The notes below the pieces were generated by a model that was given only the letters and a program-made list of their open reading frames with translations, ran no database searches and was not told the DNA's origin. This document shows, piece by piece, positions 1-36,824 of a DNA stretch of 36,824 nucleotides (position 1 is its first letter; each line of letters opens with the position of its first letter). Both the position numbers and the translations under genes were made by a program. The DNA is from Cetobacterium somerae ATCC BAA-474 (lineage in GTDB: Bacteria > Fusobacteriota > Fusobacteriia > Fusobacteriales > Fusobacteriaceae), in NCBI RefSeq assembly GCF_000479045.1, contig NZ_KI518223.1, forward strand, positions 1 to 36,824. Direction: 5' to 3'.

Positions 1-1
1 A

Positions 2-85
2 GTTATAAATAATAATGAATTTAATGATGAAAAATTAATTAAAATAGAAAACCTTTTATTAAAATTGGAAGATGAAGTATTTTAA
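2..85 (+). CDS. 3' end of an unidentified protein (partial)
   Basis: One open frame runs from the window edge to a TAA at 83-85 and encodes 27 residues rich in Asn, Glu, Lys and Leu (ending LLLKLEDEVF). It is followed at once by a strong terminator, which supports it as a genuine gene end. The family cannot be recognised from this fragment; the charged, Leu-spaced tail would fit a helical C-terminus. Confidence 0.6.
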   Translation, partial: VINNNEFNDEKLIKIENLLLKLEDEVF

Positions 86-113
86 AAAACCTTTTATTAA
101 AAAGGTTTTTTTT
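84..113 (+). terminator. Rho-independent terminator
   Basis: A hairpin with AAAAACCTTTT pairing to AAAAGGTTTTT around an ATTA loop, followed by an 8-T run. It starts at the stop codon of the partial gene. Confidence 0.8.
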
Positions 114-120
114 GTATAAT
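94..120 (+). promoter_or_regulatory. Promoter of the ECF operon
   Basis: A consensus TATAAT at 115-120, directly preceded by TG, lies just after the terminator T-run. The -35 is poor (TTATTA at 94-99, short spacer). Transcription would begin near 127, so the structured leader below would sit at the extreme 5' end of the mRNA. Confidence 0.45.
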
Positions 121-136
121 ATTACTAAACAATGCT

Positions 137-210
137 AAGAGGAGGAACTTTATGAAATGATTTAAATGAAATGTAAAAACTTTTAGGTTAAAAGTTATAA
201 AAAAGTTCCT
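137..210 (+). promoter_or_regulatory. Structured leader RNA, copy 1 (shared with 10582-10659)
   Basis: The closing helix pairs 143-151 (AGGAACTTT) with 202-210 (AAAGTTCCT), nine perfect pairs. Inside it a second hairpin pairs 178-184 (AACTTTT) with 190-196 (AAAAGTT) around an AGGTT loop. Between the helices lies TGAAATGATTTAAATGA. The block ACTTTTAGGTTAAAAGTT and most of the single-stranded core recur upstream of the rhodanese gene, while the closing helix differs in sequence but not in position, a covariation-like pattern. A GGAGG at 141-145 followed by ATG AAA TGA at 152-160 could be a tiny ORF. A further hairpin (247-253 with 260-266) just before the ribosome site of the S-component gene could be the expression platform. 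I do not recognise the RNA family. Confidence 0.7.
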
Positions 211-278
211 AAGTAAATGGAAATTATTACAGAAAATACATTAAGATTAGTTTAAGTGAAAACTAAGAAAGAGGAAGA

Positions 279-833
279 ATGAAAAGAAATACTTTATCGA
301 TAACAATATCAGCATTAGGAATAGGACTTAATATTATACTTGCAACATTAGCTAAAACCTTCAATATACCTTTTTTATTTTTAGACACAATAGGAACTAT
401 ACTTTCTGGAGCTTTGTTGGGACCATTTTTTGGAGGTATTACAGGTTTAATTACAAACGTAATAACAGCTATGGTAAATAATCCTATAGAACTACCATTT
501 GCTATAGTAAATATGATGATAGGAATAGTCGTTGGAATTATTTCAAAAAAATTTGGATTTACAATAAAAATAGCAGTTTTAACAGGAATTTTATTAGCAA
601 TTCTAGCTCCTTTAATTGGGACACCAATAGCTGTGTCATTATTTGGTGGATTAGCAGGAGGTTCAATGGATATATTAACAGGATGGCTAGTAAAAAGTGG
701 ACAAAAAATATTTACAGCAGCTTTTATTCCTAGAATAATGTCAAATTTAATTGATAAAATAGCTTCATGTGTGGTAGTGGCAATGATAATAAATAAACTT
801 CCTAATAACTTATTAAATAAAATAAGAGGGTAG
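279..833 (+). CDS. ECF transporter substrate-binding (S) component, CD3073-like
   Basis: A 184-aa, almost wholly hydrophobic protein with about six membrane segments. The early stretch LDTIGTILSGALLGPFFGGITG and the Gly-rich loops are typical of ECF S components, which bind a vitamin or other small ligand and hand it to the EcfA-EcfA'-EcfT module encoded just downstream. It resembles the S component paired with the TudS-like desulfidase in Clostridioides difficile (CD3073/CD3072 type, from memory). The start follows AAGAGGAAG. It is the first gene of a five-gene operon and its mRNA carries the structured leader. The substrate is unknown; the neighbouring desulfidase suggests a sulfur-containing compound (inference). 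Confidence 0.82.
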   Translation: MKRNTLSITISALGIGLNIILATLAKTFNIPFLFLDTIGTILSGALLGPFFGGITGLITNVITAMVNNPIELPFAIVNMMIGIVVGIISKKFGFTIKIAVLTGILLAILAPLIGTPIAVSLFGGLAGGSMDILTGWLVKSGQKIFTAAFIPRIMSNLIDKIASCVVVAMIINKLPNNLLNKIRG

Positions 834-835
834 AT

Positions 836-1360
836 ATGGAAAGAGGAAAAAAAATTATTATTGTCTCTCACTGTATTTTAAATCAAAATTGTGTAGTAAA
901 GCCCTATGCAAAAAAACAGGATAACTTTTTAAAGTTTATAAAAAATTTTGTTTTAAATAATTATGGAATTATTCAACTTCCATGTCCAGAATTATTTATT
1001 TTAGGTTTGAAAAGATGGGGTCATGTAAAAGATCAGTTGGAATATCCTAATTTTAAAGCTGAATGTAAAGTGTTACTATATCCTATTATAAATCAAATAG
1101 AAATGTATATTAATTGTGGTTATAAAATAGATGGGATATACGGAATACAAGGTAGTCCAAGTTGTGGTGTCAATAAAACATGTAGAGGTAATTGGGAAGG
1201 TGAAGCAAGTTGTTATAAAAATTTAGATGATATTTTAAAAAGAGTTCATTTAGTTTCTGAAAAAGGAATTTTTATGGAAATTTTACAAGAGCTTTTAAAA
1301 GAAAAAAATATAGAAATAAATTTTTATGACATTGATGATTGGAGTGAAGAGATTGATTAA
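836..1360 (+). CDS. TudS-related putative desulfidase (CD3072-like)
   Basis: A 174-aa cytosolic protein. Three cysteine motifs match the pattern of TudS/DUF523 enzymes, which remove sulfur from thiouracil-type compounds using a 4Fe-4S cluster: SHC at Cys13, LPCPE at Cys50 and GSPSCG at Cys110. Five more cysteines (19, 77, 94, 116, 126) are present. It starts two bases after the S-component stop and overlaps the downstream ATPase gene, so it belongs to the importer operon. I infer that the importer brings in a thio-compound and this enzyme desulfurates it. The exact substrate cannot be read from sequence; a different sulfur or selenium substrate is possible. Confidence 0.78.
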   Translation: MERGKKIIIVSHCILNQNCVVKPYAKKQDNFLKFIKNFVLNNYGIIQLPCPELFILGLKRWGHVKDQLEYPNFKAECKVLLYPIINQIEMYINCGYKIDGIYGIQGSPSCGVNKTCRGNWEGEASCYKNLDDILKRVHLVSEKGIFMEILQELLKEKNIEINFYDIDDWSEEID

Positions 1361-2165
1361 ATTAGAATCAATAAAATTTTCTTATAATCAAGAAATTATA
1401 TTCCAAGATTTTTCTATAAATTTTAAAAAAGGAAAATTTTATACTTTATTAGGGAAAAATGGCTCTGGAAAAAGTACTTTAATAAAATTAATTCTAGGTA
1501 TAGAAAAAGTAAGTCAAGGAAATATATATATAGATAATTTAAATATAAGAGAAAGTCTTTTTCAATGTAGAAAAAATATAGGAATAGTATTTCAAAATCC
1601 TGATGAACAACTTGTAACTGATATTGTAGAGGAAGAAATTGCTTTTTCGATGGAAAATTATGGATATAGTTCAGATTTTATGAAAAGAAAAGTAGAAAAA
1701 TTATTGAAAGAAATAGATTTTTTCGAAAAAAAGAATGAAAAGATATCTAAATTATCAGGGGGAGAAAAACAAAGAGTTTGTATAGCTTCTTCTTTAGTTT
1801 TAGACCCTAAAATTTTAATACTAGATGAAGGAACGGCGATGCTCGACCCAGAAAATAGAAAAATAATACTAGATATATTAAGAAATTTAAGTAATAAAGG
1901 GATGACAGTGATTTTAGTAACTCATCATTTAAATGAAATAGAATTTTGTGATGAAGTTATTTATCTTGAAAAAAATAAAATCAATTTTAACGGGCCTAAA
2001 AAGCTTTTTATGAGCTTTCTTGTAAAAAATGAGATAGACCAAGGGATAGAGTTACCTCCTATGTTTAAAGTCGCTAGAAGCATTTATTTAAGAACTAAAA
2101 AGGATGTTTCAGAAGATATTTTTAATTTAAATAAAATGGGGGAGCATTTATGGAAATCTCTTTAA
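1353..2165 (+). CDS. ecfA1: ECF transporter ATPase (EcfA1-type)
   Basis: An ABC ATPase of 270 residues from the chosen start. Walker A GKNGSGKST is at about 34-42, the Q-loop reads FQNPDEQL, the signature is LSGGEKQR and Walker B is ILILDEGTAMLDP with the catalytic Glu; the switch His is in VTHH. The EGTAMLDP variant is typical of EcfA1 rather than of ordinary importers. I prefer the TTG at 1353 because GGAG at 1341-1344 lies eight bases upstream; an in-frame ATG at 1326 would lengthen the protein by nine residues but has no ribosome site. It overlaps the desulfidase gene by 8 nt and the next ATPase gene by 16 nt, consistent with translational coupling. Confidence 0.85.
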   Translation: MIKLESIKFSYNQEIIFQDFSINFKKGKFYTLLGKNGSGKSTLIKLILGIEKVSQGNIYIDNLNIRESLFQCRKNIGIVFQNPDEQLVTDIVEEEIAFSMENYGYSSDFMKRKVEKLLKEIDFFEKKNEKISKLSGGEKQRVCIASSLVLDPKILILDEGTAMLDPENRKIILDILRNLSNKGMTVILVTHHLNEIEFCDEVIYLEKNKINFNGPKKLFMSFLVKNEIDQGIELPPMFKVARSIYLRTKKDVSEDIFNLNKMGEHLWKSL

Positions 2166-2950
2166 AAAAAGTTAACTCAGGATATGATGAGATAATTTTG
2201 GAAAATGTCAATATGGAAATAGAAGAATGTTCATGGACATTTATAATAGGAAAAACAGGTAGTGGAAAATCAACACTTTTACAAACTATAGGATTTTTAT
2301 TGAATAATATTCAAGGAGAAATCTTGTGGAAAGGAATTAATTTATCTAATTCTCAAAACTTAAAAAAATTTAGAGAAGCTACAGGATATATGTTTCAATA
2401 TACTGAGAAACAATTTTTTAATAATACAATAAAAGAAGAGATTGAGTATATTTTAATTAAGAAAAAAGTTTCTAGAGAAGAAATTGATAGAAATGTAAAT
2501 GAAGTTCTAAAACTTTTGAAACTATCTAACGAAATTTTAAATAAATCTCCATATGAAATAAGTGGAGGTCAAAAAAGATTAGTTGCATTAGCATCAATTT
2601 TAGTCACTTCTCCTAAATTATTATTATTAGATGAACCAACTGCGGGATTAGATTTAGAAAATAAAAAGTTATTTTTTGATGTCTTAAAACAATTAAAAAA
2701 TAAAGGAGTTACAATTATACAAATATCTCATTTATTTGAGGATGTTTTAGAATATGGGGATAAAGTTTTTTTATTAGAAAATAAAAAAATTATAAATGAA
2801 GGAGTTCCCTTAAAAGTTTTAGAGAAATCTGACTTAGAATTTATAGAATTTTGTAAAATTATTAATAAATTTGGAATAGAAACAGAAAATATAAAAAACA
2901 TAGATGAATTATTAGAGAGGATTGGGATAGATGCTAAAGAAAGATTTTGA
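2150..2950 (+). CDS. ecfA2: ECF transporter ATPase (EcfA2-type)
   Basis: A 266-aa ABC ATPase. Walker A GKTGSGKST is at 34-42, the Q-loop reads MFQYTEKQFF, the signature is ISGGQKRLVALASI and Walker B is LLLLDEPTAGLD. The GGQKR-VA-A form is characteristic of EcfA2 subunits, which form a heterodimer with EcfA1 and dock onto the EcfT coupling helices. GGGGGAG lies seven to eight bases before the ATG. The start overlaps the first ATPase gene and the end overlaps ecfT by 20 nt. The intact catalytic residues predict an active ATPase. Confidence 0.87.
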   Translation: MEISLKKVNSGYDEIILENVNMEIEECSWTFIIGKTGSGKSTLLQTIGFLLNNIQGEILWKGINLSNSQNLKKFREATGYMFQYTEKQFFNNTIKEEIEYILIKKKVSREEIDRNVNEVLKLLKLSNEILNKSPYEISGGQKRLVALASILVTSPKLLLLDEPTAGLDLENKKLFFDVLKQLKNKGVTIIQISHLFEDVLEYGDKVFLLENKKIINEGVPLKVLEKSDLEFIEFCKIINKFGIETENIKNIDELLERIGIDAKERF

Positions 2951-3647
2951 CCCTCGAATAGTATTTTATACAACTATAGGTTATATTATAGCAATTGGTT
3001 TTGCAAATAAATATTATCAGATAATTATAATTTTACCATTTATATTTTATCAAATGAAATTATTTTCAGCTGACTTAAACAAATTAAAAAGAATATTCAA
3101 GTATTCAATAGGACTTTTACTATCAATGATATTTGTAAATTTGCTCTTAATGAATAAAAATATAGAATATGTATTTCTTTCTACTTTTAGACTTTTAACA
3201 ATTATTTTGTTAGTTACCTCTATGGTTTCTAAAATGGAGATTAGAGAGATTGGATTTGTAATAGAGAAGATGTTATCACCTTTAAAAATATTTAAAGTTC
3301 CAGTTGACTCAATAGGAGTTATAACAGCTTTGGCATTTAAATTTATTCCAATGTTAGAAGAAGAAAGCAAAAGAATAATAATAGCTCAAAAAGCAAGAGG
3401 CATTGATTATAAATTGATGAATCTGAAAGAAAAAATTAGCAATATTTTAACACTATTTTTTCCAGTGGTTATTTGTGGAATACAAAATGCAGTAAATTTA
3501 GCAATATCTATGGAAGTTAGAGGATATGGAAATGGGATTAAAAGAACTAGATTAAAAGATTATAAATTAGAAAAAAAAGATTATTTGTATTTTTTCTTTA
3601 CTTTAATAATTTCTATTCTGTTTATTCTATTTTGCTTGTTTGCTTAA
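2931..3647 (+). CDS. ecfT: ECF transporter transmembrane coupling subunit EcfT
   Basis: A 238-aa membrane protein with hydrophobic segments at both ends and a cytosolic coupling region. That region carries the two family motifs, ARG at 155-157 (AQKARGIDY) and VRG at 196-198 (SMEVRGYG), which contact the two EcfA subunits. It is the last gene of the operon; a terminator follows within 50 bp. Because its own S component is in the operon, this looks like a dedicated (group I) ECF transporter rather than a shared module, although sharing with distant S components cannot be excluded. Confidence 0.86.
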   Translation: MLKKDFDPRIVFYTTIGYIIAIGFANKYYQIIIILPFIFYQMKLFSADLNKLKRIFKYSIGLLLSMIFVNLLLMNKNIEYVFLSTFRLLTIILLVTSMVSKMEIREIGFVIEKMLSPLKIFKVPVDSIGVITALAFKFIPMLEEESKRIIIAQKARGIDYKLMNLKEKISNILTLFFPVVICGIQNAVNLAISMEVRGYGNGIKRTRLKDYKLEKKDYLYFFFTLIISILFILFCLFA

Positions 3648-3650
3648 AAT

Positions 3651-3694
3651 AAAAAAGCTAAGGTAACTCTTATGGAGTTGCCTTAGCTTTTTTT
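3651..3694. terminator. Bidirectional terminator between ecfT and racemase genes
   Basis: AAAAAGCTAAGGTAACTC pairs with GAGTTGCCTTAGCTTTTT (one G-U) around a short loop, with A and T runs on the two sides. The racemase stop codon (3670-3672) lies in the hairpin loop. Confidence 0.9.
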
Positions 3695-4365
3695 ATAGCT
3701 GATAGAGCTAAAATTTCAGTGGGATCATAAAAATTTCCTTTGATTTTAAACATATTCATAGCAATTGGAAGTTCTGTACAACCTAAAATTATATTATCAA
3801 TATTTTTTTCTTTAAATTTTTCAATTATATTTATTATTTTTATATGATTATAATTAAGTTGGTTATTTTTTATAACATTATAAATTAAATGCATAAGTTC
3901 TAAGATGTCTTCTTCTTCAGGAGGAATAATCTCAATATTGTACTTATTAAAAATATTTTGATATATATTTCCTTTTAAAGTTCCTATTGTGGAAAATAAT
4001 GCTATTCTTTTTATATTAGGACTTTTATTTAGGATAAATTTAGCAGTTTCATCAATCATATTTAAAACTGGAATATTGATTGCTTTAGTTAAATCATTGT
4101 AAAAATAGTGAGCAGTATTACAAGGCATTATAAGGAAATCTGCCCCTGATTTTTCTAAAGTTTTAGCTGAAAGAATAATCTCTTCTAATGGACTTTCTCC
4201 GATTCCTAGAATAGCAGACGTTCTATCAGGAATTTTAGTATTATTATCAATAATTATTGGAATATGTTCATTATCACATTTGGCATCACTTGCTTTAATA
4301 ATTTTTGTAAAAAGATCTGCTGTAGCTAATGGTCCCATTCCACCTATAATTCCAATTTTTTTCAT
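3670..4365 (-). CDS. Aspartate/glutamate racemase family amino-acid racemase
   Basis: A 231-aa cytosolic enzyme beginning KKIGIIGGMGPLATADLF, the N-terminal signature of cofactor-independent Asp/Glu-type racemases. Both catalytic cysteine motifs are present: MPCNTAHYF (about residue 82) and ILGCTELPIA (about 195). These two cysteines act as the acid/base pair that inverts the alpha carbon. It is the last gene of a minus-strand operon after a DUF4438 protein and an oligopeptide-type binding protein. I infer a role in using an imported amino acid or peptide, possibly a D-amino acid. Exact substrate (Asp, Glu or broad) is not determinable. Confidence 0.88.
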   Translation of the reverse strand: MKKIGIIGGMGPLATADLFTKIIKASDAKCDNEHIPIIIDNNTKIPDRTSAILGIGESPLEEIILSAKTLEKSGADFLIMPCNTAHYFYNDLTKAINIPVLNMIDETAKFILNKSPNIKRIALFSTIGTLKGNIYQNIFNKYNIEIIPPEEEDILELMHLIYNVIKNNQLNYNHIKIINIIEKFKEKNIDNIILGCTELPIAMNMFKIKGNFYDPTEILALSAIKKAKATP

Positions 4366-4389
4366 AGAAATTTCCTCCTAAATAAAAGA

Positions 4390-5241
4390 CTAACTATTAT
4401 AATAGTTATTTATATTAGCGTTGTTATTGATTTCTCCAATTATCAAAGACTCTTTAGATGACATGATAACTGTGACACCAGGACCATGACCAGATTTTAT
4501 GCAGTTGGAGTGAACAACTACACCAACGGTAACAGAACCTTTTAAATATCCTATTCCATATGTGTTATCACAATCTTCTAGAAGAACTAAATCACCAAAT
4601 CTTAATTTATCTATTCCAAATTTTTTATTTTGTTCAGAATCAGCAGTCATAATGTCGTAATCACCATTAGATGCAGAAGCACTACCTATTCCTGATCCCA
4701 TTAAGTATGCTGGGATTTTAGTTACAATAGGTACAATAAGTTTATTATCCTCTATTTTTATGTTTAATTTTTCAAATAAATTAGGATCTAGATTCATTAC
4801 AGAGATTTTAGGATGAGTTAATAGTTTAAATCCTTGACCAAACCCTTTAATTTGTATTTTATCTCCAATAGACAAATTTTCTAGAACATCTTCAGGAAAA
4901 TCAATAATAACATTATCTATTCCACCATGCTTACCTGTAACCCATCCTTTTTTACCTTTAGCATCACCAGTAATTACTTTTGCTTCATTTCCGATACAAG
5001 AGAGATTCATCAATGCGTTAGATTCTTTTTCTTTAGAGTGATGTATAGAAACACAGGGTTCAACATGATCTCCAGAGATATTCATACATGAATCACCAAC
5101 TTTAAAGTTATAAGTAATTCCACATGTTCCAGGTAAAATTTCTGGAACTCCTTCAGAGGAAATTTTGTACCCTGTAAAAATTGGATGTCTAATCTCTCCT
5201 TGTAATGATATTTGTACAACTTCTTTTTTATTTGTTTTCAT
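4390..5241 (-). CDS. DUF4438 domain protein
   Basis: A 283-aa soluble protein matching the DUF4438 family as I know it: Gly-rich loops such as KVGDSCMNISGDHVEPCVS near residues 47-65, KGKKGWVTGKHGGIDNV near 95-111, and a C-terminal GHGPGVTVIMSS. It has no signal peptide. The biochemical function of the family is not established. Tight spacing (about 22 bp on each side) places it in one operon between the binding-protein gene and the racemase gene, which hints at a role in metabolism of the imported compound. The conserved Asp, His and Cys residues could form a metal site, but this is speculation. Confidence 0.8.
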   Translation of the reverse strand: MKTNKKEVVQISLQGEIRHPIFTGYKISSEGVPEILPGTCGITYNFKVGDSCMNISGDHVEPCVSIHHSKEKESNALMNLSCIGNEAKVITGDAKGKKGWVTGKHGGIDNVIIDFPEDVLENLSIGDKIQIKGFGQGFKLLTHPKISVMNLDPNLFEKLNIKIEDNKLIVPIVTKIPAYLMGSGIGSASASNGDYDIMTADSEQNKKFGIDKLRFGDLVLLEDCDNTYGIGYLKGSVTVGVVVHSNCIKSGHGPGVTVIMSSKESLIIGEINNNANINNYYNS

Positions 5242-5263
5242 AAATAACTCCTTTTATCAAAAT

Positions 5264-6775
5264 TTATAATTCAATTTCATAAAAACTATGATGTCCCATA
5301 GGACTAATTTTAAAATTTTTAACTTTTTTATTAATTCCAACATTATATTTAGGATAGTAAAGAGGAATTAGTGGAACATCTTCTTTAATAATTTCTTGAA
5401 CTTTCGAATAAGCATTTAATCTAATTTCTCGATTTGTTGTTTCTCTAGCATTATTTAAAAGCTGATCAACCATTGTATTTGAATAGATAGTTCTTCGACC
5501 AGCACTAGGATCTGTTGCAGTATTAAAGACAGGGTATAAACTATAGTCAGCATCACCTGTAACATTTCCCCAACCTAATATTATAATTTCGTGCTCCTCT
5601 CTAGCTGTACCCTCTAGAAAAGCTCCCCATTCTAAAGATTCAATAGATGATTCTATACCAACATCTTTAAGCTGAGATTGGACTATTTGCGCAATTTGAA
5701 GTCTTGTTGCATCATCATTTGTCCATATTTTTGTTTTAATCTTATTTTCTAAATTTTCATTTTTTATAATCTCTTTACTAAGGTTAGGATTCCATTCTAT
5801 TGGCTCAATTGATTGGTCATATCCAAAAACCCCTTTTGGAACAGGTGAATTTGCCTTAGTTCCAGAGTTTAAAACAACAGCTTCTATAATATCTTCAGAA
5901 TTGATTGCATAGGCTATAGCTTTTCTAATATTCTTATTATTAAAAGGAGCCTTTAAAGTGTTAAAACCTAAGTAATTCATTCCAAATCCAGTATCTTCTA
6001 AAAGAATTAAATCTTTATTTGATTTAACCTGATTAATATCTATAGGAGCGATATTGATAGACATATCTAGTTCACCAGTTTCCAATCCAATAACCCTATT
6101 AGTCGCTTCATTTACAACTTTTATATTAATTTCATCAACTTTAGCAGGATTTTTAAAATAATTATTATTTTTACTTAAAATAATTTTATCTCCTGGAATC
6201 CAATTAGAGAGCTGGAAAGGACCTGTTCCAATTGGATTTTGTCCGTATAAATCACTATTTTGAATAACGGCTTTTTCATTTAAAATCAAACTTGCAGGAT
6301 GAGCTAAATGATAAAGCATAGGAGCAAATGGATTAGATAATTCAATCTCTACAATATAATCAGATATTTCTTTAATTGTTTTCATAGGACCAACTATATG
6401 ACTAACTCTAGGTGAACTCAACATTCTGTTAAACGTAAATACAACATCTGAAGCTTTTAGCTCCTCTCCATTATGAAATAAAACACCTTTTTTTAAGTTA
6501 AATTGATATTTTGTTGGTGAAATCTCTTTCCAACTTTCGGCAAGATTAGGAATAATATTTAAGTTTTCATCAACGTTAACAAGAGAGTCATATATCTGAA
6601 TCATTACTCCTGCAGAGGGGCTATCGTTAGTTGCATGAGGATCTAGGCTTTTAGCATCAGCAGATTGTGCAACATTTAAAACTTTTTTATCCTCTTTGAA
6701 AGTTGTACTATTTTTTTCTCCACAACTAATTAAGAGCAAAAATGATGTGAATATACCAAATAAAGATTTTTTCAT
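5264..6775 (-). CDS. Family 5 ABC substrate-binding lipoprotein (peptide type)
   Basis: A 503-aa protein with a lipoprotein signal (lipobox LISC, Cys18). The SBP_bac_5 hallmarks are KSLDPHATNDSPSAGVMIQIYDSL near residues 41-64 and the central block LSNPFAPMLYHLAHPASLILN. Such proteins capture oligopeptides, dipeptides, glutathione or nickel for Opp/Dpp-type permeases. No cognate permease or ATPase is in this window, so it must borrow one encoded elsewhere. It leads an operon with the DUF4438 and racemase genes and faces a LysR gene across a palindromic operator. The ligand is unknown; amino acid or peptide is the simplest guess from the racemase. Confidence 0.88.
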   Translation of the reverse strand: MKKSLFGIFTSFLLLISCGEKNSTTFKEDKKVLNVAQSADAKSLDPHATNDSPSAGVMIQIYDSLVNVDENLNIIPNLAESWKEISPTKYQFNLKKGVLFHNGEELKASDVVFTFNRMLSSPRVSHIVGPMKTIKEISDYIVEIELSNPFAPMLYHLAHPASLILNEKAVIQNSDLYGQNPIGTGPFQLSNWIPGDKIILSKNNNYFKNPAKVDEINIKVVNEATNRVIGLETGELDMSINIAPIDINQVKSNKDLILLEDTGFGMNYLGFNTLKAPFNNKNIRKAIAYAINSEDIIEAVVLNSGTKANSPVPKGVFGYDQSIEPIEWNPNLSKEIIKNENLENKIKTKIWTNDDATRLQIAQIVQSQLKDVGIESSIESLEWGAFLEGTAREEHEIIILGWGNVTGDADYSLYPVFNTATDPSAGRRTIYSNTMVDQLLNNARETTNREIRLNAYSKVQEIIKEDVPLIPLYYPKYNVGINKKVKNFKISPMGHHSFYEIEL

Positions 6776-6803
6776 AAAATACCTCCCCTATTTATTTAAA
6801 AAT

Positions 6804-6828
6804 TGTTATAATGTTTGTTAGTATAACA
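6804..6828. promoter_or_regulatory. LysR-type operator (7-11-7 inverted repeat)
   Basis: TGTTATA at 6804-6810 and TATAACA at 6822-6828 form a perfect 7-bp inverted repeat separated by 11 bases, fitting the T-N11-A pattern of LysR-type sites. It lies 29 bp upstream of the binding-protein gene and about 85 bp from the divergent LysR start, so it probably controls the binding-protein operon. Confidence 0.6.
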
Positions 6829-6913
6829 TAAAGAATAAGAGATAAATAAATACTAATTTCCTAGTGCATTTATCGTAAAAAAATATAAATACTAAAAAGG
6901 AGAACTTTTTTCT

Positions 6914-7774
6914 ATGGATATAAAACAATTAAAGTATTTTTTAGCAATTACAGAGGAAAATAGCATTACAAAAGCTGCAAAAAAACTTCATATTTCTCAA
7001 CCGCCCTTAAGTCATCAACTAAAAATTTTAGAAGAAGAAATTGGAAGTAAACTTTTTGATAGAACAACAAGAAATTTAGAGATAACAGAAGTTGGGGAAT
7101 TTTTAAAAAATAGAGCTATTCAAATATTAGAGTTAATTAATGAAACAGTAAAAGAAATAAAACAAAACCAAGAAGAGTTAGAGGGAATTTTAAAAATTGG
7201 ATTTGTTGCTTCTTCAACAGCTGCATTAGTTCCAAAAGTAATACCAGAGTTTTCTAAAAATAATCCTGAAGTAAAATTTGAACTAAAAGAAGGCAGTACG
7301 TATAAGATTTTAGATTTATTAAATCATGGAACTATAGAGATTGGGTTTATACGTACACCGTTTAATTCTGAAGAATTTGATTGTATATATTTGTCTAAAG
7401 AGCCAATGATAGGACTCGTAGATAAAAATAAGTATTTCCAAGAAGTTAATGAAATTGATATCTCTTTTTTAGAAGGGTTACCACTGATAATAGATAAAAG
7501 ATTTAAAAAAATAATTGTAAATGCTTGTTATCGAAAAGGATTTATTCCAAATATTTTACTAATTGGTGAAGATAGTAGAACTTTGATGAATTTGGCACAA
7601 CAGGGAATGGGAATTGCAATAGTACCAGAAAGTTCAAAAAATTTAATATTTAGAGAAAACTCTAAAGTTGTAAAGATAAAAGATGAAGAGTTAGAAACAC
7701 AAGTTGTTGTTGCTTGGTTAAGAAATAAAAAATTATCTTCAGTGGCAAAACACTTTTTAAAATTTTTAAAATAA
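6914..7774 (+). CDS. LysR-family transcriptional regulator
   Basis: A 286-aa regulator. The N-terminal winged helix-turn-helix is clear (MDIKQLKYFLAITEENSITK, then AAKKLHISQPPLSHQLKILE, residues about 1-60) and is followed by a periplasmic-binding-like effector domain (from about residue 90, starting GILKIGFVAS). It is divergent from the binding-protein/DUF4438/racemase operon, the usual arrangement for a LysR protein and its target. The inducer is likely an intermediate of that pathway (inference). GGAG lies about 11 bases before the ATG, rather far, so translation may be modest. A bidirectional terminator follows. Confidence 0.93.
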   Translation: MDIKQLKYFLAITEENSITKAAKKLHISQPPLSHQLKILEEEIGSKLFDRTTRNLEITEVGEFLKNRAIQILELINETVKEIKQNQEELEGILKIGFVASSTAALVPKVIPEFSKNNPEVKFELKEGSTYKILDLLNHGTIEIGFIRTPFNSEEFDCIYLSKEPMIGLVDKNKYFQEVNEIDISFLEGLPLIIDKRFKKIIVNACYRKGFIPNILLIGEDSRTLMNLAQQGMGIAIVPESSKNLIFRENSKVVKIKDEELETQVVVAWLRNKKLSSVAKHFLKFLK

Positions 7775-7790
7775 CATTTTGAATTAAATA

Positions 7791-7825
7791 TAAAAGGTTA
7801 CTATAGAATAAGTAACCTTTTAAAA
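7791..7825. terminator. Bidirectional terminator between LysR and TonB receptor genes
   Basis: TAAAAGGTTACT and AGTAACCTTTTA form a perfect 12-bp stem around ATAGAATA and serve both converging genes. Confidence 0.88.
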
Positions 7826-7831
7826 TAGTTA

Positions 7832-9979
7832 TTAAAATGTATAAGTAAACCCTGAATAGAAAGTTCTTCCATTAGCTGGATCATAAAGAATCTCATTATT
7901 GGAAACACCCTCTTGATCATAGTTGTCTCTATTTAAGATATTATTAATACCTCCATATATTTTTAATCCGTTATTAAAGACATAATTAAGGCTTAAATCA
8001 AGAGTTATAAAACTTTGAGCCTCATACTTATTAGCTTTATCTAAATAGTATTTATCTTTATAATTAAAAGATAATATAGAGTTAAAATTATCTGTAAAAT
8101 TAATAAGTGTTCCTAAGTTAGCATTTATTTTAGGAGTATATGGAACTTGATTGCCCTCTAAATTTGAATTTTTAGAATCCTCTTTAATTTTAGCATCTAT
8201 ATAAGCTAGATTTTCAAAGAAAACAAACTTTCCAAAAGTTTGTTCCAAACTCAATTCAATACCTTTTCGCTCAGTTTTACCAAAATTACCATAATACCAT
8301 TCTTTTCCATGATAAACTTCGTTATAATAAATTTCATTTTTAGTTTTTCCAATGAATCCATTTAGAGAAACAAAACTTCCAAGGAGATAATCTTTAATTC
8401 CAATTTCTAAAGTTTGATTTGTTTCAGGCTTTAAATCATTTAAGATATAATCAGTTCCATCTTTATCTTGAAACTCTGTTGGAGCAGGAGTTCTAAAACT
8501 TTCTTCGAAACGAGTATAGATATTACCAGTATCAGAGTATAAATAATTTATGGCAAATTCATAGCTATCATTATGCATTGATTTTTTTATATAATCAGTT
8601 TTTAAACCTGTATCAACATAACCATTGTTGAGAAAAATAGGTTTTACTCTATGGTAATAGTGACTATTTTTTGTAGTATTATATTTTGTCCATTCTCTTC
8701 TATAACCTTGTAAAAATTCAAATTTATCAATAGATGTTTTATTAAAAACATAGATTCCGTTGCTTTCTTTTTTACTTGATAAATCGTAAACTTTATACAT
8801 ATCCATAAAATTACTAAAATCTCTTTTACTTTTTTGCTCTTTATAATCATAACCTAAAATTAAGTAACTATTAGTCATATAATTGTATTTTAAAGATGGA
8901 TTGATTTTAAATTTTTCATCAGTAAAGGTACCGATATTATCGGCATAGTAATTTTTGTAATTAAATGGATTTGTTAAAGAGCCAAAGTTTGCATATGTAG
9001 CCTCTTTAGTTGTAACATCATTAGTATTTTTTTGATAGCTTCCGTTTAAATTAAATTCAAATTCATTATTAATTTTTTTAGTGTAATTGAAAGAAAATTC
9101 ATCTCTTCTTAAGTTAGATTTATCTAAGATATCTCCAGTTCCTTCTAAAAGTGGATATTTATTACTTGAATTATTTTTAAGATATGAACCATCAAAATCT
9201 ACACCAGATTGTGAAGAATTATTTTTTAATTGATCTTTAGTCAAAAGATTAGCTGTTTTATTTTTTTTATTGTAATAGGAATATTGTAACTTTAATTTAT
9301 CATCTTTAGTTAAATTTAATAAAGTTGTAAAATCAACATGTTCTGAATTAATTTTTTCATTGTCTCTATTAGTTTGACTATTTTCTTTAGAATAATTTAA
9401 TATGAATGACACATAATCGTTAACTTTAAGAGAAGTTCCTGTATCAAAGATATTTTCTCCTTTACTACCATATCTATACCCAATATTCCCATTAGTTTTC
9501 TCTATAGAGTCTTTTGTAATAATATTAACAAGTCCTCCAGTAAAACCATCACCATAAAGTACACCATTACCACCAGGTAAAATTTCAATTCTTTCAATTG
9601 ATGATAAAGCGATAGAATTTAGAGGTAGTGTTCCGTGATTTATATCAACAGGATTAATAGATGTACCATCAACTAAGACTTGAACAGTTGCTTTTGAATT
9701 AATACCACTACCTCTCATTTGAATTGACTCTCCTACAGAGTTTCTTGTAATAGTAATTAAAGGTGAACTATTTAAAGTTTCAGTAACATTTTTAAAATTT
9801 TTTTCAGAAATTTCTTCTTTTGTTATTATTTGAATATTTTTTGGTGTATTTTGTATAGAATCCTCATATCCAACAGAAGATATAACACTTTTTTCTAAAA
9901 ATACCCCATTTTCTTCTAGCTCCATAGAATAATTTAAAGTAGAAATTAAAATCCCCAATGAAATAAAATATTTATTCAT
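7832..9979 (-). CDS. TonB-dependent outer membrane receptor
   Basis: A 715-aa receptor from the chosen start. A Sec signal peptide (MNKYFISLGILISTLNYS) is followed by a plug domain at about 45-160 (TPKNIQIITKEEIS, GESIQMRGSGINSKATVQVL, RIEILPGGNGVLYGDG) and a 22-strand-type barrel ending in an aromatic residue (YSGFTYTF). I prefer the start at 9979, preceded by GGAGGGATT, over an upstream in-frame ATG at 10012 that would spoil the signal peptide. Such receptors import ferric siderophores, haem, cobalamin or metals using TonB energy. The ligand is not evident, and no TonB/ExbBD or periplasmic partner is nearby. The gene is transcribed alone, divergent from the DUF454 gene across an iron-box-like palindrome. 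Confidence 0.92.
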   Translation of the reverse strand: MNKYFISLGILISTLNYSMELEENGVFLEKSVISSVGYEDSIQNTPKNIQIITKEEISEKNFKNVTETLNSSPLITITRNSVGESIQMRGSGINSKATVQVLVDGTSINPVDINHGTLPLNSIALSSIERIEILPGGNGVLYGDGFTGGLVNIITKDSIEKTNGNIGYRYGSKGENIFDTGTSLKVNDYVSFILNYSKENSQTNRDNEKINSEHVDFTTLLNLTKDDKLKLQYSYYNKKNKTANLLTKDQLKNNSSQSGVDFDGSYLKNNSSNKYPLLEGTGDILDKSNLRRDEFSFNYTKKINNEFEFNLNGSYQKNTNDVTTKEATYANFGSLTNPFNYKNYYADNIGTFTDEKFKINPSLKYNYMTNSYLILGYDYKEQKSKRDFSNFMDMYKVYDLSSKKESNGIYVFNKTSIDKFEFLQGYRREWTKYNTTKNSHYYHRVKPIFLNNGYVDTGLKTDYIKKSMHNDSYEFAINYLYSDTGNIYTRFEESFRTPAPTEFQDKDGTDYILNDLKPETNQTLEIGIKDYLLGSFVSLNGFIGKTKNEIYYNEVYHGKEWYYGNFGKTERKGIELSLEQTFGKFVFFENLAYIDAKIKEDSKNSNLEGNQVPYTPKINANLGTLINFTDNFNSILSFNYKDKYYLDKANKYEAQSFITLDLSLNYVFNNGLKIYGGINNILNRDNYDQEGVSNNEILYDPANGRTFYSGFTYTF

Positions 9980-10016
9980 AATCCCTCCGTTATAAAAATA
10001 TTTGTCTGTCAAAATA

Positions 10017-10045
10017 ATATTAGCACAACGTATTTAAATTTGCAA
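10017..10045 (-). promoter_or_regulatory. Promoter of the TonB receptor gene
   Basis: On the minus strand TTGCAA (10040-10045), a 17-bp spacer and TATAAT-like TAATAT (10017-10022). It fits a start site near 10010, about 30 nt before the preferred start codon. Confidence 0.55.
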
Positions 10046-10070
10046 TAAAATATATTTATAAAATAAAATA

Positions 10071-10100
10071 TTTGATTATCAAAATAAAATATGCTAAAAT
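10071..10100 (+). promoter_or_regulatory. DUF454 gene promoter overlapped by a 13-bp palindrome
   Basis: TTGATT (10072-10077), a 17-bp spacer and TAAAAT (10095-10100), with TGC before the -10. The -35 lies inside the perfect 6-1-6 palindrome TTTGATTATCAAA (10071-10083), which resembles half of a Fur-type box (GATAAT/ATTATC). A repressor binding here would block the -35 and could also act on the divergent receptor promoter. Confidence 0.5.
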
Positions 10101-10127
10101 AGTATAAATTATAGAGGGAGGATATTT

Positions 10128-10493
10128 ATGAGGAAAAAATTATATTTAATATTAGGGTGTTTATCTTTGGTTTTAGGAGCTATCGGAGTATTTTTACCTC
10201 TTTTACCAACAACTCCCTTTATACTTTTAGCTGCATTTTCATTTGAAAGAAGTTCCGAAAAATTTTATAGATTGTTATTAGAAAATAGAATATTTGGAAA
10301 ATATATAAAAGATTATACGCAAAAAAAAGGAATAACATATAAAAATAAAATTATTGCAATAAGTGTAATGACTTTAGGAATGGGGAAAGGTTTTCTTTCA
10401 ATGCAAAATATTTATGGACGTGCATTTCTTTTAATAGTATATTTAGTAGTTTTAACTCATATTTTAAAATTAAAAACATTGAAAGAAAATTAA
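10128..10493 (+). CDS. DUF454 (YbaN-type) inner membrane protein
   Basis: A 121-aa protein with the family signature LGAIGVFLPLLPTTPFILLAAFSFERSS at residues 16-43 and hydrophobic segments at the N-terminus and near 75-112. The function of YbaN/DUF454 proteins is unknown. GGGAGG lies about 8 bases before the ATG. Its promoter overlaps the palindrome shared with the TonB receptor gene, so the two may respond to the same metal-dependent repressor, which would hint at an envelope role under iron limitation (inference). Confidence 0.85.
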   Translation: MRKKLYLILGCLSLVLGAIGVFLPLLPTTPFILLAAFSFERSSEKFYRLLLENRIFGKYIKDYTQKKGITYKNKIIAISVMTLGMGKGFLSMQNIYGRAFLLIVYLVVLTHILKLKTLKEN

Positions 10494-10540
10494 ATTATAG
10501 AAGAGTTAATTTTCAAAGTTATATATATTTTATTAATAGA

Positions 10541-10570
10541 TTAAATCGATAAATTAGTATATAATATAAT
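10541..10570 (+). promoter_or_regulatory. Promoter of the rhodanese gene
   Basis: Overlapping TATAAT hexamers at 10560-10565 and 10565-10570, with a weak TTAAAT at 10541-10546, 18 bp before the second. Transcription from here would start about 10 nt before the structured leader. Confidence 0.4.
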
Positions 10571-10581
10571 GTATTTATATT

Positions 10582-10659
10582 GTGAGGTGATTGCTTTGAA
10601 ATGAGTTAACTGAGGATGGGACTTTTAGGTTAAAAGTTAAAAATTTATTTGGCAAAGTG
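10582..10659 (+). promoter_or_regulatory. Structured leader RNA, copy 2 (shared with 137-210)
   Basis: The closing helix pairs 10592-10598 (TGCTTTG) with 10653-10659 (CAAAGTG), seven pairs with two G-U. The inner hairpin pairs ACTTTT (10621-10626) with AAAAGT (10632-10637) around AGGTT and is identical to copy 1. The core TGAAATGA-G-TTAA-C-TGA matches copy 1 at 15 of 17 positions. The Shine-Dalgarno-like GAGGTGAT (10584-10591) stands before TTG AAA TGA (10596-10604). The rhodanese ribosome site AGGGAG begins 20 nt past the closing helix. The family is not recognised. Confidence 0.7.
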
Positions 10660-10693
10660 TTGTCTTAAAATATAAGTTAGGGAGAAGTACAAA

Positions 10694-11980
10694 ATGAAAA
10701 AAATATTATTTTTACTAATAATTTTATCAACAATTTTATTAGGAAAGGATATCAAAACTAATGAATTACTAAAAAATCTTAATAATCCTGAATGGATTAT
10801 AGTTGATACAAGAGATAGTAATGAATATAATGGATGGAATTTATCTAATCTAAAAATAAATGGACATATAAAAGGAGCTACTGATTTATCTGCTAATTGG
10901 TTAAAGACAAAATATTTGAACTCTAATAATAAAGAGATATTAAAGCAAAGAGTTTTAGAAAAAGGAATTATACCAGAAAAAAATATTGTTTTATATGGAA
11001 CATCTACAGAAATGAAAGATGTAGAGAAATACTTAAAAGAAAATGGTGTAAAAAATATTTATTTTTATGATTTTGAAAAAAATAAAGATTATGATAGATT
11101 ACCTTTTGAAACATACAAGAATTATGAAATTTTAGTTCCAGCAACTTGGGTAAAAAATGCTATGGACAAAAATGAGATTAAGGTTTTTGAAGTATCTTGG
11201 GGAAGTATAAAAGATGCTGCTGTATATTTAGCTGGGCATATTCCAGGAGCACCACATATTAATACAGATAGTATAGAGCCACCACCAAAATGGATGCTAA
11301 ATACGGATGAAAATTTAATTAAATTTGCGGAAGAGATGGGAATATCTAAAAATGATAGAGTTGTTCTTTATGGTGAAAATGTTATGGCATCATATAGATT
11401 AGCTATAATTTTAAAATATCTTGGAGTAAAAGATGTAAGAGTTTTAAATGGCGGTTTAGATGCTTGGAAAGATGCAGGATACAAAACAGAAATGGGAATT
11501 GTTAAACCAACTCCAATTAAAGATTTTGGATCTAAAACTCCTTTAAATAAAAGTTTAATAGTAAATGAAAATGGAGCAAAGCAAGTTTTAAAAGATAATA
11601 AAAATTCAAAACTTTTAGTAGATATTAGATCATACAATGAGAGAATTGGAAAAGAATCAGGATATTCATATATGGATAGAAAAGGCAGAATTACAGGATC
11701 TGTATGGGGAAAATCTGGAACTAAATCAACAACATTGGAAGACTATAGAAATATTGATAATACAATGAGAAACGGTTATGAAATTATCTCTATGTGGTCT
11801 GGATTAGGAATTAATACAAATAAAGAGTTAACATTTTTCTGTGGATCGGGATGGAGAGCAGCAGAAGTATTATTTTATTCTCAAGTGATGGGATTAAAAA
11901 ATAATGCTCTTTATTCCAATGGTTGGATGGAATGGAGTGAAGATAGTTCAAATCCAATTGAAACAGGGATAGAGAACTAA
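10694..11980 (+). CDS. Exported rhodanese-type sulfurtransferase with three domains
   Basis: A 428-aa protein with a Sec signal peptide (MKKILFLLIILSTILLG, no lipobox) and three rhodanese repeats, at about 20-145, 150-275 and 285-425. Only the third has an active-site cysteine, in CGSGWRA at Cys383; the equivalent loops of the first two read YGTSTEMKD and YGENVMASY. It should move sulfane sulfur from thiosulfate, mercaptopyruvate or a similar donor to a thiol or cyanide acceptor in the periplasm. The inactive repeats may be structural or bind ligand. GGGAG lies nine bases before the ATG. It is a single-gene transcript with the structured leader and its own terminator. Substrate is undetermined. 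Confidence 0.88.
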   Translation: MKKILFLLIILSTILLGKDIKTNELLKNLNNPEWIIVDTRDSNEYNGWNLSNLKINGHIKGATDLSANWLKTKYLNSNNKEILKQRVLEKGIIPEKNIVLYGTSTEMKDVEKYLKENGVKNIYFYDFEKNKDYDRLPFETYKNYEILVPATWVKNAMDKNEIKVFEVSWGSIKDAAVYLAGHIPGAPHINTDSIEPPPKWMLNTDENLIKFAEEMGISKNDRVVLYGENVMASYRLAIILKYLGVKDVRVLNGGLDAWKDAGYKTEMGIVKPTPIKDFGSKTPLNKSLIVNENGAKQVLKDNKNSKLLVDIRSYNERIGKESGYSYMDRKGRITGSVWGKSGTKSTTLEDYRNIDNTMRNGYEIISMWSGLGINTNKELTFFCGSGWRAAEVLFYSQVMGLKNNALYSNGWMEWSEDSSNPIETGIEN

Positions 11981-11985
11981 ATAGC

Positions 11986-12022
11986 AAAAAGCAGCTTAAT
12001 AAATAGGCTGCTTTTTCTTTAT
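11986..12022. terminator. Bidirectional terminator between rhodanese gene and RND operon
   Basis: AAAAAGCAGC (11986-11995) pairs with GCTGCTTTTT (12007-12016); a T-run follows on the plus strand and an A-run precedes it for the minus operon. Confidence 0.88.
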
Positions 12023-12024
12023 TT

Positions 12025-12828
12025 TTAAATTATTGGGATTCTCAAAAGATATAAAAAATCTTTTTTACTTTTAAACATAATTAAATCTGTGAATGTTAAA
12101 TAAAACTCATTTTTTGGTGAGTATTCATTTTCTTTTATCCAATTCAAAAGATTTTCAACAATATTTTGCTCTTCAAAAGCACCTTTACCATAAACACAAG
12201 CATATTTTCCTTTAGGAATAACTATTGATTTATTTGTATGATTTTCTTTCATACTAGCAATAAGACAATCTTTAGTAAATCTATTTTTTTTCCAATTATT
12301 AAAGGAAACCTTAAACCCTCTTAAAACAGGTGTTAAATTATTACTAATTTCAAAATTATCAATATTTTTTAATGTTTTGCTTAATTCTCCTAAAGAATGA
12401 ACAGGGCCATTATAAATAATCCCTTTAATATCAGCAGTTTCATCTATAAATGGAATACCAACCTTTTTTTCTAATTGAAAATTTTCTTTAAATTTATTCC
12501 AACTTTCAACTAGTTCTTTTTCTGTATTTTTTAATTTTTTTATTTCTAATTTTGTTTCTAATAACACTTTTTCAAATAGTTGTAAAGTGTGTTCATAATC
12601 CATATTTTCAAAATGACTTTTTATATATTCAATAGAAAATCCCAAATGTCTCATATGATTAATTACTTTTAATGTAATTATTTGCATAGGTGTATAGTAA
12701 CGGTAATTAGTATCGTCATTTTTAAAAGCTGGAGAAAGTAAACCAACCTTATCATAATATCGGAGAGTTGATATTGGAATATTCGTAGATTTAGAAACTT
12801 CTCCTATTGTAAAAAATTCATCAAACAT
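12025..12828 (-). CDS. MerR-family regulator with C-terminal effector domain
   Basis: A 267-aa regulator. The MerR helix-turn-helix is FFTIGEVSKSTNIPISTLRY at residues 5-24, followed by YDKVGLLSPAF and NYRYYTPMQI. A coiled-coil dimer helix lies near 85-120 (LLETKLEIKKLKNTEKELVE). The remainder resembles a GyrI-like ligand-binding domain (PKGKYACVYGKGAF). It begins one base after the RND stop, so it is the last gene of the efflux operon rather than the first or divergent, which is less usual. By analogy with BmrR/TipA-type proteins it should sense a drug-like or lipophilic ligand and activate the 19-bp-spacer promoter at 18211-18241. Confidence 0.88.
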   Translation of the reverse strand: MFDEFFTIGEVSKSTNIPISTLRYYDKVGLLSPAFKNDDTNYRYYTPMQIITLKVINHMRHLGFSIEYIKSHFENMDYEHTLQLFEKVLLETKLEIKKLKNTEKELVESWNKFKENFQLEKKVGIPFIDETADIKGIIYNGPVHSLGELSKTLKNIDNFEISNNLTPVLRGFKVSFNNWKKNRFTKDCLIASMKENHTNKSIVIPKGKYACVYGKGAFEEQNIVENLLNWIKENEYSPKNEFYLTFTDLIMFKSKKDFLYLLRIPII

Positions 12829-12829
12829 A

Positions 12830-15800
12830 TTATCTCCTAATAATTTTTTTTATATATATTTTCATATCATTAACTAAATAATAGAAAACAGGAATAACAA
12901 TTAATGTAAATAAAGTAGCAGTGGAAAGTCCAAATATAACAACAAAGGACATACCAGCATACATTTCAGAGCCATCACCATTACTTATAGCTAAAGGAAT
13001 CATTCCCAAAACAGTAGTTAAAGTAGTCATAAGAATTGGTCTAAGTCTTGTTTTACCAGATACAATAAGAGCTCGGTTAATATTATCACCAGCTTCTCTT
13101 CTAATATTTATAAAATCAATTAAAACTATAGCATTATTAACGACTATTCCAGCAAGCATTACAAAACCAACAGCAACCATAGCATCAAGATTAACCCTAA
13201 ATAAAGCTAAACTGTACAGAGCACCCATAGTTGAAAGGGGAATTGAAAGCAAAATAATAAATGGAAGAATAAAAGATTCAAATTGCCAAACTAAAATAAA
13301 ATAGATTAAGAATATGGCAACTAAGAAACTTATGAAAAGTTGATTTCCCATATCAGCCATATCAGCACTATCTCCACCAAATCCAAAAGAAATACTTTCA
13401 GGGACACCTAAATTATTAAACGTTTCTATAATAGAGTTTTTAGCACTTTGTAAATCAAATCCATTTTCTAAGTTAGCATAAAGAACAACTTTCTTTTTTT
13501 TATCTTTTTTTTCAATCTTAGATGGACCTTCTTCTAAAACAAGGTTAGCTATGTCAGAGATTCTAATATTTTTTCTATTATCTAAAGTAATCCGAGAGTC
13601 CATTAGTAGTTTTGTAGAAGTTCTATATTTTTTTTGAAGTTGTACGGTCACATCGATCTCTTGATTATCACCATTTATCGTGATTGGCTGTCCTCCTAAA
13701 ATTTGAGTTTTAATCATTAGTGCTAGACTTTCAATGTCAACTCCATAAAACTTGGCTTTTTCTCTATCCACAATAATCTTCCCTTCAGGTTTTCCGCCTT
13801 CAAAAGAAGAGGAAATATCTGTTATTCCATTGATATAGTACATTTTTTCTTTTAACTTTTCAGATATTTCTTTTAGTTGTGATTCATTATCAGAGTAAAG
13901 TTCAAATTCAACATCGTAAATACCATCAGAACCGAATACATAAGAAGGAACAACAGTTAAAATAACGTCTGGAATACCTGTAAAAGTTAATCTTAAATTT
14001 TTAACAATTTCTTGTAAACTTTCCTTTCTAGATGTTTTTAGTCCAGCATTTATATTTAAAATAGCATTGCTAGTATCTCCAGACATAGTATATGAGTTAA
14101 CAATAGATATATCTTTAACTTTATTTTCTAATATACTTCCAATTCTATTACTCATATTTATATCGGCACTAGAAGGAAGCTTCGCAACAATAGCGAATCT
14201 TCCTTCATCAGTTGTAGGAATAAATCCTCCGCCTAACGTTGAAGCTGCAAAAATAGAACCTATAAAAAGTAATATAGTTAAAATAGCAGTAATTCCTCTA
14301 TTTTTAATAGCCCATCTTAGAATTGAAAGATATATTCTTTTTAGTTTTTTTATAAATTTTCCTTCTGAGTTTATATCTTTTTTTTCATTCAATATTTTAC
14401 TTGAAAGCATAGGAACAAAAACCAAGGCAACAATTAATGAGGCAAATAATGAATAAGAGATAGAATATGAAAGATCTTTGAATTGTTCCTTAGCCATTCC
14501 CTCTTGAAAAACTATTGGTAAAAATACAGAAATTGTTGTTAAAGTTGATGCTAAAACAGGAAGGCCCATTTCAGCGGCTCCATCTTTAGCAGCTTGAACT
14601 CTATTCTTCCCAAGTTCACTCATATGTCTATATATATTATCTAAAACAACAACAGAGTTATCAACAAGCATACCAATTCCTAAAGATAATCCCATTAGTG
14701 AGACAAGGTTTAGTGTTAAACCTTGAGCATTTAAAAGAAAAAATGTAAAAATAACAGATATTGGTATAGCTACAGCAATAACTATAGTAGCAGATATACT
14801 TTTTAAAAACAAATACAATATACCTGAAGCTAAAATTAAACCAATAATTCCAGTTTCTTTAACATTATTTATTGAATTATTAATTGTAATTGTAGAGTCA
14901 AAGTCGTAATCGATAGTAGAATTTAAAGGTAGGGAGTTTTTAACTCCTTTTAAAGTCTTATTAATAGAATCTACAATTTCAATAGCGTTCCCATCATCAG
15001 TTTTAGCAACAACGATAACTAGACCATCGGAACTATTTTTTCTAAATAAACTAGAAGGGTCTTTAGTATCAATTCTAATATCTGCAACATCTTTTAGTCT
15101 TAGAAGATGACCATTATTATTTTTTAAAATAATATTTTCAATTTCTTGAGGAGTTTTTAACTCCCCTTGAACTTTTATATAAAACTCTTTTTCACCTTCT
15201 TTAACTTGTCCACCAGGAATAGTAGTACTTGCCCTAGATATTAAATTAGAAACTTCTAAAATTCCAAGGTTATAGTTTTCGAGTTTTTCAGGATCAATTT
15301 CGACTAAAACCTCTTGTTCTTTACCACCAAAAATTATAATTTGCGAAACACCTTCGATTCTCTCTAAAAGTGGTTTTAAACTATTTTCAGCATAAGTTCT
15401 AACTTCCATGGGGTCTCCTCCAGACATAGTTAAAACAGCAGCTGGAATAGAACCCATAGATTGTTCTCTAATAGATGGTTCTTCAATATCTTCAGGTAAT
15501 TTATTTTTTATTTGGTTAATTTCATTTTGTATTAAAGTTATTTTTGTTTCGATGTCAGTTCCATATTTAAATTTTACATTTATTTTTGATGTCTCTGAAC
15601 TTGATGTAGAAGAATATTCTGTGATACCATCAACATTTGGAAGAATATCTTCAACTTTTTTGGTAATCATTTTATCAACATCTTCAGGAGTAGCTCCTTT
15701 CCACTCAATAGTAATTCTAACGGTTGGATTGGATGTATTTGGCATTAGTTCTATTGGCATTTTTGATAGACCTAATAGACCAAAGAATATCATAGATATT

Positions 15801-15856
15801 ATAATCATTGTTGCTGTTGCAGGTTTTTTTATAGAAAATTCAGAAAGTAATCTCAT
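12830..15856 (-). CDS. RND-family efflux pump (HAE1/AcrB-type) inner membrane subunit
   Basis: A 1008-aa protein of usual RND length with 12 predicted membrane segments in two halves, each with a large periplasmic loop. The N-terminus (FSIKKPATATMII, then KMPIELMPN) and the TM4 block GIGMLVDNSVVVLDN at about 393-407 are typical of the hydrophobe/amphiphile exporters. In TM4 the AcrB Asp-Asp pair is Asp399-Asn400, and the TM10 Lys of AcrB is replaced by Asn (GIVVNNAIVLIDF), as in the SwrC-like branch of this family. It works as a trimer with the fusion protein and outer channel encoded just upstream, using proton flow to expel drugs, bile salts or lipophilic compounds. Exact substrates are unknown. 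Confidence 0.93.
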   Translation of the reverse strand: MRLLSEFSIKKPATATMIIISMIFFGLLGLSKMPIELMPNTSNPTVRITIEWKGATPEDVDKMITKKVEDILPNVDGITEYSSTSSSETSKINVKFKYGTDIETKITLIQNEINQIKNKLPEDIEEPSIREQSMGSIPAAVLTMSGGDPMEVRTYAENSLKPLLERIEGVSQIIIFGGKEQEVLVEIDPEKLENYNLGILEVSNLISRASTTIPGGQVKEGEKEFYIKVQGELKTPQEIENIILKNNNGHLLRLKDVADIRIDTKDPSSLFRKNSSDGLVIVVAKTDDGNAIEIVDSINKTLKGVKNSLPLNSTIDYDFDSTITINNSINNVKETGIIGLILASGILYLFLKSISATIVIAVAIPISVIFTFFLLNAQGLTLNLVSLMGLSLGIGMLVDNSVVVLDNIYRHMSELGKNRVQAAKDGAAEMGLPVLASTLTTISVFLPIVFQEGMAKEQFKDLSYSISYSLFASLIVALVFVPMLSSKILNEKKDINSEGKFIKKLKRIYLSILRWAIKNRGITAILTILLFIGSIFAASTLGGGFIPTTDEGRFAIVAKLPSSADINMSNRIGSILENKVKDISIVNSYTMSGDTSNAILNINAGLKTSRKESLQEIVKNLRLTFTGIPDVILTVVPSYVFGSDGIYDVEFELYSDNESQLKEISEKLKEKMYYINGITDISSSFEGGKPEGKIIVDREKAKFYGVDIESLALMIKTQILGGQPITINGDNQEIDVTVQLQKKYRTSTKLLMDSRITLDNRKNIRISDIANLVLEEGPSKIEKKDKKKKVVLYANLENGFDLQSAKNSIIETFNNLGVPESISFGFGGDSADMADMGNQLFISFLVAIFLIYFILVWQFESFILPFIILLSIPLSTMGALYSLALFRVNLDAMVAVGFVMLAGIVVNNAIVLIDFINIRREAGDNINRALIVSGKTRLRPILMTTLTTVLGMIPLAISNGDGSEMYAGMSFVVIFGLSTATLFTLIVIPVFYYLVNDMKIYIKKIIRR

Positions 15857-15858
15857 GA

Positions 15859-16920
15859 CTAAATCTCCCTCACTTTATCGTTATTATTAAGAAGATATTG
15901 TCCTTGAACAACAACTTTATCTCCCTCTTTAAAATTCTTAAAATATATTTCTTGAAGATTTCCTTGAGAGATTCCACGATCAACTTTATAAATGATGGAT
16001 TGATTGTCACGAATAACTGCAATATATGAGTAAAGATCTTTAATCATAACAGCTTCTTGAGGAACAAAAAGTCCATTAATTTCCGTTTGCTCCATTTCTA
16101 CTTTACCGTACATCCCTTTTAAAATAGATTTGTCATTATTTGGAATTTGTATTTTAATATTATATTTTTTTGTATTAGTATCAGCAGATAAATTTATTTC
16201 ACTAACTTTTCCAATAACGGTTTTATCTAAATCTGAAATATAAACTTTAGCTTCTTTTTCAGGAGTTATATTTTTAATATCTTCTCCATTTACAGCAATT
16301 TTTATTTCCATTATATTATTTTCAATCACAGTTAACAGCTTAGAATTAGAAGGTATTTTTTCGTTATTTTTAATATCCAAATCCGTTATGACTCCAGATA
16401 TATCAGATTTTACAAAAAGTCTTTTATAATTATCATTGGCTCTTATAAAATTAGCTTCTGCAATTTTTAATTCCCCTAAACTTTGTTCCATATTATTTTT
16501 AGATTGAAGATATAGTTCCTCTGAAATAAGTTTCTTTTCAAATAAATTTTTATATTTTTCAAAGGAAATCTTAGATGTATTATAATTTGATCTAGATTTA
16601 ATTAGTGTACCTTCTGCTTCAAAATAGCTAGCTTCAGTAGCCGCATCTGTTAAAGTTAAAATAGTTGTTTCTGAATTAATTATATCTCCATTTTTATATT
16701 TAATATTTTTAGCATAACCTCCAGTAGGAGTTATAATACTAACCTCTTTTAAGGGATTTATATCGCCATTATAAATTTTAGTATTTTTAATATTTTGGAT
16801 TTTTAATTCTTGAACCTTAACATCTTTGATAATTTCAGATTTTACATCTTGAGTAACTTTTTTATCTTTACATCCAACTAAAATTAGAGTAAAAAAAAGT
16901 GTAAGTAATATTTTATTCAT
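15859..16920 (-). CDS. RND efflux membrane fusion lipoprotein (periplasmic adaptor)
   Basis: A 353-aa protein with a lipoprotein signal (TLILVGC, Cys17). An N-terminal half-lipoyl motif (INPLKEVSIITPTGGYAKNI, about 54-73) is followed by a coiled-coil hairpin (about 95-150) and the second lipoyl half (LFVKSDISGVITDLDIKN). The C-terminal beta-barrel and membrane-proximal domains close with VVQGQYLLNNNDKVREI. It bridges the RND trimer and the outer membrane channel. The stop lies two bases before the RND start, so the two are co-transcribed. GGAGG precedes the start by six bases. Confidence 0.92.
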   Translation of the reverse strand: MNKILLTLFFTLILVGCKDKKVTQDVKSEIIKDVKVQELKIQNIKNTKIYNGDINPLKEVSIITPTGGYAKNIKYKNGDIINSETTILTLTDAATEASYFEAEGTLIKSRSNYNTSKISFEKYKNLFEKKLISEELYLQSKNNMEQSLGELKIAEANFIRANDNYKRLFVKSDISGVITDLDIKNNEKIPSNSKLLTVIENNIMEIKIAVNGEDIKNITPEKEAKVYISDLDKTVIGKVSEINLSADTNTKKYNIKIQIPNNDKSILKGMYGKVEMEQTEINGLFVPQEAVMIKDLYSYIAVIRDNQSIIYKVDRGISQGNLQEIYFKNFKEGDKVVVQGQYLLNNNDKVREI

Positions 16921-16934
16921 TAAATCCTCCTGTA

Positions 16935-18173
16935 TTATTTTAAAAGTGATAGATATTGTTGATAGTATAAGAAGTAATCAAGTTGAGAGTTTATATGAGT
17001 AATTTGAGCCTCTCGAAGTTGTGATTCACTTTTTAAAAAATCAACAGAGTCAATAATTCTATTAGAAAATTTCTCTTTATCAATTTTAAATGTTTCAAAA
17101 GCTGTTAAAAGAGCCTTTTCATTTGTAATAATAACTTCTTTAGCTGTTATTAAATCTAAATAAGTAGTTTTAATCTGTTTTTTTAATATCTCTAGTGAAT
17201 CTATTTTTGAAATTTTTTGCTTTTCAATCTCTAAAGTTGACTCTTTATAACTATCAATGCCACTTCCAAAGTTAAAAATATCCCATTTAAAAGTAATACC
17301 AACTCTCCATTCCCAGTCATTATTAGATTTTGAAAAACTTGACTCCTCTAAAGATTCATAACCGTACTCTAAATCTACTTTAGGAAGAAAAGTGCTTCGA
17401 TTACTTTTAGAATTATACTCACTAATTAAAATATTTTTGTCTAGTTTTTTAGAAAGAGTACTATTTGATAAAGCTCTTTCAGTATCTTTTTTTAAATCAA
17501 TATTTATTGTCATAAAATTTGAAAAATTCATTTCTTTTAAAGTTATGTTTTCTTCAATATTTAATCCTAAAAGATTTTTTAAAGTAAGTTCTTGAGCAAT
17601 AATATTATTTTTAATTTTAAGGATTGATGTTTCAGTTTGATATAATGATGTTTCAATTTTCAAAACTTCACTTTTATCGATAAGACTAAGATTGTAAAAT
17701 TCTTGTTGTTTTTTTAATTCTTCTTGTTTCTCTTTTTGAGAAGTCTCATATACATTCAAAGTTTTCTTAAGTTGAAGACAGCTGATATAAGTTTGAATAA
17801 CATTTAACTCTAAATTAATATTTTGGGTAATATAGTCATTTTCTTCAAATTCTCTAAGAGCTTTACTACTTTTAATATTATAGTAAAGTTCACCACCTGT
17901 AAAAATAGGCTGTGATAGATAAATACCATTTTGAAAAGAACTATTTAAGTTTTTTGATTCATCATGATCAATGTACATAGTTTGTGCTCTAAGAGAGGGA
18001 AGAGCATTTTTAATTTTTACATTTTCATTTAATTTTTTTTGTTTTACAGTAATATTTTTTTCTTTGAGTTGTCGGTTGTTTTTTTTAGCTAAATCAATAG
18101 ATTTATCCAATGTTAACTCTATAGAAAAAGTAACTATATTTAATGTTAAAAATAGTAGTAGATATTTTTTCAT
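16935..18173 (-). CDS. TolC/OprM-like outer membrane efflux channel
   Basis: A 412-aa protein with a Sec signal (KKYLLLFLTLNIVTFSIE) followed by two long alpha-helical repeats typical of the OEP fold, e.g. LTLDKSIDLAKKNNRQLKEK at the start of the first. No lipobox is seen, so it is TolC-like rather than lipid-anchored. As the first gene of the operon it supplies the exit duct for the downstream fusion protein and RND pump. The gap to the fusion-protein gene is 14 bp. It starts after AAGGAGAAAC. Confidence 0.88.
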   Translation of the reverse strand: MKKYLLLFLTLNIVTFSIELTLDKSIDLAKKNNRQLKEKNITVKQKKLNENVKIKNALPSLRAQTMYIDHDESKNLNSSFQNGIYLSQPIFTGGELYYNIKSSKALREFEENDYITQNINLELNVIQTYISCLQLKKTLNVYETSQKEKQEELKKQQEFYNLSLIDKSEVLKIETSLYQTETSILKIKNNIIAQELTLKNLLGLNIEENITLKEMNFSNFMTINIDLKKDTERALSNSTLSKKLDKNILISEYNSKSNRSTFLPKVDLEYGYESLEESSFSKSNNDWEWRVGITFKWDIFNFGSGIDSYKESTLEIEKQKISKIDSLEILKKQIKTTYLDLITAKEVIITNEKALLTAFETFKIDKEKFSNRIIDSVDFLKSESQLREAQITHINSQLDYFLYYQQYLSLLK

Positions 18174-18210
18174 AGTTTCTCCTTATTAAAAATTAATTTC
18201 ACAATATGAG

Positions 18211-18241
18211 ATTATAAACTATAAAGTAAGTTGAGAGTCAA
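18211..18241 (-). promoter_or_regulatory. MerR-type promoter of the efflux operon
   Basis: On the minus strand TTGACT (18236-18241), a 19-bp spacer and TATAAT (18211-18216). The long spacer, the TTGACTCT start and the AACT-N8-AGTT dyad inside it match promoters activated by DNA-distorting MerR regulators. The MerR gene at the end of the operon is the obvious candidate. Confidence 0.65.
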
Positions 18242-18280
18242 GAAATTTAGATAATCAAAATAATAAAAATAGAACTTTAT

Positions 18281-18309
18281 TTGACAAAATGAATTTTAAT
18301 AGGGTATAT
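18281..18309 (+). promoter_or_regulatory. Promoter of the tryptophanase operon
   Basis: Consensus TTGACA at 18281-18286, a 17-bp spacer and GTATAT at 18304-18309 (TATATA one base on). It predicts an untranslated leader of about 90 nt. Confidence 0.6.
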
Positions 18310-18319
18310 AGAGTTACTA

Positions 18320-18400
18320 AGAATTTGAATAAAATTCTAAAAAGGAAATACCGTCCGCCTATCTGAAAACAGATGACCGGGGTAGACTAAAAACGGAGGT
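18320..18400 (+). promoter_or_regulatory. Structured leader of the tryptophanase mRNA
   Basis: AGAATTT-GAATA-AAATTCT (18320-18338) forms a perfect 7-bp hairpin. A second, unusually GC-rich fold follows: ATCTG-AAAA-CAGAT (18361-18374) is flanked by GTC/GAC (18353-18355 with 18385-18387), or alternatively CCGT (18351-18354) pairs with ACGG (18393-18396), the latter adjoining the GGAGG ribosome site. The two outer pairings are mutually exclusive, as expected of a switch. No tnaC-like leader ORF and no T-run are present, so control of translation is more likely than classical attenuation. The family is not recognised. Confidence 0.55.
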
Positions 18401-18408
18401 ATAACGTT

Positions 18409-19806
18409 ATGGCTATCAAGTATGTTCCAGAACCATTTAGAATTAAAATGGTTGAAACAATTAAAATGACTACATCAGAAGAGAGAGCAGAAAAAATTAA
18501 AGAGGCTAATTATAATCTTTTTAATTTAAGAGGAGAGGATGTTTACATTGATTTATTAACAGATTCAGGAACTAATGCAATGAGTCAAGATCAATGGGCA
18601 GGGGTAATGAGAGGTGATGAAGCGTATGCAGGAGCTTCAAGTTATTTTAAATTAGTAAATACTGCTAAGGATATTTTTGGATATGAATTTATTCAACCAG
18701 TACATCAAGGAAGAGCAGCAGAAAAAGTGTTATTTCCAACTTTTTTAAAGTCAGGACAATATGCAATTTCAAATATGTTTTTTGATACAACAAGAGCACA
18801 TGTTATCCTAGCAGGAGCAAGACCTTTAGATTGTGTAGTCCCAGAGGCAAAAGATCCAGGTAAAAGATCTAAATTTAAAGGAAATATGGATGTTGAAAAA
18901 ATGGAAAAATTAATACAAGAGTATGGCCCAGAAAAAATAGGATTAGTAGTATTGACTATTACAAATAACTCTGCTGGTGGACAACCTGTTTCAATGAAAA
19001 ATGCTCGAGAAGTCGCAGCTATTTGTAAAAAATATAATATACCATTAAATATAGATGCAGCACGTTATGCAGAAAATGCATATTTTATAAAAAGAGATGA
19101 GCCTGAATGTGCAAACATGTCGATAAAAGATATAATAAAAGAGATGTTTTCTTATGCAGATTTCTTCACTATGTCAGCAAAAAAAGATACAATAGTTAAT
19201 ATGGGAGGACTAATAGGAGTAAAAAATGCTGTAGAAAATGCAGATATGATCTTAAAAATAAAAGCAAATTGTATAAGTTTTGAAGGATTTACAACTTATG
19301 GAGGGCTTTCGGGAAGAGATTTAGAAGCACTGGCTATAGGATTATTAGAAGGAATCGATGAAAACTTTTTAAGATATAGAATTGGACAGATGGAGTATTT
19401 AGCTTCTCGTCTTGATGATGCAGGAATTATATATCAATCTCCAGTTGGTGGACACGGTGTATTTGTAGATGCTTCAAAAATTTTCCCCAATATACCATTT
19501 AATGAGTTTCCAGGGCAAGTCTTAGCTATAGAACTTTATAAAGAAGCTGGAATTAGAAGTTGTGATATAGGTTCTTACATGTTAGGAAATGATCCAGATA
19601 CAAATGAGCAATTAGAAGCAGATTTTGAATTTACAAGACTTGCTATTCCTAGAAGAGTTTACACACAAGCTCATTTAGATGTAATAGCAGATGCTTTAAT
19701 AGCGATAAAAGAGAGAGCTCATGAAATCACAAGAGGATACAGAATAACTTGGGAACCACCGATATTAAGACACTTCCAAGCTTCCCTAGAGATTATAGAA
19801 GATTAA
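18409..19806 (+). CDS. tnaA: Tryptophanase (tryptophan indole-lyase)
   Basis: A 465-aa PLP-dependent beta-eliminating lyase that splits L-tryptophan to indole, pyruvate and ammonia. The PLP lysine is in MSAKKD (Lys259). The close paralogue tyrosine phenol-lyase is less likely because the discriminating positions are tryptophanase-like: FFDTT at Asp126 (not FTTTR), [10 protein letters not shown] in place of the phenol-lyase Arg segment, and LRHF with His455 (not LRFF). Length is usual. It starts eight to nine bases after GGAGG and is followed after 21 bp by an NSS transporter, forming a tryptophan uptake/degradation operon. The GC-rich leader suggests RNA-level regulation. Confidence 0.93.
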
Positions 19807-19827
19807 AAAATAGTCTAGGGAGGGTTA

Positions 19828-21177
19828 ATGGAAGATATAAAGAATAGTGTAGAAACGGTTTTAATAGATGATAATAATAGAGATGGTTTTAAATCAAAAT
19901 TTGGATTTATTTTAGCTTGTATTGGTTCAGCAGTTGGAATGGGAAATATTTGGATGTTTCCATATAGAGTTGGGCAATTTGGAGGAGCAGCATTTCTTAT
20001 TCCGTATTTTACATTTGTTCTTTTAATAGGATTTACAGGAGTAATTGGTGAAATGACACTAGGGCGTTCTATGGGAACTGGCCCACTTGGAGCTTTTGAA
20101 AAAGCTTTTAAACAAAGAGGACTAAAAGGAGGAACAATAATAGGATTAATACCTGTTATAGGATCGTTAGCTATAGCCATTGGATATGCTATAGTTGTTG
20201 GTTGGATATTAAGGTATTGTGTTGTCTCTCTTTCAGGAGCAATCATTGAATCACAACCAGGTCCTTACTTTGGAGCTTTAGCTTCAGATTTTGGGAGTAT
20301 ACCTTGGCATGTAGCAGGTTTATTACTAACTTTTTCATTAATGGCTATGGGAATAGCAGGAGGAATCGAAAAAGTAAATAAAATATTGATGCCAGCATTT
20401 TTTGGATTATTTTTATTTTTAGCTATTAGAATATATATGTTACCGGGGGCGGAACAAGGCTATAGCTACTTATTTAATCCAGATTGGTCAGCTCTTAAAG
20501 ATATGAGAACTTGGGTTTTTGCTTTAGGACAAGCATTTTTTTCCTTATCTTTAGCTGGATCAGGAACTGTTGTTTACGGAAGTTATTTAAGTAAAAATGA
20601 AGATATAGTTAATTCAGCTTTAAATGTTTCTTTCTTTGATACATGTGCGGCAATGTTGGCTGCACTTGTAGTTATTCCAGCGGTATTTGCTTATGGACTT
20701 GAGCCTGGGGCAGGTCCAGGTCTTATGTTTGTTACTCTTCCTACAGTATTTCAAAATATGCCTGGTGGACAAATAATTGCTATAGTATTTTTTATAGCAG
20801 TGTTATTTGCAGGAGTAACTTCTCTTATGAATTTATTTGAAACTCCTGTTGAAGCTTTACAAAGTCGCTTGGGATTATCAAGATTAAAATCTATTGGAAT
20901 TGTTGCGGTAGTTTCATTTATAGTTGGAGTTTTTCTTGAAGGAGATGGATTATCTCCATGGATGGACTTTGTTTCGATATATATAATTCCATTAGGTGCA
21001 CTTTTAGCAGGACTTGTAATCTATTGGATTTGTAAATCTGGATTTGCAAGAGAACAAGTACAAATTGGAAGAGAAAAAAAAGTTGGAGCTTGGTTTGAAC
21101 CAGTAACAAAATATCTATTTTGTGGAATAGCAATAATAGTTTACATTATGGGAATTCTTTATGGAGGAATAGGATAA
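19828..21177 (+). CDS. NSS-family sodium:amino acid symporter (probable tryptophan uptake)
   Basis: A 449-aa membrane protein with 11-12 segments. The first carries the family sodium/substrate signature GSAVGMGNIWMFPY at residues 33-46; the second continues GGAAFLIPYF. Bacterial members (TnaT, LeuT, MhsT) import hydrophobic or aromatic amino acids with sodium. The Arg that usually forms the outer gate after NIW is Met43 here. It is co-transcribed with tryptophanase, so tryptophan is the most likely substrate (inference). GGGAGG sits five bases before the ATG. A terminator follows. Confidence 0.9.
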   Translation: MEDIKNSVETVLIDDNNRDGFKSKFGFILACIGSAVGMGNIWMFPYRVGQFGGAAFLIPYFTFVLLIGFTGVIGEMTLGRSMGTGPLGAFEKAFKQRGLKGGTIIGLIPVIGSLAIAIGYAIVVGWILRYCVVSLSGAIIESQPGPYFGALASDFGSIPWHVAGLLLTFSLMAMGIAGGIEKVNKILMPAFFGLFLFLAIRIYMLPGAEQGYSYLFNPDWSALKDMRTWVFALGQAFFSLSLAGSGTVVYGSYLSKNEDIVNSALNVSFFDTCAAMLAALVVIPAVFAYGLEPGAGPGLMFVTLPTVFQNMPGGQIIAIVFFIAVLFAGVTSLMNLFETPVEALQSRLGLSRLKSIGIVAVVSFIVGVFLEGDGLSPWMDFVSIYIIPLGALLAGLVIYWICKSGFAREQVQIGREKKVGAWFEPVTKYLFCGIAIIVYIMGILYGGIG

Positions 21178-21198
21178 AGTAATATTTAAATATAATCA

Positions 21199-21236
21199 AA
21201 GGTTGTAGAAATGAAAATTTCTGCAACTTTTTTTAT
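21199..21236 (+). terminator. Terminator of the tryptophanase operon
   Basis: GTTGTAGAAAT and ATTTCTGCAAC pair (one G-U) around GAAA, followed by seven T residues. Confidence 0.88.
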
Positions 21237-21250
21237 TAAGATGGTATAAT
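21222..21250 (+). promoter_or_regulatory. Promoter of the 102-aa gene
   Basis: Extended -10 TGGTATAAT (21242-21250). The -35 (TGCAAC, 17 bp upstream) is poor and overlaps the preceding terminator. Confidence 0.45.
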
Positions 21251-21276
21251 ATAAGAAAATAAATTGGAGGAAAATT

Positions 21277-21585
21277 GTGGAGAATAAAATTTTAAATGAT
21301 AAAGTAAAAGAAAAAAGATTTGAATTGATATTAAGAATATTTGATAAAATTGATTTTCAGAGAATTGAAGTTCCTGAAGAATATAGTAAAGATACTTTTT
21401 TTGATTTTTTAAAATGGAAAATAGGGACAAGCATATCTTTTAGATATGATAAACAATTAAATTTTATATATAGTCAAAAAAATGAAGGTTTACAGGAAAA
21501 GCTACTAAAAAATTTAGAATATGATTTTAGACAGGAACAGTTTGAAATTTTGTCAAATATCTATTTTGAATTCGGAAAAAAATAA
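21277..21585 (+). CDS. Hypothetical protein, 102 aa
   Basis: An unrecognised soluble, highly charged protein (many Lys, Glu, Phe) with a GTG start six bases after GGAGG. No signal peptide, membrane segment or cysteine is visible. The central IGTSISFRYDKQLNFIYSQ could be a beta hairpin, flanked by helices. It has its own promoter and lies 51 bp before the adenine deaminase gene; no terminator separates them, so the two may be co-transcribed. Confidence 0.7.
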   Translation: MENKILNDKVKEKRFELILRIFDKIDFQRIEVPEEYSKDTFFDFLKWKIGTSISFRYDKQLNFIYSQKNEGLQEKLLKNLEYDFRQEQFEILSNIYFEFGKK

Positions 21586-21636
21586 AGGTAACAAAGGCTC
21601 TTTACAGTAAAAAAGTTATAAAAAAGGAGTGATGAT

Positions 21637-23424
21637 ATGAAGCTTCAAGAACGCAAAGAGTTGGTAGAGGTTGCCCTAGGAAAAAGAGTAGCTGATTTAG
21701 TTTTAACAAACGGAAATCTTATAAATGTTTTTACTGGAGAAATTTATAAAGCAAATATTTATATTTATAAAGAGTATATAGCTAATGTAATACCTATAGA
21801 AGAAGATACTTTCATTATAGGAGAAAATATTGTAGATTTAAAAGGTAAGTATGTGGCTCCAGGGTTTATTGATTCGCATGTTCATATAGAGAGTAGTCAT
21901 TTAACTCCTAATAATTTTGCAGAAGTTGTTATACCTAAAGGGACAACTACTATAATTGCTGATCCTCATGAAATTGCAAATGTTTTGGGAATAGATGGAG
22001 TAAAATATATGATTGAAAAATCAAAAGGATTACCAATGAATCAATATTTTTTAATTCCTTCTTGTGTTCCTTCTGTATTAGGATTAGAAAATGCAGGAGC
22101 TGAATTTACACCAAATGATATAAAAAATATGTTTAATCTAGAACGAGTTTTAGGACTTGGAGAAGTAATGGATTTTATGGGAGTAATAAATCAAAGCAAA
22201 AGAATGACAAAAATAATAGATGTTGCAATAAGAAAGGGTGTTTTTGTACAGGGGCATGCTCCTGGTCTAAAAGGTAAAGCTTTAGCAGGTTATATTTGTG
22301 GAGGACCAATATCATGTCATGAGTCTACAGATGGAATAGAAGCTTTAGATAAGTTGAGAAAAGGGATGTTTTTAGATGCGAGAGAAAGTTCAATTTCTAA
22401 AAATATAACAAACATAGTAAAAGTAATAAAAACAATAAAAGCACCTAGAAATTTAACTTTATGTACTGATGATAGAGAGGCTGGAGATCTTTTAAAAGAA
22501 GGAAGTGTTAATCATTGTGCAGAGGTAGCTGTAAAAGCCGGATTAGATGCTGTAGATGCAATAAAAGCAATAACTTTGAATCCTGCTCAAGAATACAAAT
22601 TGGATAAAATAGGAGCTATTGCACCAGGTTATTTTGCAGATATAGTAGTATTAGATAGTATTAGGGATTTTAATGTGGTAAAAACTTTTTTTAAAGGAAA
22701 GTTAGTAGCAAAAGATGGAAAGCTAGTAGAAGAAATTACTTCTAAAATTTTAGAAGTAGAAGAGTTAAATAGCATTCATTTAAAAAATCTTAAATTAGAA
22801 GATTTTATGATAAAAGCTCCAATAGAAAATGGAGAGCTCGAAATAGAAGCTCTTGTTTATTTAAATAAAAATGATTTATTAACAGAAAGAAAAAAATTGA
22901 AAGTAAAAGTTTTAAATGAGTATGTTGATATTTCAGATTCTCCAGAATTAAACTATGTTGCGATAATAAATAGACACAAGAAGATTGATAATATCTCACT
23001 TGGAGTAGTAAAAAATTTTCATTTAAAAAAAGGAGCAGTAGGAACAACCTATTCCCATGATAGTCATAATTTAACAATTATATATAATAATCCATTGGAA
23101 GCACTAATAATATCTGAAAAAATAAAAGAAATAGGAGGTGGTATTGTAGTTGCAGAGAAAGCAAAGATTTTAAAAGAATTACATTTACCAATAGCAGGAA
23201 TGCTATCTAAAAATTCAGCAGAAGTTTTATCAGATGAAATAGAAGGAATGAATTCTATTTTAAAAGAAATGGGAATAGAGGCTGAGTCACCTATAACTAG
23301 ACCTAGTACAATTGCATTAATAGTTATACCAGATGTAAAAATAAGTGATTTGGGCTTAATTGATGTAAAAACTCAAGAAATTATAAAGCTATTTGATGAA
23401 CACGGTATAAATAATATATTTTAA
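21637..23424 (+). CDS. ade: Adenine deaminase
   Basis: A 595-aa amidohydrolase that converts adenine to hypoxanthine. Metal ligands are visible in PGFIDSHVHIESSHL (about 74-88) and ADPHEIANVLG (about 109-119), with GHAPGLKG near 206 and CTDDREAGDL near 275. The C-terminal domain has the family features HNLTIIYNN and LPIAGMLS. Length matches the Bacillus/E. coli Ade family. The start follows AAGGAGTG. It allows purine salvage and nitrogen release. No purine aptamer is seen upstream. A DsrE-like gene follows after 16 bp. Confidence 0.94.
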   Translation: MKLQERKELVEVALGKRVADLVLTNGNLINVFTGEIYKANIYIYKEYIANVIPIEEDTFIIGENIVDLKGKYVAPGFIDSHVHIESSHLTPNNFAEVVIPKGTTTIIADPHEIANVLGIDGVKYMIEKSKGLPMNQYFLIPSCVPSVLGLENAGAEFTPNDIKNMFNLERVLGLGEVMDFMGVINQSKRMTKIIDVAIRKGVFVQGHAPGLKGKALAGYICGGPISCHESTDGIEALDKLRKGMFLDARESSISKNITNIVKVIKTIKAPRNLTLCTDDREAGDLLKEGSVNHCAEVAVKAGLDAVDAIKAITLNPAQEYKLDKIGAIAPGYFADIVVLDSIRDFNVVKTFFKGKLVAKDGKLVEEITSKILEVEELNSIHLKNLKLEDFMIKAPIENGELEIEALVYLNKNDLLTERKKLKVKVLNEYVDISDSPELNYVAIINRHKKIDNISLGVVKNFHLKKGAVGTTYSHDSHNLTIIYNNPLEALIISEKIKEIGGGIVVAEKAKILKELHLPIAGMLSKNSAEVLSDEIEGMNSILKEMGIEAESPITRPSTIALIVIPDVKISDLGLIDVKTQEIIKLFDEHGINNIF

Positions 23425-23440
23425 TTACAAAGGAGAAAAG

Positions 23441-23791
23441 ATGATAGTCAAAGTAGTTTTTGATATTAATCAAGAAGAGCGTTGGTCTGTTCTTATAGGA
23501 AATTTAAAAAATGTAGTTAAGGGAATAAGAGAACTAGGTTCGGAATATTGTTTAGAAGTAGTTATTATGGGTACAGCTATTAATGGTATAAAAAAGTTAT
23601 CAGGTATATTAAAAAAAGAGGAACTGGAAGAATTAGTTGAAAAAAATGTAATATTTTCAGTTTGTAATAACACAATGAAAAAATATAATGTAAAAAAAGA
23701 AGACCTTTATGATTTTATAAAAGTTGTTCCTGCAGGTGTGATAGAGTTAATTTTGAAGCAACAAGATGGGTATAGTTATATTAAACCTTAA
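23441..23791 (+). CDS. DsrE/DsrF-like family protein
   Basis: A 116-aa protein with the single alpha/beta domain of the DsrE-like family (COG1416 type): VKVVFDINQEERWSVLIGNL at the start, then LEVVIMGTAI and the C-terminal VVPAGVIELILKQQDGYSYIKP, which is typical. The cysteine in IFSVCNNTM (about residue 75) lies at the position used as a sulfur carrier in some relatives, but function in this branch is not established. It is co-transcribed with adenine deaminase; the link is unexplained. AAGGAG lies seven bases before the ATG. Confidence 0.82.
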   Translation: MIVKVVFDINQEERWSVLIGNLKNVVKGIRELGSEYCLEVVIMGTAINGIKKLSGILKKEELEELVEKNVIFSVCNNTMKKYNVKKEDLYDFIKVVPAGVIELILKQQDGYSYIKP

Positions 23792-23794
23792 AAC

Positions 23795-23832
23795 AAAATG
23801 GCAACCAAATTTAAAGTTGGTTGCCATTTTAC
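23795..23832. terminator. Bidirectional terminator
   Basis: AAAATGGCAACCAA and TTGGTTGCCATTTT form a perfect 14-bp stem around an 8-base loop and end both the adenine deaminase transcript and the converging ABC importer operon. Confidence 0.93.
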
Positions 23833-24612
23833 TTAAAGATAACTAATACTCTCTAAAATATAATTAGGTTTATATATGGTATTAATTTCTTTTCCGGTAC
23901 CTTCACCACTTAAAACTAAGATTGTATCACAATTGTTTATATTTCCACAGGCTATGTCTGTATATAATCGATCTCCTACAATAACAATATCTTTTTTATC
24001 CAACCCTAACTTTTCAAGAGCATATTCTAGCATTATAAAATTAGGTTTTCCAAAATATGTTGGTTGTTTTCCCGTACAAACTTCAATCATATTGCAGATT
24101 GCTTTGCAATCTGGAAGATAAACTTTATTTTCAATCGGATAAACTAAATCTTCATTAGCAGCAAAGTATTTAATATCTTTTTTTAATAATTGACAAGCAG
24201 TTTCAATTTTTTTAAAATCTAACTCTGTATCTAAAGCGATAATTAATATATCAATATTATGATTATTAAAATCAGATACCTCATTTACAACTTGGATTCC
24301 TTTATTTCTATATAAATCTTTATATTCTTCAGTTCCAATGATATAAACTTTTTGATCACTATAATTTTTTTCAATATGTGATAGTAAAACCATTCCTGCA
24401 GTTATTATTTCATCTAATTCAGATTCAATTCCAAACTCTTTAAATTTTTCAACATATTTTTTAGGATTTTTTGATGAATTATTTGTAAAAAAACTTATTT
24501 TTTTTCCATTCATTCTTAATTCTTCTATTTTTTCTTTTGCACCTGGAATAAGAGTGTTTCCAAGTAAGATTGTACCATCGATATCAAAAAGATATCCCTT
24601 ATATTGTTTCAT
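23833..24612 (-). CDS. HAD subfamily IIA phosphatase (NagD/PgP-like)
   Basis: A 259-aa enzyme with the HAD nucleophile motif LFDIDGTILLGN (Asp10, Asp12), motif II FFTNNSSKN (about 41-49) and C-terminal motif III/IV KPNFIMLEYAL with VIVGDRLYTDIACG. The IIA cap between motifs II and III matches p-nitrophenyl phosphatase, glycerol-phosphate and NagD-type enzymes. Its start shares one base with the stop of the epimerase-like gene, so the two are translationally coupled. As the last gene of a family-1 ABC importer operon it probably dephosphorylates an imported or derived phospho-compound (inference). Confidence 0.88.
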   Translation of the reverse strand: MKQYKGYLFDIDGTILLGNTLIPGAKEKIEELRMNGKKISFFTNNSSKNPKKYVEKFKEFGIESELDEIITAGMVLLSHIEKNYSDQKVYIIGTEEYKDLYRNKGIQVVNEVSDFNNHNIDILIIALDTELDFKKIETACQLLKKDIKYFAANEDLVYPIENKVYLPDCKAICNMIEVCTGKQPTYFGKPNFIMLEYALEKLGLDKKDIVIVGDRLYTDIACGNINNCDTILVLSGEGTGKEINTIYKPNYILESISYL

Positions 24613-25376
24613 TAAATTTGTATCTCCTTTATTCTTTTTAAATCATCTAAAAGTATTTTTTTATCTGTTATTGGGGAATATTCCAAAACTAATTTGCTAT
24701 TTGGGGTTTCTAAAAGTATTTTTTTTAAAATTTCGTCACCATTAAATGTACCGTGAAAAATAGACTGATGAAGATCCTTTTCTCCATCATTACTGTGAAT
24801 ATGATACGCTATAATATTATTTTTTAAAGTTTCTAAAATTTCATCTAAATTCCATTTATTAGCTAATAGATGACCAATATCAATTAAAACTTTAAGATTT
24901 TTTTGTAGAACTAATTTTTCAAATTCTTTTTGAGAGTAAATCATATTTTTTCCAATACCAACATTTTCAACTAGTATTTGAACTCCGATTTCTTTTCCTA
25001 AAAGTAATAATTCATCTAACTTTTTCTCAATCTCTTTTTTAGAACTGTCTTTTCTTTTAGCTTCATTTGTATGGAGAACAAGAAATTCACCATTATTTTT
25101 TTTACAACAAATTAAAGCTTCGACAAAGTTTAGTTTAAGTTCTTCCCACAAGATATTGCTACAATCAATATTAAAGAATCTATAGGGACCATGAAAAGAT
25201 ACATTTTCTAATTTTGCATGTTTAATTAAAAAATTAAATTTTTCTGTATGATTAAAATCTCTAGGTTCTAAAAAAAATTCTAAATTTTTTAAATCATACA
25301 TTTCAATAAAGTTAAGTGTTTCTTCTTTTGTGTCATTATAAAATATAAGATCACTTACAAATATATTATTTTTCAT
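24612..25376 (-). CDS. Xylose-isomerase-like TIM-barrel protein (sugar phosphate isomerase/epimerase family)
   Basis: A 254-aa protein of the AP-endonuclease-2/xylose isomerase-like barrel. Candidate metal ligands follow the family order: VSFHGPY (His), FLVLHTNE (His), ILVENVG (Glu), VLIDIGH (Asp/His) and AYHIHSNDG (His). Relatives act as isomerases, epimerases or dehydratases on sugars and inositols. It lies between the substrate-binding protein and the HAD phosphatase of the importer operon, with an 8-bp gap to the former, so it likely processes the imported sugar-like compound. The reaction cannot be assigned. Confidence 0.82.
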   Translation of the reverse strand: MKNNIFVSDLIFYNDTKEETLNFIEMYDLKNLEFFLEPRDFNHTEKFNFLIKHAKLENVSFHGPYRFFNIDCSNILWEELKLNFVEALICCKKNNGEFLVLHTNEAKRKDSSKKEIEKKLDELLLLGKEIGVQILVENVGIGKNMIYSQKEFEKLVLQKNLKVLIDIGHLLANKWNLDEILETLKNNIIAYHIHSNDGEKDLHQSIFHGTFNGDEILKKILLETPNSKLVLEYSPITDKKILLDDLKRIKEIQI

Positions 25377-25384
25377 ATTTCTCC

Positions 25385-26671
25385 TTATTTAACTAAGTTT
25401 GTTATTTTTTCTTCAACTTCTTTTAAAGCTTGTTCTGCTTTTTTCTCACCACTTAAAATAACATCTCTAACATCGATTAATAATTGTTCTGCTTGAAGTG
25501 CATTAGTTCCTGAAAAACTAGCCCATTTCCCCATATTTTTGAGTTGTTCATTAGCTACTCTCATAAGTTGATTTTCATTTAAAAATTTTGCGATTTCACT
25601 ATTTTCATTTTGGATGGCAGAAGGTAAATATCCAGTTCCTTTAGTCCACTTTTCAGAAGCTTCTTCTTCTAATAAATATTTCATAAATCTCCAAGAAGCT
25701 TTTTGTTCGTCAGAACTATCTGTCATAATCATTAACATATTTCCACCAGCAGGTAATTTTCTTTCTTTTCCATTAAATACAGGGAATTTTTCACCGATTA
25801 TTTTAAATTTAGCTGTTGATTCAAAATTATCCCTTTTTCCAATTGTAGTTATAACCATTCCAAGTCTACCATTTAAAAATGTTTGGAATCCTTCATCATT
25901 AGAAGCATGTAAAGCTATATTATCTTGAACCATATCAGCTAAGTATTGATATGCTTCAGAGGATTCTTTGGAAGCAAATGTTGGAATAGTTTTTCCATCC
26001 TTTTCTATCAAAATTTTACCTCCATTTCCCTCAATTAAAGCTTGTTGAGCCCAATTATCAGCATATTCTTGAACAAATAATCCCATATTTCCTGTTTTTT
26101 CTTTTATTATTTCTGAATATTTACGAACAGTTTCCCAGTCTTTAGGAGTATTTGCTATATTTATTCCAGCTTCATTCATAAGATCTGAATTAATATACAT
26201 GATTGGATTGCTTATTGAGTATGGAATTCCAACTTGCTTTCCATTAACTTGCCCAAGTTCTAATATATTTGATAAAAAATTATTACTTAAATAATTTTTA
26301 TCTTCAGGAAAATATTTTTCTATAATTTCTTGAGCTGTTACGTAATCAAAATTATCATTTGCATAGTTTAAATATGAATATCCCATTTGAACAATGGCAG
26401 GTTTCTTTCTCGCAGCTACGGCTACCTGTAAATTTTGTGTTAATCCTTTATACATATCAGGGTTAAATTTTTCTATAACTTTTATATCAGAATTTTTTTC
26501 ATTAAAATTTTTAACGAGCTCTTTTATTGTTCCACCGCCAAAACTTTCAGATGCAACATGCCAATATTCAATTTCGATAGGCTTATTTGATATTGTAGTT
26601 TTTTCTTCTTTTTCACATCCTACTAAAAATAGACTTCCTAAAATAATTCCTTTTAAAATATTTTTCTTCAA
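25385..26671 (-). CDS. Family 1 ABC substrate-binding lipoprotein (UgpB/sugar type)
   Basis: A 428-aa protein with a lipoprotein signal (LFLVGC, Cys19). It has the family-1 binding-protein pattern: IEYWHVASESFGGGTIKELV at about 33-52, then GKKPAIVQMGYS-like text and GIPYSISNPIMYINSDLM. It is most like binding proteins for glycerol-3-phosphate, glycerophosphodiesters or oligosaccharides. Two bases separate it from the ATPase gene. The phosphatase and epimerase genes downstream fit a phosphorylated or sugar-like ligand. Identity of the ligand is open. Confidence 0.9.
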   Translation of the reverse strand: MKKNILKGIILGSLFLVGCEKEEKTTISNKPIEIEYWHVASESFGGGTIKELVKNFNEKNSDIKVIEKFNPDMYKGLTQNLQVAVAARKKPAIVQMGYSYLNYANDNFDYVTAQEIIEKYFPEDKNYLSNNFLSNILELGQVNGKQVGIPYSISNPIMYINSDLMNEAGINIANTPKDWETVRKYSEIIKEKTGNMGLFVQEYADNWAQQALIEGNGGKILIEKDGKTIPTFASKESSEAYQYLADMVQDNIALHASNDEGFQTFLNGRLGMVITTIGKRDNFESTAKFKIIGEKFPVFNGKERKLPAGGNMLMIMTDSSDEQKASWRFMKYLLEEEASEKWTKGTGYLPSAIQNENSEIAKFLNENQLMRVANEQLKNMGKWASFSGTNALQAEQLLIDVRDVILSGEKKAEQALKEVEEKITNLVK

Positions 26672-26673
26672 AA

Positions 26674-27753
<1,080 letters not shown>

Positions 27754-27759
27754 ATTTAC

Positions 27760-28578
27760 CTATCCTTTTACTCCTGATTTTACAAAACTCGTCATTATTT
27801 TTTTTTGGAAGAATGCGTACATAATAATTGGAAAAATAATTGTTAATGTTGCAATCGCCATTGTTACACCCCAATCGTTTCCACCTTCAGAACTTATAAA
27901 CATCTGAAGAGCTAAAGATAGCGTGTAGTTTTTCTTTTCACTTAAAATTAATAAAGGCCAAAAATACTCATTCCATGAGTTTATAAAAAATAGTATTCCC
28001 ATAGATATAATAGAATTTTTAATCATTGGTAAAATAATATAATATAAGACTTTAGTTTCTTTAATTTTATCTAATTTAGTTACTTCAAGAATAGATTTAG
28101 GGATTCCTTTCATATTTTGTATAATCATAAATATTCCCATTCCATCAGCTAATTGAGGAAGGATAACTCCTAAGCTTGAATTTAAAAGCCCAATCTTAGA
28201 AATCATAAGATAATTAGGTATCATAGTTACTGTAAAAGGAACAAATAGAGTTCCTAAAATTAGAAAAATTAAGATTTTTTTACCTTTAAAATTTTTAAAA
28301 GTTAAAATATACCCAGCTAAAATACTCGTGATAATTTTACCGAAAGTTATAGCAGCAGATATAAAAAATGTATTCCATATATATCTTAAAATATCTACGT
28401 TTTCAAATATATAAGTATAATTTCTAAATGTTATAACTCTGGGAATTATACTTAAAGGATCTGCAAAAATTTGACTCATGCTTTTAAAAGAGATTGATAA
28501 CATATATATAAGAGGAAAAATTTGAATTCCTATAATTAGTAAAAACAAGACATGCCACTTACTTTCTTTAATTTTCAT
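27760..28578 (-). CDS. ABC importer permease (UgpE-type)
   Basis: A 272-aa inner membrane protein with six hydrophobic segments, ending SFVKSGVKG as carbohydrate permeases of this class do. The cytoplasmic EAA loop reads LEVTKLDKIKETKVLYYIILP: the Gly of the consensus EAA-x3-G is Lys, as also in the partner permease. It overlaps the upstream permease gene by 11 nt, so the two are coupled and form a heterodimer through which the ligand passes. Confidence 0.92.
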   Translation of the reverse strand: MKIKESKWHVLFLLIIGIQIFPLIYMLSISFKSMSQIFADPLSIIPRVITFRNYTYIFENVDILRYIWNTFFISAAITFGKIITSILAGYILTFKNFKGKKILIFLILGTLFVPFTVTMIPNYLMISKIGLLNSSLGVILPQLADGMGIFMIIQNMKGIPKSILEVTKLDKIKETKVLYYIILPMIKNSIISMGILFFINSWNEYFWPLLILSEKKNYTLSLALQMFISSEGGNDWGVTMAIATLTIIFPIIMYAFFQKKIMTSFVKSGVKG

Positions 28579-29449
28579 AGTAAACTCCTTTTTCTAAAAC
28601 TTTAATCTTTATAGAAATTAATATAAAGAAGAAAAGCATTGTTATAACAGAAAGTGCTGAAGCTCTTCCTGTTTGAAAAAATGTAAATGCATACTGATAA
28701 ATACTATATACAAGGTTTGTACTACCATTATTTGGTCCACCTTGAGTTAAAACATTTATAGGAACAAATACCTGCTGTAATCCATATACGATTGTCATAA
28801 CGATAACATATAGTGCAGTTGATGATGTCATTGGGATAACAATATATAGAAATATTTGTAAGTTTGAAACTTTATCAAGTTTAGCACTTTCTATAAGTTC
28901 AGTAGGAACTTCGAGTATTCCAGCTAATAGAAGAATTAAATTATAACCAAAAATTTTCCAAGTAGTTATAAGAGTTATTAAAACCATTACGAGACCATTA
29001 GTTTTTAACCAAAATTGAGGTTTTAAATTTAAGAGCTCATAAATTTTTGATATAGGTCCAATCATAGGATTAAATACCCATATAAAAATTAGAGAAGCTA
29101 CAACTAATGAAATTATACTGGGGAAAAAGAACATAGTTCTATAAAAACCTTTAAATTTACTCACTAAAAATGCTAAAACATAAGCAATAATATATGGAAG
29201 TATAAAGTTAAATACAATTAATAAACCTATGTATATAAGAGTATTTATTAAAGATTTATGGACACTATTTTCTGTTAATATATCTGTATAATTTTCAAGT
29301 CCAATAAATTTTTTATTTTTACTAATCATATTCCATTGAAAAAAACTTAAATAGAAAGTTTTACAAATGGGATAAAAAATAAAAATGGTAAAAATGGTTA
29401 AAGCGGGCATTAAAAATGCTGTTGCTAAAAGTGTTTCTTTTTTTTTCAT
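28568..29449 (-). CDS. ABC importer permease (UgpA-type)
   Basis: A 293-aa inner membrane protein with six hydrophobic segments; the start MKKKETLLATAFLMPALTIF is typical of the UgpA/MalF-like family. The EAA loop reads ELIESAKLDKVSNLQIFLYI, again with Lys in place of the consensus Gly. It is the first gene of the six-gene operon. AAGGAG is placed seven bases before the ATG. The upstream 300 bp contains operator-like repeats. Confidence 0.92.
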   Translation of the reverse strand: MKKKETLLATAFLMPALTIFTIFIFYPICKTFYLSFFQWNMISKNKKFIGLENYTDILTENSVHKSLINTLIYIGLLIVFNFILPYIIAYVLAFLVSKFKGFYRTMFFFPSIISLVVASLIFIWVFNPMIGPISKIYELLNLKPQFWLKTNGLVMVLITLITTWKIFGYNLILLLAGILEVPTELIESAKLDKVSNLQIFLYIVIPMTSSTALYVIVMTIVYGLQQVFVPINVLTQGGPNNGSTNLVYSIYQYAFTFFQTGRASALSVITMLFFFILISIKIKVLEKGVYYEN

Positions 29450-29592
29450 TATGTCTCCTTAAATTATTTCTTTCTCAAACTCAAAATATAATATCAGATA
29501 GATGTTAAATGAAAATCAATTTAAGGTAAAAGTATGTTTAAATTTGTAAAAAAAGTGTAAATGAAAAAATTGATATAGTTTGTGAGTTTATA

Positions 29593-29668
29593 TTACAAGA
29601 ATATCAGTATAATTGTGAAAGTTTATGTTGATTTATATGATATTCGTGTAATTTTTAAGTTGATTTAT
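29593..29668. promoter_or_regulatory. Inverted and direct repeats upstream of the ABC operon
   Basis: The 29450-29774 stretch has no gene. It holds an inverted repeat, TTACAAGAATATCA (29593-29606) and TGATATTCGTGTAA (29638-29651), matching at 13 of 14 positions with arm centres 45 bp apart. It also holds a direct repeat GTTGATTTAT at 29627-29636 and 29659-29668, spaced 32 bp (three helical turns). This looks like a cooperative operator for the minus-strand importer operon or for the small plus-strand gene. No clear promoter hexamers could be assigned. Confidence 0.45.
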
Positions 29669-29774
29669 GTTAAAAATTAACAAAATAAAGATAAAATATG
29701 ATAGAATATAAAGAAAAATTTATTTTTTTAAAAAAATCTAATATTACTAAATTTATTTGTCAGGGAGGAATGAA

Positions 29775-29882
29775 GTGAAAAAAATAATTTTACTTTTAAC
29801 ACTAGGGGTTACATTAATGGGAGTAGCTAAAGTTATATGGGAAGAAAATCAAATAGAAAGAGTTTATATATTAGATAAGTAG
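29775..29882 (+). CDS. Small exported or membrane peptide, 35 aa
   Basis: A GTG-started ORF six bases after GGGAGG encodes 35 residues: a Lys-Lys start and hydrophobic core (KKIILLLTLGVTLMGVAK) followed by a charged tail (WEENQIERVYILDK). The design is a signal peptide or single membrane segment with a short outside part; no lipobox is seen. A strong terminator starts 43 bp after the stop, supporting a real short transcript. The family is unknown. Confidence 0.55.
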   Translation: MKKIILLLTLGVTLMGVAKVIWEENQIERVYILDK

Positions 29883-29925
29883 AGATGGTATAAAGAAAAA
29901 TTTAAAATAATATTATAATAAATAG

Positions 29926-29968
29926 AAGGTAGATTAATTCAATATAATCTACCTTATTTATTTTTTAG
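29926..29968 (+). terminator. Terminator after the 35-aa ORF
   Basis: AAGGTAGATTA and TAATCTACCTT form a perfect 11-bp stem with an 8-base loop, followed by a T-rich run. Confidence 0.85.
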
Positions 29969-30064
29969 TAAGAACATCTAGATATTCAAAATTTAAAAAT
30001 CCTAAAATAGTTAGACAATATCCAAGCTATTTCTTAATATTTAAAATTTTTATATAAAAATAAA

Positions 30065-30104
30065 AAAAGATAGCCTTCAAAAGTAGAAAGTTATCTTTTT
30101 AATA
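30065..30104 (-). terminator. Terminator of the MliC-like lipoprotein gene
   Basis: On the minus strand AAAAGATA-A-CTTTC pairs with GAAGG-C-TATCTTTT around TACTTTT, with more T residues following. Confidence 0.7.
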
Positions 30105-30112
30105 TTAAAAAC

Positions 30113-30478
30113 TTATTTAGTTAAGAAATGAGTAACAATACTATTTTTTTCTAGAATTCCTTCATTTCCTTTAAAATGAACTACTATAGGACCATTATTT
30201 AACTTAATTCCGTCAGCTGATACAGCTCTAGTTAAATTATATGTTTTTTTATTTGAGTCTGTAAAGGTAGCAGTTTCCCAATTGTCATTTGTAATAAGAG
30301 TTCCAATAGTTTTATTACTATTAGATATTAAAACAAGTTTTTGATTTTCATTAATTTTAGGAGCTATAAGTGATTGATTTAGTGGAGCTGATACCTTTGA
30401 GTTTGATTTTGAGGTTAAAGGTTTGCACCCAGCTAAAAATATAAAAGTTGTAGTTAATAATAAAATTTTGAAATTCAT
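30113..30478 (-). CDS. MliC-like lipoprotein (putative lysozyme inhibitor)
   Basis: A 121-aa protein with a lipobox (FLAGC, Cys18), a Ser/Asn-rich linker and a C-terminal domain at about 45-121. The order ATFTDSNKKTYNLTRAVSAD, then GIKLNNGPIVVHFKGNEGIL resembles the MliC fold; Ser87 (VSADG) and Lys103 (FKGNE) match the two residues that MliC uses to block the lysozyme active site (family knowledge). It would sit on the outer or inner membrane facing the periplasm and protect peptidoglycan from host lysozyme. The cysteine pair of some relatives is absent. A plain uncharacterised lipoprotein remains possible. Confidence 0.62.
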   Translation of the reverse strand: MNFKILLLTTTFIFLAGCKPLTSKSNSKVSAPLNQSLIAPKINENQKLVLISNSNKTIGTLITNDNWETATFTDSNKKTYNLTRAVSADGIKLNNGPIVVHFKGNEGILEKNSIVTHFLTK

Positions 30479-30524
30479 AAATACCTCCTAATTTTTATAA
30501 ATTTAAACTATGTACTATTTCTCA

Positions 30525-30533
30525 AGTATAGCA
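30525..30533 (-). promoter_or_regulatory. Extended -10 promoter of the MliC-like gene
   Basis: On the minus strand TGCTATACT, an extended -10 element, about 47 bp before the start codon. No good -35. Confidence 0.5.
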
Positions 30534-30549
30534 TATTTTTATATTAAAT

Positions 30550-30774
30550 TTATATAATTAATCTTAAATTTTTATTAGACATAGTATCAAATTCTTTTAA
30601 AATTTCAATTTGAAATTTTAAAAATTCTTCTCTTTTCTCATTGATATTTTGAATTTTAGATATAATTTCAAATTTCTTCATGTAATATTCAATTCTCTTA
30701 TTAAAAAAATTATTTTCTAAAAACCATTCTAGTAAATCTATTTTTCTTTGTTCGTCATTGTATTGTTCCATTGC
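30550..30774 (-). CDS. Hypothetical helical protein, 74 aa
   Basis: A 74-aa, highly charged and probably all-helical protein beginning MEQYNDEQRKIDLLEWFLEN and continuing with KKFEIISKIQNINEKREEFL. I choose the ATG at 30774, preceded by AAGGGG six bases upstream, over an in-frame ATG 78 bp further up that has no ribosome site. No cysteine, signal peptide or recognisable domain. It may run on into the lipoprotein gene (no terminator between), but that gene has its own promoter. Confidence 0.6.
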   Translation of the reverse strand, partial: AMEQYNDEQRKIDLLEWFLENNFFNKRIEYYMKKFEIISKIQNINEKREEFLKFQIEILKEFDTMSNKNLRLII

Positions 30775-30878
30775 ATTCCCCTTGATTGAAAAATTTAAAC
30801 AAAACTTAACTATACTTTTTTTGTATGTTTTAAAGTTTATGTATATAAACATTATATAGAAATTATGTTTAATTTTCT

Positions 30879-30920
30879 ATTTGAAATTTTAAAAAAAATT
30901 TTTTATTAAAAATTTCAAAT
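30879..30920. promoter_or_regulatory. 12-bp inverted repeat upstream of the second ABC importer
   Basis: ATTTGAAATTTT (30879-30890) and AAAATTTCAAAT (30909-30920) are perfect inverted arms with an 18-bp spacer, about 110 bp before the permease gene and 105 bp before the divergent 74-aa gene. It could be an operator; an AT-only hairpin by chance is the alternative in DNA of this composition. Confidence 0.35.
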
Positions 30921-31028
30921 TATTTAAAGAAAATAAAATTAATTAATAAATAAAATTATACATAACTTTTACATAAAATTCATAATGAATTAACATACAT
31001 AGTATAAAGTATTATTCGAGGAGGGATT

Positions 31029-31898
31029 ATGAAAAAAGAACAAAAATTAACGGGTATTTTATTTTCAATACCATCATTAGTAATACTAATAACATTTTAT
31101 ATTTTTCCATTAATGAAAACTATTTTATATTCTTTATCATTCACTGATGCAAAAGGACAAATAGTAGAATTTGCTGGAATTGAAAATTTTTATGAACTAA
31201 TTACAGATTCAACATTTCACGAGAGTATTTTAGTAACTTTAAAATTTTCATTTATAACAGTTTTATTTAGCATGATAATATCTTTATTTTTAGCAATAAT
31301 ATGTAATGAAAAATTAAAGGGAATAAAGCTATTTCGGATTATTTTTTCATCAAGTATGGGTGTATCAGTATCTGCAAGTTCAAGTATAGTTTTATTTTTA
31401 TTTCATCCAAGCGTAGGATTAATAAATGATATTTTAAATTTATTTGGAATTTTACCAATAAATTGGTTTACAAGTTCAACTTATGCAATTTGGGCAATTT
31501 CTTTTGCCACAATTTGGATGAATATAGGATTTGGTTTTTTAGTTTTAACTGCAGGATTACAAAATATAAGTCAAGAAATAGATGAAAGTTGTGAAGTAGA
31601 TGGAGTAGACTATTTTACAAAACTTTTTAAAATAACAATTCCACTATTAAGTCCAAGTTTATTTTATTTATTAATAACGACAACATTAAAAGCTTTTCAA
31701 AGTTTTGGTCAAGTAGATATGTTAACTGGTGGTGGACCTGCAAATTCAACTAACTTTATAGTTTATAGCATATATAAAACAGCGTTTAGTAATTATAGAT
31801 TTGACTATGCTAGTGCTCAGGGATTATTTTTACTTTTATTAATTACAGTTATAATGGTGATTAAATTTAAATTGGAAAGGAAGGTGCACTATCAATAA
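31029..31898 (+). CDS. ABC sugar-type importer permease (UgpA-like), second system
   Basis: A 289-aa membrane protein with six hydrophobic segments (start LTGILFSIPSLVILITFYIF). The EAA loop QEIDESCEVDGVDYFTKLFK keeps the consensus Gly, unlike the first system. GGAGGG lies four to five bases before the ATG. It is the first gene of a three-gene operon on the plus strand, only about 1.6 kb from the start of the first importer operon and pointing away from it. Confidence 0.92.
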   Translation: MKKEQKLTGILFSIPSLVILITFYIFPLMKTILYSLSFTDAKGQIVEFAGIENFYELITDSTFHESILVTLKFSFITVLFSMIISLFLAIICNEKLKGIKLFRIIFSSSMGVSVSASSSIVLFLFHPSVGLINDILNLFGILPINWFTSSTYAIWAISFATIWMNIGFGFLVLTAGLQNISQEIDESCEVDGVDYFTKLFKITIPLLSPSLFYLLITTTLKAFQSFGQVDMLTGGGPANSTNFIVYSIYKTAFSNYRFDYASAQGLFLLLLITVIMVIKFKLERKVHYQ

Positions 31899-31899
31899 T

Positions 31900-32703
31900 A
31901 TGAAAAAAAGAATTATCTATACATTACTTATTATTTCAGGAGTTATAGTATTTTTTCCAATAATTTATTCTCTGATAGCAAGCTTTATGACGACTAAAGA
32001 TATTATGAGTGGAAAACTTTTACCATCTAAGATAGATTTTATAAATTATAGAGAATTGCTTCAAAATATTCCAATACTTCAGTTTTTCTTAAATAGCTTA
32101 ATAACATCAATAGTTGCAATGATTTTTCAAGTTATTATATGTAGCTTAACAGCATATGCTTTAGTTTTTGTTGAATTTAACGAGAAAAAATTAGTTTTTT
32201 TACTAGTAATGGGCTCGATATTTATACCTTGGGAAGCGATATTTATTCCAAATTATTTTATAATTTTAAAAATGAAATTATTAAATACAAAAATAGGAAT
32301 TATATTACCTTTTTTAGCAAATGGATTAGGAATATTTTTAATGGTTCAACAATTTAAAACATTAAATAAATCTTTAATAGAAGCTGCTAAAATTGATGGA
32401 TGTAGCCATGGATTTATATATTTAAAAATAGTTTTACCTCTATCCAAAGGAATTTTAAGTACTTGGGGAATTTATTCATTTTTAAATATTTGGAATATGT
32501 ATTTATGGCCATTAATGATATCTACAAGGCCAGACTCACGAACCATTCAAATTGGATTAAAAATGATAAAATCAGAAGAAGGAACAAATTTTGGAGTTTT
32601 GATGGCAGCTGTTGTCATAGTAATAATACCATCTTTAGTGGTTTTATTTTTGGGTCAAAGTCAACTTCAAAAAGGTATGACATCTGGAGGAGTAAAAGAA
32701 TAA
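31900..32703 (+). CDS. ABC sugar-type importer permease (UgpE-like), second system
   Basis: A 267-aa membrane protein with six hydrophobic segments. The EAA loop LIEAAKIDGCSHGFIYLKIV is a full consensus match and the C-terminus ends KGMTSGGVKE as usual for this class. It starts two bases after the end of the first permease gene, with ribosome site AAGGAAGG inside that gene. Partner of 31029-31898. Confidence 0.92.
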   Translation: MKKRIIYTLLIISGVIVFFPIIYSLIASFMTTKDIMSGKLLPSKIDFINYRELLQNIPILQFFLNSLITSIVAMIFQVIICSLTAYALVFVEFNEKKLVFLLVMGSIFIPWEAIFIPNYFIILKMKLLNTKIGIILPFLANGLGIFLMVQQFKTLNKSLIEAAKIDGCSHGFIYLKIVLPLSKGILSTWGIYSFLNIWNMYLWPLMISTRPDSRTIQIGLKMIKSEEGTNFGVLMAAVVIVIIPSLVVLFLGQSQLQKGMTSGGVKE

Positions 32704-32737
32704 TTTAAAATAAATTAAAAAATAACTAGGAGGAGAA

Positions 32738-34033
32738 ATGAAATTAAAGAACTTAGTAGTATTTGGATTAACATTTTCAACGGTTATATTTGCAAAAGAG
32801 AAGGTTGTATTTTGGCATTCAATGAGTGGACAGCTTCAAAATAGTTTGAATAAAATAGTTACAGACTATAACAATTCACAAAATAATATTGAAATAGAAG
32901 CAATTTATCAAGGATCTTACGAAGAAACAATAGCTAAATTTAAAGCTATTTCAGGAACAAAAGAAGCACCTGCCTTAATTCAAATGAATGATATTTCAAC
33001 AGCTTTTATGTATAAAAGCGGAGCTATAACTCCAATTGAGAAGTTTATAAAAGAAGATAATTTTAATGTAAATAATTTAGAGGATGCTTTACTGAACTAC
33101 TATAGAATTGGTGGTGAATTATATTCAATGCCGTTTAACTCGTCAACAGCGATATTAATTTATAATAAAGATGCTTTCAAAGAGGTGGGATTAGATCCAA
33201 ATAGTCCACCTAGAAGTTATTCTGAATATGCTGAATATTCTAAAAAGTTAACAAAGAAAAATAGTAATGGTTCAATTGAAAGATATGGTTCAGCTATGAT
33301 TATGTATGGATGGTTTATAGAGCAATTTTTAGCTAATGATAATAAATTATATGTAAATAAAGAAAATGGAAGAATGGGTGAAACTCCAACAGAAGTTACC
33401 TATAAAAAAGATTTACCTCAAATTTTAGAATGGTTAAGAGGTATGTATAAAGAGGATTCTGCAACATCTTATGGAAGAGAATGGGATTCTACTAGAACAG
33501 CTTTTGCATCAGGTAAAGTTGCAATGTATCTAGATTCTTCTGCTGGAATAAAAGGGATTATCAATAATTCAAATTTTGAAGTAGGAACAGGATTTATTCC
33601 AAATGCAAGTGGAGAATTTAATGGAAGTGTTGTTGGAGGAGCATCTCTTTGGATAACAAATTCCTCAGATAATGATATTCAAAAAGCTGCATGGGATTTT
33701 GTAAAGTATGCAACATCTAAAGATGTCCAGACATATTGGTCAATTAATACAGGATACTATCCTGTTAATAAAGGGTCTTATGAAACTTCAGAGATGAAAG
33801 AAAATATGGAAAAATATCCACAATTTAAAACAGCAGTTGCTGAAATTAAAGAAACTAAACCATCTTTTGCTACTCAAGGAGCTATTTTAGGTGTGTTTCC
33901 AGAGGTAAGAGAGAAAATGGTTGAAGCAATGGAAATTAATTATGAAGGAAAAACTTCTATTGATAAAATAGTTGAAAAAGTTGTAATTGATTCGGATAAA
34001 ATAATTCAAAGATACAATAGAATAAATAAATAA
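32738..34033 (+). CDS. Family 1 ABC substrate-binding protein (UgpB-like), second system
   Basis: A 431-aa protein with a Sec signal (VVFGLTFSTVIFAK) but no lipobox cysteine, so it should be a free periplasmic protein, unlike the lipoprotein of the first system. It begins KVVFWHSMSGQLQNSLNKIV and carries TKEAPALIQMND and ELYSMPFNSSTAILIYNKDA, strong matches to glycerol-3-phosphate/glycerophosphodiester binding proteins such as UgpB. AGGAGG lies five bases before the ATG. A terminator follows directly, so the operon has no ATPase of its own. Confidence 0.9.
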   Translation: MKLKNLVVFGLTFSTVIFAKEKVVFWHSMSGQLQNSLNKIVTDYNNSQNNIEIEAIYQGSYEETIAKFKAISGTKEAPALIQMNDISTAFMYKSGAITPIEKFIKEDNFNVNNLEDALLNYYRIGGELYSMPFNSSTAILIYNKDAFKEVGLDPNSPPRSYSEYAEYSKKLTKKNSNGSIERYGSAMIMYGWFIEQFLANDNKLYVNKENGRMGETPTEVTYKKDLPQILEWLRGMYKEDSATSYGREWDSTRTAFASGKVAMYLDSSAGIKGIINNSNFEVGTGFIPNASGEFNGSVVGGASLWITNSSDNDIQKAAWDFVKYATSKDVQTYWSINTGYYPVNKGSYETSEMKENMEKYPQFKTAVAEIKETKPSFATQGAILGVFPEVREKMVEAMEINYEGKTSIDKIVEKVVIDSDKIIQRYNRINK

Positions 34034-34066
34034 AAAAATCTCTATTTTATATAGAGATTTTTTTAT
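34032..34066 (+). terminator. Terminator of the second ABC importer operon
   Basis: AAAAAATCTCTAT pairs with ATAGAGATTTTTT around a short loop, with a trailing T-run. It abuts the stop codon. Confidence 0.88.
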
Positions 34067-34210
34067 CAAATAGATATAGGGGGTAATCCTAATTAATATT
34101 TAATAAAATCAACTATTTTTGTTTAAGACATATTATAGCCATATTTTTGATGTATTATAAGTTATATCAATAAGAGCTAACCAATAAAATAATATACAGG
34201 AGTTGATTTT

Positions 34211-34576
34211 ATGAAAAAAAATATTAATAATACTGATTTTCTAGCTGCTATAGGGGGAATAAAAGTTAATGGTACAATTTTTTTGTCAAGACAAGTACCT
34301 TTAAGTCTAGAAAATATGGAAATAGTATCAAAAGATATTAGCGAACAAATAGAACAGATTTTTAAAAATACTCAAAATTTATTAGAGAGTATGGAATATT
34401 CATTAAAAGATATAGTAAAAGTTTCAATTTATATGAAAAATATGAATGATTTTATAAAAGTAAAAAAAGTTTATAGGAAATATTTAGAAAATATTAATCC
34501 TGCGAGAACATTATTAGAAGTTTCTCATTTACCAAAAAATTCTAAAATTATGATGGATTTAGTTGCAGCAAAATAA
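34211..34576 (+). CDS. RidA/YjgF-family protein
   Basis: A 121-aa protein of the YjgF/YER057c/UK114 family. The N-terminal half has GGIKVNGTIFLSRQVPL and the C-terminus carries the signature NPARTLLEVSHLPKNSKIMM with the imine-binding Arg99. RidA deaminates reactive enamines/imines made by PLP enzymes. At the position of the RidA glutamate near the C-terminus this protein has Asp116 (MMDLVA), and the N-terminal consensus differs, so it may be a RidA-subfamily member with another role. AGGAG lies nine bases before the ATG. It is followed after 20 bp by a micro-ORF and a terminator. Confidence 0.85.
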   Translation: MKKNINNTDFLAAIGGIKVNGTIFLSRQVPLSLENMEIVSKDISEQIEQIFKNTQNLLESMEYSLKDIVKVSIYMKNMNDFIKVKKVYRKYLENINPARTLLEVSHLPKNSKIMMDLVAAK

Positions 34577-34596
34577 AAAAGAAAAGGAGACTAAAA

Positions 34597-34671
34597 ATGA
34601 AAAAATTGTATAACTTACTTGGAATTGTGGTATTAGCAAATATAGGAATAATTTTTCTAAAGAGTATATAA
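34597..34671 (+). CDS. Membrane micro-peptide, 24 aa
   Basis: An ATG seven bases after AAGGAGA opens a 24-residue ORF: a short KK start followed by an uninterrupted hydrophobic run (LLGIVVLANIGIIFL) and KSI. It would be a single membrane helix. It lies between the RidA-like gene and the terminator, so it is probably co-transcribed. Function unknown; small size lowers confidence, but the ribosome site and terminator fit well. Confidence 0.5.
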   Translation: MKKLYNLLGIVVLANIGIIFLKSI

Positions 34672-34696
34672 AAAGCTAGATTAATCTAGCTTTTTA
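34670..34696. terminator. Bidirectional terminator
   Basis: AAAAAGCTAGA and TCTAGCTTTTT form a perfect 11-bp stem with a TTAA loop. It contains the last base of the micro-ORF stop and overlaps the stop of the converging exonuclease-like gene. Confidence 0.88.
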
Positions 34697-35362
34697 TAAT
34701 TCATCTAAAAATGATTTGTTATTAAAGATAAAATCACGTACTATAATAGATGTTTTAGGATGTTTTAGCATCTTTTGAAATATTTGTATATTGAGTTTAA
34801 TGTTATTTAAAGTATTTAGATTTAAATTATTATTAAATTTAATTCCATAATATTTTGATATTTCAAAAAGCTTTGGCCATCTATTTCTACCATGAGAATT
34901 TTTTATTCCTACAGTGCTAACATTTGTCAGCATAGTACAGAATTGAATTTTAGCTCCTAAATTTAATAAATGGTTATAAAGTTTAGTGTTGTATGAAACA
35001 AAATGTGATGTATCTTTAGAAAAATTTTTAAATTCTTGTAAATTATTAGTATTTTTAAGTTCTTCTAAATAGATTATCTCTCCTGTTTTTAAATTAAACC
35101 CAATCTTAATAGCACTGATATAAAGAATATCTGAGGTTATATCTATATTATTACTCAAAGAAAAAAATATTATTTTTTTATAGTTTTTAGAAAGTTCTAA
35201 TTCTTCTTGTTTTGTAGAAGATAAAGTTTTACTAGTCACTTTTTTTGATGTTGATATAGTTTTTTGATTATTTTGACTTTTAATATTTGATTTAAATTTT
35301 GAATTTTTTATATGAAAGAAAACTACTACTATGATAATAATTATAAAAATAATATACAGCAT
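34694..35362 (-). CDS. Membrane-anchored DnaQ-like exonuclease-fold protein lacking catalytic residues
   Basis: A 222-aa protein: an N-terminal membrane helix (YIIFIIIIIVVVFF), a Lys/Ser-rich linker (18-60) and a domain at 61-205. That domain lines up with DEDDh 3'-5' exonucleases: beta strands KKIIFFSLS and YISAIKIGFNLKTGEIIY, the middle block HFVSYNTKLYNHLL, then FCTML and WPKLFEISKYYGIKF, and a final helix. Yet every catalytic acidic residue appears lost: motif I D-x-E is Ser68-x-Ser70, motif II Asp is Tyr129, and motif III His/Asp are Leu182/Asn187. It is probably a non-catalytic nucleic-acid or ligand-binding relative. It follows a 54-aa ORF by eight bases. Assignment is by pattern and needs a profile search. 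Confidence 0.55.
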   Translation of the reverse strand: MLYIIFIIIIIVVVFFHIKNSKFKSNIKSQNNQKTISTSKKVTSKTLSSTKQEELELSKNYKKIIFFSLSNNIDITSDILYISAIKIGFNLKTGEIIYLEELKNTNNLQEFKNFSKDTSHFVSYNTKLYNHLLNLGAKIQFCTMLTNVSTVGIKNSHGRNRWPKLFEISKYYGIKFNNNLNLNTLNNIKLNIQIFQKMLKHPKTSIIVRDFIFNNKSFLDEL

Positions 35363-35370
35363 TTATAATC

Positions 35371-35535
35371 TTAAACTCTAGTTAGCTTTAATTTTAATAA
35401 GCTATCAGTAGAATTTTCAAAATTTATAGATTTTAATTTAAAATCTAATGCTTCTAATTTTGGTAGTAGTTCTTTTGTTATTTTTTCACATAATTCACTT
35501 TCTGATAAATACTCTCTTTTATTTAAGTCGTTCAA
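35371..35535 (-). CDS. Small acidic helical protein, 54 aa
   Basis: A TTG-started ORF with an excellent ribosome site (GGGAGG six to seven bases upstream) encodes 54 residues: NDLNKREYLSESELCEKITK, then ELLPKLEALDFKLKSINFEN and STDSLLKLKLTRV. It is charged and probably two helices, with one Cys. It stops eight bases before the ATG of the membrane-anchored exonuclease-fold gene, so the two form an operon. Codon use and AT content match the neighbours. No family recognised. Confidence 0.6.
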   Translation of the reverse strand: MNDLNKREYLSESELCEKITKELLPKLEALDFKLKSINFENSTDSLLKLKLTRV

Positions 35536-35726
35536 ATAAATCCCTCCCGAAAAAATTATATATGTATATTTTATACTAATTTGTAGAAAAAATGAAGTTA
35601 AAATTTAAAAAAATTATATTTGCAAATTACGAAAGAAAAATAGGTAACAAGTTTCAAATAGTTAAAAAATAAAAAAATGATACAATTAATTTATCAGAAT
35701 AATAATATATAAGGGTGGTTTTAAAA

Positions 35727-36269
35727 ATGAATAATTTATCAAAAAATATTTACCTCACATTATTAGTAATTGGAATAATTTTTAGTTTAATTGGAGTGTT
35801 TGGTGTCTTTAATCCTTTAATGTTTTCTATTTATTTAATTGAAATTTTAGCTATATTTTTCTTTATGAATGGAGTTAAGAATTTAGTAAAAGGAATTCAG
35901 TTAATCAAAAATCCAAATGTTCATTGGAGTTTATTTATACTTTTAAGTATTTTAGAAATTATAGCAGCACTATCGCTTTTAATAACTCCATTTTCAAGTC
36001 AAATTTTTATAATAATTTACATTGGATTCATTATGCTATTAAAAGGAATATTTGTTGTATTTAATAGTTTGTTTCATAAAAATATTTTTCCGGGATTATC
36101 TAGTGTAACTTTTAGTAATGGATTGATAGATATCTTATTTGGAATTTTATTAATAGTAGTTCCATTTATATCACAACAGTTCATTTTTTTATGTGTAGCT
36201 TGGTATATTTTATTTAGCGGCATAAATTTAGTTATGATGAGTTTTTCAATAAAAAGAAATATTTTATAA
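35727..36269 (+). CDS. HdeD/DUF308-family membrane protein
   Basis: A 180-aa membrane protein from the chosen ATG, with six hydrophobic segments arranged as repeated helix pairs and the recurring pattern GIIFSLIGVFGVFNPLM, then FFMNGVKNLVKGI and WYILFSGINLV of the HdeD/DUF308 family. HdeD contributes to acid resistance in E. coli at high cell density; the function of most relatives is unknown. A GTG 12 bp upstream is in frame, but AAGGGTGG is better placed for the ATG at 35727. It stands alone and is followed by a terminator. Confidence 0.8.
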   Translation: MNNLSKNIYLTLLVIGIIFSLIGVFGVFNPLMFSIYLIEILAIFFFMNGVKNLVKGIQLIKNPNVHWSLFILLSILEIIAALSLLITPFSSQIFIIIYIGFIMLLKGIFVVFNSLFHKNIFPGLSSVTFSNGLIDILFGILLIVVPFISQQFIFLCVAWYILFSGINLVMMSFSIKRNIL

Positions 36270-36283
36270 TAAATAAAAAAATT

Positions 36284-36324
36284 AAAAGTAGAATTTCTTA
36301 TATATAGAGATTCTATTTTTTTTT
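36284..36324 (+). terminator. Terminator of the HdeD-like gene
   Basis: TAGAATTTCT and AGAGATTCTA pair (one G-U) around TATATAT, followed by a long T-run. Confidence 0.85.
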
Positions 36325-36394
36325 AAATAGAATTAAAACAAAAATAAAGAAATTGATCAATAACCTTGTATAAATACTCAACAGAAGTCACCAT

Positions 36395-36450
36395 AGTGCA
36401 CGCTTAACAGTTTCTAACATTTGCCTTGGCAAATTGCTAGAAACTGCGTG
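36395..36450. other. oriT-like hairpin upstream of the relaxase gene
   Basis: CAGTTTCTA (36408-36416) and TAGAAACTG (36438-36446) are perfect 9-bp arms. Nested inside are ATTTGCC and GGCAAAT, and outside are CACG and CGTG. On the minus strand the repeat is followed by TTAAGCGTGCACT, close in layout to the oriT of RSF1010, where an arm beginning CAGTTTCT is followed by TAAATGCG and the nick. A nick here would fall between 36399 and 36398 on the minus strand (inference). Confidence 0.6.
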
Positions 36451-36453
36451 TTT

Positions 36454-36484
36454 GAAGAGGTGTTTTGACCTTTCAGGTGTCTTC
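36454..36484 (+). promoter_or_regulatory. Alternative hairpins before the relaxase start
   Basis: GAAGA (36454-36458) pairs with TCTTC (36480-36484). Inside, AGGT (36458-36461), ACCT (36468-36471) and AGGT (36475-36478) allow two mutually exclusive hairpins that share the central ACCT. It lies just before the AGGAGG site and may limit relaxase translation. Confidence 0.4.
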
Positions 36485-36506
36485 GACTTTTTTAGGAGGT
36501 GAAATC

Positions 36507-36824
36507 ATGGCAAATTATCATTTGAATATATCTTATGGTAGAGTTGGAAAAGGTGGGCCACATATTGACTATATTTTAGGACAAAATAAATACGCTAATA
36601 AAGAAACTGAGATTAAATACACTAATCACAATTTGCCTAATTGGTGCAAATCTCCTAAAGAATTTTGGGTAGCTGCTGATGACAATGAAAGAATTAATGG
36701 CACAGTGTATAAAGAGGTTAGAATATCTCTTCCTAATGAACTATCTCATGAGAAGAATATTGAACTTTTAAATGATTTTATAGATACTATTTTAGAGGGA
36801 AAATATCACTATTCTGTATCTATT
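36507..36824 (+). CDS. MobA/MobL-family relaxase, N-terminal part (runs off the window)
   Basis: An open frame of 106 codons to the window edge after a strong AGGAGGTG site. The beginning MANYHLNISYGRVGKGGPHI contains the YHL strand of the family, and NLPNWCKSPKEFWVAADDNE followed by VYKEVRISLPNELS matches the conserved block of MobA/MobL (MobQ-type) relaxases before the metal-binding histidines. The His triad is not yet reached at the edge. The catalytic Tyr that usually sits near the N-terminus may be Tyr4 or Tyr10. Such enzymes nick oriT and pilot the strand in conjugative mobilization; an oriT-like hairpin stands 57 bp upstream. Confidence 0.82.
   Translation, partial: MANYHLNISYGRVGKGGPHIDYILGQNKYANKETEIKYTNHNLPNWCKSPKEFWVAADDNERINGTVYKEVRISLPNELSHEKNIELLNDFIDTILEGKYHYSVSI

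Follow-up and report, generated by a model that had tools for sequence, protein, structure and literature searches.

Two leaders on a Cetobacterium somerae plasmid

The window, a 36,824-nt stretch of DNA, is a plasmid of Cetobacterium somerae, a fish-gut bacterium, and contains two leaders on the plus strand: leader 1 at 137-210, ahead of an ECF importer operon, and leader 2 at 10582-10659, ahead of an exported rhodanese gene. The gene presumed to be controlled by leader 1 encodes a CD3073 family ECF transporter S component (279..833, +; NF045596, 224 bits against a cut-off of 180). It is followed by a gene for a CD3072 family TudS-related putative desulfidase (836..1360, +; NF045597, 189 bits against a cut-off of 130) and, in the same operon, by two ECF ATPases (1326-2165 and 2150-2950, +) and an ECF T component (2931-3647, +), these last three genes together spanning 1326..3647. 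The gene presumed to be controlled by leader 2 (10694..11980, +) encodes an exported rhodanese-domain protein of 428 aa (PF00581) that also weakly matches the rhodanese-related (seleno)protein NF041203. On the same plasmid stretch, a protein encoded at 3670-4365 (-) matches the cysteate racemase CuyB above the cut-off. The plasmid record examined annotates the CD3073-family S component, the CD3072-family TudS-related desulfidase and the rhodanese, and leaves both leaders unannotated.

The initial annotation described two leaders of like architecture with a common 18-mer, and both are present: the 3.07 Mb genome contains two exact copies of ACTTTTAGGTTAAAAGTT and no more, one at 179-196 and one at 10621-10638. 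Leader 1 recurs at 100% identity in NZ_CP143323.1, which also carries this ECF operon and the rhodanese gene; in NZ_CP092522.1 the identity is 92%. Because leader-type elements recur in related genomes (E 1e-14 to 1e-6) with covariation, the element is more than a chance similarity. Its description as an unrecognised structured leader common to chalcogen-related transcripts also holds, with covarying helices and no Rfam family, whether T-box or other riboswitch, above the gathering threshold; at a relaxed E-value, Rfam yields chance matches only.

A leader ORF with two in-frame UGA codons

The segment TGAAATGA-N-TTAA-N-TGA, at first taken for a riboswitch core, is instead a start codon preceded by a Shine-Dalgarno (SD) sequence and followed by two in-frame UGA codons, content that the earlier reading overlooked along with a second conserved hairpin (247-266; 10651-10664). 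In leader 1, the SD AGGAGG (140..145, +) precedes leader ORF 1 (152..244, +; stop at 242-244) in the layout AGGAGG-N6-ATG AAA TGA TTT AAA TGA. Its UGA codons at 158..160 and 167..169 (+) are predicted to encode selenocysteine (Sec), and reading through both gives MKUFKUNVKTFRLKVIKKFLSKWKLLQKIH*. In leader 2, the SD GAGGTG (10584..10589, +) precedes leader ORF 2 (10596..10628, +) in the layout GAGGTG-N6-TTG AAA TGA GTT AAC TGA, continuing GGA TGG GAC TTT TAG; with the predicted Sec codons at 10602..10604 and 10611..10613 (+), the product reads MKUVNUGWDF*.

The same plan recurs throughout: an SD, a start codon, 1-4 codons, UGA, 1-2 codons, UGA, and then a hairpin, which in the window copies is the 18-base one with loop AGGUU. 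A purine-rich SD ahead of a start and two in-frame UGAs is present in 26/26 tabulated leaders; in genus g1 the conservation of the UGAs partly reflects the search model. The five leaders located by homology of the CD3073 gene alone (G002, G006, G009, G031, G025) keep the SD, the start and both UGAs, and vary in codon 2 and in the codons between the UGAs. A composite scan of 2.5 Mb of DNA, combining an SD, a start, UGA-x(1-2)-UGA and a stem with an N-GG-N-N' loop, returns 25 distinct matches, every one a leader; replacing UGA by UAA/UAG, or shuffling the sequence, gives 0 matches. Since the 2.5 Mb is enriched for leaders, the scan shows specificity rather than genome-wide frequency. UGA is the rarest stop in the leader loci, ending 7/116 long ORFs (a count for which the output gives 1, 3 and 4 UGA stops in overlapping sets), yet it is invariant in the leaders. 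The prediction that the leader ORF encodes Sec at its UGAs is well supported by sequence.

Two other readings of the mini-ORF were weighed. An RF2-specific codon kept invariant would suit a minimal ORF whose tandem UGA stops respond to the level of RF2 and not to selenium; this is highly improbable, given that the leaders are confined to genomes with SelB and SelD, neighbour selenium-linked genes, carry a SECIS-type hairpin at Sec-type spacing, and for the most part lack the prfB-type CUU-UGA context. Equally hard to credit is a functional, non-regulatory micro-selenoprotein (UxxU/UxU): the two Sec codons are spaced like a redox or metal motif, but no peptide conservation extends beyond the UGAs, some products have 9-10 residues (MKUVNUGWDF), and the ORF invariably forms part of another gene's 5' leader and is followed by hairpin 2.

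The SECIS-type hairpin

A SECIS is the element that lets a bacterial UGA be read as selenocysteine. Hairpin 1 of leader 1 (178..196, +) consists of AACTTTT, loop AGGTT and AAAAGTT, with its loop 24 nt from the first UGA and 15 nt from the second; that of leader 2 (10620..10638, +) consists of GACTTTT, loop AGGTT and AAAAGTT, at 22 and 13 nt. The published bSECIS model has a loop N1-G[G/U]-N-N2, a stem of 4-16 bp and 16-37 nt from UGA to loop (PMC13188914). Hairpin 1 fits the stem and loop pattern, in leader 1 as in the others, with stems of 5-9 bp and loops AGGUU, AGGCU, AGGGU, UGGAA, UGGGA and UGGAG. The distance from the first UGA to the loop is 19-24 nt in 26/26 leaders, inside the published range, and that from the second is 13, 15 or 17 nt, mostly under 16; two UGAs to one SECIS is an unusual arrangement. 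In the aligned stems 93.7% of cells are paired and 16 are changed on both sides, covariation that far exceeds shuffled and slid controls, with 0/500 shuffles as high; as the sequences are related, such shuffle counts are not probabilities.

The published folding-energy limit of -7.5 kcal/mol or lower (PMC13188914) is not reached, the hairpin alone giving -2.0 to -7.0 and the segment from first UGA to hairpin -3.0 to -8.1 kcal/mol. This limit discriminates poorly here, because SelD SECIS elements of the same family span -5.0 to -10.8 kcal/mol and several of them also miss it. The leaders resemble bSECIS-dependent genes in the in-frame UGA, the 3' hairpin with its N1-GG-N-N2 loop, the spacing of the first UGA and the Sec machinery of the host; they differ in placing the hairpin in a tiny 5' leader ORF instead of a protein gene, in having two UGAs per hairpin, in weaker folding energy, and in the second conserved hairpin that follows. 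Genus g4 (G014) has six leaders of the same plan with an unrelated SECIS stem, UUACUUC-UGG[A/G]A-GAAGUAA, standing before rhodanese, double-cubane and ABC genes.

Selenocysteine machinery in the host genomes

The window's own genome (G000) holds selA, selB, selD with an in-frame UGA, tRNA-Sec and YedF in one region, and on this gene content it is confidently predicted to decode UGA as Sec. The leader-bearing genomes carry SelB and SelD; the check for SelA and tRNA-Sec covered the window's own genome. Nearly every SelD-positive member of the Fusobacteriaceae has a SelD gene with an in-frame UGA; genera g14 and g9 have Cys in its place, together with a changed hairpin. The SelD selenoprotein motif GGUASKI is found at L060 (10380-10474, -) and at L145-L174, and plain ORF calling misplaces the SelD start because SelD is a selenoprotein with an in-frame UGA.

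About 200 nt after the hairpin of the Sao leader in G036 (locus L111) lies an unannotated thioredoxin-like ORF with an in-frame UGA, MKKILVEFIDVCAUCNKY..., which is probably SaoT. Its SECIS has a GUG loop, AAGUUUC-GUG-GAAACUU.

The second hairpin and the closing helix

Hairpin 2 of leader 1 (247..266, +) consists of TTAGTTT, loop AAGTGA and AAACTAA, directly 5' of the SD of the ECF gene, and that of leader 2 (10651..10664, +) of GGCA, loop AAGTGT and TGTC. Across leaders its loop is [A/G]AGUGN, on stems such as GACA/UGUC, UGCC/GGCA, UUAGUUU/AAACUAA, GAUAAA/UUUAUC and UUUAUC/GAUAAA. In an alignment of 21 hand-picked rows, from which G025rho was left out for a loop one base longer, 85.7% of cells are paired and 63 are changed on both sides, with 0/500 shuffles as high; the covariation is 0.97, whereas shuffles give 0.27 and slid versions 0.08-0.28. 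Hairpin 2 lies within 160 nt of hairpin 1 in 18/20 leaders, against 0.02 expected per window of search, and it stands before the ribosome-binding site of the main gene or before a terminator-like hairpin. Here too the sequences are related and the shuffle counts are no probabilities, but one loop carried on reversed stem pairs across genera is hard to explain otherwise.

These properties bear on a reading in which SelB binds the hairpins directly as a repressor, with hairpin 2, which has GU in its loop, as the operator, the mini-ORF secondary and Sec insertion unneeded. In its favour, no part covaries more strongly than hairpin 2, which is close to the main SD or a terminator, and the SECIS of the predicted SaoT-like selenoprotein gene of G036 has a GUG loop. 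Direct repression is nevertheless unlikely: SelB binding alone requires neither SD nor start nor UGAs, and every leader keeps the SD, the start and the two in-frame UGAs; moreover, the loop AAGUGN is not strictly within the published bSECIS loop rule.

Several other roles for hairpin 2 were considered and rejected. As the start of a coupled second ORF, the loop GUG has neither frame nor downstream codons conserved; as a partner of tRNA-Sec, AGUG would need a CACU that this tRNA lacks; and as an IRE (CAGUGN), the loop has the wrong first base and the bulged C is absent.

A closing helix, formed between the leader SD-to-start region and the stretch 3' of hairpin 1, had been proposed for both window copies. 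It stands for leader 1, where AGGAACTTT (143..151, +), spanning the SD-to-start region of leader ORF 1, pairs with AAAGTTCCT (202..210, +; p=0.017 against shuffles), but is weak for leader 2 (p=0.15). Over 22 leaders, p<0.05 is found in 9, and the combined p is ~1e-6 with relatedness ignored. This helix and hairpin 2 are in competition in several rhodanese leaders, where the 3' strand of the one doubles as the 5' half of the other; in leader 2, the 5' half of hairpin 2, CAAAGTG, is able to pair alternatively with TGCTTTG at the leader start (10592-10598).

Covarying hairpins in the leaders of transport and sulfurtransferase genes, together with a closing helix, are also what a metabolite riboswitch for a sulfur or selenium compound would present, its ORF-like features being incidental. 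The suggestion of a sulfur-compound riboswitch is not supported, since what stays invariant is a ribosome-binding site with a start codon, two in-frame UGAs and then a SECIS-type hairpin. A riboswitch of either kind is quite improbable: conservation falls on codons and loop motifs, the sequence between the UGAs and the hairpin is free to vary among leaders, the diverged genus keeps the UGAs, SD and start and not the hairpin 1 sequence, and Rfam holds no match at its gathering threshold.

Terminator-like hairpins can be read 3' of hairpin 2 in G036, G020 and G014, none of which was called by a consensus terminator scan; the window copies have no terminator-like hairpin. Sequestration of the main SD as a common switch gains no support from modelling, in which the predicted accessibility of that SD changes little with ribosome position and has no consistent direction across leaders. 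In the G014 leaders (L236, L239, L241, L243), a conserved hairpin GAUGC-UAAUG-GCAUC lies ~170-260 nt after the SECIS and is followed by CCAUA...UAUGG-CUUUUU, a pair that looks like an attenuator platform. Pairing with the leader SD is also conceivable for UCCCUUCU, which follows hairpin 2 in G014 leaders.

Distribution and downstream genes

All 26 tabulated leaders belong to Fusobacteriaceae with selenocysteine machinery. Besides the five found by homology of the CD3073 gene, leaders were found with covariance models R2 and R3, the latter run over 389 genomes. They precede rhodanese genes (G002, G003, G005, G006, G007, G009, G025), double-cubane reductase genes (G004, G020, G025), the Sao operon (SaoE, SaoC, SaoX, SaoB) in G036, a sugar-type ABC system in G025 and a lipoprotein gene in G036. 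The G014 leaders came from a generic scan of the regions 5' of rhodanese and double-cubane orthologs and a subsequent pattern search; two of the six precede a 2-aminoethylphosphonate-type ABC importer and a membrane-protein gene, on a stretch that also has a methionine gamma-lyase homolog and rhodaneses. A further scan-found leader, in G007, precedes a PHP-domain gene and a solute-binding protein.

The covariance scan proposed at the outset yields further copies with covariation in Fusobacteriaceae, but none outside the family among the 389 genomes scanned with R3. R3 matches outside it, and those inside it at G003:C10, G093, G063 and G330, fall within ORFs or terminators and were discarded. 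In C. difficile, Tissierella, Sporomusa and others, the upstream regions of the CD3073 orthologs hold no such leader, and some orthologs of leader-bearing genes in SelB-positive relatives are without one. In genus g13 (Fusobacterium), CD3073 genes come with another kind of short leader ORF, which has an SD but no UGA-Sec codons (MKVFRQHNL; MRMFRQRNEKFLRGGNKLKKEK) and stands directly 5' of CD3073 at L012 (G048), L013/L014 (G023, G051) and L064 (F. mortiferum An814).

Among the downstream genes, the Sao operon and the double-cubane reductase have a published connection with selenium metabolism (PMC10418091); the rhodanese and the ECF proteins are candidates for a selenium role. CD3073 S components score above the cut-off in 12 SelB-positive genomes and 1 SelB-negative genome. 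Double-cubane genes adjoin rhodanese genes in G044, of genus g12, and CD3073 genes in G050. At G044:C2:1422416-1429104, and also in G033 and G040, genes for double-cubane reductase and periplasmic-type rhodanese alternate in one cluster, which suggests that the two may share one pathway. The genes behind the leaders may serve to acquire or mobilise selenium.

Proposed mechanism

It is likely that the translated leader gauges the supply of Sec-tRNA and SelB and sets the expression of selenium-acquisition genes. The sensed quantity is most likely selenocysteinyl-tRNA rather than a thio-compound, because the SD, start, UGAs and SECIS-type hairpin are invariant and the host has the Sec machinery. 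At low Sec-tRNA, RF2 would stop translation of the leader at the first UGA, with 2-5 codons read. At high Sec-tRNA, SelB on hairpin 1 would bring Sec to the UGAs, and the ribosome would then enter and melt hairpin 1. A change in where the ribosome stands, in how far SelB occupies the RNA, or in both would be relayed to hairpin 2 and to the pairing around the leader start, which would set the output of the main gene.

The read-through frame ends inside hairpin 1 (leader 2), just 5' of hairpin 2 (leader 1) or past the main start (G003, G005). The lack of a fixed end weighs against the model, and would place the decision at the UGAs and hairpin 1, or with SelB itself. Low selenium would switch on the ECF importer and desulfidase, the rhodanese, the double-cubane reductase, Sao and the other ABC systems. 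Induction in low selenium is the most likely direction, favoured because importers dominate the targets, although no steps of the model are less certain than this direction and the identity of the partner of hairpin 2; the Sao operon, with its predicted selenoprotein gene, could be read in the opposite direction.

Relation to known systems and implications

Attenuators of the trp and his type have a short translated leader with tandem codons for the sensed nutrient. The present leaders likewise have a short ORF rich in the regulatory codon, a likeness in sequence features, and terminator-like hairpins in G036, G020 and G014; they differ in that the codon is UGA for Sec, that scarcity would terminate rather than stall translation, and that no common antiterminator is established. 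The 5' leader of E. coli selAB, studied by Thanbichler and Boeck in 2002, reportedly contains a SECIS-like hairpin bound by SelB that gives selenium-dependent control. The position of such a hairpin in a 5' leader is shared, whereas the E. coli element is not known to have a Sec-coding leader ORF and controls other genes. T-box leaders sense a tRNA through a codon-like element in the 5' leader, as proposed here for the Sec leaders, which differ in having an SD, a start and two in-frame UGAs and in lacking an Rfam T-box match.

No Sec-coding regulatory leader was found in the literature searched, subscription papers being outside its reach, so novelty is provisional. With that proviso, we think it reasonably probable that these are the first natural regulatory leaders to gauge selenium through Sec codons and a SECIS, their output module being a new class of hairpin, [A/G]AGUGN, and that they define a selenium regulon nominating dedicated importers (CD3073-type ECF with TudS-like desulfidase, and others). 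If so, a UGA-decoding leader would be a direct molecular gauge of selenium, and every gene that follows one would be a specific candidate, open to test, for a part in importing or mobilising selenium. UGA-SECIS mini-ORFs, which annotation does not see, may act as regulators elsewhere too.
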